The notes under the pieces are model-generated. The model did not search any database, was not told the DNA's origin, and saw nothing but the letters and a program-made list of their open reading frames with translations. Positions 1 to 64,000 of a DNA stretch of 64,000 nt are shown here, in pieces (the first letter of the stretch is position 1; each line of letters starts with the position of its first letter). This DNA is from Salinirubrum litoreum. GTDB taxonomy: Archaea; Halobacteriota; Halobacteria; Halobacteriales; Haloferacaceae. The DNA lies in assembly GCF_020567425.1 (NCBI RefSeq), contig NZ_JAJCVJ010000001.1, forward strand, positions 1,178,001 through 1,242,000, given 5' to 3'. The translations under genes and the position numbers were made by a program.

Positions 1-21
1 CCGGAGCCGTCACCCGGCGCG

Positions 22-456
22 TCAGACGTCCCGTCCCGAGAACTTCACCGTCAGGACCGAGACCGGCGACTCCTGGACGACACTGGACGAGACGCTCCCG
101 AGCATGTTGCGTTCGTAGTCCGCGTGGCTCCCCATCACGATCAGGTCCACGGCTGCCTCGTCGGCGTAGGCGACGATCTCGTCGCTCGGACTCCCCTCGC
201 GGATCGAGACCGTCGCGTCGAGACCGGCCGCAGTCGCGGCGTCGGTGATCGCGGCGAGTGCGCGTTCGCCCTCGTCTCGGAGTCGGGCCGTCGTCTCGGC
301 CTGGAGATCCGACTCCAGCGTGAGGAACGCGCGGGTGTCGACGACGAACAGACCGTGGACCGCCGCGTCGTGGCGCTTCGCCACGTCGATCCCCTGGTCG
401 ACGACGATCTCGCTTCCCTCGCTCCCGTCTGTCGGAATCAGTACGGTGTCGAACAT
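22..456 (-). CDS. UspA-family universal stress protein
   Basis: A 144-aa protein of the single-domain UspA size. It opens with the typical strand MFDTVLIPTDGS and closes with a nucleotide-binding loop of the form GSHADYERNMLGSVSSSV followed by the usual strand PVSVLTVK. In the canonical G-2x-G-9x-G(S/T) pattern the second glycine is Ala here, so ATP binding is uncertain. The open frame runs 19 codons further upstream, but the family begins at this Met and the upstream residues look like untranslated leader. Cytoplasmic, probably a homodimer. Function beyond stress-associated nucleotide binding cannot be read from sequence. Confidence 0.9.
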   Translation of the reverse strand: MFDTVLIPTDGSEGSEIVVDQGIDVAKRHDAAVHGLFVVDTRAFLTLESDLQAETTARLRDEGERALAAITDAATAAGLDATVSIREGSPSDEIVAYADEAAVDLIVMGSHADYERNMLGSVSSSVVQESPVSVLTVKFSGRDV

Positions 457-590
457 CTGGTAGTCGGGTGTTGGTCCCCGGTAGTGAAATAGCGGGCGGT
501 CGGCGGTCGTCACGTCACGGAACGTCGACGACCGTCACGGTACGGAGCGTCGACGGCCGCCACGCGGGGGTCGCTGGCGACCGGAGTGAG

Positions 591-794
591 TCACTCCTCG
601 ACGGGGTAGCCGGCCTCGGTGATCGCCCGGACCGCGCGTTCGTGAGTCGCTGTCTCGCCGGTCACGGTGACGGTACCGGTCTCGGCGTCGGCGTCGACGC
701 AGGCGACACCCGGCAGTCGGGTGGCCGCCTCGCGGACCATCGTCTCGCAACTGGCACAGGACATCGCCGGGACGTGGAGGGTGTACTCCGACAT
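591..794 (-). CDS. Small HMA-domain (CopZ-like) metal chaperone
   Basis: A 67-aa heavy-metal-associated domain. The MxCxxC metal site is present as MSCASC at residues 11-16, and the fold ends with AITEAGYPVEE. Such free-standing domains carry Cu(I) to P-type ATPases. No copper ATPase or CopY-type regulator is adjacent, so the partner must lie elsewhere. The open frame extends 55 codons upstream, but that part has no HMA similarity and the Met at 794 gives a normal family length. Confidence 0.88.
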   Translation of the reverse strand: MSEYTLHVPAMSCASCETMVREAATRLPGVACVDADAETGTVTVTGETATHERAVRAITEAGYPVEE

Positions 795-908
795 GGCACT
801 CGGAGAGAGGGCCGAAACGTACATAATTCCGGGTGATGTGCTACGAAAACAGAACGTCTGCCCGCCCGGTTCCGACACTGCAAAGTCGGCGCGTCCCCTA
901 CGACTGGT

Positions 909-1226
909 ATGGTCTCGGCCGTGAGTCTCGTCCTGCTGGGCGTCGTGATCGTACTCCACACCGTCTTCGCGGCGGTGGCGACGCGGTTCTTCAGACTACG
1001 GCTGAAGACGCGCTTCGGGTGGGTGCTCTACTCGCTCCTGTTGATCCCGGTCGCGCTCTTTGCCACGACGCTCGTCTTCTCCGGACCGCTCGGCATCGGC
1101 ACCGACCTCGGGAGTCCCGTCGCGGCTCTGGGTGTCATGATCGGGCTTCCCCTCGCACTGGGCTTTACACTCGACGTACTCTACATCCCGCCGCCGGAGG
1201 AGTACGACCTCCCGGACAGGCAGTGA
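909..1226 (+). CDS. Small membrane protein, function unknown
   Basis: A 105-aa protein with three likely membrane segments (about residues 4-26, 39-61 and 70-92), an Arg/Lys-rich loop after the first and an acidic Pro-rich tail PPPEEYDLPD. It stands alone between the HMA protein (divergent) and thymidylate kinase (convergent). I do not recognise the family. Codon usage is typical of the rest of the window, so I take it as real. Confidence 0.7.
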   Translation: MVSAVSLVLLGVVIVLHTVFAAVATRFFRLRLKTRFGWVLYSLLLIPVALFATTLVFSGPLGIGTDLGSPVAALGVMIGLPLALGFTLDVLYIPPPEEYDLPDRQ

Positions 1227-1267
1227 CTGACGCGAGGCGCAGAAAATCGTTGGGCGGGCGTCGCAGA

Positions 1268-1858
1268 TCAGTCGTCGGCCAGCAGTCGGTCGAACACGTC
1301 CTCCACGCTGTCTAACACCGCCTCGGGCGACTGCGTGGCGTCGACACGGACGAACCGGTTCGGGTCGGCGTCGATCAGTCGTTCGTAGTTCGCGCGGACC
1401 TCCGCGAGGTAGCCGGCCTGCTCGAACTTGTTGGTCGCGCCGCTTCGGGCGGCGGCGGTCTCGGGGTCCACGTCGAGGTAGATGGTCTTGTCCGGTGGGC
1501 GCGTGAACGCAGCGTGGATGCCCCGGATGTACTCCAGCGGGCGCTGAATCTCGGCGTCGGCGAGACTCGCGGCCTGGTAGGCGTACCGGGAGTCGGCGTA
1601 CCGGTCCGAGACGACGAGGTTCCCCTCGGCGAGTGCGGGGCGGACGACACGCGAGAGGTGGTCGGCGTGGTCGGCGGTGAACAGAAAGAGTGTGGCCAGT
1701 GGGTCGGCGTCGTCGTCGTCGATGGCCCGGTTCACCGCGTCGCCGTACCACGAGTCGGTGGGTTCGTGGGTGAACACCGCCTCGGGGTAGCGGTCGGAGA
1801 GCGCCTCCCAGACGGTGGTCTTCCCGGAGCCGTCGAGTCCTTCGAGCGTGACGAGCAT
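1268..1858 (-). CDS. tmk: Thymidylate kinase (dTMP kinase)
   Basis: A 196-aa enzyme that phosphorylates dTMP to dTDP for DNA synthesis. The P-loop GLDGSGKTT lies at residues 7-15, the DRY motif in [12 protein letters not shown] near residue 80, and the acceptor-site region [10 protein letters not shown] near residue 31. Length and motif order fit the Tmk family. The start gives [15 protein letters not shown] with the usual very short first strand. Convergent with the small membrane protein; the upstream kilobase is gene-free. Confidence 0.93.
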
Positions 1859-2346
1859 ACCGGAGGGAGTCGTGGCGCGGGGTTAAACGTCGTGGATTCT
1901 GGACTGGGACGTGTGGGTGGGTGGTCGTACTGGGTGACGGTCTGTGTCGAGACCCCACGATACCGGCGATAACGACCTCGGCAGTGACCGCGACCGTGAC
2001 CTCGACCGCGACAGCACAGCTACGATTGCTAGCACGGGGGACCACATCCGCACCGCAACCGCGACCACACCGCTACTCGTCGTAGCGCGAGGAACCGCAC
2101 CCGCGACAGCACCGCACCTCGAACCTCCCCAGCCTCGCGGGGCGCTCCGCACCGCGCGTCCCGCTCCCTCGCGCGTTTCTCGCGCGCCGACCGCAACCAC
2201 ACCGCGACAACCGGACAGAGTTCCGAGCTACGTCACACTCACCAGTCGAGTGGGCTGGCGCGACACCTCGGCGGCGTGGGGCCGCCTCGGGCGAGCCTCG
2301 TGTCGCGCCGACGGTTGCAGGGAGGCCATCGCTGAAACCGACTGGT

Positions 2347-2636
2347 CCACCGGGTGTTGCGTGTGCCTTCACAGATTTCACCCGGTGGGACTGAAAAGAG
2401 CCGGTCTCTCGGTCCCGCCCCGACGCCGGTAGCCGGGCGGGACCGTCGGTCCCGCTGGAAACCGGCGCGCCGCGCCGGTGACAGAGCGAGACCGGAGGTC
2501 TCGCCAGCAGACGGGCGTGGCTCGCCCGTCAGCGCCGCAGGGGGGAGAGCGAGCGTGCTCGCTCGACCGACTGAGGGGCGTGGTTCGAGAGACGCCGTGG
2601 CGTCTCTCGTCATCACGAGAGAGCTTCGCTCTCTCG
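2347..2636. repeat. Cluster of eight perfect short inverted repeats
   Basis: Arms of each hairpin: 2347-2356/2379-2388 (10 bp), 2437-2444/2448-2455 (8 bp), 2461-2469/2471-2479 (9 bp), 2486-2493/2497-2504 (8 bp), 2510-2517/2523-2530 (8 bp), 2547-2554/2557-2564 (8 bp), 2586-2596/2599-2609 (11 bp) and 2616-2624/2628-2636 (9 bp). All are perfect; seven of the eight have loops of 1-5 bases. The stems differ from one another, so this is a run of unrelated palindromes and not a multiplied element. Confidence 0.85.
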
Positions 2637-2672
2637 AACGACACCAAGTCGCGGCGGGTCGAGAGACCGGGG

Positions 2673-2764
2673 GCTTTCACCCCTCGTCGTCCGCGACTGA
2701 TTCGACCGAGTTGTCTACGACTCACTCGGCAGAATTCGTGTCTCAGGGATGCTTTCACCCCTCG
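2673..2764. repeat. Two copies of a 14-bp word
   Basis: The word gctttcacccctcg occurs at 2673-2686 and again at 2751-2764, a spacing of 78 bp. The intervening sequence is not repeated. Function unknown. Confidence 0.7.
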
Positions 2765-2876
2765 ACGTTCACGACGTTTTCGACCGAATCCACACGAGCA
2801 GAGACCCCACGCTCACCACCCACGTCGAGACCGGCTTCCGTACCCTTTTGCCCATCCAGCGCGACCGGTCGCGTAC

Positions 2877-3605
2877 GTGATCCGTGTCGTCCACGAGGGG
2901 CTGACGAGTCGGGCCGAAGCGGTCGCGTCACTGTGTCGCGAGCGAGACGCGGCGGTGACCGTCAGCGAGACCGCCGCCCTCGCCGCCGGCGAGTTCGACG
3001 CCGACGACCGCGTGGTCGCACTCGGCGAGCGCGCACTGCTCGCGGTCGGTCGTGTCGGCGTCGACGCCCCGGTCCTCCCGGTCGGCGGTGAGTCCCTCCC
3101 GAACAGCCCGACGCTCGACGACCTCGACACCGTCGTCGAGACCGTGCTCGCGGCCGACCCCGACGTGGTGGACCATCCGATCCTGTCGATCGGGGACGAC
3201 TCCGGGACCGAGCGCGCACGGGCCGTCCTGGACGTGACGCTCGTCACCGACGAACCCGCGCGCATCTCCGAGTACGCCGTCCGGGCGGGCGACCGCGAGA
3301 TCGACCGGTTCCGCGCCGACGGGGTGGTCGTCGCCACGCCACTCGGCAGCGGCGGCTACGCGAGTGCCGTCGGCGGCCCGCGACTCGGCCCCGGGACCGG
3401 GCTGGCGGTCGTGCCCGTCTCGCCGTTCGAGACACAGCGCGACTACTGGGTCGTCGCCGACCCGGTCGCTCTGTCCGTCGAGCGTGACGACAGCGCGGTC
3501 TCGCTCGTCGCCGACGACACCGTGGTCGGCGCTGTCGGTCCCGAGGAGCGACTGACGGTCCGGCCGACCGGGACGCTCGCCGTACTCCGACCGGACGAGT
3601 CGTAG
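2877..3605 (+). CDS. NAD kinase-like protein lacking the GGDG motif
   Basis: A 242-aa protein matching the C-terminal half of NAD kinases: DGVVVATPLGSGGYASAVGG (about residues 142-161) corresponds to the family's DG-x-STPTGSTAY motif. The N-terminal region that should carry the ATP/phosphate-binding GGDGT motif has VVALGERALLAV instead, so kinase activity is doubtful. GTG start at 2877, chosen because the upstream frame is low-complexity Arg/Ser-rich sequence. The gene stands alone downstream of the palindrome cluster. It may be a regulatory or otherwise diverged paralogue. Confidence 0.75.
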   Translation: MIRVVHEGLTSRAEAVASLCRERDAAVTVSETAALAAGEFDADDRVVALGERALLAVGRVGVDAPVLPVGGESLPNSPTLDDLDTVVETVLAADPDVVDHPILSIGDDSGTERARAVLDVTLVTDEPARISEYAVRAGDREIDRFRADGVVVATPLGSGGYASAVGGPRLGPGTGLAVVPVSPFETQRDYWVVADPVALSVERDDSAVSLVADDTVVGAVGPEERLTVRPTGTLAVLRPDES

Positions 3606-3724
3606 CGCCGGCCCGACCAGTCCCGGCGGCGCGAGCGTTCACGACTCCTGCGCTGTCCCTCGACAGAACAGTCCTGCAGGTGTGACGACCGAGGAGTGAG
3701 AAGTGGCGACGGCGGCTGTCGTTC

Positions 3725-4171
3725 TCAGACGACCGCGTTCCAGAACGGCGCGACGAACTCGAACAGGCTCTGGAAGCCCGCGTACAGCAGCGCGATCACC
3801 GAGGCGGCGACGGCGGCCTTCGGCTGCTCGAAGTCGAGCCCGTTCCGTGCTTCGACCTTCCGGGACTCGAACTCGAAGACGTCCGTGAGGAACACGCCCA
3901 GCACGAGCACCGACATGACCATCCCGCCGTGCGGTTCGACGATCAGGAACGCGAACGACACGAGCACCAAGAGGACGTTCGTCGCGCTGTGCGGCGCGTA
4001 CCGGGACAGTGCTTCGTCGTCGTCGCTCGCGGCGGCCTGCTTCCGGTACGTCCGGTGGGCGAGCGCCCGGGTCGCCATGTTGGCGAGCACCAGGACGAGG
4101 ATCACTGCCGGCAGGTACGGCTCGACCGCCTCGATGGGTTCGAGGGGGACGAGGAACTGAAGCGGTTGCAT
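3725..4171 (-). CDS. Haloarchaeal membrane protein at end of respiratory operon
   Basis: A 148-aa protein with about four membrane segments (residues 18-36, 66-80, 82-95 and 120-140) and a charged linker carrying HRTYRKQAAASDDDEA. It is the most downstream gene of the cytochrome bc gene run, on the same strand. The position suggests an accessory or assembly subunit. I do not recognise it outside this haloarchaeal context. Confidence 0.72.
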   Translation of the reverse strand: MQPLQFLVPLEPIEAVEPYLPAVILVLVLANMATRALAHRTYRKQAAASDDDEALSRYAPHSATNVLLVLVSFAFLIVEPHGGMVMSVLVLGVFLTDVFEFESRKVEARNGLDFEQPKAAVAASVIALLYAGFQSLFEFVAPFWNAVV

Positions 4172-4247
4172 ACTCCCACATCCGAGGGAGACTCATTAGA
4201 GTTTTTCCAATCGCGGGCGAGAGACGGGCGGGGAGAAGCGGCGTGGA

Positions 4248-4523
4248 TCAGTTGCTCTGGCGGCGCGAGTCGATCGCTCTGCGCAGTTGGCGTGCGCCGG
4301 GGATCAACACCCAGAACGTGAGCGCACCGAGCAGCGCGAAGTAGAGCATCCCGTCCATCAGCAGGACGCCGATCTGGTCGAACGTTCCGAGGTTCTCGGG
4401 GAGCGGGTCGATCAACTGGGTGGTGCTCTCGAAGGAGGCCGTCCGGTACCAGCCCGCGAGGATCATCCACGCCAGTCCTGCCCCGGTGAAGATAGCGAGT
4501 CCCTTGGCGAATTCGTCAGCCAT
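4248..4523 (-). CDS. Small two-TM membrane protein of respiratory operon
   Basis: A 91-aa protein starting MADEFAKGLAIFTGAGLAW, with membrane segments near residues 9-27 and 53-74 and a basic tail RQLRRAIDSRRQ. Its start lies inside the end of the upstream gene (8-bp overlap, 4516-4523), which indicates translational coupling and fixes this Met over the earlier one in the open frame. Probable accessory subunit of the bc complex; no known motif. Confidence 0.75.
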   Translation of the reverse strand: MADEFAKGLAIFTGAGLAWMILAGWYRTASFESTTQLIDPLPENLGTFDQIGVLLMDGMLYFALLGALTFWVLIPGARQLRRAIDSRRQSN

Positions 4524-4875
4524 TGTCTGAACCTTCGTCGGCGTCCTCTTGAGAGTTTCCCATTCCCTCGGCCTGGAACCGCGTTCCGAGGACGTAGACA
4601 CCGGCCCCGCCCGCGATCACCAGCAGTGCCACGACCGCGAGGATGCCGCTCAGGATGCCGTCTGCGACGGCGAGACCGAGCGCCGACAGGAGCGATTCGA
4701 GCAGACTCCGCAGGAGACTCGTCTGGAGCGTCGCGGCGTCCAGCAGGAGGAACCCGCTCACGACCGCGACGACTGCGATCAACGTCGAGAAGACGATGAT
4801 CGTCTTGTAGAGTCGCAACGGGACGACGACGTTTCGCCCGCCGGGGTCGGTCGACGACGCTGAGCCATCACTCAT
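4516..4875 (-). CDS. Small membrane protein of respiratory operon
   Basis: A 119-aa protein with an acidic N terminus, a motif VVVPLRLYKTIIVFSTL leading into the first membrane segment (about residues 24-45) and a second hydrophobic stretch at about 70-98. The C terminus is short and acidic (EDADEGSDNG), as in many haloarchaeal proteins. It overlaps the following gene by 8 bp. Operon position implies a role with cytochrome b. Confidence 0.75.
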   Translation of the reverse strand: MSDGSASSTDPGGRNVVVPLRLYKTIIVFSTLIAVVAVVSGFLLLDAATLQTSLLRSLLESLLSALGLAVADGILSGILAVVALLVIAGGAGVYVLGTRFQAEGMGNSQEDADEGSDNG

Positions 4876-5028
4876 GGCAGAGAGAAGGGACCGGCGATAC
4901 TTCGGTACTTCGGGACGTGCCCGTCGCTGTGGGGCGCGAGGACACGGAAGGCGGTGAACCGCAGAGAACGTCGGGGAACCGCCGTCAGTTCGGCGGCCGG
5001 AGTCTGTCGGACGACGCTCGGCAGGCCG

Positions 5029-5817
5029 TTACTTCGGCGGCCGGAGCCGGTAGTAGCGACGGTTGAGGTCGTACATGTAGCCCTCGCGCATCGTCTTCAG
5101 CACCGCGTAGGTGATGATCCCCGCGACGATGGGGAGGAGGAACGTCAGGTCGAACAGCAGCGTCGGGTCCATCGGCATCAGGTTCTTGACCGACAGCAGG
5201 CTGATGGTGAACGCGAAGACGACGCCCATCACGCCGACCGCAGACCAGAACGGCTGTTCGACCGGTCTGCGTGCAGACCCCTTGTTCAGGAACGGCACCA
5301 TGGCGATGAAGCCGACGACGACCACGTTCGCCAGCACGCCGTACGTCCGGTCGGCCATCAGCTTCTGGCCGCCCAGAATCGCCAGTTCGGGGTTCAGGTC
5401 GTTGAGCTTCAGCAGGCCGAACGACCAGTAGAGATACCAGTCGGGCAGGATGATCGCCGGCGTCACGCTGGCATTCGCCGGGTCCGCGATGTGCGGCGGC
5501 ATCGTCGCCGACAGGAACAGGATCATCCCGGTGAAGAAGGCCGTGATCGAGAGGTTCCGCACGATCTCGTGGGGCCACGTCGGGAAGCCGAGCACGTCGC
5601 GCTCGACGTAGTCCGACTCGGTCCGGAGGTCCTGGTCCTCGCGGCGTGCCCGCTCGAAGTACTCGTAGGTGAGCCGCGACAGGCCGGTCGTCCGCTCTTT
5701 GCGTTCGCGCCACGTCGGCGTCTCGTCGTCGGGGGCGACGATGCCCGTGCCGTCTGCACGGACCTCCTCGCCGCCGTCCGTCTTCGCCGTCTCGTTCGTA
5801 TCGTCGGTGTTACTCAT
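5029..5817 (-). CDS. petD: Cytochrome b C-terminal half (subunit IV type)
   Basis: A 262-aa membrane protein equivalent to subunit IV of b6f or the C-terminal part of cytochrome b. The quinol-site signature appears as LPDWYLYWSFGLLK (PDWY replacing PEWY) near residue 120, followed by three to four membrane segments. An extra soluble N-terminal extension of about 80 residues, rich in Asp/Glu/Thr, precedes the first membrane helix. It sits 11 bp after the cytochrome b N-terminal half. Role: quinol oxidation in the respiratory chain, cytoplasmic membrane. Confidence 0.88.
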   Translation of the reverse strand: MSNTDDTNETAKTDGGEEVRADGTGIVAPDDETPTWRERKERTTGLSRLTYEYFERARREDQDLRTESDYVERDVLGFPTWPHEIVRNLSITAFFTGMILFLSATMPPHIADPANASVTPAIILPDWYLYWSFGLLKLNDLNPELAILGGQKLMADRTYGVLANVVVVGFIAMVPFLNKGSARRPVEQPFWSAVGVMGVVFAFTISLLSVKNLMPMDPTLLFDLTFLLPIVAGIITYAVLKTMREGYMYDLNRRYYRLRPPK

Positions 5818-5828
5818 GTTGTGTCACC

Positions 5829-6635
5829 TCAGTGCGGTTCCGCGATGCCCTGCACCCAGACGATCCCGATGTGGATGGCGATCAGCGTCGTCACCACGAA
5901 CGGGAGGAAGAACACGTGCAGGATGTACATTCGCTGGAGCGTCGCCTGACTCAGCGTGAAGCCGCCGAACAGTAGCTGGGCGACCCACTCGCCGATCAGG
6001 GGGATCGAGAGGCTCATCTCGACACCGATCTGGCCGGCCCAGAAGGCCAGCTGGTCCCACGGGAGCAGGTAGCCGGTGTACCCGAACACCATCGTCAGGC
6101 TGATGAGCACGATGCCGATCAGCCAGTTCAGCTCACGCGGTTCCTTGTACGCGCCCGTGAAGTAGACACGGAGCATGTGCAGGAACACTGCCGCGACCAT
6201 CACCTGTGCGGACCACCGGTGGATGGAGCGGAGCATGTAGCCGAACTGGAGTTCCCGCATGATCAGTTCGATGGAGGCGTACGCGACCGAGGGGTCGCCG
6301 GTCGCCCCCTGTGCGGCTGCGGGGGAGTAGTAGAACCCCAGTAAGGCCCCGCTGATCGCGGCCACGATGTACGCGAGCGTCGAGAACGACCCCAGCGCGT
6401 ACAGGGGGTACCAGTACCAGAACTTGTTGTCGAGGTTGTACTGCTCGGTGTGGCTCTTGGGCATCTGGAGGTTGACCCGGTAGTAGAGGGTCTCCAGAAT
6501 CTCCAGATAGTCGACGATCCGGAGCCGTTTGTCGAGCCAGATCAGCGCCGTCAGGAACGTCGTCTCGACGGGAGACAGGTCCTTCGTCTCCATCCAGCCC
6601 TTGTGATCGTAGTCGTCTTTTTTCTCTAAACTCAT
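5829..6635 (-). CDS. petB: Cytochrome b N-terminal half (b6 type)
   Basis: A 268-aa cytochrome b with the two haem-binding helices: His pair in SIHRWSAQVMVAAVFLHMLR and His pair in YILHVFFLPFVVTTLIAIH. The loop GYLLPWDQLAFWAG is conserved. The short segment that in plant/cyanobacterial b6 carries the extra-haem Cys (YCLGG) reads YPLYALGS, so the covalently bound third haem is not expected. The split into b6 and subunit IV halves resembles b6f complexes. Five bases separate it from the upstream membrane protein gene. Confidence 0.9.
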   Translation of the reverse strand: MSLEKKDDYDHKGWMETKDLSPVETTFLTALIWLDKRLRIVDYLEILETLYYRVNLQMPKSHTEQYNLDNKFWYWYPLYALGSFSTLAYIVAAISGALLGFYYSPAAAQGATGDPSVAYASIELIMRELQFGYMLRSIHRWSAQVMVAAVFLHMLRVYFTGAYKEPRELNWLIGIVLISLTMVFGYTGYLLPWDQLAFWAGQIGVEMSLSIPLIGEWVAQLLFGGFTLSQATLQRMYILHVFFLPFVVTTLIAIHIGIVWVQGIAEPH

Positions 6636-6639
6636 TGTC

Positions 6640-7026
6640 TCACCGCTTGTAGTACGGGTAGATCGCCCGCTTCACTTGGTCCCACGCGCCGTCGGCGAAC
6701 TCGGTCCCGTCTACGTCGTCCTCGCGGATGTAGAGGTCCTCCCACTTGCGACGCCGCTTCTTCACGATCATCACGTCGGGGAGGAACTCCTTCCGGTACA
6801 GCGCCAGCACGAAGGCGAGATCGATGAAGATCATCGCCAGCAGACCGCCGAGGAACATGTTCCCGAACTCCGAGAGTGCCCACCCGGAGACGAAGCCGTA
6901 CGCGAACAGGAACACGAAGCCGATCTCCAGGATCGTCAGGAGGACGATCGCGATCGCCGCCGCCGTGCTCTCACGTGCCGGTTCGTACCGGTGGATGTCG
7001 CCGTAGGTGCTTCCGGTGCTGGACAT
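6640..7026 (-). CDS. Two-TM membrane protein between halocyanin and cytochrome b
   Basis: A 128-aa protein with two membrane segments (about residues 23-47 and 58-78) and a conserved-looking charged C-terminal half ending DQVKRAIYPYYKR. Its start codon shares one base with the stop of the halocyanin gene upstream, and it is followed after four bases by cytochrome b, so translational coupling is likely. I see no Rieske cysteine/histidine motifs. Probable structural subunit of the complex. Confidence 0.8.
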   Translation of the reverse strand: MSSTGSTYGDIHRYEPARESTAAAIAIVLLTILEIGFVFLFAYGFVSGWALSEFGNMFLGGLLAMIFIDLAFVLALYRKEFLPDVMIVKKRRRKWEDLYIREDDVDGTEFADGAWDQVKRAIYPYYKR

Positions 7027-7658
7027 CAGTCACGTCCCCCCGTGTTGCCGGTGTTCGGCGACTCGCCGTACTTGAGGACGTAGAAGGTGAACACGAGCGT
7101 CGCGATGATCCCGAGGATCGTCGCGGAGCCGACCCAGTGAGCCTGGATCGGGACGCCGAGGTCGTGGAGTTCCTTCTCGCCGCCACCGCCGCCACCGCCC
7201 CCGCTGCCGGGGTTCTCGGTGACGACGACCTCGGCGACCATCCCTGCCCCCTCGTGGGGGATGCAGAAGTACTCGTAGGTGCCGAGCGTCTCGAAGGTGT
7301 GGCTCACGGACTCGCCGCCCGCGACGTTCCCCTCGCCGTTGTTCCACCCGGTCCGGGCGGCCTCCTCGGAGTCGAACCCACCGGACGCGAAGTAGGTGGC
7401 TCCCTCCGGGATGCCATCGTCGTAGAACGTGACCGAGTGCCCGACGCTGCCGACGTTCGGCCACTCGATGGTGTCTCCGGGTGCGATCTCGATGCTCGCC
7501 GGATCGAACACGAGGCCGTCCGTCATCTCGACGGTGTGTGTCGTCCCGCCACCACTGCTCCCGCCTCCGCTCTCGTTTTGGGCGGACGCAGTGCTCGTGG
7601 CGGCTGCTACCGCGCCGGTCGCGCCACCGGCCGTTCGCAGAAAGTCCCGCCTGTTCAT
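7026..7658 (-). CDS. Membrane-anchored halocyanin (blue copper protein)
   Basis: A 210-aa precursor. Tat signal MNRRDFLRTAGG at the N terminus; plastocyanin-like domain at about residues 40-140 with copper ligands His in GSVGHSVTFYDD and Cys-His-Met in YFCIPHEGAGM. A Gly-rich linker (about residues 152-162) is followed by one C-terminal membrane helix near 175-193. It is therefore an extracytoplasmic electron carrier tethered at its C terminus, and its place in the cytochrome b operon suggests it accepts electrons from that complex. The adjacent TTTAAG (minus strand, about 30 bp upstream) fits a promoter. Confidence 0.92.
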   Translation of the reverse strand: MNRRDFLRTAGGATGAVAAATSTASAQNESGGGSSGGGTTHTVEMTDGLVFDPASIEIAPGDTIEWPNVGSVGHSVTFYDDGIPEGATYFASGGFDSEEAARTGWNNGEGNVAGGESVSHTFETLGTYEYFCIPHEGAGMVAEVVVTENPGSGGGGGGGGEKELHDLGVPIQAHWVGSATILGIIATLVFTFYVLKYGESPNTGNTGGRD

Positions 7659-7787
7659 ACACGAATGCCTCAGGATGGAACGCGCTTAAACCCACCGACT
7701 GCCGGAGCGCGGCGAGGCGACGAAGGCGGCCGATTCGACGCCCCACGGCGCCGAATCGCGGTTCGGCTCCTGCGGCCTGCTACCGGC

Positions 7788-8708
7788 TCACTCGCCGTCG
7801 AGTTCCGGGGCGCGTTCGGCGTCGGTCAGCCGTCGGAGTTCACCGGTCTCCGGATCGGCACCGACCGGGACGAACTCCGGGATCTCGCCGCTCTCCAGGC
7901 CGACTGCACGCAGGCGGTTCCGGTACTCCTCGGCGCGGAACCGGTCCGAGAGGCGGGCGTTGGCGACGACGCTGAACAGGAAGATCCCGGTCAGGATGAA
8001 CAACACCGCCATGATCGGCGCGACGAGGTTGATCGCGCCGTTCGCGTCCGGGATGCGGTCGGTGAAGAAGAAGATGGCCAGCATCCCGAGTCCGGCGAGA
8101 ATCTGTGCGCCGGCGACGACCTGCAACATGTTGTTGCCGAGTTGGCCGGAGCCCTCCGGCACGTCATTCGGGTCGGGCAACGCGAAGTTCTCCGGCGGTT
8201 CGGGCACGTCGTAGTCTTCCATCGAGCAGAGCGCGACCGTCGGCTTCACGTCCCGGAGGACGGTGCCCCGCCCCTCGATACTCCCGTCGGGGTGGACGAT
8301 GGCGTACCCCTCGTCGGAGTACGCGAGCAGTCGTGGTTCGCCGTCCTCGACGAACCGCTCCAGAACCGCGAACACCTCCCTGCCGGCGACCCGGTTCCGG
8401 AGGTCCTGTTCGACGCGGTCCAGCAGTTCGGTGCCGGTGATCCACGTGTCGGCGTCGAACACCGCGTCCCACTCGTCGGGGGACATCTGTGCCATGTCCG
8501 CCGGGCCGAAGTTGTCGAAGTCGTACTTGTCCTCGACCTCCTGCCGGAGCGCGTCGAGGTCCGGATCGCTCGACTCCGGTGCCGTCTCGGTCGGGGGCTG
8601 GTCACCTGCGTCCGACACACTCGACGGTGTCGAGTCGGCTCGCTCGGCGTCGGTGTCGTCGGCCGTCTCGTCGGCGTCGGACCCACCGGTCGAGGGTGCG
8701 TCTGCCAT
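7788..8708 (-). CDS. Acidic two-TM protein at head of respiratory operon
   Basis: A 306-aa protein: a very acidic disordered N-terminal region (about residues 1-55), a soluble domain (about 60-180) with WDAVFDADTWITGTELLDRV, two membrane helices (about 205-222 and 230-250) and a soluble tail. Only one Cys is present, so it is not a Rieske protein. It precedes halocyanin on the same strand and is probably part of the respiratory complex. Start chosen at MADAPSTGG; the earlier in-frame Met has no supporting promoter or acidic character. Confidence 0.75.
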   Translation of the reverse strand: MADAPSTGGSDADETADDTDAERADSTPSSVSDAGDQPPTETAPESSDPDLDALRQEVEDKYDFDNFGPADMAQMSPDEWDAVFDADTWITGTELLDRVEQDLRNRVAGREVFAVLERFVEDGEPRLLAYSDEGYAIVHPDGSIEGRGTVLRDVKPTVALCSMEDYDVPEPPENFALPDPNDVPEGSGQLGNNMLQVVAGAQILAGLGMLAIFFFTDRIPDANGAINLVAPIMAVLFILTGIFLFSVVANARLSDRFRAEEYRNRLRAVGLESGEIPEFVPVGADPETGELRRLTDAERAPELDGE

Positions 8709-8847
8709 CGGTCGAAGTAGGGAACACAGCGGTAAACGCTTTCCGACACGCCCGACCGTGGTCGTCACAGGGCGGTGGCGGAGAGTCCGGTCGGCTACCG
8801 AGTGACCCGCGATACTGCGGTCCGGCGACCGGGAGCGAGTCGGTCCA

Positions 8848-8852
8848 TTTAC
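8848..8852 (+). promoter_or_regulatory. TATA-like box, leaderless promoter
   Basis: TTTAC centred 28 bp before the ATG at 8878, the spacing expected when transcription starts at or next to the start codon. Confidence 0.5.
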
Positions 8853-8877
8853 GCCACCCCGAACCTAATCCCGGACG

Positions 8878-9369
8878 ATGGGAGCCGTCGCCGACAGTAC
8901 GATAGCCGCCGTCGCGTTTCTGCTCGTCACCGCGAGTTTCCCCTTCTACCTCTACGGGGCGTGGATCATGATCGACGCCGAGACGGTGACGTGGGACACC
9001 CTGACGTACCACCTGAAGTTCATCGTCCCCGGTCTGCTGTTGAACACGGTGCCGGTCGTCTTCTGGATGGCTCCGCGCCTGCCGGACCAACTGAACGGTA
9101 TCTCGGCACTCCACGCGTTTCTCGGGTTGCAGGCGTACGCGCTGTTGGTGTTCGCACTGACGGGGATCGTCCGCATCTTCCAGGCGAAGCGGGCCGCGAA
9201 CCTCTACGACGACCCCGGACAGGAGGTCGACCTGGACGACCTCCACGAGAACATGGGCGCGTGGCGCGGTCGCCTCCGACTGGGCGTGTTCGGCTACGTG
9301 TTCTTCTGGATTCTGGCCTACGTCGTCGGCATCTTCAAGTTCGTCTCGCGGTACGGCCTGCCGTTCTGA
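8878..9369 (+). CDS. Four-TM membrane protein, divergent from respiratory operon
   Basis: A 163-aa protein with membrane segments at about residues 6-28, 44-62, 78-98 and 134-155 and a conserved-looking central acidic loop DDPGQEVDLDDLHENMG. It is transcribed away from the cytochrome b operon and likely shares its regulatory region. A TTTAC box at 8848-8852 lies 26 bp before the ATG, giving a leaderless mRNA. Function unknown; neighbourhood suggests respiration. Confidence 0.75.
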   Translation: MGAVADSTIAAVAFLLVTASFPFYLYGAWIMIDAETVTWDTLTYHLKFIVPGLLLNTVPVVFWMAPRLPDQLNGISALHAFLGLQAYALLVFALTGIVRIFQAKRAANLYDDPGQEVDLDDLHENMGAWRGRLRLGVFGYVFFWILAYVVGIFKFVSRYGLPF

Positions 9370-9397
9370 GGCGAAGTTCGGGTTCGATTTCCGCGAG

Positions 9398-10081
9398 TCA
9401 CCACGCCTCGCCGCTGGCGAGGTCGACGTCGTGATCGACTTGCGAGGAGGGACAGATGGCTTCGAGTCGGCAGTCGGCACAGTCGGGGTTCTGCGCGGTG
9501 CAGACCGCCCGCCCGTGGCTGATGAGCAGGTGGGTGAACTCCTGCCAGTCGTCCTCGGGGACGACGCCCATCAGGTCGGCTTCGATCTTCTCCGGGGTCT
9601 GCTCCTCGGTGAGGCCGAGTCGCCGGGAGAGCCGCTGGACGTGGGTGTCGACGACGATGCCCTCCACGATGTCGTGGCCGTGCTGGAGAACGACGTTCGC
9701 GGTCTTGCGCCCGACGCCGGTCAGGGCGGTCAACTCGTCCATCGTGTCCGGCACCTCGCCGTCGTGTTCCTCCACGATCGTCTGGCAGGCGCTCACGATC
9801 CACTTCGACTTGTTGTTGTAGTAGGTGATCGAGTTGATGTCCTCGGCGAGTTCCGCCTGGTCGACTGTGGCGTAGTCCTCGGCGGTGTGGTACTTCTCGA
9901 ACAGGTCGGCGGTGACTTTGTTCACGCGCTCGTCGGTACACTGCGCCGAGAGCATCACGGCGATCAGGAGTTCGAGTCGGGTCGAGAAGTGCAGCGAGAT
10001 GGTCGTGTCGGGGTACTCCTCGTACAACTGGTCGAGGACGTCGAGCATCTGGTCGTCCCGCGACTCGTGTGGCGTTCCCAT
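9398..10081 (-). CDS. nth: Endonuclease III (DNA glycosylase/AP lyase)
   Basis: A 227-aa base-excision-repair enzyme that removes oxidised pyrimidines. The helix-hairpin-helix LTGVGRKTANVV carries the catalytic Lys, VDTHVQRLSRRLG carries the catalytic Asp, and the C-terminal iron-sulphur loop has the C-x6-C-x2-C-x5-C pattern in CTAQNPDCADCRLEAIC. Length fits Nth. The Met at 10081 is chosen because MGTPHESRDDQMLDVLDQL is typical; the upstream frame is Arg-rich noise. Convergent with the membrane protein before it. Confidence 0.93.
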   Translation of the reverse strand: MGTPHESRDDQMLDVLDQLYEEYPDTTISLHFSTRLELLIAVMLSAQCTDERVNKVTADLFEKYHTAEDYATVDQAELAEDINSITYYNNKSKWIVSACQTIVEEHDGEVPDTMDELTALTGVGRKTANVVLQHGHDIVEGIVVDTHVQRLSRRLGLTEEQTPEKIEADLMGVVPEDDWQEFTHLLISHGRAVCTAQNPDCADCRLEAICPSSQVDHDVDLASGEAW

Positions 10082-10159
10082 ACTCGTCGTGGTCGTGGGG
10101 GAGCGGTTTGAACGGTTCGGAGTCGGAACTGTGCGGTGCTGTGGCCGCTGGCTAATCGG

Positions 10160-10207
10160 GCGTCGGTACGAACTCGGGCGCATCGAGCGTCGGTGCGAAC
10201 TCGGGCG
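10160..10207. repeat. Direct duplication of 21 bp, period 27
   Basis: Two copies at 10160-10180 and 10187-10207 with one mismatch, lying between nth and the aldo-keto reductase, upstream of both divergent genes. Confidence 0.7.
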
Positions 10208-10310
10208 GGTCGGTCGTGGCCGGCGAGACGAACCTCTCCGACTTCTCGACCGGTCGGGACTCACTCGCCGGTGGGCGTGAACTTTTGCCCCTGCCCGGAG
10301 AGGTGCCGGT

Positions 10311-11285
10311 ATGGAGTACACGACTCTCGGCGACACCGGGATGGAGGTCTCACGCGTCTGTCTCGGCTGCATGTCCTTCGGCACGAGCGACTGGCGCGAC
10401 TGGGTCTTGGACGAGACGGAGGGCATCGAACTCGTCGACCGCGCACTCGAGTTGGGGATCAACTTCTTCGACACCGCGAACATGTACTCGGCCGGCGAGT
10501 CCGAACGCGTCCTCGGGAAGGCACTCGACGGACGTCGGGACGAGGCGGTCGTGGCGACGAAGGGCTACTTCCAGATGGACGAGTCGAACCCCAACTCCGG
10601 TGGTCTCTCGCGGAAGGCCATCGAACAGGAACTCGACGACTCACTCGACCGTCTGGGGATGGACACCATCGACCTCTACCAGACCCACCGCTGGGATTAC
10701 GACACGCCCATCGAGACGACGATGCGCGCGCTGGACGACGCAGTCCGGCGCGGGAAGGTGCGCTACCTCGGTGCGTCCTCGATGTGGGCCCACCAGTTCG
10801 CCGAGGCGCTCCACACCAGCGACCGCCTCGGACTGGACCGGTTCGCCACGATGCAGAACCACTACAACCTGCTGTACCGCGAGGAGGAACGCGAGATGCT
10901 CCCCCTCTGTGAGAAGGAGGGTGTCGGCGTCATCCCGTGGTCGCCACTCGCTCGTGGCTACCTGGCCCGCCCGCACGCGGACGCCGAGACGACCACTCGC
11001 GGCGAGACGGACGACCACGCCAGACAGCACCCCTACTTCGAGGGTGGCGGCCGGGAGGTCAACGAACGCGTCGAAGAACTGGCCGACGAGAAGGGCGTGA
11101 AGATGGCTCAGATCGGCCTGGCGTGGCTCCTCCACCAGGAGGGGGTCGACTCACCCATCGTCGGCACCACCAGTGTCGAACACCTCGAAGACGCCGCCGA
11201 GGCGGTCGACCTCGACCTCTCGGACAGCGAACTCGCGTACCTCGAAGAACCCGCCGAACCGGTGCGCGTCTCGGGCCACGAGTAA
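10311..11285 (+). CDS. Aldo-keto reductase (YajO/Tas-like)
   Basis: A 324-aa TIM-barrel oxidoreductase using NAD(P)H. The catalytic tetrad is visible: Asp and Tyr in FFDTANMYSAGESE, Lys in VVATKGYFQM and His in YQTHRWDYD. The cofactor-binding end contains SPIVGTTSVEHLEDAAEAV. Length suits the voltage-channel-beta/YajO branch. Substrate cannot be predicted. A second, shorter aldo-keto reductase from a different branch lies at 31369. Its 3' end is 44 bp from the SRP RNA gene on the other strand. Confidence 0.9.
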   Translation: MEYTTLGDTGMEVSRVCLGCMSFGTSDWRDWVLDETEGIELVDRALELGINFFDTANMYSAGESERVLGKALDGRRDEAVVATKGYFQMDESNPNSGGLSRKAIEQELDDSLDRLGMDTIDLYQTHRWDYDTPIETTMRALDDAVRRGKVRYLGASSMWAHQFAEALHTSDRLGLDRFATMQNHYNLLYREEEREMLPLCEKEGVGVIPWSPLARGYLARPHADAETTTRGETDDHARQHPYFEGGGREVNERVEELADEKGVKMAQIGLAWLLHQEGVDSPIVGTTSVEHLEDAAEAVDLDLSDSELAYLEEPAEPVRVSGHE

Positions 11286-11329
11286 GGCACAGTCCTGCGT
11301 TCACGGGAGCGTCGTCACTCGGGTACTGA

Positions 11330-11650
11330 AAACCGGATGAATGTGGACAGCGGGATTGCCCGGCGTTCCGACCCGGGGAATCTCGGTTGCCTCCTCCACC
11401 CCGCGACCCTACGAGCGACGCACGTCCGACGGTGGGATGCTCGCTTCCGCGCCTGACCCGATACCGCCGACGAACCACGGCGTGTCGCCCCTGCGGACGG
11501 ACGCCCTGGACCGCTGTCCCCGCAGGACGAGGTTTCGACGTTGGCTCCCGAGGCCCGAACCGGTCTGACCGGACGCCTCCGGGTTCGGTCCCCGCTCAAG
11601 ACCGTATCGCGGGTGAAGAGCAGGGCCTAACTGCCCGACCTAGTCCGGTC
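11330..11650 (-). ncRNA. ffs: Signal recognition particle 7S RNA
   Basis: On the minus strand the helix 8 core reads GGTCAGGCGCGGAAGCGAGC, with the GGAA tetraloop at 11445-11448; this matches the universal SRP S-domain. Near the 5' end the Alu-domain word AGGTCGGGCAGTTAGG (11626-11641) is the archaeal helix 2-4 signature. ACCGGA at 11644-11649 can pair with TCCGGT at 11332-11337, closing helix 5, and a T-run follows (about 11329-11332). The length of about 320 nt fits archaeal SRP RNAs. Ends are estimated to within a few bases from pairing and promoter. It forms the SRP with SRP19 and SRP54. Confidence 0.88.
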
Positions 11651-11666
11651 TCACAGTACGCCGTTG

Positions 11667-11675
11667 CTTCTTAAG
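11667..11675 (-). promoter_or_regulatory. TATA-like box of the SRP RNA gene
   Basis: CTTAAGAAG on the minus strand, about 25 bp before the predicted 5' end of the SRP RNA. Confidence 0.55.
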
Positions 11676-11751
11676 GGCCTTTCGACTCGTCGGCGAAAAG
11701 CGACCGACGGCGACTCACCGACGACACCGGCAGACGACCGACCACGGCGAC

Positions 11752-12165
11752 TCACAGCACCTGCCGGGCGTATCCCGCCGCGCTGACCGGGATGACCGCC
11801 GCGACGGCCAACAGGAGCCAGCGGTGCCACTCGATCCACGAGGCGCTCGCCGGGAAACTGAACAGGTAGTTGTCCGGCATCGTCACCGCCCACAGTGTCG
11901 CCAGTGCCGTCACCGCCAGCCCCATCACGAGTGTCAACCCGGCGATCACGTCGGCGTCGGTCCGGCCCTGCGCGCCCGAGAGAAACGCGATGACGGCGAC
12001 CGCAGCGAGAAACGGGATCGCACTCGCACCGACCGGGCCGGCGCTGTAGTACGTCCCGACGTCGCCGCCCGCGTTCGGGATCAGCAGATACGGGGCGAGG
12101 TAGACCGCGATCAGCGCCACCGAGGCCACGATGCCGACACGCGGAGCGACCTGCGTTTCGTCCAT
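11752..12165 (-). CDS. Four-TM membrane protein, unknown function
   Basis: A 137-aa integral membrane protein with hydrophobic segments at about residues 8-28, 43-64, 72-93 and 112-133. Short polar loops, no recognisable motif. It is followed by the SRP RNA gene on the same strand. The ATG at 12165 gives MDETQVAPRVGIVASVALI, an acidic start directly before the first helix. I do not recognise the family. Confidence 0.72.
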   Translation of the reverse strand: MDETQVAPRVGIVASVALIAVYLAPYLLIPNAGGDVGTYYSAGPVGASAIPFLAAVAVIAFLSGAQGRTDADVIAGLTLVMGLAVTALATLWAVTMPDNYLFSFPASASWIEWHRWLLLAVAAVIPVSAAGYARQVL

Positions 12166-12414
12166 ACGTCAGCCTGCGGCCCGACTGCTGTTAAACGATG
12201 TGAGTTCGGGCGTGGCCTCCGGCCCCGACTCCGGGGCCACTCGACCCCTCGCGGCCACGAACAACTCGTGTTCCGTTTCTCGCTGTGGTCACGGTAACGA
12301 CCCACACGACCAGATGACCGGACGTAACGGTGTTCGGTGAACTATTGTGAACTACCGAGAGCTATCCGAAAGATCGTTAGCTATCTATCACAGATTCTGC
12401 CACAGTTACCAAGG

Positions 12415-12422
12415 TTTATGTA
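12415..12422 (+). promoter_or_regulatory. TATA box, leaderless promoter
   Basis: TTTATGTA centred about 27 bp before the ATG at 12445, in a locally AT-rich stretch (12340-12425). The spacing supports that ATG over the TTG two codons earlier. Confidence 0.65.
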
Positions 12423-12444
12423 GAATTGGTTCAGTGGGTTGTGT

Positions 12445-12693
12445 ATGTCTGGAACGACGGCGGTTCATCGGGGACAGACGCACAGAGTAACCAAGGGTAT
12501 GAACGACTACGGTGCGATGACGTTGACGACGCGGGAGACCCACGAGACGAAGCAGGTCGTCGGTTACTCGTCGCCCCACATCAAGACGCGGCTCGAAGCA
12601 CTCGAGGAGGGTGAGACGGTTCGACTGAACCTCCGCCGTGCCGGTTCCCGGGGCAACGTCTGGGAAGTGGCCGAACTGCTCCCCGGTCGGTAA
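12445..12693 (+). CDS. Small conserved-looking protein, unknown function
   Basis: An 82-aa soluble protein, basic for a haloarchaeon in its central part, with the core KTRLEALEEGETVRLNLRRAGSR-like region (about residues 48-70) and the ending VWEVAELLPGR. The start is supported by a TATA box at 12415. An alternative internal start is the Met at 12499 (MNDYGAM), which would give a 64-aa product. The size and basic patch suggest nucleic-acid or protein binding, but this is only inference. Confidence 0.68.
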   Translation: MSGTTAVHRGQTHRVTKGMNDYGAMTLTTRETHETKQVVGYSSPHIKTRLEALEEGETVRLNLRRAGSRGNVWEVAELLPGR

Positions 12694-12799
12694 TCGTCGA
12701 CGCTCGCGACGGCTTCTCTCTCTCTCTCTTTCGGTCTTCGTCTCTTCGCCCGCTTCTCACTTCGGAACGCCTAACACCGACAGCCGACTCCCTGTCGCT

Positions 12800-13078
12800 A
12801 TGGGAGTTCCGGCCGAACGACTCGACCGACTACACGCCCTCGCGCGAGCAGCGGCCCGCGACGGCGACCCCGAGCGCGCCCGGTACTACGTCCGTCTCGC
12901 CCGTCGGGTGGGCGAGCGGAACCGCGTGCGACTCCCGCGAACGTTCCGTCGGTTCACCTGTGACGCGTGTGACGCCTACCTCCTCCCCGGTCGGAACGCG
13001 CGGGTGCGACTCCAGTCGGGTCACGTCGTCGTCACCTGCGACTGCGGCGTGCAGGCGCGGTACCCGTACCGCGACTGA
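12800..13078 (+). CDS. rnp4: RNase P protein component 4 (Rpp21)
   Basis: A 92-aa protein: N-terminal helices of the Rpp21 type (LHALARAAARDGDPERARYY) and a C-terminal zinc ribbon with Cys pairs in FTCDACDAYLLPG and VVTCDCGVQARYPYRD. It assists the RNase P RNA in 5' processing of pre-tRNA. It is followed by the YhbY-like RNA-binding protein on the same strand, a pairing of RNA-processing genes that makes functional sense. Confidence 0.9.
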   Translation: MGVPAERLDRLHALARAAARDGDPERARYYVRLARRVGERNRVRLPRTFRRFTCDACDAYLLPGRNARVRLQSGHVVVTCDCGVQARYPYRD

Positions 13079-13157
13079 CCCGCTGGCGGCCGCCAGCGAG
13101 AGGTTCGGCCGAACCCGAAAGGTAAAACCAGTTGCTCCGGTAATGAGGATAGACCCC

Positions 13158-13403
13158 ATGAGCACTCAGGAGTTGCGGAAGGAGGCACACGATCTGGACG
13201 TGACGGTGTGGGTCGGCAAGAGCGGCGTCGGGGCGGTCACCGACGAACTCGCCGACCAACTGGACGACCGAAAACTGGTGAAGGTCAAGTTCCACCGCTC
13301 TGCACAGGGCGGGACGACGGTCGAGGAACTCGCCGACGAACTCGCCGACGCGGTCGGCGCCGAACTGGTGGAGACGCGCGGGAACACGGCGGTGTTCCAC
13401 TGA
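13158..13403 (+). CDS. YhbY/CRM-domain RNA-binding protein
   Basis: An 81-aa single CRM domain. The GxxG loop appears as VWVGKSGVG near residue 20, followed by the helix AVTDELADQLDDRKLVKVKF and the final strand ELVETRGNTAVFH. In bacteria YhbY associates with pre-50S ribosomes; in archaea the role is presumed ribosome or RNA maturation. The Met at 13158 is preferred over that at 13143 because the domain begins MSTQELRKEAH. Its stop overlaps the start of the MscS gene (TGATG), so the two are coupled. Confidence 0.88.
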   Translation: MSTQELRKEAHDLDVTVWVGKSGVGAVTDELADQLDDRKLVKVKFHRSAQGGTTVEELADELADAVGAELVETRGNTAVFH

Positions 13404-14323
13404 TGCTGCCCGGCATTCTGCTGCAGGTCGCGCCGGACGGCCCGATCGCACAGTTCCTGGTCGACACGTTCGGCCTGGCCGCGCCGACGGCGAACACGCT
13501 CGGCAGTGCGATCACCTTCGTCCTCGCGGCGGTGATCCTCTACGTCGTCGGTCGTGCGGTCGTGTTGCCCCTCGCCGACCGCGTGTTCAAGTCCCGCGGC
13601 CTGGAGGAACACGCCCGGAAACCGCTCCGGAAACTGACGCTCGTCGTCGTCGTCTTCGCCGCCATCGGCATCGCCTTCGCGGCGGCTGGCTACGGCAGCA
13701 TCCTGACGGCGCTGGCGACCGTCGCCGCCGCGGCGACCCTCGCCATCGGCTTCGCCATGCAGGACGTCATCGCCAACTTCGTCGCCGGCATCTTCATCTT
13801 CACCGACAAGCCGTTCCGTATCGGCGACTGGATCGAGTGGGACGGCAACTCCGGCATCGTCGAGGACATCAGCTTCCGCGTCTCGCGCGTCCGGACCTTC
13901 GACAACGAACTGCTGACGGTGCCGAACTCGGCGCTCACGGACGGCGTCGTCAAGAACCCGGTCGCCAAGGACACCCTCCGACTGAAGGTGCCCTTCGGCA
14001 TCGGCTACGACGACGACATCGGCAAGGCGACCGAGATCATCCAGGAGGAGGCCGAGAACCACCCCGAGATCCTCTCGGACCCGGCCCCCTCGGTTCGACT
14101 GACGAACCTCGGTGACTCCTCGGTCGAACTCACCTCCCGCGTCTGGATCGCCAACCCCTCGCGGGCGGACTTTGTGAAGACTCGCGGCGAGTACACGACG
14201 ACCGTCAAAGAGCGGTTCGACGCCGAGGGCATCGACATCCCGTACCCGAACCGCACGCTCTCGGGATCGCTGTCGGTCGCCGACGCGCCGTCGCTTGCCG
14301 ACGCCGTCGACGCGGACGACTGA
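13403..14323 (+). CDS. MscS-family mechanosensitive channel
   Basis: A 306-aa small-conductance channel. Membrane helices at about residues 32-54 and 74-92, then the pore helix GSILTALATVAAAATLAIGF with the Gly/Ala pattern of TM3 and the beta domain opening FAMQDVIANFVAGIFIFTDK, followed by FRIGDWIEWDGNSGIVEDI. It releases solutes during osmotic downshift. Start overlaps the stop of the CRM protein gene by one base. Confidence 0.92.
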   Translation: MLPGILLQVAPDGPIAQFLVDTFGLAAPTANTLGSAITFVLAAVILYVVGRAVVLPLADRVFKSRGLEEHARKPLRKLTLVVVVFAAIGIAFAAAGYGSILTALATVAAAATLAIGFAMQDVIANFVAGIFIFTDKPFRIGDWIEWDGNSGIVEDISFRVSRVRTFDNELLTVPNSALTDGVVKNPVAKDTLRLKVPFGIGYDDDIGKATEIIQEEAENHPEILSDPAPSVRLTNLGDSSVELTSRVWIANPSRADFVKTRGEYTTTVKERFDAEGIDIPYPNRTLSGSLSVADAPSLADAVDADD

Positions 14324-14419
14324 CCGCACTCGTCGGTCACGAGCGCGGAGTGCGGATTCTTTCGACGCCGACCGACCCAGTGCCGACAGCGACAAGCCGC
14401 TGGCTGTCGGAGAGGTGGT

Positions 14420-14626
14420 ATGACCACGACAGGGATCCGGTACATGGCGGCGTTCGGCTTCGGTTTCCTCGCCGCGACACTCGTCTTGCGGTATCTCTTC
14501 GACTACACGGCGGCACAGGCGATCGGCACGGGCGTCTTCGCGGGCCTCATGTCCATGGGATCGACGTACATCAGTCTCAGACGACAACGGCGGAAAGAAG
14601 ACGGCGACGCGGAAGCCGAGGCGTGA
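14420..14626 (+). CDS. Small two-TM membrane protein
   Basis: A 68-aa protein with two membrane helices (about residues 8-26 and 32-51) and a charged tail RRQRRKEDGDAEAEA. It lies 96 bp after the MscS gene on the same strand and 40 bp from the convergent halorhodopsin gene. Unknown function; ordinary haloarchaeal codon usage supports it as real. Confidence 0.65.
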   Translation: MTTTGIRYMAAFGFGFLAATLVLRYLFDYTAAQAIGTGVFAGLMSMGSTYISLRRQRRKEDGDAEAEA

Positions 14627-14665
14627 CGCCTCGACCGTGAAGAACGCGTCGTCGGAGTCGGGTGT

Positions 14666-15493
14666 TCAGTCGTCGGCCGGCGTCGCGCCCGAGAGCGACG
14701 AACCGGTCTCGGAGACCACGCCTTCGTTGTCGGCGACCCAGTTCAGGAGCAGGAACGCGAAGACGTACTTGGCCACGATGTCCAGCGCGGAGTAGCCCCA
14801 CGAGGTCAGACCGACGCCCAGCACGGCGATGCCCTCGGCACCGAGCGCCCACAGGATGGGGTAGCCGAGCCACAGCACGACCGTCAGGGTGCGGAGCGTC
14901 CCGAAGATGTCGGCGGTCCCGGCGGCTTGCGCCTCGGCCGGCCACTCGGCCAGCAGGACGTACAGCACGACCACGAAGAACGCACAACTGACGCCGAAGA
15001 ACGCCCAGCGGAGCAGGACCGAGGAGGTGACCAGCGCGGCCGCGAGGCCGGTCACGCACATCGCCACGTCCATCGTGACGACCGTGAACAGCTTCGTGCG
15101 GTCGGTGCCGGCCAAGAGACCGAGTGCGATCAGGATCATCGGCGTCGAGAGCGTCCACGTGAGGTAGCGACCCCACGGTGACAGTACTTCCTGCCCGGCG
15201 AGTGCGTGGCCGGCAGGCATCGTCTGGAGGCTCACGGTCAGCCCGGAGATCAAGGCGAGATAGCTGGAGATGGAGACGAGTGGGACGAGCAGTGCGGCGA
15301 CCCAGATCAGCTTGGCGCGCTCGGTCTGGAGCTTCCGGCCCATCTGGACGAACAGGAGGATGGACGCCCCCGCGAGGGCGACGTTGACCCACAGCGAGGA
15401 ACTGAGGAGGAAGTTGTTGGCGATCTGCTCGGCGACCTCCGGTTGGGTCGCTTGGAGTATCGGTGCGAACGGTGTGGCGGGTTCTGCTGTCAT
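14666..15493 (-). CDS. hop: Halorhodopsin (light-driven chloride pump)
   Basis: A 275-aa seven-helix retinal protein. Helix C reads RYLTWTLSTPMILIALGLLA, giving Thr-Ser-Ala at the three diagnostic positions where proton pumps have Asp-Thr-Asp, so this is an inward anion pump. The retinal Schiff-base Lys is in LDIVAKYVFAFLL (helix G), and WLGYPILWALGAEG is the conserved helix F. The C terminus ATPADD resembles that of known halorhodopsins. It probably assists osmotic balance and energy conservation in light. No bat-type regulator or retinal synthesis gene is adjacent. Confidence 0.95.
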   Translation of the reverse strand: MTAEPATPFAPILQATQPEVAEQIANNFLLSSSLWVNVALAGASILLFVQMGRKLQTERAKLIWVAALLVPLVSISSYLALISGLTVSLQTMPAGHALAGQEVLSPWGRYLTWTLSTPMILIALGLLAGTDRTKLFTVVTMDVAMCVTGLAAALVTSSVLLRWAFFGVSCAFFVVVLYVLLAEWPAEAQAAGTADIFGTLRTLTVVLWLGYPILWALGAEGIAVLGVGLTSWGYSALDIVAKYVFAFLLLNWVADNEGVVSETGSSLSGATPADD

Positions 15494-15559
15494 GTGTTGT
15501 GAGTGTCGAGTGTGTGTCGAATCGGTTTCACGTCGAACAGTCAGTACTGGTTCCGAATC

Positions 15560-15568
15560 GTAATAAGG
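15560..15568 (-). promoter_or_regulatory. Possible TATA box of hop
   Basis: CTTATTACG on the minus strand in an AT-rich stretch about 70 bp before the hop ATG. It would give a leader of about 40 bases, in contrast to most genes here. Weak support. Confidence 0.35.
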
Positions 15569-15670
15569 CTACGTAAAATGTGAACTCTTTTCACCGGTGT
15601 TTCGATTCGGTTTCTGGTTTTACACGGATCGTCACGAAATCGTGGCAGTACCGAATCGAGGTGGTGTGAG

Positions 15671-15772
15671 TCAGGCGGGTGGGTCGCTCGGGGTCGTGAG
15701 CCGAGTCACGTCGTCCAGTACGTCGAAGTCGTCGTGGGAGGAGTACAGATACTCGGTCTCCTCGCACGCCAT
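15671..15772 (-). CDS. Possible 33-aa acidic microprotein
   Basis: An ATG at 15772 opens a 33-residue frame beginning MACEETEYLYSSHDDFDVLD and ending in TPSDPPA with a TGA at 15671. The acidic composition and codon use look haloarchaeal, unlike random frames here. It lies between hop and tRNA-Ala in a stretch of otherwise nearly 390 bp with no gene. No clear promoter. Homologues in related genomes would decide. Confidence 0.4.
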   Translation of the reverse strand: MACEETEYLYSSHDDFDVLDDVTRLTTPSDPPA

Positions 15773-15878
15773 GTGTGGAGTGACAGGTATCCCTCTGATA
15801 GATGATGGCCTACATGTTACCACAACGACGCAGTTTGAGTGGCCCGGTGTCTGTCGAGGGACCGACGAAGAAATCGAG

Positions 15879-15950
15879 TGGACTCGCCGGGATTTGAACC
15901 CGGGGCCTCTCCCATGCCAAGGGAGTGATCTACCCCTGATCTACGAGCCC
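15879..15950 (-). tRNA. tRNA-Ala (anticodon GGC)
   Basis: On the minus strand GGGCTCG (5') pairs with CGAGTCC (3') as acceptor stem. The anticodon stem CTCCC/GGGAG encloses the loop TTGGCAT with anticodon GGC, and the T arm is CCGGGTTCAAATCCCGG. The discriminator is A and CCA is not encoded. No intron. 72 bases. Confidence 0.95.
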
Positions 15951-16050
15951 GCGAACGCATCCACCAGTACCCCGGTAGAACACATAAGGGCTTCGACTTT
16001 GCGAAGTCCGCGAGAGCCAGTACCGCGCCGAACAGCCGACCCACCCGAAC

Positions 16051-16491
16051 TCAGATCGCTTCGTCCCGCACCGCCTCCAGCGCCTCGCGCGCGTTCGCCA
16101 CCGCCTTCTCGCGCTTCGCCGGGTACGCCTCGACCTTCGCGCGGAGCGTCAACCCCTCGCCGAGTCGGACCTCGCCACGGAACGCCGCCTGTTTGTCCAG
16201 TCGGAGGAACAGCGAGTTGTTGTCGTCGACGCGGTCCTCCAGTTGGTCGATCACGGCGTCGATGTTCGGCAGGTCTGTCAACCGCGAGAGGACGTGGCGC
16301 ACGTCGTCGGCGTTGTCAACCCGCGCCGAGAGGACGACGATGCGGTCGCCGTGGAACCCGGTGTTCGTCACGCGCTCTACCTCGTACTCCTCGGGGAGGA
16401 ACGTCCGGAGCGCCTGCTCGACGCGCTTCTCGTCTTCGGTCGCGTAACAGAACGTCCGCAGATCGACGTAGTGGAAGGGGACACTCGGCAT
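16051..16491 (-). CDS. RNA-binding protein of the DUF54/COG1325 type
   Basis: A 146-aa protein. The opening VPFHYVDLRTFCYATEDEKRV, the middle NTGFHGDRIVVLSARVDN and the Lys-containing LFLRLDKQAAFRGEV are typical of the small archaeal RNA-binding proteins annotated as exosome-associated. The evidence for exosome function is contextual knowledge of the family, not visible here. Single gene downstream of the DUF1918-like gene and upstream of tRNA-Ala, same strand as both. Confidence 0.8.
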   Translation of the reverse strand: MPSVPFHYVDLRTFCYATEDEKRVEQALRTFLPEEYEVERVTNTGFHGDRIVVLSARVDNADDVRHVLSRLTDLPNIDAVIDQLEDRVDDNNSLFLRLDKQAAFRGEVRLGEGLTLRAKVEAYPAKREKAVANAREALEAVRDEAI

Positions 16492-16522
16492 GTGAGCAAC
16501 GTAAGTCGGCAGGTGGAAAGCG

Positions 16523-16711
16523 TTACTCCTCGGACTCGACGGCTTCCAGTGCGTCCTCGGGGACGCCGGTCTCCTGGCCGTCCTCGAAGCTGATCGTGTA
16601 GGTCGCGTCGCCGAACATCGTCTCCATGACCTGCGTGATCGTCCCCGTCTCGCCGTCGAACTCGCTGTGTTTGTCGTGGAGAACTGCCTCGTCGTCTTTC
16701 TCGAAGCTCAT
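16523..16711 (-). CDS. DUF1918-like small beta protein
   Basis: A 62-aa protein: MSFEKDDEAVLHDKHSEFDG followed by ETGTITQV and a strand pair TYTISFEDGQETGVPEDALE. The layout (charged start, KOW/SH3-like G-T-I turn, ending on an acidic helix) is that of small haloarchaeal DUF1918-type proteins. The open frame extends far upstream but changes to Arg-rich sequence before this Met. Confidence 0.72.
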   Translation of the reverse strand: MSFEKDDEAVLHDKHSEFDGETGTITQVMETMFGDATYTISFEDGQETGVPEDALEAVESEE

Positions 16712-16966
16712 GGACTGGGGTACCCCCGGCGCAGTGAAAAGTGAACTGATTACGACCGACGTGTCGGCTCCGGAGTTTCCGGAGTCTCCGGCGTCCAGGG
16801 AGCCACCGACCGACGCTCGCAGGCCGGGACCCGACCGGCGACGCTCCCCGGTCGAAGCCTTATTTTCCCCCGGGTTCGAAGCGCGTGGTATGAACACGGT
16901 CCCGTCACACTCGCGTTCGCGCTCGCGCGGGACACCGCGACACCGGCTTCGATCTAGGACGCGACG

Positions 16967-17530
16967 ATGACGACGCTCGACGATCTGTGGTTCCTCGCGG
17001 ACGAAGCGAACCAGCGCGCCGAACAGGCATACCACCGACTCCGCCGTCGGTACGACGAGTTCATGGAACGCTCGCTCGACCGGCGCGTCTCCCGCCCGCG
17101 CTTCCGGACGCTCGCCCGCCGCGTCAAGGAGACCGGCGCGCCCTTCGGTGCTCACACGATCGTCTACCGCGAGAACGGCGACCTCCTGCTCTGTCGCCAC
17201 GAGGGCGTCGACCTGTGGGTCCTGCCCGGCGGCGGCGTCGATCCCGGTGAGACCTTCGCGGAGGCGGCCCGGAGAGAACTCCACGAGGAGGCTGGGCTGT
17301 CGGTCGAGTACGACGGTCTGGCGATGGCGAACCGCGTCCAGATCAGGTGTGACGCCTACGAGACGTGGGGCGTCCTCCCGGTGTTCGCGGCCGAGGCGGT
17401 GACCGAGACGCCGGCCGTCGCCGACCCGGACGACGAGATATCGTGTGCCCGGTGGTTCGACGACCTGCCCGAGGACACCCGCGACAGGACCGACCTCGAA
17501 GCGTGGCGCAGGCGGCAGTCGTTCGGGTGA
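16967..17530 (+). CDS. Nudix hydrolase
   Basis: A 187-aa protein with an N-terminal helical segment (about residues 1-55) and a Nudix domain. The Nudix box is complete: G-x5-E-x7-REL-x-EE-x-GL in GGVDPGETFAEAARRELHEE followed by AGL, near residues 90-112. It should hydrolyse a nucleoside diphosphate linked to another group; the substrate cannot be told. The preceding Met codons upstream belong to low-complexity sequence. Confidence 0.9.
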   Translation: MTTLDDLWFLADEANQRAEQAYHRLRRRYDEFMERSLDRRVSRPRFRTLARRVKETGAPFGAHTIVYRENGDLLLCRHEGVDLWVLPGGGVDPGETFAEAARRELHEEAGLSVEYDGLAMANRVQIRCDAYETWGVLPVFAAEAVTETPAVADPDDEISCARWFDDLPEDTRDRTDLEAWRRRQSFG

Positions 17531-17570
17531 GTGCAGTCGACGACAGTTCGGCCGAGCGGAGCGGATGCGT

Positions 17571-17999
17571 CTACTTCAGGCGTTCCTGCAGGAACGAGGG
17601 ATGTGCGGCGGTGACACCGTCGACGCCGAGAATCGACTCGCTGATGACGTCGCCGAGTTCGTCGCCGTCGCCGGCCCGGACCTCGGCCATCAGCATGTGG
17701 TCGCCAGAGGAGGTGTAGAGTGCCTCGACCGCCTCGAGTTCTTTCAACGCCCGCGTCGCCTCCACGTACTGCTCCGAGGCGACGTCGATCCCCACTAACG
17801 CGATCGACTGGCTCGACAGTTTCTTCGGGTCCACGTCGGCGGAGTAGCCGACGATGACGCCGTCCGACTCCAACTTCTGGATGTACTTTCTGACGGTGGG
17901 TTTCGACACCTCCGCCCGGTCTGCGATCTCGGCGTAGGAAGCCTGCGCATCCTCCTCTAACACTTCGAGGATGCGGTCCTCGGTAGACGTACTCGACAT
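17571..17999 (-). CDS. Lrp/AsnC-family transcription regulator
   Basis: A 142-aa protein with an N-terminal helix-turn-helix (SYAEIADRAEVSKPTVRKYI, about residues 20-39) and a C-terminal RAM effector domain ending GVTAAHPSFLQERLK. Such proteins sense amino acids and act as octamers. It lies 195 bp downstream of the 2-oxoacid oxidoreductase operon on the same strand, which makes that operon an obvious candidate target. An 11-bp tandem repeat lies in the gap upstream. Confidence 0.9.
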   Translation of the reverse strand: MSSTSTEDRILEVLEEDAQASYAEIADRAEVSKPTVRKYIQKLESDGVIVGYSADVDPKKLSSQSIALVGIDVASEQYVEATRALKELEAVEALYTSSGDHMLMAEVRAGDGDELGDVISESILGVDGVTAAHPSFLQERLK

Positions 18000-18142
18000 A
18001 GACTGTAATTCGCGTGCCCGAAAAAATATCTTGCGAAGCCGAAAACGGTTCTCGGCCGCGAACAACCCGCCAGACGACGGCGGGTCTTCGCCGAGACGAC
18101 GACTTTGTCGTGGCCCGCCGATGCGGGTCACGGCCCGACGAT

Positions 18143-18193
18143 AGTCCGCAGGCAGTCCGGCGACAGTCCGCCGACAAGCCGGCGACAGACCGG
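18143..18193. repeat. 11-bp tandem repeat, 4.6 copies
   Basis: Unit agtccggcgac with small variations: copies at 18143-18153, 18154-18164, 18165-18175, 18176-18186 and a partial at 18187-18193. It ends 2 bp before the stop of the oxidoreductase beta gene and lies upstream of the Lrp-type regulator. The unit equals about one helical turn. Confidence 0.8.
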
Positions 18194-18194
18194 C

Positions 18195-19133
18195 TTACTT
18201 GTGCTTGTCGAGGAACAGGTCGTGGGTCCGCTCCCACTCGTAGTCCTCGTCGAAGTACCGCTCTGCGAGCGGCGTCTCGGGCATCTCGCCGATCTGGCGC
18301 TTCTCCTGCCCGTAGGAGGGGCGCTCCTCGTCGCGGTAGTAGACGCCGGTGAGCACCTCGCCCTCGTACAGTTTGTCCTCGGTCGTCCGCATCATCTCCT
18401 GTGCCTCGGCCCGGTTCGTCGGGTCGAAGTCGTAGTCCTCGGAGTCGTTGATGTCGATGTACGGGACGTACTGCCGGGCGTCCTTGTTCCACGTCGGACA
18501 CTGGGTCAGGAAGTCGACGTGCGCGAACCCGTCGTGTTCCATCGCCTCGATGAGGATGTCTTTCGCCTGGTTCGGGTTGACCGCGGCGGTACGCGCGATG
18601 AACGACGCACCGGACGTGAGCGACAGCGAGAGCGGCCGGATCGGGTCCTTCGCCGAGCCGTGGGGCTGGGTCTTGGACTTGTGGCCCTTCGGCGACGTCG
18701 GGGAGGTCTGCCCCTTCGTCAGGCCGAAGATCTCGTTGTTGAACACGATGTAGGTCATGTCGTGGTTCTCACGCGCCGTGTGCATGAAGTGGTTCCCGCC
18801 GATGCCGTAGCCGTCGCCGTCACCGCCGGCGGCGACGACTTCGAGACCGGGGTTCGCCAGCTTCGCGGCCCGTGCGACCGGCAGCGAGCGACCGTGGATC
18901 GTGTGGAAGCCGTAGCTCTCGAAGTAGCTGTTCAGCTTGCCCGAACAGCCGATCCCGGTACACAGCAGCGTCTCGTCGGGAGTCCGGCCCACCTCGGGCA
19001 TGGCCTGCTTCAGCGCCTTCAGGACGCCGAAGTCACCACAGCCCGGACACCACGTCGGCTGTGGTTCGAGGCCAGGTGTGAACTCCTCACGGTCGATCTC
19101 TCGCTCTTCTCCGATTGCTGAGAATGCACTCAT
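18195..19133 (-). CDS. porB: 2-oxoacid:ferredoxin oxidoreductase, beta subunit
   Basis: A 312-aa thiamine-diphosphate-binding subunit. TPP site: GDGDGYGIGGNHFMH ending in the NNEIFGLTKGQ stretch. Cys residues for one [4Fe-4S] cluster are in WCPGCGDF, TGIGCSGK and FLTQCPTW. With the alpha subunit it oxidatively decarboxylates a 2-oxoacid to acyl-CoA, reducing ferredoxin. The subunit lengths (633 and 312) match, from memory, the haloarchaeal pyruvate enzyme better than the 2-oxoglutarate enzyme, hence the symbol; korB remains possible. Two bases separate the two genes. Confidence 0.85.
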   Translation of the reverse strand: MSAFSAIGEEREIDREEFTPGLEPQPTWCPGCGDFGVLKALKQAMPEVGRTPDETLLCTGIGCSGKLNSYFESYGFHTIHGRSLPVARAAKLANPGLEVVAAGGDGDGYGIGGNHFMHTARENHDMTYIVFNNEIFGLTKGQTSPTSPKGHKSKTQPHGSAKDPIRPLSLSLTSGASFIARTAAVNPNQAKDILIEAMEHDGFAHVDFLTQCPTWNKDARQYVPYIDINDSEDYDFDPTNRAEAQEMMRTTEDKLYEGEVLTGVYYRDEERPSYGQEKRQIGEMPETPLAERYFDEDYEWERTHDLFLDKHK

Positions 19134-19135
19134 TG

Positions 19136-21037
19136 TCAGTCACCCGCCGCTGGGACGAACTTGGTCTCGTGGCCGGGCAGTTCCCCGCCTTCGACGATAC
19201 TGGTCTCGAACCCGTCGACGATCTCGGCGGGCTCGAAGGGGTTGCCGTTGTACTTCAGGAGACTCGACAGCTTCCTGCCGTACTTGCCGAGTTCCTTCTG
19301 TGTCAGGCCGCGGAACTGCGCCGAGGCGTTCATCTCGACGACGAGACACTCGTCGACCGATTCGAGGAACGCGCTGACCTCCTCTTCTGGGTACGGCATC
19401 ATGTCGCTGACGCCGAGCATCTTCACGGAGTGGCCGGCGTCGTTGAGCCGACCCACCGCCTCCTCGACGGTCCCCTGCATGGAGCCGAAGGTCATGATCC
19501 CGTAGTCGGCGTCCTCGGGACCGGCGTGGGCCTGGTTACCCTTCTCGTCGAGTTCGGCACGGATGCCGTCGAACTTCCGCATCCGCCGGTTCATCTGGTT
19601 GACGCGGTTGTCGGGGTCCTCGCTGATGTGACCCTGCGGCATGTGCTCGTTCCCGGTGGCGAGGAAGTGGCCACCCTTCTGCCCGGGGATCGACCGCGGG
19701 CTGACGCCCTCGGGGCTGTCGGCGTTGTCGTACTGGAACCGGGAGTACTTGCCCGAGGAGTCGTGGGGTGCGTCGACGAGTTCCTCCTCAGTCAGCGTGG
19801 AGCCGAGACTCGGGTCCGGCTCGCGGTCGAAGAAGCTCGCCGGGATGTTGCGGTACTCGCCGGAGAGCTTCTGGTCGTAGATGACGATCGAGGGGATCTG
19901 GTAGTCGTACGCGATCTCGAAGGCCGTCCGGGTCTGCTCGTAGGCCTCGGCCGGGTCGGCCGGCGCGAAGACGACGCGGTTCGAGTCACCCTGCGACGTG
20001 TAGAGGACGTGTTCGAGGTCGCCCTGTTCGGGCTTCGTCGGCATCCCGGTCGAGGGACCGGCGCGTGTCGCCTCCAGCAGGACGAGCGGCGTCTCGGACA
20101 TCTCCGCGAGGCCGAGCGGTTCGGACATCAGTGCGAACCCACCGCCGGAGGAACCCGACATCGCCTTCACGCCGGCGTGGCTCGCACCGATGGCGAGTGC
20201 GGCCGCCGCGATCTCGTCTTCGACCTGCTCGGAGATGCCTCCGACCTCGGGGAGGTTCTGCGACATGATCGTGAAGACCTCGGTCCACGGGGTCATCGGG
20301 TAGCCCGCGATGAACCGACAGCCGGCGTCGAACGACCCGTAGGCGATGGCGTCCGACCCGGAGACGAGCACCTGCTCCTCGTCGTGCTCGCCGGTCGGCA
20401 CGGTCACGTCGGGCGCGTCGGCGTCGAACTCCGCTTGGACGAGTTCGTACGCCTCCTCCAGAATCTCCAGGTTCGGCTCCAGAATCTTCTCCGGCATCGC
20501 GTCCCGCATCAGCTCCTCGATCCACTCGGGGTCGATGTCGGCGATGGCACACGTGACACCGACACCGGCGGTGTTCCGCATGACCTCACGGCCCTTCTCG
20601 CGGGCGAGGCTCCGCAGGTCGATGTCGTAGACGTGCCAGTCGTTCTCCTCGACACGCTCGTCGAAGTTCTCGATCTCGGAGGTGTCGAGCAGGCCGGAGT
20701 CGTAGACGATGACGCCGCCTTCACGCAGTTCGTCGAGGTTCTCGTAGAGCGGCTTGGCTTCCTCGTTGCCGTAGTAGGCGTTCTCCTTCGGGTTCCGGGC
20801 GAAGGAGTCACCCAGCGCGAGCAGGAAGTTGTAGCCGTCTCCGCGAGACTTGACGGGCTCTTCGGACGCTCGGATCTCCGTGTACGTGTGGCCACCGCGA
20901 ATCCGGGACGGGTAGTGCCGGTGGGTGAACACGTGCAAGCCTGAGCGCATCAGGGCTTTGGCGAAGTTGGTGCTGGTGGAGGCGATACCGTCGCCCGAAC
21001 CCCCAGCGATTCGCCAGATGAGTTCGTGGTCAGTCAT
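19136..21037 (-). CDS. porA: 2-oxoacid:ferredoxin oxidoreductase, alpha subunit (gamma-alpha fusion)
   Basis: A 633-aa subunit. The N-terminal gamma-type domain (about residues 1-190) starts ELIWRIAGGSGDGIASTSTN; the alpha-type domain (about 215-590) carries the TPP-contacting GYPMTPWTEVF motif and the segment MSGSSGGGFALMSEPLGLAE. This two-subunit architecture is typical of haloarchaea and differs from four-subunit enzymes. Pyruvate is the likelier substrate. A dyad in the predicted leader may be regulatory. Confidence 0.87.
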   Translation of the reverse strand: MTDHELIWRIAGGSGDGIASTSTNFAKALMRSGLHVFTHRHYPSRIRGGHTYTEIRASEEPVKSRGDGYNFLLALGDSFARNPKENAYYGNEEAKPLYENLDELREGGVIVYDSGLLDTSEIENFDERVEENDWHVYDIDLRSLAREKGREVMRNTAGVGVTCAIADIDPEWIEELMRDAMPEKILEPNLEILEEAYELVQAEFDADAPDVTVPTGEHDEEQVLVSGSDAIAYGSFDAGCRFIAGYPMTPWTEVFTIMSQNLPEVGGISEQVEDEIAAAALAIGASHAGVKAMSGSSGGGFALMSEPLGLAEMSETPLVLLEATRAGPSTGMPTKPEQGDLEHVLYTSQGDSNRVVFAPADPAEAYEQTRTAFEIAYDYQIPSIVIYDQKLSGEYRNIPASFFDREPDPSLGSTLTEEELVDAPHDSSGKYSRFQYDNADSPEGVSPRSIPGQKGGHFLATGNEHMPQGHISEDPDNRVNQMNRRMRKFDGIRAELDEKGNQAHAGPEDADYGIMTFGSMQGTVEEAVGRLNDAGHSVKMLGVSDMMPYPEEEVSAFLESVDECLVVEMNASAQFRGLTQKELGKYGRKLSSLLKYNGNPFEPAEIVDGFETSIVEGGELPGHETKFVPAAGD

Positions 21038-21048
21038 ATTTTGAGGTC

Positions 21049-21068
21049 ACGACCCTCCGTCGGGTCGT
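21049..21068. promoter_or_regulatory. Dyad in the porA leader
   Basis: Perfect 7-bp arms acgaccc (21049-21055) and gggtcgt (21062-21068) around a 6-base centre, 11 bp before the porA start and downstream of a TATA-like CTTTAGG at 21096-21104 (minus strand). It could be an operator for the neighbouring Lrp-type protein or an RNA hairpin. Confidence 0.45.
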
Positions 21069-21290
21069 AAGTGGTTGGACCTTTCCCCGGATTCGCCTAA
21101 AGCCTTTGCTATGCGTTGACAATGGAAGATAATTAAGGACCTATGATGTCGCCACTCGGCCGGTGCTCGTCGCGACACTCGCGTCCAACTCCACGACGAT
21201 CTGACCGAATCAGATAAGCTACGGTTGATTCATCTAACTCTATCTCACCAACATTTAAGTCGGGTAGCGGGACAATGCCCGTCCAACTCG

Positions 21291-24200
21291 ATGACACGAT
21301 GGCTGTCGATACTGCTGGCAGTGCTGGTGACGACGACGCTGGTGCCGACTGGAACGGCGGTCCCGGCGAACGAACCACCGTTGCCCGACGCGGGACTCGA
21401 CCAGACGGTCGAACGTGGGGCGACGGTCTTCCTCGACGGTACAGGCTCACGCGACCCGGACGGCACCATCTCGGCGTACGACTGGACGATCCGGGACACG
21501 GCGACGAACGCGACGGTCACCACACGCTCGGGAGAGATTCCCTCCTTCGTCCCACCCGACCTGGGTCGGTACGCCGTCACGCTGACCGTGACGGACGACG
21601 ACGGAGCGTCTCGCAGTGACACACTCTACGTCACTGTCGAACCGGGCGACGGGCCGAACGTCTCGGTGAGCGGTCCCGACGCGCCACAGGTCGGGAGTGT
21701 CGCACCGTACACGGCGCAGTTCTCTGCCGGTGCCGCAAACCTCTCGCACGTCACGTGGCGACTCGACGGGACGGTCGTTGCCAACCGAAGCACCGGTTCG
21801 GAGGCGAAGACGGACACGTTCCGCAAGACGTTCCCGACATTGGACGAGCGTGAGCTGACGGTCACGGTGGTCGACGAGGACGGCCTCGATGCGACGGCTC
21901 GATTACCTGTCGACCCTCGTCAGTCGGACGGTGGCGAACCGCCGACCGACCCGATCGCACCCGGTCAGAACCCGACCGTGGTCGGACCACAACTCGTGAC
22001 GGGCACAGAGCCACTCGAAGCGTCCTACTCGGTGGACCTCGACGCGGCGGACCAGGTCACGGACGTAGAGTGGCACGACGCGGGCGGCGTCCGCGACGGC
22101 GGTCGGTCCTCGACCGTGACCTGGGACCCCGGTGTCCACGACTACTACGCGGTCGTCACCTACACCGACGGGTCGAGTTCCGTGGCGAAGTTCGCGGACG
22201 GCACGACGTCGGTCGTCGCCGACCCGAAACCGAACGTCGCACTCGACTCGCTGACCACGGTCGGTGGGATCGCTGGCACGACCACGGCTACCGACGCGTT
22301 CGACAACCTAGACTCGCTGACGGTGCGCGTCGACGGCTCGGTCGTCGCTCGCTGGCCGAACAGTCGTCTCCCACCAGGGGCGGACAAGGGGGTTCACTCG
22401 CTCGACTTCGGCGCACCGGGCGTCGATCCGAACAGTTCCCACCGACTGAAGATCGTAGCGACTGACCGACGTGGCCAGCGCGACGTTCTCACGCGGACGG
22501 TGACGCCCGATGGAGTCCCGCGTGTGATCTCGTCTGGGTTCGTGAACACGCCCGTCGATTCGTATCACGAACGCATCGACGCGAGTCGGTACGCTGGCCA
22601 CCACGTGATTCGAATCGCGCTGAACGGTGTGAGTCGGGAGAAGATCGAGTGGCGACTGGCCGGTGCCAGTGAAAGCGATATGATGCGAATAGATCAGGGA
22701 AGGTACTCTCAGTACACTGAGTACGATGCCGACGGAGATATTCTCACGGTACATAGCTTCTGGGCCGGACCATCCCCGAAAGAGTATGAGGTTGACGCAC
22801 AGATTCTCGTCGAGCGAAGTGGTAGGCAGAAGCTGGTACGTGGGTGGACCGACGAGTTGAATGTCACACCGAGTGATCCCGAACTTCGACTCAACGTGAC
22901 GTTCGACGGGACGCCTCACCAGAAGACTCGATGGGGCATCGTGATCGATGCAAGTCGTTCGTTCGATCCCGATGGGACCAAGTTAAATTATTCATGGGGC
23001 TACGGGGCCGAACCCACTAAAACCGACAACACTACCGCCAAGTTCGATTCACATCAGCGTGCGGAAATCACTATTGAGGACGGGTTCGAGAACCGAGTAA
23101 GCAGAAATCACTCGTTCCATCAGTACTACGCCCCACCACTCAAGCAAATTAATAGTTCACGAGAGGGTCTGGTGGCTAAGAACACAACGATAGAAATTCC
23201 AGTTCGGACAGAAGAATACACCTTCAGTCACGACACGTACGAAATCGATCTCGAAACAGAAGTCGAACACTCGGATGCACACGTCGAAAATTGGCACAGA
23301 GAGTACGACAATTCGACCAGTGGCATCGAGATCGAGCGCCACTGGGAAGGCACCCTGGTAATCCAAGCGTCAGAGTTCGTCGACGGGAACGAACAGCCAG
23401 TGGTGGTCGTGAGAAACGCCGAGAAGCCCGAGCAGACAGTGCGAAAACAAACTGTTCCGGCACCGACGGTCGTACAGGACGTCTCGTCCGTCCGTCGCAA
23501 TGTAACTGTCTCGGACCTCCGGTACCAAGTCCTCCGACCACGGGTCAGGACTATCGAGGTCCAACAGCGGGAGAGACGCGACTACTTCGTGTCCAAAGGG
23601 TACTCGATCACGGATACGCAAATATCCGGAACCGAGTACTCGATCCAGCAGTACACGAAGGTCCAAGAAGCGAAGTACGAGGAGAAACAGACGGCGTTCC
23701 GGCGGTCTTCGACTCGCCGCCAGTTCCTCGCCCGTTCTCCGGCGTGGCACGCTGCGGGAACCGAGACGACGACGGAAGAAGTCACGGTTCGACGCTCAGA
23801 GTGGCGCGACGAGATGGCTGGTAGAGGATACTTCACAGGGAAAACACGGGATGTCTTGACCGACCCTGCAGAGTACCGCACCGAACGGGAGTACGAGTAC
23901 ACGACAACCGAAGAGAGGACGGGGACGAAGACTGTCACGAAGTACAAGACGATCACCGTCACTGAGACGAAGACGCGAACCGTGACGGTCTGCAACCGGT
24001 ACTTCGGGTGCTACGAGAAAGAAGAGACGTACACTGTCGAAAGGGAGAAGACGATCTCCTACGAGAAGACGGTCGAGTACACGTACACCGTAGAAGAGAC
24101 TCACGACTACTGGGCCTTCGACAAGCGTGGGTGGGGTCACGACCCGACCGGAGACAGCCGACGTGTGAAGGTCGATGACGCGGAGTACGAGACGCAGTAT

Positions 24201-24668
24201 CGGTTCCAGTACACCGATACCGAGAGACGAGAGACGACACGGTATCTCGCCGAGACGACCGTCCAGACACAGGAAGAGAAGTACGACTGGCGACACCATC
24301 TCACGACGAAGGACAAAGGCTTCGCGGAGAGACTGGTTCTCAGTGAAGACTATCGGATCGGCTCGACATCGGCGACCAAGGCGTGGGAACTAACAAAACA
24401 AGTCGGTGAAAGGAAAACCATAACTAACTCGTACGACGACGCGTCAGACGTGCTCGAAACCCGAGCGAACGTCGAAGGGGACCTCCACCGTCGCGCGCTC
24501 GATCCACGCACCGGTGAGTTCGTCCGGCTGAACAGCACGCAGTTCGAACTGGACTATTCCAGTGACGAAGCCGAGACGAAGCCCGAAATCGTTCACAACG
24601 TGACGACCGACGAGTCGGAACGATGTGATAGAACGACTCTCGGACGGTGTGGAGGGCAGAGTCGATGA
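21291..24668 (+). CDS. Giant secreted PKD-domain surface protein
   Basis: A 1125-aa precursor with Sec signal MTRWLSILLAVLVTTTLVP. A PKD domain (about residues 30-120) contains LDGTGSRDPDGTISAYDW; a second PKD-like segment near residue 560 has DASRSFDPDGTKLNYSW. Residues about 860-1000 form a Tyr/Thr/Glu/Lys alternating region with one CxxxxxC (CNRYFGC). No C-terminal membrane anchor. The Met at 21291 is preferred to that at 21225 because it starts the signal; a TTTAAG box at 21254 lies upstream. It overlaps the next gene by 4 bp. The middle (22600-24300) is visibly AT-richer than flanks, suggesting transfer or fast evolution. Confidence 0.85.
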   Translation: MTRWLSILLAVLVTTTLVPTGTAVPANEPPLPDAGLDQTVERGATVFLDGTGSRDPDGTISAYDWTIRDTATNATVTTRSGEIPSFVPPDLGRYAVTLTVTDDDGASRSDTLYVTVEPGDGPNVSVSGPDAPQVGSVAPYTAQFSAGAANLSHVTWRLDGTVVANRSTGSEAKTDTFRKTFPTLDERELTVTVVDEDGLDATARLPVDPRQSDGGEPPTDPIAPGQNPTVVGPQLVTGTEPLEASYSVDLDAADQVTDVEWHDAGGVRDGGRSSTVTWDPGVHDYYAVVTYTDGSSSVAKFADGTTSVVADPKPNVALDSLTTVGGIAGTTTATDAFDNLDSLTVRVDGSVVARWPNSRLPPGADKGVHSLDFGAPGVDPNSSHRLKIVATDRRGQRDVLTRTVTPDGVPRVISSGFVNTPVDSYHERIDASRYAGHHVIRIALNGVSREKIEWRLAGASESDMMRIDQGRYSQYTEYDADGDILTVHSFWAGPSPKEYEVDAQILVERSGRQKLVRGWTDELNVTPSDPELRLNVTFDGTPHQKTRWGIVIDASRSFDPDGTKLNYSWGYGAEPTKTDNTTAKFDSHQRAEITIEDGFENRVSRNHSFHQYYAPPLKQINSSREGLVAKNTTIEIPVRTEEYTFSHDTYEIDLETEVEHSDAHVENWHREYDNSTSGIEIERHWEGTLVIQASEFVDGNEQPVVVVRNAEKPEQTVRKQTVPAPTVVQDVSSVRRNVTVSDLRYQVLRPRVRTIEVQQRERRDYFVSKGYSITDTQISGTEYSIQQYTKVQEAKYEEKQTAFRRSSTRRQFLARSPAWHAAGTETTTEEVTVRRSEWRDEMAGRGYFTGKTRDVLTDPAEYRTEREYEYTTTEERTGTKTVTKYKTITVTETKTRTVTVCNRYFGCYEKEETYTVEREKTISYEKTVEYTYTVEETHDYWAFDKRGWGHDPTGDSRRVKVDDAEYETQYRFQYTDTERRETTRYLAETTVQTQEEKYDWRHHLTTKDKGFAERLVLSEDYRIGSTSATKAWELTKQVGERKTITNSYDDASDVLETRANVEGDLHRRALDPRTGEFVRLNSTQFELDYSSDEAETKPEIVHNVTTDESERCDRTTLGRCGGQSR

Positions 24669-25612
24669 GTTGGATCAAATTGACACTCATCGCTGTACTC
24701 CTCGTGTCCAGTGTTCAACCAGCCGCAGGGGGCGTAGCTCCGGATATCGACACAGTCCATCATCAGCCTAATGAGCTACTGCAAGAGAGGGAGCTGAATG
24801 GAAGTTTCGGGATCAACTTCACTGTGTCGTTCGACGAGCAGAGTCGAGTGGCCACAGTAACCGCACATAACGGACTCGACAGAACGCAAGAATCGGTATT
24901 CGTGATCAACGTCGACGACCGCCCGTTCTCGTCGACGAGACACAACCTTTCGTCGGGAGAAAGCAAGAGCTGGCGAATCAATGTCACTGACGGGCTCAAT
25001 GCGGTGGAAAAGAACCACACGGTAACCATTTCCACCCGTGGCGACTACGTCCAATACAACTTCACCGAGGAGTTCGACCCGGACGAGACAGAGGTGCTCC
25101 CCGTCCCCAGAATCACAGACGTAACGGTAGAGAATGGGACGATCAGAGGAGAACCGTCTACCGTAGCGATGGTTACTCTCCGAAATCCATCGGTCCAGAC
25201 CTACGGAATGAAACTGATGGCCTTCACAGAAGGCACCGACGGGAGTCTGTACCCGTCGTCAGTTAGTCCTAAGAGTAATAGGACTATCAAAGTCGAACTC
25301 CTCGACCCACGCGGTAAACTCGTCGCCGGTGAAGTCCGACTCTACAGTGGGAACCTCTCGGCGGGCGACGGTGGCATCGACCAAGTCGAGTTCGTCGGTC
25401 GTGCAGGCGAAGAGACGAACCACTGGAACCAGTCGTACGAAGCCGTCAAGGGAACGTGGCGGAAGGACAACTACGTCTATCAGAACGAGTCCGTGCCCGA
25501 CTCCGACGTCGATCCACTCGTCGAAGGCATCGACGACAGACTCGTCGGTGCTGGCGTCGCCGCCGCCGTACTCGCCCTCCTCGCCGTCCTCCTCGTCGCC
25601 AGACGACGCTAA
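24665..25612 (+). CDS. Type I membrane protein, partner of PKD protein
   Basis: A 315-aa protein: Sec signal MSWIKLTLIAVLLVSSVQP, an extracellular all-beta region with several N-x-S/T glycosylation sequons (for example NFTV, NVTD, NRTI, NQSY, NESV) and a C-terminal helix VGAGVAAAVLALLAVLLVARRR-like anchor (about residues 291-312) ending in three Arg. The ATGA overlap with the giant gene indicates coupled translation. Probably the membrane tether or partner for that protein. No recognised domain. Confidence 0.82.
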   Translation: MSWIKLTLIAVLLVSSVQPAAGGVAPDIDTVHHQPNELLQERELNGSFGINFTVSFDEQSRVATVTAHNGLDRTQESVFVINVDDRPFSSTRHNLSSGESKSWRINVTDGLNAVEKNHTVTISTRGDYVQYNFTEEFDPDETEVLPVPRITDVTVENGTIRGEPSTVAMVTLRNPSVQTYGMKLMAFTEGTDGSLYPSSVSPKSNRTIKVELLDPRGKLVAGEVRLYSGNLSAGDGGIDQVEFVGRAGEETNHWNQSYEAVKGTWRKDNYVYQNESVPDSDVDPLVEGIDDRLVGAGVAAAVLALLAVLLVARRR

Positions 25613-25618
25613 GCTCCC

Positions 25619-26785
25619 TCACTCCTCGTCCATATTCGCCGGACTGCGCGGGTGGTAGTCGGTGTCGTACTCGCCCGGCCGGTCGTCGATGCGTTCGGGG
25701 TTGATCCGCCCACCGAGCAACATGAAGTCCAGCACCGTCACGTACAGCATCGCCTCGACGACCGGCACCGCACGCGGCGGGAGGACGGGGTCGTGGCGAC
25801 CGACGACCTGCACCTGCTTCTCCTCGCCGGTCTCCCAGTCGACCGTGGTCTGCTCTTTCGGAATCGAAGTCGGCGCGTGCCAGGTCGCCTCGCCCCAGAT
25901 GGGCTGGCCGGTCGTGATGCCACCCTGGAGACCGCCGTGCTTGTTGCCGACCGGCGTCGGGTCGCCGTCCTCGTCGAACTGCCAGTCCTCGTTGCGGTCG
26001 TGACCGGTCCACTCGCGGGCGTCCTTCCCGAGACCGAACTCGAAGGCGGTCGTGGCGGGGATGGAGAACATCGCCCGTCCGAGTCGCGACGGGAAGGAGT
26101 CGAAGCGCGGCGCGCCGAGGCCGCGCGGGACGCCGTGCGCCTCGAAGTAGATGCTCCCGCCGATGGAGTCCCCCGCTTTCTGGTACTCGTCGATGCGGTC
26201 GCGCATCTTCTCGGCCGTCTCGGGGTGGGCACACCGGACCTCGTTCTCCTCCGAGTGTTCGAGTATCTCCTCGAAAGAGACGTCGGGGGCCTCGATGTCG
26301 CCGATCTGGTTGACGTGCGCCTTGATCTCGACGTCGTACTCGGAGGCGGCGAGCACCTGCTTTGCGACCGCGCCGGCCGCGACCCAGTTCACCGTCTCGC
26401 GGGCCGACGAGCGACCACCGCCGCCCCAGTTACGCGTGCCGAACTTCGCCGAGTAGGTGAAGTCGCCGTGGCTCGGCCGCGGCGCGGTGACGAACGGTTC
26501 GTACTTGCCCGAGCGGGCGTCCTTGTTCTGGATGACCATCCCGATGGGCGTCCCGGTGGTGTAGCCGTCCTGCGTTCCGGAGTTGAGCTTCACCTTGTCC
26601 GGTTCGCCCCTGCTCGTCGTGATCATCGACTGGCCGGGCTTGCGTCGGTCGAGATCCCGCTGGATGGTCTCCTCGTCGAGTTCGACGCCGGCGGGACAGC
26701 CGGAGACGGTGACACCCATCGCCTCCCCGTGGCTCTCGCCGTAGGTGGTGAACTGAAAGAGTCGGCCGAAACGATTGCCGTTCAT
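25619..26785 (-). CDS. aroC: Chorismate synthase
   Basis: A 388-aa enzyme of the shikimate pathway that converts EPSP to chorismate with reduced flavin. Starts MNGNRFGRLFQFTTYGESHG, containing the N-terminal signature; the second signature region GGGGRSSARETVNWVAAGA is complete, and the C terminus holds NPERIDDRPGEYDTDYHP. The upstream Met (16 codons earlier) lacks family similarity. aroA lies 1.4 kb upstream on the same strand, with a broken phosphatase gene between. Confidence 0.95.
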   Translation of the reverse strand: MNGNRFGRLFQFTTYGESHGEAMGVTVSGCPAGVELDEETIQRDLDRRKPGQSMITTSRGEPDKVKLNSGTQDGYTTGTPIGMVIQNKDARSGKYEPFVTAPRPSHGDFTYSAKFGTRNWGGGGRSSARETVNWVAAGAVAKQVLAASEYDVEIKAHVNQIGDIEAPDVSFEEILEHSEENEVRCAHPETAEKMRDRIDEYQKAGDSIGGSIYFEAHGVPRGLGAPRFDSFPSRLGRAMFSIPATTAFEFGLGKDAREWTGHDRNEDWQFDEDGDPTPVGNKHGGLQGGITTGQPIWGEATWHAPTSIPKEQTTVDWETGEEKQVQVVGRHDPVLPPRAVPVVEAMLYVTVLDFMLLGGRINPERIDDRPGEYDTDYHPRSPANMDEE

Positions 26786-26890
26786 TACCACGGCGTCGGT
26801 GCCGGGAGCATTTGAAACTTGCATTCGACGCAAGGACGTGTCGGCTCGGTCGTCGGCGGACGAGTGCCGGCGAGGACTCGACGGTCACCC

Positions 26891-28201
26891 TCACAGTTCG
26901 TCGGCCCGCACGGCGGCGAACGGGACCAGCATCTCCTCCGGGGTGAGACCGCCGTGCATCCCCACCATGTCGAGTTCGGCCGGTTCCGCCTCGCCGAACC
27001 ACGTCCCGAGCCAGTCGTGGCTGAGGATCAAGTCACCACACCGTCGGCGGAAGAGTTCCGAGACCGGCCGGTCGCCGAACAGGTTCCGGTCGAGTGCCTC
27101 TTACCGGGTGAAGACGTGCGCGTCGAGGTCAGAGAGCGCGCGGCGGGTCTCCTCGACGGTGCCCTCCTGCAGGTGGAGGTGGACGTTCCGCATACTGCCG
27201 GAGAGACAGACCGGCGTCCCGTCGGCGTGCCGGCGGAGGTTCGCCATCAGGGTCTCGTTGTCGGAGAGGTCGACGTTCCGGTCGGGGTCGGTGTTCACGT
27301 GGCCGTGGTCGGCCGTGATCAGCAGGAGCGTGTTCGCCGCCGTCTCCGCGTCCAAGTCTGCAACGAACGCGGACAGTTGCTCGCAGACCGTCGCGAGCGT
27401 CGACTGGAAGTCGTCGCCCTCGGTGCCCGAGTCGTGGGAGACTGCGTCGACGTGGGGCACGTAACCGTAGACGTAGCCCGGCGTGGCGCTAGCCATGGTG
27501 ACGCCAGCGAGCCGTGCGCCGAACTCTTCGAGGTCGCCGTACTCGTGTTGTGTCACGCCGGGACTCGACTCGGGGAACGGCTGGAGGCGATGGCAGTCGA
27601 CGCCCGCGTCCGCCAGTCGGTCGTAGTGGTACGAGACGCCCGTACTGGCCTCTGGTGCGACGAGCACCGCTTCGTCACCGGCCGTGACGTGCGCTGCACC
27701 CGCCTCGGGGCCCGCTTTGACCCGCCCCCCGAGCGGCAGGAACGACCGGTCGGTCTCGGGGTCGTAGACGTTCCAGCCGGTGCGACCGTGCTCGCAGGGG
27801 AGTTGGCCGGTCTCGAAGGTCGTGATCGCGGCGGCCGTCTCCGAGGGGTAGACCGACGTGAGTGGTGTGACCGTCCCGCCATCGGTGAGTCGGCCGAGGA
27901 AGTCGTAGTCGCCCTGGTCGCGCTTCCACGAGTCGAGGCCGTAGCCGTCCACGACGACCGTCACGATGCGGTCGACGCTCGTACCGAAGCCGGCGGCGTT
28001 CCCGTCGGTGGCGTCGTCCGTCGTGACACCGTCGACGCCATCGAACACGTCGGCCGGGAGCGGTCTGTCGGCGTCGGCCCCGAACAGTGCCGCGATGGTG
28101 TCCGAGACGTTGCCGAAGCAGTAGTCCTCGTACGCCGGGAAGACGGCTCCACCCTCCTCGTGTTCGTCGCGGAGTTGGCGTTCGATCTCGGTCCGGAGCA
28201 C
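26891..28201 (-). pseudogene. Alkaline-phosphatase-superfamily protein split by an in-frame TAA
   Basis: One continuous frame except for TAA at 27101-27103. The first part (366 codons, GTG start at 28201) has the metal and nucleophile motifs of the nucleotide pyrophosphatase/phosphodiesterase branch: VVVDGYGLDSW (Asp), SVYPSETAAAITTFETG (nucleophile), VDAVSHDSG and TADHGHVN. Beyond the stop the same frame runs 69 more codons to TGA at 26891 and contains HGGLTPEEMLVP, the family's C-terminal block. The stop therefore removes a conserved part, probably a metal-ligand His. Either a recent nonsense mutation, a sequencing error or recoding. It sits 2 bp after aroA. Confidence 0.82.
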
Positions 28202-28203
28202 GG

Positions 28204-29505
28204 TCAGTCCCGGTGAACCTCGGCACCGAGGTCGTACAGCGTGTCGAAGAAGCCCGGGAACGACACGTCGACGTGTTCGGCACCGCCCACGGTCGTCGTC
28301 CCCTCCGCCACGAGGCCGGCGAGGCCGAGCGACATGACGATGCGGTGGTCCGCCCGGCCGTCGACGCGGGTACCGACCAGTTCGGTGTCGTCGCCGTGGA
28401 TCGTCAGCGTGTCCTCCTGCTCGGTGACGTTCGCGCCCAGTTTGGCGAGTTCTTCCGCCATCGCGCTCACGCGGTCGGTCTCCTTGTAGCGGACGTGTTC
28501 GCAGTTGACGATCCGGGTGTCGCCGTCCGCGACCGCCCCGAGAGTGGCGATCGTCGGCAGGAGGTCCGGCGTGTCGCCCACGTCGACTTCGACGCCCGAG
28601 AGGGCCGAGCGGTGGACCTCGATCTCTCCGGCCTCGCGGTCCCAGTCGATCTCCGCGCCCATCCGGTCGAGAACGTCGACGATGGCACTGTCGCCCTGCG
28701 CGCTCGGCTGTGCGCCCCGGACGAGCAGTCCCTCGTCGTCTGCGGCGATGGCTCCGGCGGCGAGCAGGTACGACATCGAGGAGAAGTCCCCGGGCACGCG
28801 GTACTCGCCGTCTGCCGGGCGGTAGGACTGGCCCCCCTCGACGGCGAAGCCGTCTTCGGTCTGCTCGGTCTCGACGCCGAAGTCGGCGAGCACCTCGAGC
28901 GTGATGTCGACGTAGGGGGCCGACTTCAGTTCCGTCTCCAGGTCGACCTCGATCCCCTCGTCGGTCACCGCACCGGCCAGCAACAGGGCGGTGATGTACT
29001 GGGAGGAGACGTCGCCGGGAATCGAGACACTGCCTCCCTCGATGGCTCCGCCGACCACGACGGGAGCCTGTCCGTTCCGCCGGGTGCTCTCCGCCCGGCC
29101 GCCGAGTTGCTCGACCGCGTCCAGCAGGGGCCCCTGCGGCCGCGACCGCAGCGAGTCGTCGCCGGTCAGCACGGTCAGGCCGTCGGCGAGGGCGGCACAG
29201 GCCGTCACGAGGCGGATCGTCGTCCCGCTGTTCGCACAGTCGATCACGTCGTCCGGGACTTCGGGCCGGCCGTCGAAGCCGGTCACGTCCAGCGTGGCGT
29301 GCTGTCGGCTGTCGTCGTACGCGACCGTGCCGCCGAAGGCTTCGACCGCGCGGGCGGTCGCCTTCGTGTCGGCGCTGTCGAGGGCGTCCCGGACGACCGC
29401 GCCGTCGCTGTAGCCGGACGCGAGAATCGCCCGATGGGTGTAGCTCTTCGAGGGCGGCGCGCGCGTCGTCCCGTGGACCCGCGAGGGCGAGATGGAGACG
29501 TTCAT
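28204..29505 (-). CDS. aroA: 3-phosphoshikimate 1-carboxyvinyltransferase (EPSP synthase)
   Basis: A 433-aa shikimate-pathway enzyme. The N-terminal substrate loop [15 protein letters not shown] is typical; [14 protein letters not shown] and [18 protein letters not shown] follow in order; the C-terminal [20 protein letters not shown] and [13 protein letters not shown] are intact. It is directly upstream of the broken phosphatase and in the same orientation as aroC. The upstream region holds a 30-bp tandem repeat. Confidence 0.95.
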
Positions 29506-29530
29506 GTTCGACGCGTCGGCGACCCGGACA

Positions 29531-29730
29531 ATGAGACTACCGGAGGTGGCGAGGCTGGCGAGGAGACCACCGGTGGTGGAGAGCCTGGCGAGGGGATCAC
29601 TGGTGGTGGAGAGCCTGGCGAGGAGACCACCGGTGGTGGAGAGCCTGGCGAAGGGATCACCGGTGGTAGAGAGCCTGGCGAGGGGATCACTGGTGGTGGA
29701 GAGCCTGGCGAGGAGACCACCAGCGGTGAG
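29531..29730. repeat. 30-bp minisatellite, about 6.7 copies
   Basis: A 30-bp unit repeats from 29531 to about 29730 between the divergent aroA and M24 peptidase genes. Successive copies vary at three or four positions in an alternating fashion (gagaccac versus gggatcac), suggesting a 60-bp higher-order unit. In one plus frame it reads as repeats of [20 protein letters not shown], in one minus frame as Pro-rich repeats; neither is part of a convincing gene. Confidence 0.88.
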
Positions 29731-29762
29731 GAGGATGGTCGACCTTCCGCGAGGACAACCCC

Positions 29763-29767
29763 TTTAC
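29763..29767 (+). promoter_or_regulatory. TATA-like box, leaderless promoter of M24 peptidase
   Basis: TTTAC centred 26 bp before the ATG at 29791 and just downstream of the minisatellite. Confidence 0.5.
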
Positions 29768-29790
29768 CCGCCGGCGACGCCCTCGGTGGT

Positions 29791-30975
29791 ATGAGCCGCG
29801 ATCTCTCTCGACTCGACAGCTTCCTCGCCGACGCCGGCTTCGACGGCTACCTCGTCGCCGACGACGGCGAGGACTCCGACCAGCGCTACCTCGCCGGCTT
29901 CGACGCCCCCGACGAGTTCGTCACCCTCCGGGCCGACGGCGAGACACACCTCCTCGTCTCGGGCCTGGAGTACGGTCGCGCGACGAAGGAGGCCGAGGCG
30001 GACCACGTCGTCCGGTATTCGGACTACGACTGGGCCGAGAAGGTCGAGCAGTTCGGCCGCGAGGAGGCCCGCATCCGTATGCTCGCGGAATTCGTCGCGG
30101 ACTGCGGTGCGGGCGCGAGCGACCTCTCGGTCCCGGCGTCGTTCCCCCTCGGCACCGCCGACCCGCTTCGAAAGCGGGACCTCTCGCTGACGCCGGAGAC
30201 CGACGAGGTCGTCACCGAGATTCGCGCGACGAAGACCGACGAGGAGGTGGCCGCCATCCGCGAGGCACAGCGCGCGAACGAATCGGCGATGGCTCGCGCC
30301 GAGGAACTGCTCCGGGCGGCGTCGGTCGCCGAGGACGGGACACTCCGGCACGAGGGCGAGGTGTTGACGAGCGAACGCGTCGCCGAGGCCATCGAGGTGA
30401 CACTGCTCCGGGAGGGCTGTGCACTGGACGAGACTATCGTCGCCTGCGGGAGCGACGCCGCCGACCCGCACGACCGGGGGAGCGGTCCGCTCGTGGCCGG
30501 CGAGGCGATCATCGTCGACATCTTCCCGCGCAGCAAGGCGACGGGTTACCACTCGGACATGACTCGGACGTTCGTGAAAGGCGAGGCGAGCGCGGAGATC
30601 GAGTCGTGGTTCGACGTGACCGACGAGGCACGCGAGGCCGCGCTGGCGGCGGTCGAACCCGGCGTGACCGGCGCAGCAGTCCACGACGCGGTGTGTGACG
30701 TGTACGAGTCGGCGGGTCATCCGACGCTTCGGTCCGACCACACGACCGAGACGGGGTTCATCCACAGCACCGGGCACGGCGTCGGCCTCGACGTGCACGA
30801 ACTTCCCCGCGTGAGTCCGGGTGGTGGCGAACTGAAACCGGGACACGTCATCACCATCGAACCGGGGCTGTACGACCCGGCGGTCGGCGGCGTCCGCATC
30901 GAGGACATCGTGGTCGTCACCGACGACGGCCACGAGAACCTCGTGGAGTACCCGGTCGAACTGGTCGTGGAGTGA
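29791..30975 (+). CDS. M24 family metallopeptidase (Xaa-Pro type)
   Basis: A 394-aa protein with an N-terminal creatinase-like domain (about residues 1-135) and a pita-bread catalytic domain. Metal ligands are visible: Asp in [20 protein letters not shown], His in [12 protein letters not shown], Glu in TIEPGLYD and Glu in GVRIEDIV. It probably cleaves Xaa-Pro bonds in cytoplasmic peptides. The plus frame is open for a long way upstream through the minisatellite, but the TATA box and family alignment favour this Met. A second M24 protein is at 37418. Confidence 0.9.
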
Positions 30976-31368
30976 GCAGACGGAGACGACAGCAGGTCGA
31001 CTGACTACGATCGACTGACTGGCGAGCACCTGACCACGATTGACTGACTGGCGAGCACCTGACCACGATCGACTGACTGGCGAGCACCTGATCACGATCG
31101 ACCGAGGGCAGGCCGACCGCCGTCCACCGACAGACAGCAGACCGACCGCCGTCCACGAGGACGGCACACCGGGCACTCTCGGGAGTCGGCGACCGAGCGA
31201 CGCGAGGGAGCCGACGACCACGCCGAGAGAGCGACGGTTCGACGACGAGTCCGAGAGGCAGAGACCGCGTTCGGTTCCGAGCCGAGATCGTGCGAACCGC
31301 AGCCACACCGGCGAACGCGCCGGGTTTCACAACGTCTTTTCACACGCGGCCGCAACCCACGACCGACT
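30976..31368. other. Gene-free stretch with 29-bp repeats
   Basis: No convincing gene. Besides the 29-bp tandem repeat it contains two copies of gaccgccgtccac (about 31117 and 31143) and ends with the region upstream of the aldo-keto reductase. Confidence 0.65.
31007..31102. repeat. 29-bp tandem repeat, 3.3 copies
   Basis: Copies at 31007-31035, 31036-31064 and 31065-31093 and a 9-bp partial to 31102; the full copies differ at one position each. It lies about 30 bp after the M24 peptidase stop. Confidence 0.85.
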
Positions 31369-32199
31369 ATGACTCAGCAGACTCTCGAGAGTGACGACGT
31401 GCCGACGGCCAACGGGATGCCGATGCTCGGACTGGGAACCTGGGAGAACACCGACGCAGACGAGTGTGTGAACGCGGTGCAGACCGCACTGGAGATGGGC
31501 TACCGCCACATCGACACCGCACAGATCTACGGCAACGAGGCCGAGGTCGGCGAGGGCATCGCGCAGGCCGACGTGCCTCGGGAGGACATCTTCCTCGCCA
31601 CGAAGGTCTGGATCGACGATCTGGACGCGGAGGGCGTCGTGGAGACGACCCGAGAGAGTCTCGACAAACTCGGCGTCGAGTACGTGGACCTGCTGTACGT
31701 CCACTGGCCGGCCCGCGAGTACGATCCGGAGGAGACGCTCGGCGCGTTCGACGACCTCGTCGCGGAGGGGCTGACAGACCGGATCGGCATCTCCAACTTC
31801 GAACCGGCGCAGGTCGACGAAGCCATCGAGACTGCCGAGAACGACATCTTCGCCAACCAGGTCGAACTCCACCCCCTCCTGCCGCAGGAAGAACTCCGCG
31901 AGCACTGCGCCGAGCGTGACGTGGAACTCGTCGCCTACTCCCCGCTCGCGCGCGGGAAGGTCTTCGACGTGCCGGAACTGCAGGGGATCGCCGAGAAGCA
32001 CGACGCCAGTCCGCCGCAGGTGTCGCTGGCGTGGCTCCGCGAGAAGGGTGTGACGGCGATCCCGAAGGCGACCAGCGAGGCCCACATCGCCGACAACTGG
32101 GCGTCGCTGTCGCTCGATCTGGACGACGAAGACGTGGCGAAAATCGACGCCATCGACGAGACCGACCGCCGCGTGGACCCCGGGTTCGCGCCGTGGTAG
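31369..32199 (+). CDS. Aldo-keto reductase (2,5-diketogluconate reductase-like)
   Basis: A 276-aa TIM-barrel reductase. The tetrad is present: Asp/Tyr in HIDTAQIYGNE, Lys in FLATKVW and His in YVHWPAREYD. The cofactor-site ending reads TAIPKATSEAHIADN, the AKR5/AKR3 form with Lys for the NADPH phosphate. It differs in length and motifs from the reductase at 10311. Substrate unknown; single gene. Confidence 0.92.
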   Translation: MTQQTLESDDVPTANGMPMLGLGTWENTDADECVNAVQTALEMGYRHIDTAQIYGNEAEVGEGIAQADVPREDIFLATKVWIDDLDAEGVVETTRESLDKLGVEYVDLLYVHWPAREYDPEETLGAFDDLVAEGLTDRIGISNFEPAQVDEAIETAENDIFANQVELHPLLPQEELREHCAERDVELVAYSPLARGKVFDVPELQGIAEKHDASPPQVSLAWLREKGVTAIPKATSEAHIADNWASLSLDLDDEDVAKIDAIDETDRRVDPGFAPW

Positions 32200-32317
32200 A
32201 CCGGCGACTCGACTGACCGACCGCGCCGCTGGTCCCCGACCGGCGACTGTCCAGAACGCGACGGCCGGCGATTGAAGCCACAAGTTTCACGTCGGCCTCC
32301 CGCACAACACAGTTCGT

Positions 32318-33091
32318 ATGCAACCGGGGGCAACACAGCCGGGGCTGGTGGGGGCGATCCGGATCGACGTCCGGCGACTCCACGACACGTGGATGGAACT
32401 CGCCTTTCCCCGGCAGCTCGACGCCGAGGACACGATCATCGGTCGCTGGCGACCGGAGACGACACTGCAGCGAGTCGCCTACCTCGCGTGGTCGGCGCTC
32501 GGCGTCCCACTCGTCGCCGTCTTCTACCCCCTCCTCTTGCTCGGCTTCTTCGTCCGGTTCAACGCCACGCGACTCGACAGCGCGACGACACGGCTCGGCG
32601 TGGTCGGCGTGGTCGGCGTCTCGATCCTGGCGTGGGGCGCGCTGTCGGCGGTCGCGTGGCTCCGGAACTTCCCGCTCGACGGCGTGGTCGCGCTCGTCGC
32701 CGCGAGTGTCGTCGCCACGGTCTCGGCCGCACTCGGCGTCGTCTTCGCACGAGTCGGCGGCCGGGGAACGTCGGTCCTGCTCGCCTATCCGGCGGGCGTC
32801 ACGGCGCTGTTCCTCCCGCCGGTCGTCGCCGCGCTCTACTCGCCGACGCTGGCGGGCGTGGTGTTTCCGGGCAGTCGGGGACTGGCGATCTGGCTCCTGC
32901 AGAACGTGCTGTTCGTCGGCGGCATCGGCGACCTGCTGACCGCGCGGTTCGACCTGCAGGGCATCGGCTACGTGGCGATGTGGGTCGCCATCTCGGTGCC
33001 GCTGGGCTGGGTGCTCGGCTTCGTCGTCACGCTGGCGGACGTGATCCGGCCGAAACGCGACGAGACCAGTGGCTCGTCGGCAGGGTTCTGA
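32318..33091 (+). CDS. Multi-TM membrane protein, unknown function
   Basis: A 257-aa protein. After a soluble start (about residues 1-55), six or so hydrophobic segments follow (about 56-82, 94-110, 122-145, 152-172, 185-200, 216-240), ending with a conserved-looking TLADVIRPKRDE. The arrangement, with a polar PRQLDAED region before the helices, is reminiscent of DUF4013-type proteins, but I cannot confirm this. Single gene. Confidence 0.7.
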   Translation: MQPGATQPGLVGAIRIDVRRLHDTWMELAFPRQLDAEDTIIGRWRPETTLQRVAYLAWSALGVPLVAVFYPLLLLGFFVRFNATRLDSATTRLGVVGVVGVSILAWGALSAVAWLRNFPLDGVVALVAASVVATVSAALGVVFARVGGRGTSVLLAYPAGVTALFLPPVVAALYSPTLAGVVFPGSRGLAIWLLQNVLFVGGIGDLLTARFDLQGIGYVAMWVAISVPLGWVLGFVVTLADVIRPKRDETSGSSAGF

Positions 33092-33173
33092 CGGGGGTCG
33101 GACCACCCGAGCGAGACGGAACGGGACCCGAACGGGGGAGCCGTCGCCGGTCTCGTCGGCGTCGAAGGTAACC

Positions 33174-33179
33174 CTTAAT
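33174..33179 (+). promoter_or_regulatory. TATA-like box, leaderless promoter
   Basis: CTTAAT centred 27 bp before the ATG at 33203. Confidence 0.5.
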
Positions 33180-33202
33180 CGGCCTCCGTCCTACGGTGCG
33201 GT

Positions 33203-33394
33203 ATGGCACTCGACCTCACGAAGACCGCCGTGATCTTCGCCGCGCTGATCGCCGTCGGCGTCGGCGGACTGGCTGCATCGGGCGTGATGGCGACCGGGAC
33301 CGTCCTGATGATGGTCCTCCCCTCGACCGTCGTCTTCGGACTGATCTGTCTCGCGCTCGGCGTCCAGTACGGCGAGTACCGCGCGGCGAACTGA
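33203..33394 (+). CDS. Small two-TM membrane protein
   Basis: A 63-aa protein with two hydrophobic helices (about residues 8-27 and 34-53) and a short tail QYGEYRAAN. Promoter spacing supports the start. Convergent with the PH-domain-like membrane protein gene. I do not recognise the family. Confidence 0.7.
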   Translation: MALDLTKTAVIFAALIAVGVGGLAASGVMATGTVLMMVLPSTVVFGLICLALGVQYGEYRAAN

Positions 33395-33431
33395 GTCGCG
33401 CACCGGCGACCGACTTCGCCGACCGACTCCA

Positions 33432-34001
33432 CTACTCCTTCGAGCGCGTGACGAAGCCGTCGCCGGTGACACTGCCGAGCGACGTGGCTCGCCCGCGAAG
33501 CGACCAGTCCCGGTCCGTCGGTTCGGCGAGTTCGGTGTCCAGTCCGCGGATCGCGGCGAGCAGGTCCGCCGGGCGGGCGGTCCCGACGATCACGGTCTCG
33601 TCTGCGAGTCGCAGGACGACGCCCTCCTCGCCGGCGACGTTGTAGGTCGGCGGGTCGCCGAGTCCGAGGTGGACGCCCCACCGACCGAACGTCGTCGCCG
33701 ACCGGTGGCGGTGTCGACCGACACGCTCGATCCGTTCGGCGGGGATCACTCGCGGGTCACCGAAGGGCCGGACGCGGATCGACACCGCGTCGGGTCGGAC
33801 CTCGACGACGAGTCGCGTGACCCAGAGGAGCACGACAGCCCCGACACCGACCGCGAGGAGGAGTCCACGAAGGAGGAGCGCCATCGGTTCGGCGATGCTC
33901 ACCACGACGAGCAGGAGTGCGACGGTGACGACGACGAACGACAGCATCGGCTCGCGGAGTCGTTGCACCTCGCGGAAGCGGAGGGAGTCGTCTCGTGACA
34001 T
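33432..34001 (-). CDS. Membrane protein with PH-like domain
   Basis: A 189-aa protein: two membrane helices (about residues 19-36 and 42-60) followed by a beta-rich segment VEVRPDAVSIRVRPFGDPRVIPAERI-like (given here in part, about residues 65-90) that resembles bacterial PH domains of membrane-anchored type. The Met at 34001 (MSRDDSLRF) is chosen over the one ten codons upstream. Function unknown. Confidence 0.65.
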   Translation of the reverse strand: MSRDDSLRFREVQRLREPMLSFVVVTVALLLVVVSIAEPMALLLRGLLLAVGVGAVVLLWVTRLVVEVRPDAVSIRVRPFGDPRVIPAERIERVGRHRHRSATTFGRWGVHLGLGDPPTYNVAGEEGVVLRLADETVIVGTARPADLLAAIRGLDTELAEPTDRDWSLRGRATSLGSVTGDGFVTRSKE

Positions 34002-34096
34002 ACGGTATCGTACGTCACGCGAGAGTATCAACTGTGTGGGTTACTCACCGAGAACCCGACAGATCAGCTGTCAGATCGGTCCTCTCGAGACGTTCG

Positions 34097-35047
34097 TCAC
34101 ATGTAGCCTAGGTCGCGAAGCCGTGCCATCAGGTTCTCCTTGTCCTGTGCGCGCCCTTCGCGTTCGGTCGTGCCCTCCATGTCCTGCAACCACGCCGGTG
34201 TCTCGCCGGCGGTGCCGGATCCGGACTCGGTGCCGAGCGACCGGAACCCCTCGAAGTACTTCGGCGAGACCGGGATGTCCTCGGCCGTGACGCCCTCGGG
34301 GAGGTCGTCGGTGCTCTCCGGGACGTAGCCCGCCGGGTAGTCCGGGACGGCGTCGGGGACGACGAACGACCACATCGCCTCCCAGACGGCGCGCTCGTCG
34401 AACTGCAGAATCGGATGCACGCGGTCGTGGGGCGGGTACTTCTCGGAGTCGTGCCGCGGCGAGAAGAACGTCTCGTCGGCGCGGGCCTCCTGTTCGTCCC
34501 AGCGCACGCCGGAGAAGATCCCGTCGAAGCCGTGTTCGGTCAGCGTCTCGTTCAGGGCGACGGTCTTCAGCAGGTGGTTGCCGACCAGCGTGTCGGCGTC
34601 GACGACCACGGTGTCCTCGTCGTACTCCAGTCGAGCGAGTTCGCGCCGGGTCGCCTCGGAGAGGTCGGCGACCGGGATCGCCTCGCCGGGTTCGGCGTCG
34701 AGACGGGCGAACTCCTCGTTGCGGGCGACGACCAGGTCCAGATTCCAGCGGTCGGTCCACCGGTGGACGAAGTCCGTCGTCTCGGCGAAGTGCTCGAAGT
34801 GGTCGATGAAGACGACCGGCGGCACCTCGTGGTCGAGTTCGCGGGCCACCTCGCGGACGACGTACAGCACGAGCGTCGAGTCCTTCCCGCCGGTCCACAT
34901 GACGGCCGGCTTCCGGTACTGTTCGAGTGCGGTGCGGGTGACCTCGATGGCCTTGTCCAGTTTGTCGCCGAGACTCGGATAGTCGGCGGCCGACTCGCCG
35001 GTGCCGGCCTCGTAGTCCACGTCGAGGTACTCGGGGAAGGTGGGCAT
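34097..35047 (-). CDS. PAPS reductase-family (PP-loop) protein
   Basis: A 316-aa protein. The PP-loop reads MWTGGKDSTLVLYVV (near residue 49), the N-type ATP pyrophosphatase signature of the PAPS reductase/sulphate adenylyltransferase subunit 2 family. DGIFSGVRWDEQEARADE matches the R-x-D-E-x2-R-A region of that family, and VHPILQFDERAVWEAMW its W/E stretch. It could reduce or adenylate sulphur compounds or modify tRNA; no cysH/cysD partners are adjacent, so the substrate is open. Start chosen at MPTFPEYLDVDYEAG, with a TTAG-rich box about 26 bp upstream. Confidence 0.85.
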   Translation of the reverse strand: MPTFPEYLDVDYEAGTGESAADYPSLGDKLDKAIEVTRTALEQYRKPAVMWTGGKDSTLVLYVVREVARELDHEVPPVVFIDHFEHFAETTDFVHRWTDRWNLDLVVARNEEFARLDAEPGEAIPVADLSEATRRELARLEYDEDTVVVDADTLVGNHLLKTVALNETLTEHGFDGIFSGVRWDEQEARADETFFSPRHDSEKYPPHDRVHPILQFDERAVWEAMWSFVVPDAVPDYPAGYVPESTDDLPEGVTAEDIPVSPKYFEGFRSLGTESGSGTAGETPAWLQDMEGTTEREGRAQDKENLMARLRDLGYM

Positions 35048-35207
35048 GTCCGGGTCGTCGGGTGCGAAGGGCTTAGTTAGTACGCAGATACCGCGTGTAG
35101 GGTGGCGTTGTCGGGGGCGGGACCGTGACACCGGTCGTCGCTCGACGCCGGTGACGATCCACGGGACACGCGGCCACCGGGGTTATCTTGTGCAATCTAC
35201 ACAAAAC

Positions 35208-35214
35208 CGTTAAG
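35208..35214 (+). promoter_or_regulatory. TATA-like box, leaderless promoter of thioredoxin
   Basis: CCGTTAAG-type box about 28 bp before the ATG at 35240. Confidence 0.5.
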
Positions 35215-35239
35215 TCGTCGGCGACCCAACTCGCTGTCG

Positions 35240-35650
35240 ATGAGCGACACAGACGACATCGAGGAGATCAGAGCACAGAAACGAGAGAGACTCCTCCAGC
35301 AGACCGACGATGGGGCCGAACAGTCCGCGAAGCAACCCTCGGAACCGATCCACGTCGGTAGTCCCGCCGAGTTTCAGGAACTGACGAGCGAGGGGGTCGT
35401 CCTCGTGGACTTCCACGCGGACTGGTGTGGTCCGTGCCAGATGCTCGAACCGACGATCGAGACGCTGGCCCGCGAGAGCGCCGCGACCGTCGCGAAGGTA
35501 GACATCGACGCCCAGCAGGCCATCGCCCAGCAGTACGGCGTCCGGAGCGTCCCGACCGTGATGCTGTTTGCCGACGGCGAGGCGGTCCAGCGCATCGTCG
35601 GCGTCCGCGACCGATCGGCCTACGAGTCCGCCATCGCCCAGCACGCCTGA
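35240..35650 (+). CDS. Thioredoxin
   Basis: A 136-aa protein: a charged N-terminal extension of about 35 residues followed by a thioredoxin domain with active site WCGPC and the cis-Pro region VRSVPTVMLF. Reduces protein disulphides in the cytoplasm. The extension (EEIRAQKRERLLQQ) is a feature of several haloarchaeal thioredoxins. Single gene with its own promoter. Confidence 0.93.
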   Translation: MSDTDDIEEIRAQKRERLLQQTDDGAEQSAKQPSEPIHVGSPAEFQELTSEGVVLVDFHADWCGPCQMLEPTIETLARESAATVAKVDIDAQQAIAQQYGVRSVPTVMLFADGEAVQRIVGVRDRSAYESAIAQHA

Positions 35651-35836
35651 TCACGTCTCGACTTTCTCCCTGCGGTCTCACTCGTCGAGCAGTGCGGCCA
35701 GCAGGCGGACCCGTGGCTCGGCTACTCCACCGTGAGGGACGCACAGGACGGCCGCGACCGCGTCACTGTCCGCGCTCGACGGCCGCAACCGCGTCGACCA
35801 CCGACGACTCCACGTTCACTGGCTGAATCGCCGGAG

Positions 35837-36628
35837 TCAGACGAGCGTCCAGACGACCACGCCGACGTGGACCGCGACGACGCGGCCGAGTTCTCTCGCG
35901 GCACCGAGCGCGGGTGTCGCTGTAGTTCGCTCCGCCCGTGGCACCGCTGCTCGGCCGGGTGTCGACCCGCCGACCGCCAGTGCCACGAGGATACCGGCGA
36001 CCAGCGTGGCGACGACCGCCGGTCGGGCCACCGCCGGGACGACCGCGACACAGGACAGGAGGACGACCGCGACCGGCAGCAACGCGGTCGCGTCCGCCTC
36101 GCCTCCCCGTTCGGTGGCCGCCTCGTCGGTCTGCCCGCCGTCCGAGTCCTCGGACGTCCCGAGACCTCGGGCGAGGAGGGTCGCCATCCCCGCCGTCGCC
36201 GCCACCTCGCTCGCCACGACGAGCGAGAGCGTGATCGACGCACCCGCCAGTCCGCCGAGGCCGCCGCCGCCCGTGCCGACCAGCGAGAACGCCCCGAGTG
36301 CGAGAGCGACGACGACGAGGACGACCGTGACGAGTCCAGTCCCGGCTTCGGCGTTCTCGCGCGCGGTCTCGTCGGTCGCAGACGTCGCCAGTGACGCCAG
36401 TCCCCGGAGGCTACGCGTCCCGGTCAGCAGGTACAGCGTGCCGAGGTACAGCGCCGGCGGCGTAGCGAGCGGCGCGGGGACGAGCAACGTGACGCCGGCG
36501 AGTAGGCCGATCACGGCACCGACGACCGGGAGCACCACCGGTGTCGTCCGGACTGCGCTCCACTCGTCGTCCATGCCGGCCGAGAAGCGCGTGAGTGCGC
36601 CGACCGCACCTCGAAGCGCGGTCAACAT
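35837..36628 (-). CDS. CobS-like protein lacking catalytic acidic motifs
   Basis: A 263-aa protein with 6-7 membrane helices. The start LTALRGAVGALTRFSAG and the ending GAARELGRVVAVHVGVVVWT match adenosylcobinamide-GDP ribazoletransferase. However, the active-site segment (HLDGLADTCDG in E. coli, from memory) reads RSLRGLASLATSA near residue 73, the following D-x3-G site reads AEAGTGLVT, and the C-terminal TGD is TPG. All the acidic residues are lost while the frame stays open. A probable pseudoenzyme or a paralogue with a new role. A HAD hydrolase gene lies 49 bp upstream on the same strand. Confidence 0.72.
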   Translation of the reverse strand: MLTALRGAVGALTRFSAGMDDEWSAVRTTPVVLPVVGAVIGLLAGVTLLVPAPLATPPALYLGTLYLLTGTRSLRGLASLATSATDETARENAEAGTGLVTVVLVVVALALGAFSLVGTGGGGLGGLAGASITLSLVVASEVAATAGMATLLARGLGTSEDSDGGQTDEAATERGGEADATALLPVAVVLLSCVAVVPAVARPAVVATLVAGILVALAVGGSTPGRAAVPRAERTTATPALGAARELGRVVAVHVGVVVWTLV

Positions 36629-36677
36629 CCGGGTATCACCGGCGTTGCTGCCGTTCGGGGACAGCGACCGTTCCGTC

Positions 36678-37301
36678 TCACGCTCGCGCCTCCAGCCACT
36701 CGGGAAAGTCGGTCAGGGACACGTCGGCCACGTCGAGGAACACCGCGCCCGCGTCGTCGGCCCCGCCGTCGGTCGCCGGGTCGTCGCCGACGTGGACCAG
36801 CGTCGAGAGGTCGGTCTCCAGCGCGTCCACACAGGACTCGAAGGCGCGCCGATCCGGCTTCCGCCAGCCACAGCCGACACTGGTGACGACCGCGTCGAAG
36901 TCGTCGCGCGCCACCTCGGAGCGAATCAGCGTCCGCCCGACGAGTTCGGGCACTGCACAGTTCGACAGGAGTGCGACCACGCCGTGTTCGCGGGCGGCCC
37001 GCACCGCCCCGACAGCGCCGGGCCGCGTCTCCACCGTGGGATCGAAGGCGGCGACGACCGCGCGTCTGGCGGCGTTGTTCGGCGCGGCGACGCCGCGACT
37101 CCGGAGTGCAGCAGAGACGTGTGCCGGGAGTGGGACCTCCGCACCCGGCGGTGCGTCGATCTGTGGCTCACGATAGGCGTCGCCCCAGTCGTCCGGGACG
37201 GGAACGTCGCGAGCACGCAGTTCGTCGGCGACCGCCGCAGCGGGGTCGGCGGGTCGGTCGGCGGCCACCAGCGTACCGAACAGGTCGAAGGAGACTGCCA
37301 C
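36678..37301 (-). CDS. HAD-superfamily hydrolase
   Basis: A 207-aa protein. Motif I is SFDLFGTLVA with the nucleophile Asp, but the second Asp of DxDxT is Phe, the arrangement of haloacid-dehalogenase-like members. Motif II is ALLSNCAVP, motif III KPDRRAFESC, motif IV HVGDDPATDGGAD. GTG start at 37301, because the upstream frame is open without stop but Arg-rich. Position next to the CobS-like gene suggests a shared history with cobalamin biosynthesis. Confidence 0.82.
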   Translation of the reverse strand: MAVSFDLFGTLVAADRPADPAAAVADELRARDVPVPDDWGDAYREPQIDAPPGAEVPLPAHVSAALRSRGVAAPNNAARRAVVAAFDPTVETRPGAVGAVRAAREHGVVALLSNCAVPELVGRTLIRSEVARDDFDAVVTSVGCGWRKPDRRAFESCVDALETDLSTLVHVGDDPATDGGADDAGAVFLDVADVSLTDFPEWLEARA

Positions 37302-37358
37302 TGTCGAGTGGTGGGGTGACGGTGTGGTGAAGGTGGTGGTTCCCGGCGGACGGTCGGC

Positions 37359-37404
37359 GGTCGGCGACAGCGGTCGGCGGTCGACGGTCGGCGACAGCGG
37401 TCGG
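37359..37404. repeat. 19-bp direct repeat, period 27
   Basis: Identical 19-bp copies (ggtcggcgacagcggtcgg) at 37359-37377 and 37386-37404, between the M24 peptidase stop and the HAD gene start. Confidence 0.78.
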
Positions 37405-37417
37405 TCCCCCTGCGGGC

Positions 37418-38596
37418 TCAGACGACGTTCGACGCGAGGTCGCGCGGGAAGTTCGTCAGCCACTCGACGCCGTGGTCGGTGATGGCGACCGTGTCGGAGT
37501 GGCGGTAGCCGGCCGTGTCGGTGTAGATTCCCGGTTCGATCGTGTAGACCTGTCCGGGAGCCATCTCGGCGTCGGCGGGATCGTCGCAGTGGTCGGCCCA
37601 GCCACGGTCGATGTACGGCGGTTCGTGCCCGCCGAGACCGATGTTGTGCCCGACGTGGTGGCGCGCGAGGTCGGTGATGCCCTGCTCCTCGAAGTAGTCC
37701 CAGACGACCTGGTCGACGTGCGAGACCGGGACGCCCGGCCCGAGTGCGTCGATGGCGAGCGTCTGGGCTTCGAGCATCAACTCGAAGTAGTGTTCGTCCT
37801 CGTCGGAGTAGTCGCCGACGAACATCGTGCGTTCGAGTTCGGAGTAGTAGCCGTCGACGTTCGCGGTCGCACCGGTGATCAACACGTCGCCCTCCGAGAG
37901 ACGCTCGTTCGGGGTGTGGCCGTGCGGGAGGGCGGTCTCCTCGGCCGAGATGTAGCCCGCCGAGACCGGGCCGTCGGCGCGTTCCCGGACCGAATAGCGG
38001 TCGCCGAGGGTGTCCAGCATCGCGCGGGAGGCGTCGGTCGAAGCGCGCTGAGAGACGGTCGCGGGGTGTTCGCCGACCGCGGTGTAGTCCGCGAGGTAGC
38101 GGTGGCCGAGGTTCGCCCACTTCGCGGACTCCCGGATGAGGTCGACCTCGGCGTCGGTCTTCTCCCAGCGCATCCGGGGGACCCACGACTGGGTGGTGAC
38201 GGTCAGCGAGTCGGACAGCGCGGGGCCCTCGTAACCCATCACGCCCGGTGCGCCGTCGCTGTCGGCGGCGACCGTTTCCACGTCGAGGTCCCGGCACATC
38301 GAGACGATCACGCCCATCGGGTCGCCGCCGGGGTAGTCGAAGTACGAGTGGACCGCGTCGATGCGCTCGTTGGGGTCGACGCGTTCGACCTCCAGTCGCG
38401 GGACCGTGATCTCGACGCGGTCGGGCGTGACCGCCAGTGCGACCGGGCGTTCGGTCTGGATGTGGTGGAAGCCGGAGAGGTACTCGATGCTGGTGGCGTC
38501 GAAGAACAGCGCGGCGTCGGCGTCGGTGTCCGCGAGAGTGCCGCGAATCTCACGGAGACGTGCCGTGAACTCGCTGTCGGGGAGTTTAGTGGCCAT
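37418..38596 (-). CDS. M24 family metallopeptidase (Xaa-Pro type)
   Basis: A 392-aa paralogue of the peptidase at 29791. N-terminal domain (about 1-150) with FFDATSIEYLSGFHHIQTE; catalytic domain ligands: Asp in GATANVDGYYSELERTMF, His in HHVGHNIGLGGHEPP, Glu in TIEPGIYTDTAG. Compared with the canonical GHGIG motif it has GHNIG, and the first metal-ligand Asp is present only once visibly, so activity may be altered. Cytoplasmic. Confidence 0.87.
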   Translation of the reverse strand: MATKLPDSEFTARLREIRGTLADTDADAALFFDATSIEYLSGFHHIQTERPVALAVTPDRVEITVPRLEVERVDPNERIDAVHSYFDYPGGDPMGVIVSMCRDLDVETVAADSDGAPGVMGYEGPALSDSLTVTTQSWVPRMRWEKTDAEVDLIRESAKWANLGHRYLADYTAVGEHPATVSQRASTDASRAMLDTLGDRYSVRERADGPVSAGYISAEETALPHGHTPNERLSEGDVLITGATANVDGYYSELERTMFVGDYSDEDEHYFELMLEAQTLAIDALGPGVPVSHVDQVVWDYFEEQGITDLARHHVGHNIGLGGHEPPYIDRGWADHCDDPADAEMAPGQVYTIEPGIYTDTAGYRHSDTVAITDHGVEWLTNFPRDLASNVV

Positions 38597-38847
38597 GTCG
38601 GGTGGTCGCGTGGAGTCGGCAAAAGCGTCGGGGTGCCGGAATACGTGGGGTGTGAGTGGGACGTTTGGTTTGTGCGCCAGTGAGAGTATGTTGGATCGTG
38701 TGACTGTGGTTCTGCCGACACTGGGATGGTCGACTGCACAGCAACCGCGACCGCCACCTACGACGACCGAGTGACCGCTCCCGCGACCGACCGAGCCGAG
38801 CCCTCTACAACTGATTCGTCTGCGTTCCCTAGTGCGTTCCCGACTCG
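38597..38847. other. Gene-free gap
   Basis: About 250 bp with no supported gene. On the minus strand a CTTTTG box at about 38620 could be the promoter of the M24 peptidase. The rest has no repeat or hairpin that I can support. Confidence 0.5.
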
Positions 38848-39108
38848 CTACACCTGTTCGTGCGTGTGATGGTAGAAGCGAACCATCGCCACGCCGTCCT
38901 GCGACACTGGCTCGAAACAGACCCGGCGATACAGGTCGTTGTCGAGCAGGTTCACCAGGAGGCCGGCGTCGTGGAGCGACACCGAGTCGTAGTCGGCGTC
39001 GCAGACCGGACAGCAGTCCGGTGCGTCCGCGGGGACGCGACTGACGCGCCGACGTGCCGGCGATCCAGTCGACTCGAGGTCACCAGTTTCCGCGACCGGG
39101 TCCTCCAT
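38848..39108 (-). CDS. Small zinc-finger-like protein
   Basis: An 86-aa protein with one CxxC pair (CCPVCDADYDSV, residues about 31-42) and a C-terminal half with Arg/Cys/His (RRVCFEPV, FYHHTHEQV) that could supply further metal ligands. The Met at 39108 gives an acidic start MEDPVAETGD. Divergent from the potassium channel gene, so the two share a promoter region. Function unknown. Confidence 0.65.
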   Translation of the reverse strand: MEDPVAETGDLESTGSPARRRVSRVPADAPDCCPVCDADYDSVSLHDAGLLVNLLDNDLYRRVCFEPVSQDGVAMVRFYHHTHEQV

Positions 39109-39202
39109 ACCCGAGGCAGGGACGCGACCGCGAAAACCGTTGTCCCGGTCGGTGTTCCGGCCGTCGACAACCACCGGCCACGGGCCAGACACTTCCACGG
39201 AC

Positions 39203-39208
39203 TTTATA
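39203..39208 (+). promoter_or_regulatory. TATA box, leaderless promoter of the potassium channel
   Basis: TTTATA centred 27 bp before the ATG at 39233, a near-perfect haloarchaeal box. Confidence 0.65.
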
Positions 39209-39232
39209 CCCGGCAGGGCCAAGCCTCGGGCG

Positions 39233-40891
39233 ATGTCGAGGGCCAAACGCCGCGTCGGGTACTTCCTCGTCGCATTCGTCGCGGCGACGCTGGTGTTCAC
39301 GGTCGCCTACCAGGTCGGGATGACCGTCCTGGAGGGCCAGCCCCGGACGTTCACCGAGTCGCTGCTGGTCGTCGTCGAGACGTTCACGACGACCGGCTAC
39401 GGCGAGGACGCCGGCCAGTGGTCCACGCCGACGCTCCGCATCCTGATGATCGTGATGCAGTTGACCGGCGTCGGCCTGCTCTTCACGACCTTCCCGTTCA
39501 TCCTCGTCCCCCTGTTCGAGGAGGCGCTGGCGACCGACCCGCCGACCGACACCGACCTCGAAGACCACGTCGTCATCTGTACGTTCACCCCGCGCGGCGA
39601 CACCCTCGTCGACGAACTCGACGCGATGGACGTCCCCTACGTGATCGTCGAGTCCGACCGCGAGACCGCCCGGGACCTGTTCGAGGACGACTACGCCGTC
39701 GTCCACGGCGACCCCGAGTCCGTCGAGACGCTCGAAGCGGCGAACCTCGAAGCCGCCACCGCGCTGGTGGCCGACGACACCGACGAACGCAACGCGAGTA
39801 TCGTCCTCTCGGCCAACGAGGTCGCCCCCGAGGTGCGCGTCGTCAGCATCATCGAGGACGCCGAGGTGGCCGACTACCAGCGGTACGCGGGCGCGGATCG
39901 GGTCGTCTCCCCCCGGCGACTGCTCGGGGAGAGTCTCGCCAACAAGGCGACGACGTCCGTCTCGGCCGACCTGGACGCCATCGAGATCGGCGAGGACTTC
40001 GAGATCGCCGAACTGCTCGTCCAGCGCGGTGCGGACGTGGTCGGCCGGAAGATCGCCGACAGTCGGATCGCGGAGATCACCGGGGTCAACATCATCGGGG
40101 CGTGGTTCCGCGGCGAGTTCGTCAGCCCACCCGACCCCGACTCGGTGATCGACGAACACACGATCCTGCTCGTCTCCGGGCAGGAAGAACAGGTCGAGAA
40201 ACTGCGCGACCTGACACTCTCGAAGGCTCGACGCTACCGACGCGGAACCGTCGTCGTCGCCGGGTCCGGCGAGGTCGGTACCACGGCGAGCGACGTGCTC
40301 GTCGGCGAGGGCGTCCCGACGACCGTGGTCGATCTCGAGGACAAACCCGGCGTGGACATCGTCGGCGACATCACCGACCGCCGGACGCTGAAGGAGGCCG
40401 GTGTCGCCGACGCCCGGAGCGTGCTCCTCGCCTTGGACGACGACACGACGACCATCTTCGCCGCGCTGGTGGTCAACCAGTTCTCCCCACAGACGGAGAT
40501 CATCGCCCGCGCGAACGAACGCGAGAGCGTGAGCAAACTCTACCGGGCCGGCGCAGAGTACGTCCTCGCGCTCTCGACGGTCAGCGGTCGCCTGCTCGCC
40601 TCCCAACTGCTGGACGAGGAGGTCATCTCGCCGAGTACGCAGGTGGACGTGGTCCGGACGAAAGCGCCCGGTCTCGCGGGCCAGAGTCTCGTACAGGCCG
40701 ACGTGCGCGCGCGGACCAACTGCACCGTCATCGCCGCCGAACGCAACGGCGACCTGATCACCGACGTCGGCCCGGACTTCGTCGTCAGAGCGACCGACGA
40801 CCTGATCGTCGCCGGCATCGACGCGGACATCAATCGCTTCGCAGAACTCGCCGATGCAGGCGGGACAGAGCCGCAGGACGACTCGGACTGA
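39233..40891 (+). CDS. Two-TM potassium channel with two RCK domains
   Basis: A 552-aa protein. TM1 at about residues 10-28, pore with selectivity filter TTTGYGE (52-58), TM2 at about 68-92, then two TrkA-N/RCK modules: the first begins DHVVICTFTPRGDTLVDEL (about 110), the second TVVVAGSGEVGTTASDVL (about 335), each followed by a TrkA-C type domain. The first RCK lacks the GxGxxG nucleotide motif (TFTPRG instead). It conducts K+ and is likely gated by a ligand bound to the second domain. The 3' end overlaps the convergent gene by 62 bp. Confidence 0.92.
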   Translation: MSRAKRRVGYFLVAFVAATLVFTVAYQVGMTVLEGQPRTFTESLLVVVETFTTTGYGEDAGQWSTPTLRILMIVMQLTGVGLLFTTFPFILVPLFEEALATDPPTDTDLEDHVVICTFTPRGDTLVDELDAMDVPYVIVESDRETARDLFEDDYAVVHGDPESVETLEAANLEAATALVADDTDERNASIVLSANEVAPEVRVVSIIEDAEVADYQRYAGADRVVSPRRLLGESLANKATTSVSADLDAIEIGEDFEIAELLVQRGADVVGRKIADSRIAEITGVNIIGAWFRGEFVSPPDPDSVIDEHTILLVSGQEEQVEKLRDLTLSKARRYRRGTVVVAGSGEVGTTASDVLVGEGVPTTVVDLEDKPGVDIVGDITDRRTLKEAGVADARSVLLALDDDTTTIFAALVVNQFSPQTEIIARANERESVSKLYRAGAEYVLALSTVSGRLLASQLLDEEVISPSTQVDVVRTKAPGLAGQSLVQADVRARTNCTVIAAERNGDLITDVGPDFVVRATDDLIVAGIDADINRFAELADAGGTEPQDDSD

Positions 40892-41498
40892 CTCCCCACA
40901 ACCACGCGGTCAACGCCAGCGCCCCGACCGTCTCCGGAATCGCCAACCCCGGCCCGAGTCTGAACCCCTGTGCCCACGCGAGCCAGTAGCCGATGTGGCC
41001 GACCGCCAGCAGCAGCGCGACCTGTCCGGCAGCCTGCCGGACGCGTCTGAGTCCGTCGACCGCGAGTGTCGCCGTCAAGCCGAGGTAGAACCCGACCGCG
41101 ACGGAGAAGTGCGGTTCGACCGTCGTGCCGCCGAGCGAGAGGCGGGCGGGGATCGGAAAGACGCCGATCAGTGCCATCGAGAGTGCCGAGGCGGTGAAGA
41201 GAACGGCGACCAGCCGACCGGCGAGGCCGTCGAGGAGACCGCGGTCCGGCGACGACGACCGACTCGCGGTGTCGGCCCACAGCGCGAGGCCGTAGGGCAC
41301 CGCGAGCAGACCACCGACGACGAGTCCGTAGTTGAACAGCGGCGCGACGGCGGAGGTAGCTGTGACGCCGAGTTCCGAGAGCGCGTCGTCGGTCCACGAG
41401 AACCACGGCGCGAGCAGGGTCGCGAGCAGGATACACCCGAGCGAGACGACCGGCGCGACGGTCCCGGACAGGCGAGCGAGGCGGAGTCGGTCTGGCAT
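40830..41498 (-). CDS. DUF998-like membrane protein
   Basis: A 222-aa membrane protein with six likely helices. It has the DUF998 hallmark: LAPWFSWTDDALSELGVT after the first helix, with the conserved S-L-G triad. Helices at about residues 14-32, 54-74, 92-112, 128-146, 158-176 and 186-204. The Met at 41498 (MPDRLRLARL) starts just before the first helix. Its coding end overlaps the potassium channel gene on the other strand. Confidence 0.82.
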   Translation of the reverse strand: MPDRLRLARLSGTVAPVVSLGCILLATLLAPWFSWTDDALSELGVTATSAVAPLFNYGLVVGGLLAVPYGLALWADTASRSSSPDRGLLDGLAGRLVAVLFTASALSMALIGVFPIPARLSLGGTTVEPHFSVAVGFYLGLTATLAVDGLRRVRQAAGQVALLLAVGHIGYWLAWAQGFRLGPGLAIPETVGALALTAWLWGVSPSRPAALSRLHRRVLRSD

Positions 41499-41627
41499 CG
41501 CCGGCGGTTCACGGTCGAGGCGGGTATGTCTACTGCTGTCGGCTCCCCTCGGTGTGCCGACTGGTGTCACCCACCCAGCAGGTGGTGGACCGGCCCGTTT
41601 TTGTTGCTTCGGGAGAGACGTGGGAGT

Positions 41628-41816
41628 ATGGGCTTCGGGAGCTACGACGAGTCAGAGCAGGAGAACCAACAGAGTGACACCGACCTCGACGACAGCGACG
41701 GTGTCTCGGTCCACCAGAACGACCACGACGGCAAAGCCACCTTCGAGACCGGTGCGTCGAACGAGGAACTCATCGACCAGTTGCAGTCGATGAAAGACGA
41801 CGGCGACGACGAGTAG
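41628..41816 (+). CDS. Small acidic protein of DUF5786 type
   Basis: A 62-aa very acidic soluble protein: MGFGSYDESEQENQQ at the start, a HDGKATFETGASNEELI middle and a C terminus QLQSMKDDGDDE. The pattern (G-S-Y-D-E-S-E-Q-E-N-Q, later ATFE-x-G-S/A) is that of a widespread haloarchaeal small protein family. Function unknown. Single gene, divergent from the DUF998-like protein. Confidence 0.8.
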   Translation: MGFGSYDESEQENQQSDTDLDDSDGVSVHQNDHDGKATFETGASNEELIDQLQSMKDDGDDE

Positions 41817-41855
41817 TCCCGCGACTCACTCCCCGCGACTCGACTCCCTTCTGTT

Positions 41856-42161
41856 TCAGGTGACACCGGCGTACAGCAGCAGGAACCCGAAGTAGATCAG
41901 CACCAGCAGTCCCAGCGCCACGATCCGGAACCGCCGGAGGTCCGGTTCCTCTGCCCGGTACGCCTCGACGAACGCCTCCTGGTCCGCCTCCGTCAGTGAC
42001 TCGTAGTGTGCCAGTCCCCGGTGGAGCGTCAGCGACTCGGCGTCGGAAAACGGTCGCCCGCAGTAGTCGCAGGTCTCCGGTGTCTCGTCCGGTGGGACGG
42101 CGGTCTGGTCGTCTGCGGCGGTCGGGCGTGAGCCTCGGTCGGGCGTGGTGTCGTCGAGCAT
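41856..42161 (-). CDS. Small protein with C2H2 zinc finger and one TM helix
   Basis: A 101-aa protein: disordered Thr/Asp/Pro-rich first 25 residues, a C2H2 finger CDYCGRPFSDAESLTLHRGL with the His pair ending near residue 52, and a C-terminal membrane helix (about 80-98). It lies 7 bp downstream of the large membrane protein on the same strand and is probably co-transcribed with it. A membrane-anchored finger is unusual but seen in haloarchaea. Confidence 0.75.
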   Translation of the reverse strand: MLDDTTPDRGSRPTAADDQTAVPPDETPETCDYCGRPFSDAESLTLHRGLAHYESLTEADQEAFVEAYRAEEPDLRRFRIVALGLLVLIYFGFLLLYAGVT

Positions 42162-42167
42162 GGCAGG

Positions 42168-43601
42168 TCAGAGGAACGGCGGTTCGACGGGCGGTTCCGA
42201 GACGATCCAGAGACTGATCATCGTGTACAGCACCATGACCAGCGTGATCCCGTACTGGCTCCGGACGGCGTCCATCCGGCGCGGGAACAGTTCGTAGGCG
42301 GTCGCGTGGGCGACCCAGATCGCCAGCAGGTGGCCCAGGAGGACGAAGGCGAGTTCCAGTCCGCCGAACCACCCCGGCAGTGCCGCCAAGATCGGCGGGT
42401 TCTGAAGCGGGTCGACCGGTGAGGCGAGCACCGAGAGGAGGTTCGGCAGGAGTGTCAGGACGTACCCGAGATTGTGCGCGAGGTGGTAGCCCGCCGCGAT
42501 CGGCAGGAGTGACGGTGCGAATCGGCGGGCGAGATACGCGGTCGTGAGGTACGTCCCGCCCCGTTCGCGGGCCGATCGGTTGGCCAGCCAGAAGACGCCG
42601 AGGAAGGCGGCGAAGCCGAGGAGGAACACGCCGAGGTAGACGGCGAGCGGCGGGACCCCGACCCCGACGACCGCCCGGGCGAAGTCGGCCCACGGGCCGG
42701 TACCGACGAAGCCGTCGTAGGTGGTCACGAACAGCAGGCAGACCACGAACGCCACCTCGTCCACCCCGGTCACGAGGCGTTCCTCGGTGAGCGACATCGC
42801 GGGCAGGCGGAGTTCGAGGTTCCCGGACTCGTCGCGGCCGAGTGGCGCGACCCGGCCGTAGTACCGGAACACCCGCGAGACCGGATCGACGCGGGCGAAG
42901 TAGGTGTCGGGGCCGACGACCAGCGCGCCGACGAGCGTCACCGCGCAGTAGCCCGCGACGGTGGTAGCCAGCAAGGTGGGTTCGTCCGCGAGAGGGCTGA
43001 TCACCTCGATCCAGATGAGCGCCAGCAGGCCGGCCACGCTGGGCCACGCGCCGAGTCGGTCGGGGTAGTCGTAGTCCAGCGACGGGAGCAGTTCGGCGAC
43101 GGTCCGCACGGGGTTGATCGCGGGCCAGGAGTTCCCCAGCAAGTAGGTCGACCCGACGTAGCCGCCCCACCACGCGACCCAGACGAGCAGGATGGCGAGG
43201 TTCCGCCGGGGGGTGTCCGGGCCGAGGAAACCGAAGTAGAGGATCGCTGTGAGGGCAGAGAGACCGAAGAGTTGGCCCGCGAGTCGGAGCGCGCGACCGA
43301 GGATGTCGGGGGGTGTGATGTCCTCGCCCCAGTCGTGGATCGACCGGATGAACGCCCGGTCGGTGACGAAGGAGGCGAGCAGGAAGGAGGCACCGACGGT
43401 CCCGCCGCCGGTAGCGAGAAAGAGCCACGTCGGAATCGCGAGGTCGCGCGCGGTGGCGGCTCTGAGTGCGCCGCTGTGCGCGATGGCGGGGGTGGCGAGG
43501 AGCGTGACGCCGAGGAGTGCGAGCAGGAGGGAGACGAGTCTGGCGAGTCGTGTGGTGTCGGCTCGACTCGGTGTGGTCTCGCGGAGTCGGCGTCGCATCA
43601 C
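42168..43601 (-). CDS. Large multi-TM membrane protein, unknown function
   Basis: A 477-aa protein with roughly 11-12 membrane helices, including a cleavable-looking first helix LLLALLGVTLLATPAIAHSG. Motifs with polar residues inside helices: GGYVGSTYLLGNSWPAINP and AGYHLAHNLGYVLTLLPN, with His residues that could bind haem or metal. Paired with the zinc-finger TM protein at 41856. No family I recognise. Confidence 0.72.
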   Translation of the reverse strand: MMRRRLRETTPSRADTTRLARLVSLLLALLGVTLLATPAIAHSGALRAATARDLAIPTWLFLATGGGTVGASFLLASFVTDRAFIRSIHDWGEDITPPDILGRALRLAGQLFGLSALTAILYFGFLGPDTPRRNLAILLVWVAWWGGYVGSTYLLGNSWPAINPVRTVAELLPSLDYDYPDRLGAWPSVAGLLALIWIEVISPLADEPTLLATTVAGYCAVTLVGALVVGPDTYFARVDPVSRVFRYYGRVAPLGRDESGNLELRLPAMSLTEERLVTGVDEVAFVVCLLFVTTYDGFVGTGPWADFARAVVGVGVPPLAVYLGVFLLGFAAFLGVFWLANRSARERGGTYLTTAYLARRFAPSLLPIAAGYHLAHNLGYVLTLLPNLLSVLASPVDPLQNPPILAALPGWFGGLELAFVLLGHLLAIWVAHATAYELFPRRMDAVRSQYGITLVMVLYTMISLWIVSEPPVEPPFL

Positions 43602-43700
43602 CCGGAGTTAGGCGAGGGTGTGGGTGTAGGTTTCGGAATCGGAGTACACTAAGAAGTTCGCTCTGACAGGACACAGAATGTATGAACGCTAGGTAAGTTA

Positions 43701-43707
43701 TTTATAT
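43701..43707 (+). promoter_or_regulatory. TATA box of the 297-aa orphan gene
   Basis: TTTATAT about 31 bp before the ATG at 43738, with further AT-rich sequence upstream; would give a leader of only a few bases. Confidence 0.55.
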
Positions 43708-43737
43708 CAACATCTACTACTTTTCGTAGGTCCCACT

Positions 43738-44631
43738 ATGAGTGAAGTAGAATTCTACATAGCTCGCATTGAGTTCGATCAGCAATTAACTCTATTCGCA
43801 GGCTACAACTCAGAAAATACAGAACAGGATTTATTCTACGAAGAGATGATGGCGTTTACTGACAGGAATACTAGAGTCTATCCGCCAGAAGACGACGATG
43901 AAGAAGAAGAGCCAGAAAATGAGTGGTTCTTCGGAGACGTTCGAGGGAACAATATCATCAACAAATCGAATAGCTCGAATAGATGTATTGTTGGCAAGTT
44001 TGGGAAGTCTTACAGAAATGATCCAGAAATATACGACAGGGAAGAAGCAGACTTCGTAGAATCGGAGGAGTCAACCAAGGAGTCTGACTACTCAATGTTC
44101 ATTATCGACCCAGTTGAGGAAATAATCATCTTTAATCAGGTTTATAGAGTACGGAATAAGAACTTCAAAGACAATTTTGAGAGGGCTTACGAGGCTTTCA
44201 GGAGCGAGGATGACGGATCAATCACGTTAAAATTCATAGATAATAATAAAAGTCTAACTGAAATACTGAGCGAGTACACTGTTACGGAATCTGAGCTAAC
44301 GGTACACCCATATGCAGATGACGCCGAAGATCGAGTTGAAATTGAAAATCTCATGAACGAACTCGGTGCTAGAGAGTTTACTATTACTCCCAAAAGCGAT
44401 TTGGGATTGAATACGGATTCGGAGTTTCTGAGGGATAGTGCGGAGTTGGTGGAAGAGACTGGAAGTGATTACGAGATTGTCTACAAAACGGAGTCTGATT
44501 TGAAGGCTGTTAAAAAGTCTGGGAAAGACAATGCGATTCTCCGTGATGATAGACCGAATAGCGTTGGTTGGTATGTGAGCCATGGCTCAGAATTGATAGA
44601 ATATGCCCTTTCAATAGACGATGAGATTTAA
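43738..44631 (+). CDS. Orphan acidic protein in AT-rich island
   Basis: A 297-aa soluble protein. N-terminal mixed fold (EFYIARIEF, TLFAGYN), a hyperacidic linker PPEDDDEEEEPENE (about residues 50-62), a GKFGKS turn near 84, a beta/alpha middle with DYSMFIIDPVEEIIIFNQVY, and a C-terminal helical half ending VSHGSELIEYALS. The layout loosely recalls DUF4747-type uncharacterised proteins, but this is a guess. Codon use is AT-biased, unlike its surroundings. Convergent with the Panacea gene. It may be an effector of a conflict module. Confidence 0.72.
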   Translation: MSEVEFYIARIEFDQQLTLFAGYNSENTEQDLFYEEMMAFTDRNTRVYPPEDDDEEEEPENEWFFGDVRGNNIINKSNSSNRCIVGKFGKSYRNDPEIYDREEADFVESEESTKESDYSMFIIDPVEEIIIFNQVYRVRNKNFKDNFERAYEAFRSEDDGSITLKFIDNNKSLTEILSEYTVTESELTVHPYADDAEDRVEIENLMNELGAREFTITPKSDLGLNTDSEFLRDSAELVEETGSDYEIVYKTESDLKAVKKSGKDNAILRDDRPNSVGWYVSHGSELIEYALSIDDEI

Positions 44632-44760
44632 TTTTTGACGAATCGTACAATTAAATCGTCTTGATATTAGGGTTGATCCTGCCTAAGTCGTCATCATTCT
44701 GCGTTTGGAATAGGAGAATATTCTCTACCGCACGAGAAAGTTTTGAGATGTATATATCTA

Positions 44761-45276
44761 TTACTGCTCTAATTTCGAGAGGTCCTTGCTCAGGCGCTCT
44801 TTATTCTCACCGTACTTGCTGAAATCCATCTTCTCTCCGAATGGGAAATATTCATACAACAACGTTGACTTACTCCACTCAGCCAACTCTTCATTGGAGA
44901 ATCGTCCGTTCCGAACCATTTGGTTGGCTTCCTCAATTAATTTGAGAATATCGTCGTCTAAATTGGGGTCGCTATCTGGTGACGTGTACGCTGTCACCAC
45001 TTTGCCGTGGTGAGTGTCTGCCTTCGTACTGAATTCGTGTTTGAGTTCGTCCAATCGCTCACTCAACTCATCAGAATATGCTCCATACATGTATGGCTTG
45101 AAATCGGCAGTCGTGAGACGAATCCAGTCACGGTCTCTGAGTGAGAGCAGTTCGGCCAAGTAGACAAGTTTCTGGAGTCGGTATTCGTGGAGGTACTCGT
45201 TCGTATTGATGAATCCCCGGATGACCTCGTCAAGAGACACGGTTCCGTCCTCCGAGGCGTATTCTGGTGAACTCAT
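44761..45276 (-). CDS. Panacea-domain (DUF4065-like) antitoxin-type protein
   Basis: A 171-aa protein. The core LQKLVYLAELLSLRDRDW followed by FKPYMYGAYSDELSERLDE is the Panacea/SocA-like signature: a leucine-lysine-Tyr helix and a proline-x-tyrosine-G-x-Y/F segment. The family neutralises toxins encoded beside it. It is the second gene of a pair: 57 bp after the 340-aa membrane protein, same strand. The membrane protein or the convergent 297-aa protein could be the toxin. AT-rich like its neighbours. Confidence 0.78.
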   Translation of the reverse strand: MSSPEYASEDGTVSLDEVIRGFINTNEYLHEYRLQKLVYLAELLSLRDRDWIRLTTADFKPYMYGAYSDELSERLDELKHEFSTKADTHHGKVVTAYTSPDSDPNLDDDILKLIEEANQMVRNGRFSNEELAEWSKSTLLYEYFPFGEKMDFSKYGENKERLSKDLSKLEQ

Positions 45277-45333
45277 GAGCAGGAGTGGCCCTCCAATCCT
45301 ATAAACATCTTATTCCCAATGTATTAACTATTT

Positions 45334-46356
45334 TCACGATTCGTTGGCTTCCGACGACTCCACTTGATTCTCGTCCTGTTTAACATCGTCTTTTCTGTCT
45401 ACCGCAGTGGAGTACGCCGAGATCAGATACTCAACGTAGTGGCGCTTGTACGTGCCAGATGCATCAAAGAACACTAACGCACTGAATGCGGCTCCCAGTG
45501 GGACGAATCTATAGAACCGTGGCGGCATGAGAGAGAAGACGACTGGCTGGTGCTGAAAGAGGTCAGGAATCTGCGTCACATCAACGAGGAAGATGGTGTA
45601 GAGGGCGGCGAAAATGAACGAGACGACCCACATACTTCGACAGAACGAATACAGTGCTTGGAAGTGTCGAAACTGCGCTATTCCACTGTTTTCCAGCCGA
45701 CTCGTGACGAGCGGGTACGCAGACATGATCTCTTCGGGATTCTTCCGAAGGTCGGTTCCGTAGACCGATTCGAATGCCGTGGCGAAGGATTCGAATCCGA
45801 CACCTTTTGACTCTGTTTCCCACCGATCCTCGTTTTCTGGACTGAAGTTCCACTCTAGGTACTTGAAGAACAGATATCTGTGGCCGATGAGCGAGTCGTA
45901 CATCCCCCAGTATCGACAGCGTATCCACTCGACGAGTCCGTTCTGCCAATTGGTTCGGAGCCTCTCCGAGAAGCTACCTTTCCCGTCAGGTCCTTCGGGA
46001 TTGTAATCGGACCTCAACGTCGAGATGTTGAGTAATTCGGGCTGGTCGCTGTACAACCGGATCAGATTGAACGTCCTCCGTATTCGCTTAGCGACCCACA
46101 GAAACGATTTTTCAATGTTATCGGCAAGAGTGTGAATCCCCTGTCCGATTGTCAGCCCAGCGATCAGCAACAGGAGAAACAGCGCAGCGATGTTGACCAG
46201 TGTGATGTCCGAGCCACCGACGAACGGAACCCGATCACGAGGGAGAAGCGAAACGAGGCCGAGCGTGAATATCGCACCCGGTAACGACTTCCCGAACAGG
46301 TCGTAAGACCCGATGGATTGGATAACCTGACTCTGCGCTCGGGCCGACCCGGACAT
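45334..46356 (-). CDS. Four-TM membrane protein, possible toxin partner
   Basis: A 340-aa protein. Helices at about residues 26-40, 52-76, 239-259 and 278-298; a long cytoplasmic or extracellular helical region (about 80-235) lies between TM2 and TM3 and contains KSFLWVAKRIRRTFNLIRLY. The tail is acidic (KDDVKQDENQVESSEANES). It immediately precedes the Panacea gene. No known domain. The membrane location suits a pore-type or sensor toxin of a two-gene module, but this is inference. Confidence 0.7.
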   Translation of the reverse strand: MSGSARAQSQVIQSIGSYDLFGKSLPGAIFTLGLVSLLPRDRVPFVGGSDITLVNIAALFLLLLIAGLTIGQGIHTLADNIEKSFLWVAKRIRRTFNLIRLYSDQPELLNISTLRSDYNPEGPDGKGSFSERLRTNWQNGLVEWIRCRYWGMYDSLIGHRYLFFKYLEWNFSPENEDRWETESKGVGFESFATAFESVYGTDLRKNPEEIMSAYPLVTSRLENSGIAQFRHFQALYSFCRSMWVVSFIFAALYTIFLVDVTQIPDLFQHQPVVFSLMPPRFYRFVPLGAAFSALVFFDASGTYKRHYVEYLISAYSTAVDRKDDVKQDENQVESSEANES

Positions 46357-46472
46357 AGCTGTTGTGAACTTAGGCTAGAAACTACCCGGTAATAAATCGT
46401 GTCGTCTCTGTTGTAGTGTCCCGATAAGATCAAGTCTGTTTGAGAAGAGTAAACAGTAGCTTCGTCAGTCAC

Positions 46473-47030
46473 TTACCCGATTTCCTCTCGCTCCTCTCCC
46501 TGCCGAACCACTCGCGTCTCACCACTCACCAGATCGACCACCATCGCCTGCCCGCCGTAGCCGTGGGTCTGGTCGTGCCCGCGAACCACGACCCGAGTCA
46601 CGCCCTCGGGCACCGAAATCGTCTCGGAGCGCGTGAACTCCCGCGTCCCGTGGGCGTGGAGCAACTCCCGGCGGCCGAGTCGCTCGCCGCCGGTGGTCTC
46701 CACCTGCCACCAGTTCGCGTAGCCGTCTTCCCCGTCGTCGTCGTGGACGAGGGTCACGTCGAATCGGTACTGCCCGTCATCCTGCGCTTCGACCGCGACA
46801 CCGACGACGTTCGCCTCCCGGAGGTCCAGCGCGGCCGAGGTCTGGCTGTCGGTGGCTGTCCCGGCGGTCGTCGTCGTAGCCGTCGTCTCGGCGGTCGCCG
46901 ACCTCTCGGTGGGCCGCGTCGTCTGTGGATCGCGGGGCGTCCGGCGCTCCTCGGTGCTACAGCCCGCGAGCGCGACGAGACTACCGACGACCGCGGTCAG
47001 GACGGTGCGGCGGGGAGGGCTGTCGATCAC
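46473..47030 (-). CDS. Tat lipoprotein, unknown function
   Basis: A 185-aa precursor. GTG start at 47030 gives the short Tat signal SPPRRTVLTAVVGSLVALAGCS: twin Arg followed by a lipobox LAGC, a common haloarchaeal form. After a Thr-rich linker (about residues 25-60) comes a beta-sandwich-like domain (DLREANVVGVAVEAQDDG, FDVTLVHDDDGEDGYANWW). Extracytoplasmic. The frame runs upstream without stop but turns Arg-rich. Confidence 0.75.
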   Translation of the reverse strand: MIDSPPRRTVLTAVVGSLVALAGCSTEERRTPRDPQTTRPTERSATAETTATTTTAGTATDSQTSAALDLREANVVGVAVEAQDDGQYRFDVTLVHDDDGEDGYANWWQVETTGGERLGRRELLHAHGTREFTRSETISVPEGVTRVVVRGHDQTHGYGGQAMVVDLVSGETRVVRQGEEREEIG

Positions 47031-47089
47031 GGGCGACGGTTCGACCGCGACACGCAAAAGTCCAGTCCGCGACTCGGGAGTGCGACCCC

Positions 47090-47680
47090 TCACTCGTCGG
47101 TACTGTCGGGAGTCGCATCCCCGGGAGCGTCGTCGGGGGGCCCGCTCTCGGCTTCCACGACACGTTTCCCGACTGCCTTGGGGATCACCTCGCGGTCGGC
47201 GTCCTCCCACTCCCGATCCAGTTCCCGGCCCTCGAACAGTCGATCCAGAAACACCGCCAGCGCCGCCACCTCCGAGTGGGGCTGGTTCGTCACGCCGACG
47301 TTCCAGTCGGCGTGTTCGTACACCTCGAAGGGCACCTTCTCGGAGCCGACGACGATCAGGAGTGGCTCCTCGGCGTGGGCAGTCCGAATCTCGCCCTCAA
47401 CGTCCTCGACGCGTTCGCCGTACATCGTCAGGTGGACGACCGACCCCTCCCAGTCGCGGATCAGCGGTCGGTAGGCCTCGATCACCTCCGCCGAAAACGG
47501 CCCGCCGAAACGGTCGGTGATGTCCCGGACGGTCCGGGCCGACTGGTTCGCGTCGCCGACGAACAACACCCGGTCGGCCCCGAGTGCCCGCGCCGTCAGC
47601 CCGATGTGTGTCGTCATCCGGTCGTCGCGTCCCGGTCGGTGGCCCAACCTGAGGACGACGACCTCGCGTTCCCCGTGCAT
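47090..47680 (-). CDS. trm56: tRNA (cytidine(56)-2'-O)-methyltransferase
   Basis: A 196-aa SPOUT methyltransferase that methylates C56 in the archaeal tRNA T loop. It begins GEREVVVLRLGHRPGRDDRM, has IRDWEGSVVHLTMYG in the middle, and the knot region LLIVVGSEKVPFEVYEHADW followed by NVGVTNQPHSEVAALAVFLD, all diagnostic. The Met at 47680 is chosen over one six codons upstream. Single gene 59 bp upstream of the lipoprotein gene. Confidence 0.92.
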   Translation of the reverse strand: MHGEREVVVLRLGHRPGRDDRMTTHIGLTARALGADRVLFVGDANQSARTVRDITDRFGGPFSAEVIEAYRPLIRDWEGSVVHLTMYGERVEDVEGEIRTAHAEEPLLIVVGSEKVPFEVYEHADWNVGVTNQPHSEVAALAVFLDRLFEGRELDREWEDADREVIPKAVGKRVVEAESGPPDDAPGDATPDSTDE

Positions 47681-47731
47681 ACCGGAGGGTGCCAGCACTG
47701 CCCGTTAGCGGTTTCGGATCGGGACAGTCGG

Positions 47732-48202
47732 TCAGAGTGTGGTCTCGTCGCCGACCAGACAGGTCTCGGGTGAGACCGTGAACAACTCGTCACAGTCGCC
47801 CCGAATGTCGATCCACAGGCTGTCGCCGTACTGGACGTGCGCCGAGACACACGAGGCAGAATCGTCCCACCGCTCTCCGATCTCTGAGGCCGACCTCGAC
47901 GCCCACTCGCCGCCATCGACACGAGCGAACACTTCGTAGTCGCCCGGTGTCGTCCCCCAGTCACAGTCCGGAGCCGTGCCGAAGATACGGTCGTCACTCG
48001 CGCCACGGACCTCATGTGTCGATTCGTGGACCGTCTCGTCGTCCCGAGCCACGCGGAGGTCGAACCGATGGCTTTCGTCGGCGAAGTTCGACAGCCCGAC
48101 TCGGGCGAGTCTGCGCTCCCGACCGAGAACGGAGTCCAGACAGCCGGCGGTCGAGACCGTCGCCGAGAGACCGGCAACTGCGAGAAATTCACGGCGGCGC
48201 AT
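47732..48202 (-). CDS. Tat lipoprotein, unknown function
   Basis: A 156-aa precursor. The signal MRRREFLAVAGLSATVSTAGC has twin Arg and a lipobox STAGC, then a mature domain of about 135 residues with three further Cys that could form disulphides (DCDWGTTPGDYEVF, SCVSAHV, ETCLVGDET). The mature domain is immunoglobulin-like in pattern (SHRFDLRVARDDETVHEST). Exported and lipid-anchored. A longer open frame exists upstream but the RRRE start is clear. Confidence 0.8.
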   Translation of the reverse strand: MRRREFLAVAGLSATVSTAGCLDSVLGRERRLARVGLSNFADESHRFDLRVARDDETVHESTHEVRGASDDRIFGTAPDCDWGTTPGDYEVFARVDGGEWASRSASEIGERWDDSASCVSAHVQYGDSLWIDIRGDCDELFTVSPETCLVGDETTL

Positions 48203-48272
48203 ACCCGACCGAGTTGCCGAGTCTGTAAGTGCCTTCTGTCCGTGCCTGCGAACGACTCGGAGCCAGCCGCAC

Positions 48273-48974
48273 TCACCCGCAGTACGTCGACTCCAGGTGA
48301 TCGAGCACCGTATCGACCGTCTCCGGCCGGTAGCTCCAGAAGCCGAAGAAGCCCTCGTCGCGTTCCTCGGCGACCAGCGCACACTTCCGGTGGTCGTCGC
48401 CCCCGTCGAAAGCGACGAACCACGTGTCCTCTATCTCCGGGCCGACGTCGGTGTGGACCGTCGCGCCCGTCAACTCGGGGGACCAGTCCGGCCGCCCGTA
48501 CAGGTGCAGGTCGAGGTCGTCCAGTTCCGCGAGCAGTTCGTAGGTCGTCGACTGCGCCCGGAGCGCCGAGAGCGACTGGAAGCCGACGTGGAGTCGGCCC
48601 TCGCCGACGCGCCACGCGCGGTCTTCGAACTCGTGTGAGGTGGCGAGCAGGTGGTCGCGGTCGAGCGACTGCGCCGTCGTGTCCGAGAGGAGTGTGAGCA
48701 GATCGCGGTAGCGTTCGTCCGCGAAGGTGGCGTGGCCCGGCGTGGTGTCGACTTCCGGCCCGTCGAGGGCCGTGAGTTCGGCCCAGCCGAGACAGCGGGT
48801 CCCCTCGGAGACCGTCACCGTCGGCACTGCATCGTCGGGCGCGACGAGTCGGTGGACGACCTCCACGTCCCGCGACTCGAACCGCTTCGTCAGGCCGGAC
48901 GACAGCGTCGGCGCGTACACCGTGACGCGCTTCTCACGGTCGTCTACCTCGGCCACCAGTTCGTGCAGACTCAT
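48273..48974 (-). CDS. DICT-domain sensory protein
   Basis: A 233-aa soluble protein. The sequence VTVYAPTLSSGLTKRFESR near the start, TTYELLAELDDLDLHLYGRP in the middle and VAFDGGDDHRKCALVAEERD toward the end match the haloarchaeal DICT (light/redox sensor) family that often stands alone. No kinase or cyclase domain is attached. Function as a sensor is inferred from the domain name. It is divergent from the epimerase gene. Confidence 0.7.
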   Translation of the reverse strand: MSLHELVAEVDDREKRVTVYAPTLSSGLTKRFESRDVEVVHRLVAPDDAVPTVTVSEGTRCLGWAELTALDGPEVDTTPGHATFADERYRDLLTLLSDTTAQSLDRDHLLATSHEFEDRAWRVGEGRLHVGFQSLSALRAQSTTYELLAELDDLDLHLYGRPDWSPELTGATVHTDVGPEIEDTWFVAFDGGDDHRKCALVAEERDEGFFGFWSYRPETVDTVLDHLESTYCG

Positions 48975-49105
48975 TCGGGGTGTGGGCGTTCGTTAGACGA
49001 GGGGGTTCATGACCCTTTTCCCGATTCTCCGAACCAGTCGACGGTCTCGGGGCCGAGACGCCTGCGATCGGAACACACTTGCTGACGACGCGTGCAGTGG
49101 GTGGC

Positions 49106-50038
49106 ATGAAGCTCTCCGACAGACGGATTCTCGTCACTGGTGGGGCGGGTCTGATCGGGTCACATCTCGCGGGAGCACTGGCCGAGGACAACCACGTCGT
49201 CGCGGTCGACGACCTCTCCAAAGGGGAACGCGACCGCGTGCCCGAAGGCGTCGAGTTCGCGCGGGCCGACCTGCTCGACGCCGACGACGTCGCCGAGGTC
49301 GTCACCGAGGACCTCGACGTCGTCTTCCACCTCGCGGCGTACACGGACACGAACTTCGACGACGACCGCGTACTGTTCGAGGAGAACACCGAGATGACGT
49401 ACAACCTCCTCCAGCGCATGGAGGACGTGGGCGTGTCGAACCTCGCCTTCACCTCCTCGTCGACGGTCTACGGCGAGGCACCGATGCCGACCCCGGAGGA
49501 CTACGCACCCCTCGAACCGATCAGCATCTACGGCGCGAGCAAACTCGCCGACGAAGGCCTGCTCTCCACCTACGCACACTCGTACGATTTCCAGGTCTGG
49601 ACCTTCCGCTTCGCCAACATCGTCGGCCCGTACCAGCGCGGCAACGTCATCCCGGACTTCATCCAGAAGCTCCAGCAGGACCCCGACACGCTCACCATCC
49701 TCGGCGACGGGCGACAGGAGAAGTCGTACCTCCACGTCGAGGAGTGCGTCCGCGCCATCCAGCACGTCGTCGAACACGCCGACCGCGATCTGAACGTCTA
49801 CAACCTCGGGACGCGCACGACGACCTCGGTCACCCGAATCGCGGACATCGTCGCCGACGAGATGGGGCTCGATCCGAGCTACGAGTTCACCGGCGGCGAC
49901 CGTGGCTGGGTCGGCGACGTCCCGAAGATGCGCCTGTCGATCGAGAAGCTGTCGGCGCTCGGCTTCGAGCCACAGCAGTCCTCCGACGAGGCGGTGCGGG
50001 ACGCGGCCCGGGACCTGATCGGCGAGATCGTCGGCTGA
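49106..50038 (+). CDS. NAD-dependent sugar epimerase/dehydratase
   Basis: A 310-aa extended short-chain dehydrogenase. Rossmann motif VTGGAGLIGSHLAGAL at residues 9-24, YxxxK catalytic pair in ISIYGASKLADEG and the FRFANIVGPYQRGNVIPDF region of UDP-sugar epimerases. Probably acts on a nucleotide sugar for surface-glycan or cell-wall synthesis. The Met at 49106 is chosen because it directly precedes the Rossmann fold. No glycosyltransferase is adjacent. Confidence 0.9.
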   Translation: MKLSDRRILVTGGAGLIGSHLAGALAEDNHVVAVDDLSKGERDRVPEGVEFARADLLDADDVAEVVTEDLDVVFHLAAYTDTNFDDDRVLFEENTEMTYNLLQRMEDVGVSNLAFTSSSTVYGEAPMPTPEDYAPLEPISIYGASKLADEGLLSTYAHSYDFQVWTFRFANIVGPYQRGNVIPDFIQKLQQDPDTLTILGDGRQEKSYLHVEECVRAIQHVVEHADRDLNVYNLGTRTTTSVTRIADIVADEMGLDPSYEFTGGDRGWVGDVPKMRLSIEKLSALGFEPQQSSDEAVRDAARDLIGEIVG

Positions 50039-50079
50039 GCCGCGCCGAGGCGTCGGCCGAGTCGTGCCGCGAACGTCGG

Positions 50080-50421
50080 TTACAGCGAGAAGGCGGACTC
50101 GGCAGACGCACTCTGTGCGTTGTCCGCGAGTTCGCCCCGGCAGACGAACGATCCACTGTCTGAGTCGTCAGCAGTCCACTCGGCGTCGTACGCGACCGAC
50201 TCACCCGGCGCGAGTTCCTCGCTCCCGAGCATCTGTGCGAACATCTGGCCGTCCGACCAGCGCCAGCGCTCGGTGTCGTCCTCGGCGGCCCGGACCACGA
50301 AGTCGAATCGCTGGCTGTCCGAGAAGGTCAGGGAGACCGGGTCGTCGCCCTCGTTCGTGACGGTGAGCGTGAACCGCGCGGTGTCGTCGTCGGTCTCGAC
50401 ATCGAGTGTCGCAGCGAGCAT
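50080..50421 (-). CDS. BsuPI-domain protein (intracellular proteinase inhibitor-like)
   Basis: A 113-aa beta-sandwich: LDVETDDDTARFTLTVTNEG, then FDFVVRAAEDDTERWRWSDG and MFAQMLGSEELAPGESVAYD, which match the BsuPI pattern (FDF, W-x-W-S, LAPGE). In Bacillus the family inhibits an intracellular serine protease. It lies 510 bp from a halolysin-type protease gene on the same strand, an interesting but unproven link. The upstream frame is open but is noncoding-like. Confidence 0.78.
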   Translation of the reverse strand: MLAATLDVETDDDTARFTLTVTNEGDDPVSLTFSDSQRFDFVVRAAEDDTERWRWSDGQMFAQMLGSEELAPGESVAYDAEWTADDSDSGSFVCRGELADNAQSASAESAFSL

Positions 50422-50932
50422 ACTGTGCCGGTCGTCGGCCGAGAAAATAACTCCGGTGGATGGCCGCTCGTGTCGTGGCAGTTCGGCACTGGGGGTCGGG
50501 CCTCGGTGCCGGCGGAGAGCGGGTTCGGAGGCCGACGACGTGACCCGTGACTGGCCGAGTTCCGGCGGTCGCGACCGCACCAACACCGCACCTCGGCCAC
50601 CCCGCCCTCTCGCGTCTGGCGAGAGGCACGCTCTCGCTGACCTTCGTCACCGGCGCTTCCTGCCGGTTGCTGGCGAGACGTTCGGTCTCGCCCTGTTCGT
50701 TTCACTCACGAAGACGACGAAGTCGCACGCGCCGGACCTGTTCGGAATCGCACGCACCGGCCCTGTTCGGAATCGCACGCACCGGCCCTGTTCGGAACCG
50801 GCCTCGGAGCCAGCCCGTGAGAACGCTCTCGGGAACACAGGAACTGGGCTGGAGCAGTCGCGGGCGGGGAGGTCGGTCGAGGAGCGAAGTAGAGGAGCGA
50901 CGCGAGAGTCGTGACCTCGCCGAACAGTGGGC
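50422..50932. other. Gene-free stretch with hairpins and 25-bp repeats
   Basis: About 510 bp without a supported gene. It has perfect hairpins (50607-50613/50619-50625 and 50672-50679/50685-50692), a 25-bp tandem repeat (50726-50800) and Arg/Ser-rich overlapping frames on both strands. The hairpin style resembles the cluster at 2347-2636. Confidence 0.75.
50726..50800. repeat. 25-bp tandem repeat, three copies
   Basis: Copies at 50726-50750, 50751-50775 and 50776-50800, with one or two changes each. Located between the BsuPI and halolysin genes. Confidence 0.85.
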
Positions 50933-52093
50933 TCAGAGGTCGTCCGAGGAGTCGAGACCGAGCGCAGCGGCGGCGTCGAGCAGGCCCGCACCGGACTCGT
51001 TTCCGGACAGGCCGACGTCCTCGGCGGTGCCGGCGAGGCGAGCCCGGACCTCGGTCGGTGCGTAGCCGGCGTCGATCAACAGGCCGGCCGCACCCGCGAC
51101 GTGCGGACAGGACATCGACGTCCCGGAGAACTGCCCGTAGGTCCCGCCGGGGAGCGTGGAGTTCACGTCGACACCGGGGGCGGCGATGTCGACCTCCGGT
51201 CCGGTCGAGGAGAAGCCGGCGAGGCTGTCCGTGCTGTCGGTCGCGGAGACGGCCATGACCTCGGGGTAGGCGGCCGGGTAGCCGACACAGTCCGAGCACG
51301 GCCCGGAGTTGCCGGCGGCCGCGACCTGGAAGACACCGTTGCTGTCGGCGTACTGCACCGCGTCACGCAGGACCGACGACGACGTGGAGCCGCCGAGACT
51401 CATCGAGGCGACGTCCCAGCCCTGATCCGCCACGTACTCGACACCGGCCGCGATGTCGGAGTAGGACCCGGAACCGCGCTTGCCGAGCACCTTCACGGCG
51501 TGGAGCGTCGCCTGCGAGGAGACGCCGACGACGCCCTCGGTGTTGTCGATGGCACCGGCCGTGCCGGCACAGTGGGTCCCGTGGTCGTTGTCGTCGTCCC
51601 AGTCGAACCCACAGGACTTCGGTCCACCCTTACAGCGCGTGAACGCACGGCCCTCGCCGAGTACACCCTGCAGGTCGGGGTGGTCGGAGTCGATACCGGT
51701 GTCGATGATCGCGATGTCGGCACCGGAACCGGTCGTCCCGTTCGCCCGTGCCACGTCGGCGTCCACGCGGTCGACACCGTACGGGAGCGACTGCGCGAGG
51801 GCGTGCATCGTACCGTTCTCCTCGACGTAGCGGACGTCGCCACGGTTGCGGAGCCCCGACACGGCGTTCTCGTTGACGGTGATCGTCATCGCGCCGAAGC
51901 CGAACTCTCGCTCGACCGACGAGGCCGCACTCGCAGCAGCGCGCTTGCCGGCCGTCGAGTCGAAGCCGACGTTCACTTCGACGAGGTCGGATCTGCCGGC
52001 GGATGCCAGTCCGGTCAGCCCGGCACTGCCTGCGACGCCGCCTGTGAGCTTGAGTACGTCACGACGAGTCTTGCCCGTGTTGTTACCCAACAT
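50933..52093 (-). CDS. Halolysin-type subtilase
   Basis: A 386-aa precursor exported through Tat: MLGNNTGKTRRDVLKLTGG. An inhibitor-I9-type propeptide (about residues 38-100) precedes the peptidase S8 domain. The catalytic triad is complete: Asp in AIIDTGIDSDHPD, His in NDHGTHCAGTAG and Ser in FSGTSMSCPHVAG; the oxyanion Asn is in AAAGNSGPCS. It ends shortly after the S8 domain, without the C-terminal extension of the larger halolysins. Extracellular proteolysis. The AT-rich promoter region upstream has a palindrome. Confidence 0.93.
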   Translation of the reverse strand: MLGNNTGKTRRDVLKLTGGVAGSAGLTGLASAGRSDLVEVNVGFDSTAGKRAAASAASSVEREFGFGAMTITVNENAVSGLRNRGDVRYVEENGTMHALAQSLPYGVDRVDADVARANGTTGSGADIAIIDTGIDSDHPDLQGVLGEGRAFTRCKGGPKSCGFDWDDDNDHGTHCAGTAGAIDNTEGVVGVSSQATLHAVKVLGKRGSGSYSDIAAGVEYVADQGWDVASMSLGGSTSSSVLRDAVQYADSNGVFQVAAAGNSGPCSDCVGYPAAYPEVMAVSATDSTDSLAGFSSTGPEVDIAAPGVDVNSTLPGGTYGQFSGTSMSCPHVAGAAGLLIDAGYAPTEVRARLAGTAEDVGLSGNESGAGLLDAAAALGLDSSDDL

Positions 52094-52118
52094 GGTACGT
52101 GTGAGATATGGACACGAG

Positions 52119-52147
52119 TTGATAAGGCTTGAGATTTGAGTTCAAAT
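52119..52147 (-). promoter_or_regulatory. Promoter region of halolysin gene with palindrome
   Basis: A TATA-like CTTATCAAC on the minus strand lies about 28 bp before the ATG. Upstream of it is the palindrome atttga-gt-tcaaat (52134-52147), placed where an activator or repressor would bind. The surrounding 60 bp are notably AT-rich for this genome. Confidence 0.5.
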
Positions 52148-52387
52148 ATAGTATTTTTGGCCAAACGTAACTAGATTGAGTTGTAACCGGAAAGAACCAG
52201 ACGACAATTGTTACGAGTTGTTCGGTCTGATACTTCGGGTTCGGGCGTCGGTTCGAGCGCCGACACGGTGTGATTCACCAGGGCACGTATGCGTCGAGCC
52301 GGCGTGTTTCCTGCGCTGTGTTAGCTTTGGTCACACCCGGGACCACTGGATCGAACGACCCCCTCGTCCCGGCGAGACAGCAGACAC
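52148..52387. other. Gene-free part of the halolysin-DUF2797 divergent gap
   Basis: Nothing further supportable apart from promoter elements at both ends of the 321-bp gap; no repeats or conserved small frame seen. Confidence 0.5.
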
Positions 52388-52392
52388 TTTAC
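52388..52392 (+). promoter_or_regulatory. TATA-like box, leaderless promoter of DUF2797 gene
   Basis: TTTAC centred 25 bp before the GTG at 52415; this spacing supports the GTG start. Confidence 0.5.
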
Positions 52393-52414
52393 CACGCTCG
52401 CCGTAGCTCGTCTC

Positions 52415-53158
52415 GTGCAGATCGTGGGCTACGACCCGGTCGATCCGGCGCTCCTGCTCTCGGACGACGGTGTCCGTCGGCAGTCGCTCGCGCCGGGGAC
52501 CGACCTCGACTTCGCGCTCGCCGACCGGCACTGTGCCGGCGTCCTCGACGGCGAGACCCACCTCGCGTGTGACGCGGAGTCGGCACCCTACTGCCAGGAC
52601 CACACCTACACGTGGGTCTGTGCCCGTTGTACCGGCGACTGTCTGAAAGACGAGATGGACTGCTACGACGACCACGCCATCTACCTCGCCGCCTTCGCGC
52701 CGGCGACGTTCAAAGTCGGCGTGACGAAGGAGTACCGGCTCGAGACCCGCCTCCGCGAACAGGGGGCCGATCGCGCCGTCCACCTCCGGACGGTCGAGAA
52801 CGGGCGGATCGCCCGCGAGATCGAAGCCGGGATCGCCGAGTCGATGTCGGATCGGGTGCGCGTCCCGACGAAGGCCGAGGGACTCCACCGGTCGGTCGAC
52901 GACGCGGCCTGGGCGGACCTGCTCGACGGCTTCGACTACGAGGCCGAGTTCTCGTTCGACTACGGACTCGACCTCACGGACCGGCCGGTCGCAGAGACGA
53001 TCGCGACCGGCACGGTTCGGGGGACACAGGGTCGACTGCTCGTCCTCGACAACGCCGGGACGACCTACGCGGTCGACCTCCGGCAACTGGTCGGCTACGA
53101 CGTACGCGAGGGCGGGACCGACAGGGACCTCCAGTCGAGTCTCGGGGCGTTCGGGTAG
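52415..53158 (+). CDS. DUF2797-family protein
   Basis: A 247-aa protein with a Cys/His-rich zinc-binding region in the first third (CDAESAPYCQDHTYTWVCAR, continuing CTGDCLKDE) and a GIY-YIG-like core: IYLAAFAPATFKVGVTKEYR with R-L-REQGAD following. The motif order (Zn knuckles then YLA-F-FKVG-T) is that of the DUF2797 family, related to GIY-YIG nucleases, although catalytic residues for nuclease activity are only partly visible. GTG start supported by the TATA box. Overlaps no neighbour. Confidence 0.82.
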   Translation: MQIVGYDPVDPALLLSDDGVRRQSLAPGTDLDFALADRHCAGVLDGETHLACDAESAPYCQDHTYTWVCARCTGDCLKDEMDCYDDHAIYLAAFAPATFKVGVTKEYRLETRLREQGADRAVHLRTVENGRIAREIEAGIAESMSDRVRVPTKAEGLHRSVDDAAWADLLDGFDYEAEFSFDYGLDLTDRPVAETIATGTVRGTQGRLLVLDNAGTTYAVDLRQLVGYDVREGGTDRDLQSSLGAFG

Positions 53159-53164
53159 AGAGAG

Positions 53165-53377
53165 TCAGACCCGCGCGCCGACGCCCGCGAACTTCGTCAT
53201 CCCCCAGGTCAACACGATGATCCCGACGACGAACACGCCCAAGGTGCCGAGCAGTGGCACCGGCTCCAGTGCCGCACCGCCGAGAAACGGGCCGCGGACG
53301 ATCAGGTAGCCGGAGCCGAGCGTGATCGACAGACCGACGACAGTCACGAGTCCGAAGAAGAGTGACGTGATCTTCAC
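53165..53377 (-). CDS. Small two-TM membrane protein
   Basis: A 70-aa protein beginning with GTG (VKITSLFFGLVTVVGL). Two membrane helices (about residues 4-28 and 40-60). A longer frame upstream of the GTG is Arg-rich. It lies between DUF2797 and the propeller-like genes, convergent with the former (7-bp gap). Unknown function. Confidence 0.62.
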   Translation of the reverse strand: MKITSLFFGLVTVVGLSITLGSGYLIVRGPFLGGAALEPVPLLGTLGVFVVGIIVLTWGMTKFAGVGARV

Positions 53378-53597
53378 CGGGCGACCACCTCCGCCGAGCG
53401 TGTCATTCTCGACTACATCCTGCGCAGGCACGGGCTTAACTGCTGTCCTCCGATGCACGCCGCCAACTGGTCGAATATTCGTCACTCGACCGTCGGAGCG
53501 GTCCCGCGTTCGAAGTCGCCCACGTCTCACCCACCCGACTTGATCGAATTCCGGAACGTGAGGGGGTCTCTTGGGTCTCTCGTCCGAACAGCCGACT

Positions 53598-54539
53598 ATG
53601 TGGACGTTCGAATCCGCGACGACCCCCGCCTCGTGGACCGCAGTCGACAGCCCCGTCTCCACCACCCTCCACGCCGTCGTGCAGACAGCGAACGGTCCCT
53701 GCGCGGTCGGGAACGGTGGCTACGTCGTCGGCCGGGCGAGCGACGGCACGTGGGGCGTCGTCGTCGACGCCGGGATCGCCGCGAAGCACCGTGCCATCTA
53801 CGACGTCGCGCCGACCGACGACGGCACCCGACTCTGGCTCGTCGGTGCGAGCGGCACCGTCGGCTACTACGACCTCGCTAACGGCGAGCGTCGTGACCTC
53901 TCCGCGACACTGGAGTCGGACAGTGCCCTCCAGTCCGTCGCGGTCTCGGGACCCCGTGGCGCGGAGAAACTACTCGTCGCCGACGCGAACGGGAACGTCC
54001 TCCCAGCGGATATCGACGGCGACGCGCCGCAGTGGGGGCCGGCGACCCGCCCGGCTGGCGGCACCGTCTTCACCGACCTCGCGGCCGACGACGCCGGCGT
54101 CGGCTACGGCGTCGATACCAGTGCAAGCGTCTGGGTGACGACGGACGACGACGGCTGGAAGCGCGTCGGTATCGACGGCGAAGGAGCCAGTCTCTACGCG
54201 ATCACGACCACCGGCGACGGGCTCCTCGTCGGCGGCGGGAGCGGCCGGCTTCAGGCCTCCGACGAGGAGTTCAGGTGGACGCCGTTCTCCGTGGGCCAGG
54301 CGACCGTCTACGGACTGGACGGCGACGCAGACCGGATGGTCGCCGGCGGCGGGAGCGGGAACGTCTTCGTCCGCGAGTCCGGCGGTGACTGGCGGCCCGC
54401 CGACTGGTCGGGGAGTGCGACCCTCTACGGCGTCTGTCTCGGCGAACCGGCCGTCGCGGTCGGGGCCAGCGGGACGATCGTAGAGGGGAGCGGCGAGAGC
54501 GAGGCCACCGACGGCAGTTCGAGCGACAGCACCGCCTGA
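53598..54539 (+). CDS. Beta-propeller-like protein A
   Basis: A 313-aa soluble protein of repeated short beta motifs of the form G-x-Y/W-x2-D/E with Asn/Gly turns (AVGNGGYVVGRASDGTWG, WLVGASGTVGYYDLANG, YGVDTSASVWVTTDDDG, GGGSGNVFVRESGGDW), about five to six blades, ending with VAVGASGTIVEG. The C terminus is a Ser/Asp/Thr tail. It resembles Ycf48/BNR-type propellers. No signal peptide, so cytoplasmic. Paralogous to the protein encoded convergently at 54836. Confidence 0.78.
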   Translation: MWTFESATTPASWTAVDSPVSTTLHAVVQTANGPCAVGNGGYVVGRASDGTWGVVVDAGIAAKHRAIYDVAPTDDGTRLWLVGASGTVGYYDLANGERRDLSATLESDSALQSVAVSGPRGAEKLLVADANGNVLPADIDGDAPQWGPATRPAGGTVFTDLAADDAGVGYGVDTSASVWVTTDDDGWKRVGIDGEGASLYAITTTGDGLLVGGGSGRLQASDEEFRWTPFSVGQATVYGLDGDADRMVAGGGSGNVFVRESGGDWRPADWSGSATLYGVCLGEPAVAVGASGTIVEGSGESEATDGSSSDSTA

Positions 54540-54835
54540 GTCGGCACCTCCAATCGGTTCTAACGCTCGTCTGGGCTCTTCACTCTTCGACCGCACGACA
54601 GACAGCGACGCCTCTCTGAGAGCGTGTGTCGTCAGTGGGAGCCGACGGGGACGACCATGAGGCGACGACGACGAGACGACGAGGCGACGAGAACGACACG
54701 AGAGAGACAGACGAACAGCACCGCGAGAGTTGAGAAGAGCGGGCAGAGCAGATCGAAAACGGTCGACAGCGAGAGACGGCCGACCGCAGGGGACGAACCG
54801 AGACAGACGACGAGAGACGACCGGACCGACTCTGC
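54540..54835. other. Gene-free gap between convergent propeller genes
   Basis: About 300 bp of purine-rich low-complexity sequence (repeated GACGA/GACGAG words near 54660-54720) with no convincing gene. Confidence 0.55.
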
Positions 54836-55921
54836 TCAGGAGGTGGTGGTGGAGTCGGTCGTCGAATCGGTCGTGCTGTCCGTCGTCGAGTCGGTCGTGC
54901 TGTCCGTCGTCGAGTCTGTCGTCTCGTCCGCGTCGACGCCGTCGCCGTCGTGGAACTCGCCACGGTCGTCGAACTGGTCGCCGTCGGGGCTCGTCGTGTC
55001 CTCGGCGGCCTCGCCGCGCGGGCGGTGGATGATCGTCCCGCCCTTGCCGACCGCCACGTCCGGTTTGCCGAGCGCGAGGTCGAACAGGTTCTTCGTCACC
55101 GGCGAGGGGATGCGCTCCCAGCGCTCTTCCGAGTCGCGCTGGAAGATGTCGCCGTTGTTGCCGAGGACGACCATCTGGTCCTCGTACATGTCGAACGCGC
55201 GTAGGGAGGTCTTGTCGGTGACGCCGATGGGCGTCCAGTTCTTGTAGGAGTCGTCGTAGCGGTAGATGCGCCCGTCGCCGGCCGCGATGTAGACGCGACC
55301 GCCGCCGCCCGCGTAGATGTCGTAGAACTTCACCTGCGCGTTGACGACGCCGATATCCTCCCAGCCGTCCTCGGCGGTCGTCTTGAAGGCGTTGCCGGAG
55401 GTGTCGACCGCGTAGCCGATGCCGTCCGGACTCGCGGCGAGCGCGGAGACCTTCGACCCCTTCTTCCCGGGCTTGTGGACCTCGCCCCAACTCACGTCGA
55501 AGCCGTCCATCGTGAACGGGAGAATCTCCCCGGAGCCGTTGGCGACGAGGCCCTTCTCCGAACCGCGTGCCCCGGCGACGGTCATCCCCTCCCACGTCGA
55601 GGTCATCCCCTCCGGGCTGGAGTAGTCGAACTTCTTCTGGGTGCCCACGTCGTAACAGCCGATCGCACCGGAGGAACCGGCGAACCACAGACGCTCGCCG
55701 TCGGACGTGACCGCCAGCCCGCGAAGCTGGTTGTCACGGGTCTTCGGGCCGTCGTCGAAGATGATCTCCCAGTCGTCCTCGCGGTTGCCGAGCAGTGTCC
55801 CGCCGTCACCGATGGCGTAGGGACCCTCGACCGTCTGGACCACCTCGAACAACGCTTTCTCGAAGGGCGATTCGACTTGCTGCCATTCCGGCGCGTCGGC
55901 GTCGGGACCAAGTTCCCACAT
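54836..55921 (-). CDS. Beta-propeller-like protein B with repetitive tail
   Basis: A 361-aa paralogue of protein A: starts MWELGPDADAPEWQQVESPF (compare MWTFESATTPASWTAVDSPV), shares the blade motifs AIGDGGTLLGNREDDW, WFAGSSGAIGCYD and the last blade VAVGKGGTIIHRP. It carries a long acidic tail ending in six or seven TTDS units (DNA repeats near 54842-54930). No signal peptide. The KAP NTPase gene is 210 bp upstream on the opposite strand (divergent). Confidence 0.8.
   Translation of the reverse strand: MWELGPDADAPEWQQVESPFEKALFEVVQTVEGPYAIGDGGTLLGNREDDWEIIFDDGPKTRDNQLRGLAVTSDGERLWFAGSSGAIGCYDVGTQKKFDYSSPEGMTSTWEGMTVAGARGSEKGLVANGSGEILPFTMDGFDVSWGEVHKPGKKGSKVSALAASPDGIGYAVDTSGNAFKTTAEDGWEDIGVVNAQVKFYDIYAGGGGRVYIAAGDGRIYRYDDSYKNWTPIGVTDKTSLRAFDMYEDQMVVLGNNGDIFQRDSEERWERIPSPVTKNLFDLALGKPDVAVGKGGTIIHRPRGEAAEDTTSPDGDQFDDRGEFHDGDGVDADETTDSTTDSTTDSTTDSTTDSTTDSTTTS
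54842..54930. repeat. 24-bp DNA repeat encoding TTDS units
   Basis: A 24-bp unit (two TTDS codon groups) repeats about three times with small variations at the 3' end of the propeller B gene. Confidence 0.75.
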
Positions 55922-56130
55922 TGCGACTGGACGTTCGGCCGATATCCACTTCAATCGGGGCGAACTGTTGGAATTCTGGAACCGATATTCGGTCTGTTTT
56001 ACCTGACCGTCCGGTTACCTCGGGCGATCGGTCACGGCTGTCGGCGGCGTCCCACGGATCCCACCGGAGTCGTCCGGACGAACCTACTTGCCCTCGCTCG
56101 TCGTATCTGCACAGTTGGGAGTGTGAACAG

Positions 56131-58344
56131 ATGGCAGACCAACCGTTCCCGGTGCTCACGGAGGAGGTGGAACGTCTCCTCCCGCCCGTAGACGACGCGA
56201 CGCCGATACCGGCGGTGGAACTGCTCCTGTCGCTGGTCGACCCGGGCCCCGACTCGAAGAGCGAGGTACCCGAGTCGAGCGAATCGGCCGACTTCGGGGC
56301 GTCACGACCCGACCCGCCCGAGTGGCTGTACGACACCACCCTCCAGAGCGGCGACGCCGCCACAGCCGAGGCCCGGACACTCCCCGACTGGCTCTCCGAG
56401 ATCCGACTCCTCTACGAGGAGCAGATGGTTTCGGCGCTCTCGGTCCCGGCGGTGGTCGTCGGCGTCGGGATACTCGTTCCGGACCTCGGAAGCCAACTGG
56501 TCACCGCCAACTTCCTCGGCGTGTACGTGGACGAACTCGTCGCCGAACACGGTGTCGAGACGTTCACAGACTTGCTGACGGACGAGGGCCGGAAGTCCGC
56601 CGAGCGAGTGATCGGGAACAACGGTCCACCCCCGATCGAACACGTCCCGATCCACGCCGACGACCCGCTGACGGACGCCGACGCCGACGAACTCGGGCGG
56701 GACCTGTTCGCCGAGTATCTCGCGCTCCGACTCCGAGACGCGCGGGCCGCGACCTCGGGTGCCTACTCGGTCCACCTCGACGGGCCGTGGGGGGCCGGCA
56801 AGAGCACGCTCCTGCACTTCCTCGACGACCACCTCACGGCACCTCGGACTGCCGACGACGACCGAGAGACAGCGGGCGGCACGGACGACGCGACACCGGC
56901 CGAGTCGGACGGTGCCCCGACACCGACGGAACTGGGCGACGAGTGGGTCGTCGTCCACTTCAACGCCTGGCAACACCAGCACCTCCGGCCGCCGTGGTGG
57001 GCACTGCTGGACCGCATCTTCCACGACACGCGGTCGCAACTCCTGCCGGGTGACCGCCTCCGGCAACGCTGGTGGCGGTTCAGCCGGAGTGGGCGACTCG
57101 CGGCCTACGCACTCGTCGGCGTGTTCGGCTGGGTCGTCGTCGGGACACTCCTCGCGGTGGCGTTCGCCGGGCCGGACTCGCTCGCCGAACCGGGGACGGT
57201 GGTGGCGCAGTTCGTCGCCAACGCGGACGCACTCGGGGCGATATTCGGGGTGGTGGTCGCCGGCCTGGCGCTCCGAGACGCGGTCGTCTCGCCGACGGTC
57301 CCCCGGTCGGCACACGCGGCCCAGCGCTACGTCGACTACCGGAGCGAACCGATGACCGAGATAACGGCGCTGTTCGGCGACCTCATCGAGAGCGTCCAGC
57401 GGAGCAGTCCGCCCGGGAGACGGCGGCAGGTCGCGGTGTTCGTCGACGACCTGGACCGGTGTGCGAGCGAGTACGTGGTCGAACTGCTGGAGGGCATCCA
57501 GACCCTCTTTCGGCGGGCACCGGTCGTGTTCGTCGTCGCGGGCGACGGTCAGTGGCTCACGACCTGCTTCGAGTCGGTGTACGCGGGCCACGAGGCGGTG
57601 GCCGAGACGCCCGGCACCTCCCTCGGGACGCTGTTCGTCGAGAAGACGTTCCAGTTCTCCGCGCCGGTGCCGGGCATCGACCCGGCGCTCCAGTCGGCCT
57701 ACTGGCAGGGACTCACCCGCGTCCGACCGCCGGCCGAGACCGGAGACGGCCAGTCGTCGGATCTGATCGACTCCCGCGAGACCCCTGCCGGGGTCACGAC
57801 AGCGCCGACAGCGAAGACCGGGACCCCGGAGACGGACACCGTCGCCGGGCAGGACGAGGATGCCGAGGCGGAGGTCGGTCCCGGCGCGGAGGACGCGTCG
57901 GTCCGCGAACGCGTCGAGGCACGGCGTGCCGACGTCCGGTCGTTGGCCTCCCGTCGGGAGCAGGCGGCGTCGGAACGACTGCTCCTCTCGACGCTCGGCG
58001 ACCTGCTGGCACCGAACCCGCGCGGCATGAAACGTCTCGTCAACACCTACAGCGCGAACCGGGCACTGGCACTCATCGCCGGAGCCGACCTCTCGGAGGC
58101 AGTGCTGGCGCGGTGGACGATCCTCTCGCTCCGCTGGCCCGCGCTGGCCGACTATCTGGCTCGGCACCCCGAGCAGGTCACGAGCATCGGTGTGTCGAGT
58201 CCGCCAGACGTGGACGAAGACCTCCAGACCCTTTTCGCCGACGAGTCCGGGGACGTCTGGCGGACTGCCTTCGGCGAGGTAGGTGACTCTGTCGAACCAC
58301 TCGACGCCGAGGCTGTTCGGGACTGTGCCGCGATCAGTGCGTGA
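56131..58344 (+). CDS. KAP-family P-loop NTPase
   Basis: A 737-aa protein. N-terminal region (about residues 1-205) with DUF-like helical content, then the P-loop GPWGAGKST (218-226), two membrane-like hydrophobic segments (about 323-347 and 371-389) inserted between Walker A and B as in the KAP family, Walker B AVFVDDLDRC (about 436-445) and the C-terminal Arg-finger stretch NPRGMKRLVNTYSANRALAL. An acidic low-complexity region (about 560-600) follows. The Met at 56131 follows a short promoter. KAP NTPases often act in membrane-associated conflict systems; here the neighbours are the two propellers. Confidence 0.88.
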   Translation: MADQPFPVLTEEVERLLPPVDDATPIPAVELLLSLVDPGPDSKSEVPESSESADFGASRPDPPEWLYDTTLQSGDAATAEARTLPDWLSEIRLLYEEQMVSALSVPAVVVGVGILVPDLGSQLVTANFLGVYVDELVAEHGVETFTDLLTDEGRKSAERVIGNNGPPPIEHVPIHADDPLTDADADELGRDLFAEYLALRLRDARAATSGAYSVHLDGPWGAGKSTLLHFLDDHLTAPRTADDDRETAGGTDDATPAESDGAPTPTELGDEWVVVHFNAWQHQHLRPPWWALLDRIFHDTRSQLLPGDRLRQRWWRFSRSGRLAAYALVGVFGWVVVGTLLAVAFAGPDSLAEPGTVVAQFVANADALGAIFGVVVAGLALRDAVVSPTVPRSAHAAQRYVDYRSEPMTEITALFGDLIESVQRSSPPGRRRQVAVFVDDLDRCASEYVVELLEGIQTLFRRAPVVFVVAGDGQWLTTCFESVYAGHEAVAETPGTSLGTLFVEKTFQFSAPVPGIDPALQSAYWQGLTRVRPPAETGDGQSSDLIDSRETPAGVTTAPTAKTGTPETDTVAGQDEDAEAEVGPGAEDASVRERVEARRADVRSLASRREQAASERLLLSTLGDLLAPNPRGMKRLVNTYSANRALALIAGADLSEAVLARWTILSLRWPALADYLARHPEQVTSIGVSSPPDVDEDLQTLFADESGDVWRTAFGEVGDSVEPLDAEAVRDCAAISA

Positions 58345-58368
58345 GAACTCGATCGAACGCGGCGGCGG

Positions 58369-59646
58369 TCAGTCGTGGACCGCACTCGCCGCGCGCACGA
58401 TGGTCTCCTCGCCGAACTTCGGGCCGATGAGTTGCAGGCCGACCGGGAGGCCGTCCGTCTCGCCGGCCGGCACCGAGATGGCCGGGACGTTGGCGAGGTT
58501 CACGGGGACCGTGTTCGCGTCCGCGAGGTACATCTGCAGGGGGTCGTCCAGACTCTCGCCGAGTTCGAAAGGCGTCACCGGCATCGTCGGCGAGGCCAGC
58601 ACGTCCGCGTCCGAAAGCGCGTCGTCGAAGTCCTGCTTCAGCCACGCGCGAGCGTCCTGTGCCTGCTTGTAGTACTTGTCGTGGTACCCCGCCGAGAGGG
58701 CGTAGGTGCCGAGCAGGATGCGGCGCTTGACCTCCGGCCCGAAGCCCTCGTCGCGGGCCTTCGCGAAGGATTCGTTCCAGTTGCCGTCGTAGCCACCGGA
58801 GACACCGTAGCGCACGCCGTCGAAGCGCGCGAGGTTCGAGGACGCCTCGGACATGGCGATGACGTAGTAGGCCGCGACCGCCGTCTCTACCGAGGGCATG
58901 CTGACCTCGTGGTACTCCGCACCCTGTGCTTCGAGGTCGGCGATGGCGTCCCAGAACGTCTCGACGACGCCCTCCTCGGCTCCTTCGATCAGTTCGGTCG
59001 GGACGCCGATGGTCAGGCCGTCCACGTCGCCGTCCGCGGCGGCGGCGTAGTCAGACGCTGCTCCCTCGTCGTGGGTCGTCGCGTCACGCTCGTCCGGGCC
59101 GGCGAGCACGTCGAGTAGTCCGGCGGCCCCCTCCACCGTGGGTGCGATGGGACCGATCTGTTCGAGACTGTTCGCGTACGCGACGAGGCCGTACCGCGAG
59201 ACGAGACCGTAGGTCGGCTTGATGCCGACGACGCCACAGAAGGCGGCCGGACACCGGATCGACCCGCCGGTGTCGGTGCCGAGTGCGAGGTCCGCCTCGC
59301 CGCCGGCGACCGCCGCCGCGGAGCCACCCGAGGAGCCACCGGGCACGCGGTCGGTGTCCAGCGGGTTGCGCGTCGGGCCGAAGTGGGAGGTCTCCGTGGT
59401 CGTGCCCATCCCGAACTCGTCCATGTTCGTCTTCCCGACGATGGTCGCGCCCGCCGCCTTCAGGCGCTCGACGACCGTGGCGTCGTACGGCGGGACGTAG
59501 TCTTCGAGCATCGCCGACCCGCAGGTGGTGCGCACGCCCTCGGTCGAGATGTTGTCCTTCACCGCGACCGTGGTGCCGGAGAGCGGTCCCTCGTCGGTCG
59601 GGTCGATCTCGGCGTCGGTGACGAAGGCGTTCAGATCCGTGCTCAT
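58369..59646 (-). CDS. gatA: Glutamyl-tRNA(Gln) amidotransferase subunit A
   Basis: A 425-aa amidase. The amidase signature GGSSGGSAAAVAGGEADLAL is complete, with catalytic Ser in TDTGGSIRCPAAFCG and catalytic Lys in GTTVAVKDNISTEG. It supplies ammonia to transamidate Glu-tRNA(Gln) or Asp-tRNA(Asn). It follows gatC directly (adjacent stop and start at 59646/59647). gatB is not in this window. Confidence 0.93.
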   Translation of the reverse strand: MSTDLNAFVTDAEIDPTDEGPLSGTTVAVKDNISTEGVRTTCGSAMLEDYVPPYDATVVERLKAAGATIVGKTNMDEFGMGTTTETSHFGPTRNPLDTDRVPGGSSGGSAAAVAGGEADLALGTDTGGSIRCPAAFCGVVGIKPTYGLVSRYGLVAYANSLEQIGPIAPTVEGAAGLLDVLAGPDERDATTHDEGAASDYAAAADGDVDGLTIGVPTELIEGAEEGVVETFWDAIADLEAQGAEYHEVSMPSVETAVAAYYVIAMSEASSNLARFDGVRYGVSGGYDGNWNESFAKARDEGFGPEVKRRILLGTYALSAGYHDKYYKQAQDARAWLKQDFDDALSDADVLASPTMPVTPFELGESLDDPLQMYLADANTVPVNLANVPAISVPAGETDGLPVGLQLIGPKFGEETIVRAASAVHD

Positions 59647-59925
59647 CTACGACACCTTCGGTCCTTTGAAGAAGCCGTCCTCGGTCTCCGGGGCGTTCGC
59701 CAGCGCCTCCTCCTGGCTGAGGCCCTCACGGACCTCGTCTTCTCGCATGACGTTCACGAGGTCCGGTTCGGACTCCACTTCCGGCACCTCGTCCAGCGCC
59801 TCGAAGTAGTCCAGGATGTCGCCGAACTGGTCGGCGAACTCCGCGACCTCCTCGTCGGCGAGGTCGACGCGCGCCAACTCGGCGACGTGGCGCACGTCCT
59901 CGGCGTCGACAGACGATTCGCTCAT
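59647..59925 (-). CDS. gatC: Glutamyl-tRNA(Gln) amidotransferase subunit C
   Basis: A 92-aa helical subunit: DAEDVRHVAELARVDLADEE followed by FADQFGDILDYFEALDEVPE and the PxVSMR-like ending ETEDGFFKGPKVS. It stabilises GatA-GatB and is translated just before gatA. The Met at 59925 (MSESSVDAEDV) is the family start; the frame upstream is Arg-rich. Confidence 0.92.
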   Translation of the reverse strand: MSESSVDAEDVRHVAELARVDLADEEVAEFADQFGDILDYFEALDEVPEVESEPDLVNVMREDEVREGLSQEEALANAPETEDGFFKGPKVS

Positions 59926-60051
59926 ACTTCGGGCGTGCCCCGGACCGGGAGTAAGGGTTTCGGTCGGTCTCCGAGGACGGCCACGCCGACTCACGAGGGA
60001 CAGATTCATACGACCGTGCCGACTCGGTACTGGAAACCGTCCGTTACACCC

Positions 60052-60450
60052 ATGACCGCAACCGTCACCAGCCAGTCCGGGTATCGCCGCCTGTACGTGC
60101 TCAGTTGGGTCCTCGGGACCGCCGGCTACGTCGGCCTGCTGTTGGCTGGGCAGGTCGTCGCCGGGGTCGTCGTCTTCCTCCTCGGTGGGGCGGCGGCGGT
60201 CGCGCTCTCCCGTCGGGCCGGCACGACGCTGTTGGACGAACGCGACGCCTCGGTGCTCGAGACCGCCAGCGCGAACACGCTACTGCTCGTCGGCGTGGCG
60301 TCGGCCGTCACCTTCCCGACCGTCGTGGTGTTGGACGCCCTCGGGAGACTCACGTTCCCGGCGTGGCTCGCTCCCGTCGGACTGTTCGTCGCCGGACTGT
60401 TCGGCCTGTGGGCCGTGATGCTGCTCCTCGCACGGGCGGAGTACCGATGA
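60052..60450 (+). CDS. DUF2178-like membrane protein
   Basis: A 132-aa protein with four membrane helices (about residues 14-34, 38-56, 72-92 and 106-126) and the linker RRAGTTLLDERDASVLETAS. DUF2178 proteins are commonly paired with a small Xre regulator, as here: the next gene overlaps by 4 bp (ATGA). The Met at 60052 begins just before the first helix. Confidence 0.8.
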   Translation: MTATVTSQSGYRRLYVLSWVLGTAGYVGLLLAGQVVAGVVVFLLGGAAAVALSRRAGTTLLDERDASVLETASANTLLLVGVASAVTFPTVVVLDALGRLTFPAWLAPVGLFVAGLFGLWAVMLLLARAEYR

Positions 60451-60671
60451 GAAACAGGGTTCGCGCCCGTCGGACCGAGGCGGGCCTGAGTCAGGCCGAC
60501 CTCGCCGAGGCGGTCGGCGTGACCCGACAGACGATCAACGCCATCGAACGCGAGCGATACGATCCCTCGCTGGATCTCGCCTTCGCACTCGCGGCGTTCT
60601 TCGAGACGGAGGTGGAGTCGCTGTTCACACCCGAGAATCTGCCGGAGCGAACCGTCTCCGAACTCGAGTAG
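60447..60671 (+). CDS. Xre-family (YozG-like) transcription regulator
   Basis: A 74-aa protein with a compact helix-turn-helix: RTEAGLSQADLAEAVGVTRQTINAIERERYDPSLDLAFAL-type sequence (shown in part: LSQADLAEAVGVTRQTINAI). It lacks an effector domain. Overlaps the DUF2178-like gene by 4 bp, so the membrane protein and regulator are co-translated, an arrangement also frequent in bacteria. Target unknown. Confidence 0.88.
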   Translation: MRNRVRARRTEAGLSQADLAEAVGVTRQTINAIERERYDPSLDLAFALAAFFETEVESLFTPENLPERTVSELE

Positions 60672-60704
60672 CGTTTCCCACGAAGGTCGCAAGTCACGCG
60701 CTCG

Positions 60705-61961
60705 TCAGGGCCAGTTGCCGCCCTGCGTGTACGCTCGGACGACACGCTCGATGGCGACGACGTACGCGGCGGTCCGGAAGTTCGGCAGGTCGTTCGTCTC
60801 GTAGGCGTCCACGAGGTCGTCGAAGGCGCTCGTGATGACCGTCTCCAGTTCGTCGTTCACTCGCTCCTCGGACCAGTAGAACCGCTGGCGGTTCTGGACC
60901 CACTCGAAGTACGAGACCGTCACGCCGCCCGCGTTGGCGAGGATGTCCGGGAAGACGTACACGTCGCGGTCGGTCAGCACGTCGTCGGCGTCGGGGGTGA
61001 GGGGGCCGTTCGCGGCCTCGACGATCACGTCGGCCTGCACGTCTTCGGCGAGGTCGCCGTCGATGGCGTTCTCGAGGGCGGCCGGCACGAGCAGATCGAC
61101 GTCCAGCGTCAGCAACTCGTCGTTCGTCAGTTCCTCGTCGGCGTCGGCGTAGCCAGTGACGCTCCCGGTCTCGTTCTTGTAGTCCTTGACGGCGACGGCG
61201 TCGAGTCCCTCGGGGTCGTAGATCGCCCCGGAGGAGTCCGAGACGGCGACGACGTTCGCGCCGAGGTCCTCGACGAGTCTGGCGAAGACAGACCCGGCGT
61301 TCCCGTAGCCCTGCACCGCCACGCTCGCACCGTCCATCTCCTTGCCGAGGTAGTCGAAGGCCTCGCGGGCGGTGAACATCGTGGATCGGCCGGTCGCCTC
61401 GACGCGCCCCTCCGATCCGCCGGAGTCGAGCGCCTTCCCGGTGATGACGCCGGGGGCGGTGGTATTCTCCAGTGTCTCGTAGGTGTCCTTGATCCAGTTC
61501 ATCTCCCGGCCGCCGGTGTTCACGTCCGGCGCGGGGATGTCTTTGTCCTCGCCGATGAACGGGCGGAGTTCTTTCGCGAACGAGCGGGTGAGTCGTTCGA
61601 GTTCGGCCTCGCTGTAGTCGTCGGGGTCGACGACGATACCGCCCTTCCCGCCGCCGTAGGGGATGTCGACGACGGCGCACTTGTAGACCATCCACCCGGA
61701 GAGGGCCTTGACTTCGTCGCGGGTGACGCCGGGGTGGTAGCGGATGCCACCTTTGTAGGGACCGCGGTCGCCGTTGAACTGCGAGCGGAAGGCTTTGAAC
61801 ACCTCGACGGTGCCGTCGTCGCGTTCGACGGAGAGGTTCGTCTCGAGCACGCGTTCGGGGTGTTTCAGGCGGGTCAGTACGTCGGGGGCGACGTCGAGGT
61901 ACGCCGCCGCGTCGTCGATCTGCTCTTGCAGACTCTCGAACGGGTTCGCTTCCTCGGACAT
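60705..61961 (-). CDS. gdhA: Glutamate dehydrogenase
   Basis: A 418-aa hexameric dehydrogenase. The catalytic Lys is in [18 protein letters not shown], the substrate region in [18 protein letters not shown] and the dinucleotide fold in [21 protein letters not shown](P) preference cannot be told. A TTTATC box at 61986-61991 (minus strand) lies 27 bp before the ATG, predicting a leaderless mRNA. Confidence 0.93.
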
Positions 61962-61985
61962 ACTCGCAGAAGGCAGGGGGGAGCC

Positions 61986-61991
61986 GATAAA
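61986..61991 (-). promoter_or_regulatory. TATA box, leaderless promoter of gdhA
   Basis: CGTTTATCGG on the minus strand, centred about 27 bp before the gdhA start; flanked by a further AT-rich block (62005-62035). Confidence 0.6.
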
Positions 61992-62062
61992 CGTGCCGAA
62001 TCTATACCAATCTTTAATCCTAATATTCCTTATACAGATCCGCCGGCGTCGAGGTGGTCGGC

Positions 62063-63772
62063 TCAGACCAGTTGCGACACCTGCGCCATCAACTCGTCCG
62101 GCGTCGTCGCCGACCTGACCTCCTCGCCGCGCACCACGGAGGCCCCCCCGGCCGACAGGCCCTCCTCGACATCGGCCGAGAGCAACTCTGCCACGTCCGT
62201 CGCCTCGGGCACGACCACCTTCTCGTGGTCAGCGACCCGGAGGGCGGCCCGATGCAGGTCCGACCCGGACGGTCCGGCGACTGCAATCACGAGTGGTGCC
62301 CGACAGCACCGGGCGGCGACACCCCCGTAACCGGCGACCTGCGCGCCCATCCGGTCTGCCGCACCGGCGAACGCGCCGACCGTCTCCTCGGCGACCGCAC
62401 GGTAGCGCTCCTCGCCGGTGACGCCCGCCAGTTCGAGCAACGCGTCGGCCATCTCGACGTTCCCGTCGAGTGGGCGGAGCGGACGATCCAGCAGACCCGC
62501 GCCCTCGGCCGGTCCGTCGCGGAACGACCCCGACTCGTGGAGGGTCTCGATAGCGTGGTCGGCGACGGACCGCGCGGTGGCGAGTGGCTCCGGAACCGCG
62601 TCGGTGCCGAGCACCTGCCGCGCGCGGACGAACGCCGCGACGACGCGCGCCTGATCCTCCAGCAAGCCCGCCTCGACGACCGGGTCGGTCCCGGCGTCCG
62701 CCGCCGTCGCGTCTCGGTTGGGGTCGTGGACGTGGGTCACGACGCCGTCGTCGATCAGTTGCTCACGGAGGAACTCGAGGATGCGACCCGCGTACTCGCG
62801 GGCGCGGTCGTCGTCGGTGTAGGCGTGGTAGGTGAGCAGGGCGTCGGCCGCGAGGGCGTTCCCGCCGGCGTAGGCTGTCAGGTCTCTCCGGGGCGACCGC
62901 ATCGCCGCTCGCTGCTCGGCGTCAGCGGCGTAGTAGTCCCGGCCCTCGCCCGGTCCCTCGCTGCCGCCGACCGCGACGCCCGACCAGAGGTCGTCCGTGA
63001 GATACCGGACCGTCCGGCGTGCCGGGTCGCGGTAGGCGTCCTCGCCGGTGTAGCAGTACGCGTGGGCGAACGTCCGCAGGAGCGAGGCGTTGAGGTCGGC
63101 GACCTTCTCGTAGTGGATGCCGCCCCAACTCCGACTGTCGGCGTACCGGAAGAAGCCACCCGCCACCGAGTCGTGGAGGTGGTCCCGGATCGCGTCCAGC
63201 GTCCGGAGTGCCTGCTCGCGGTCGCGCTTGAGGGCGAACTCCACCGTTCGGGGGAGCGGGAACTTCGCGTCGGTCCCCCACCCGGCGAACTTCTGGTCGA
63301 ACTGCCGGTCGAGTTGCCCCGCGACGTACTCCTCGATCTGTGGCGTCACCTCGCCGGCCGGCGTCGGTTCGTCGCCGAGAGCGCGCGGAACTCTGCCGGC
63401 GGACGCACCCTTCGCGTCCCAGACCTCCCGGACGCGGTCGAGGATGCCCCGGAAGCTCTCGGGGTCGAGGTAGCCCGCGCCGGTGATGACCTCGCCGGCG
63501 GGCGTGGTGAAGACGGTGGAGGGGAACCCGCCCATGTTGTAGCGCTCCCGGACGCGCGGGTGGCGGTCCACGTCGACCCGGATCGGGACGAAGCCGTCGT
63601 TGACGTTCGCCGCGATACGCGGGTCGGCGTAGGTCTCGGCGTCCATCTCGTGACAGCCGTCACACCACGTCGCGGTGAGCGCGAGGAGCACCGGTTTCCC
63701 GGCCTCGTCGGCCTCGTCGAACGCCGCCCGGCCCCAGTCGCGCCACTCGACGCGCGTCCCGTCGTCTGTCAT
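62063..63772 (-). CDS. DUF255 thioredoxin-fold protein (YyaL-like)
   Basis: A 569-aa protein. N-terminal thioredoxin-like domain (about residues 1-110) with [11 protein letters not shown] (CxxC as CDGC) and [17 protein letters not shown]; the rest is an alpha/alpha-barrel six-hairpin type (repeats of [17 protein letters not shown] form and RAMRTPLDGNVE-like region). Family members (YyaL, spermatogenesis-associated protein 20) have uncertain function. Slightly short compared with bacterial members of about 680 residues. No close neighbours. Confidence 0.88.
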
Positions 63773-63829
63773 ACCCGACGCTCGGGAACGCGGGAGGGTA
63801 AGGGCTTCGAGTCGCCGAGATGCTACAGG

Positions 63830-63836
63830 TATTTAG
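63830..63836 (+). promoter_or_regulatory. TATA box, leaderless promoter
   Basis: TATTTAG centred 27 bp before the ATG at 63860. Confidence 0.55.
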
Positions 63837-63859
63837 CCTGACAGAGCGTATCACGTGGT

Positions 63860-64000
63860 ATGCACGATCAACACAATCCGTCGGACGTTCACGTCCCCGC
63901 GCCCGACTTCGCCCCCGCCGAAGTCGTCTCGCTCCACCTCGACGCGTTCGGGCGGGTCGGCGTGGCCGACACCGGCGCCGATCCGGCGACGACTCGCGGT
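63860..64000 (+). CDS. Partial gene at window edge, unknown function
   Basis: From the ATG at 63860 an open frame runs to the window end without stop (47 codons): MHDQHNPSDVHVPAPDF, then a segment AEVVSLHLDAFGRVGVAD. Promoter spacing supports the start. Too little is present to assign a family. Confidence 0.6.
   Translation, partial: MHDQHNPSDVHVPAPDFAPAEVVSLHLDAFGRVGVADTGADPATTRG

Follow-up and report, generated by a model that had tools for sequence, protein, structure and literature searches.

Tmn, a KAP NTPase, blocks several phages by a mechanism that is unexplored (PMC11846954), and QatA, another KAP NTPase, binds DNA and assembles into heptamers or octamers (PMC13279940). STAND NTPases in conflict systems can, in addition, be replaced by KAP domains (PMC8195603; PMC10907252). 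Here we analyse a KAP P-loop NTPase gene in a 64,000-nt stretch of DNA from the haloarchaeon Salinirubrum litoreum (the window), where a first-pass annotation had combined it with two neighbouring beta-propeller genes, here propA and propB, into a functional unit. KAP proteins also serve outside defence, and the family includes scaffolding proteins such as Kidins220/ARMS.

The best PADLOC models for the KAP protein were the candidate PDC-S20 (E 1.4e-16) and PifA (E 3.5e-12), but the PifA match covers residues 174–240 only and the PDC-S20 match consists of two local stretches, so that neither profile covers most of the protein. With Tmn, PifA and PDC-S20 it shares the KAP core, the Walker A motif, the DDLDRC Walker B motif, two inserted transmembrane (TM) helices, a single-gene layout and a patchy distribution; it differs from them in its N-terminal helical domain, which is another, unnamed one. 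The likeness to Tmn is one of kind; PADLOC gave no Tmn match, but its library may lack a model of this protein. QatA of Qatuor is likewise a KAP NTPase, and the protein matches NF041923 locally (E 8e-12), but it scores 44.6 bits against an equivalog cut-off of 600, and QatB, the QueC-like QatC and the TatD-like QatD are all absent beside the KAP gene, as the first-pass annotation had observed. The top solved-structure match of the KAP model was RdrA of the RADAR defence system, a weak one (E 5e-4, TM score about 0.2), and the adenosine deaminase partner of RADAR is absent among the genes flanking KAP.

Organization of the locus

The trio consists of propA (53598–54539, forward strand, 313 aa), its divergent paralogue propB (54836–55921, reverse strand, 361 aa) and the KAP gene (56131–58344, forward strand, 737 aa). 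Their coordinates, strands and orientation are those originally annotated: propA and propB lie tail to tail, whereas propB and KAP diverge from an intergenic region that, from the sequence, measures 209 bp (55922–56130). Both propeller proteins begin with the residues MW, and the propB reading frame extends open to a TTG at 55954. The KAP frame is open in the 5′ direction as far as 55795, in a longer version that would overlap propB, and the ATG at 56131 is the plausible start. The three genes had been described as a compact block, and in geometry this is fair, but the trio is not singled out from its surroundings: gatA (58369–59646, reverse strand), which is convergent with KAP and lies beside gatC (59647–59925), has its 3′ end only 24 bp from the end of KAP.

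These are real genes in an ordinary neighbourhood, surrounded by gatA/gatC, a DUF2797 gene (52415–53158), a subtilase gene and an epimerase gene (49106–50038). The DUF2797 and epimerase genes, together with aTrm56 (47090–47680), belong to a neighbourhood that recurs in part around propB in other genomes. Downstream of the subtilase gene, before the next gene, a 25-bp unit (TCGCACGCACCGGCCCTGTTCGGAA) occurs three times in tandem (50723–50797). Near KAP we saw no clear defence island, only a small SocA/Panacea islet at 44.8 kb. This islet (43738–46356) is low in GC (about 46%) and holds a gene for an unknown protein (43738–44631, forward strand), a weakly recognized SocA/Panacea antitoxin-like gene (44761–45276, reverse strand) and a gene for a probable membrane protein of 340 aa (45334–46356, reverse strand). 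The possibility that KAP is part of a mobile element was considered and set aside: flanking repeats were uninformative, no tRNA lies nearby and no Rfam element was found.

An intact KAP NTPase with an N-terminal helical domain

Comparison with Pfam placed the protein in the KAP P-loop NTPase family (PF07693; E 2.7e-19; 69.9 bits, cut-off 20), in agreement with the identity first given to it. All motifs are present and the NTPase is intact: Walker A reads GPWGAGKST (residues 218–226) and Walker B DDLDRC (residues 439–444), FNAW follows Walker A at residues 277–280, and NPRGMKR (residues 629–635) lies within the C-terminal helical part; alignment columns 220–224 and 439–444 are invariant. The membrane segments that had been noticed earlier correspond to two helices (about residues 322–345 and 357–386) inserted between Walker A and Walker B, so that the protein has the topology of the KAP family, with Walker A, a DDLDR Walker B and TM segments between them.

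In the AF2 model of KAP (pLDDT 79.8), the N-terminal domain is helical (residues 8–165), with much of the span modelled at fair confidence, and residues 536–578 form a low-confidence insert. The helix pattern of the N-terminal domain gave rise to the idea of a Clp_N domain; residues 1–170 had no Pfam match, and hhalign comparison with the N-domains of E. coli ClpA and ClpB, made on small alignments, was not significant. The composition of KAP is close to that of its genome (GC3 of 0.86 against a mean of 0.89; acidic residues 15.7% against 15.5%), which suggests that any transfer was not recent and that the gene could have taken another role.

Two propellers of a large haloarchaeal family

The propellers proved to be paralogues, as had been proposed, with 35% identity across 314 aa (E 8e-58). 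The propB protein lies above the Pfam cut-off of the HVO_0234-like propeller family (PF23366; E 7.8e-11, score 42.5 against 27), and its model has 28 strands arranged as seven blades of four; the nearest PDB structures are WD40, virginiamycin B lyase (Vgb) and YCF48 propellers. By itself, propA has no Pfam match, and we count it with the propellers because it is a clear paralogue of propB. The YCF48 profile PF14870 (PSII_BNR) matched neither protein, although the propB fold is close to YCF48. PHROGs, PADLOC and NCBIfam searches of both proteins gave nothing useful, no signal sequence was seen in either, and a propB search of viral contigs revealed no relatives. A 12-bp tandem repeat in propB (about 54845–54928) encodes a DSTT-rich, low-complexity C-terminal tail.

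HVO_0234/YCF48-like propellers make up a large family in haloarchaea, of which propA and propB are members; these proteins are probably protein-interaction scaffolds. Relatives of propB in the haloarchaeal genomes G063 and G090 are about 60–63% identical to it. In the propeller tree, propB forms a clade with two G063 copies, one G090 copy and one Natrinema plasmid copy (100/99), and propA is a long branch inside a wider 12-row clade that also holds propB. At other loci (L038, in this same genome at C1 976–996 kb, and L039, L040, L041 and L042), propeller paralogues are paired on the same strand, about 5–12 kb apart, around a gene cluster conserved in haloarchaea, made up of a COX1-type oxidase subunit, a TM protein, an ArsP_1 permease and often a DUF389 protein; in many cases one of the two paralogues shows a lipoprotein-like N terminus. 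By analogy with YCF48, these paired propellers are possibly assembly factors. Denitrification was also considered as a context for the propellers, and a paper on it proved not relevant.

KAP and the propellers are not retained together

For the comparison across haloarchaea we used 99 genomes, the own genome included and no other of the same genus among them, and counted matches with E below 1e-10 as propB relatives. Such relatives are present in 39 of the 99, whereas KAP is confined to its own genome and absent from the 98 others. Among 170 genomes of the same family there was no close KAP relative, only three partial, weak KAP matches. A KAP HMM run on the propeller loci of other genomes and on the loci of the other paralogues in this genome detected no KAP; many of these loci were compared with flanks of 1.5 kb only, and the contig scan may omit very near genomes. 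Conversely, a propeller HMM run on 116 KAP-containing loci and six further haloarchaeal KAP loci found no adjoining propeller of the HVO_0234-type family, and its single match sits within a KAP protein itself, that of Cellvibrio (L160; E 3.8e-6). The neighbours of KAP at the six haloarchaeal loci are unrelated and include no propellers.

The neighbourhood of propB is partly conserved in another haloarchaeal family. The propB loci of G063 and G090 have aTrm56 and the epimerase gene in common with the window (G063 also DUF2797), all without KAP. In 29 relatives, gatA never has KAP or a propeller beside it, and the gene downstream of gatA varies from genome to genome. A conserved KAP–propeller system would be retained jointly across genomes, and these genes are not. 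The expectation that the block is conserved across haloarchaea does not hold, and since KAP and the propellers are not co-conserved, the outcome that the first-pass annotation had itself named as refuting, the functional unit it proposed finds no support: KAP is lacking at the propeller loci of other genomes, propellers are lacking beside other KAPs, and the genes have different histories.

KAP relatives and a probable bacterial origin

A query of genome contigs and viral contigs with the single KAP protein revealed no close relatives; an alignment query recovered KAP relatives, whose distribution in GTDB is patchy. The nearest is a protein from Ca. Tectomicrobia (L091; 40% identity), with which KAP is paired in the tree (96/94) inside a mostly bacterial clade, whereas four other haloarchaeal KAPs from the same search form a clade of their own (100/100) across a 100/99 branch. 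This placement suggests that KAP is probably an independent acquisition; the gene was probably acquired from bacteria, with gatA as the flank of the putative insertion, and long enough ago to have attained a host-like composition.

The N-terminal helical domain and the KAP core are both common to a subfamily with members in Ca. Tectomicrobia (L091), Ca. Methanoperedenaceae (L093), Neomarinimicrobiota (L110), Acetothermia (L119) and bacterium M3-30 (L092), which are about 28–40% identical to this KAP and all of which went into building the N-domain HMM; among the remaining sampled KAP relatives this domain was not found. Flanking genes differ among all members of the subfamily, and none has an HVO_0234-family propeller beside it. 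More broadly, no family was seen more than three times among 138 genes adjoining KAP relatives, that is, there is no recurrent partner. The N-terminal parts of 68 KAP relatives revealed a variety of domains, among them TIR (4), caspase C14 (3), WD40 (3), pentapeptide (3) and Clp_N (3).

Downstream of the Acetothermia KAP, and convergent with it, lies a Vgb-like propeller gene (10036–10878 of L119), probably by chance. In the Ca. Tectomicrobia locus (L091, 1–17771), KAP sits between an SpvB/TcB-like ORF, called from a visible N-terminal motif and not from Pfam, with which it overlaps by 4 bp, and a TcA-like ORF that carries ABC_toxin_N and Neuraminidase domains. Two genes upstream of the Neomarinimicrobiota KAP (L110) is a gene for a Peptidase_G2/Collar-like (tail-collar-like) protein. 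Propellers are also found fused to KAP: a WD40–KAP protein occurs in Rhodococcus rhodnii (L102), with the same layout in the near-identical L100 of Kibdelosporangium aridum, and the Cellvibrio protein carries a YCF48-type propeller N-terminal of a TM segment, followed by KAP in one chain.

Interpretation of the locus

We hold with moderate confidence that the trio is a chance juxtaposition, in which members of a haloarchaeal propeller family adjoin a stand-alone, patchily distributed KAP of bacterial affinity, placed between propB and gatA and acting by a putative antiviral mechanism. The propeller–KAP fusions seen elsewhere are a mild argument for a functional link instead. KAP itself is probably a stand-alone, membrane-anchored antiviral NTPase that resembles Tmn and PifA in kind. 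The stand-alone genes of its relatives, their patchy spread and their swapped effector and sensor domains point to an immune-type NTPase, and these relatives make a defence-type role more likely. Arguments to the contrary are the weak fold match to RdrA, the KAP proteins with non-defence roles, the lack of a clear defence island and the host-like composition, given which the gene could have settled in another role.

In the proposed mechanism, the pair of helices within the NTPase domain would anchor KAP in the membrane, and the protein would oligomerise through that domain, perhaps into a ring. The N-terminal helical domain would sense an invader or deliver the effect, and an NTP-driven rearrangement could then damage the membrane or the cell and block virus or plasmid propagation. 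Such a damage-based block would parallel proposals for other single-gene KAP defence proteins.

Alternatively, KAP may be a housekeeping-type membrane NTPase of its lineage, engaged in signalling or scaffolding and not in defence. Its composition matches the genome, a strong defence island is absent nearby and the family takes in scaffolds of the Kidins220/ARMS kind, but a housekeeping role fits poorly with the absence of KAP from 98 haloarchaeal relatives and its patchiness in GTDB, with the TIR- and caspase-type fusions among its relatives and with a tree position apart from other haloarchaeal KAPs, and we consider it unlikely.

A partnership of KAP with propB, and perhaps propA, would amount to a split fusion, a sensor–NTPase pair in which the cytosolic propeller would serve to recognize a target and to control the membrane NTPase. 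The WD40–KAP (L102, L100) and YCF48–KAP (L160) fusions make this mechanistically plausible, and propB and KAP have the 209-bp divergent region in common. However, propeller domains are common, the propeller loci of other genomes are without KAP, propB orthologues occur in genomes that lack it, and the Cellvibrio propeller precedes the TM segment and is probably extracytoplasmic, whereas propA and propB have no signal sequence. At this locus adjacency is all that favours the pair, which appears rather improbable. Still more doubtful is a two-component archaeal immune receptor, in which the cytosolic YCF48/HVO_0234-type propB, possibly with propA, would serve in trans as the KAP sensor in the manner of the bacterial fusions. 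A place for KAP in conflict machinery of a secreted or tail-like type, as the Tc-toxin-like genes overlapping and flanking its relative in L091 and the collar-like protein in L110 might suggest, is very improbable, given that neither Tc-toxin-like nor tail genes were recognized near KAP in the window and that the neighbours in L092, L093 and L119 are unrelated.

As a probable chance neighbour of the propellers, this KAP cautions that three adjacent genes need not make a system. If our reading is correct, it would add a haloarchaeal member to a mostly bacterial KAP subfamily with an unnamed N-terminal domain, through an acquisition separate from that of other haloarchaeal KAPs. The TIR, caspase, WD40 and YCF48-type domains found on KAP cores would offer a concrete way of testing the poorly understood sensing and action of KAP NTPases.
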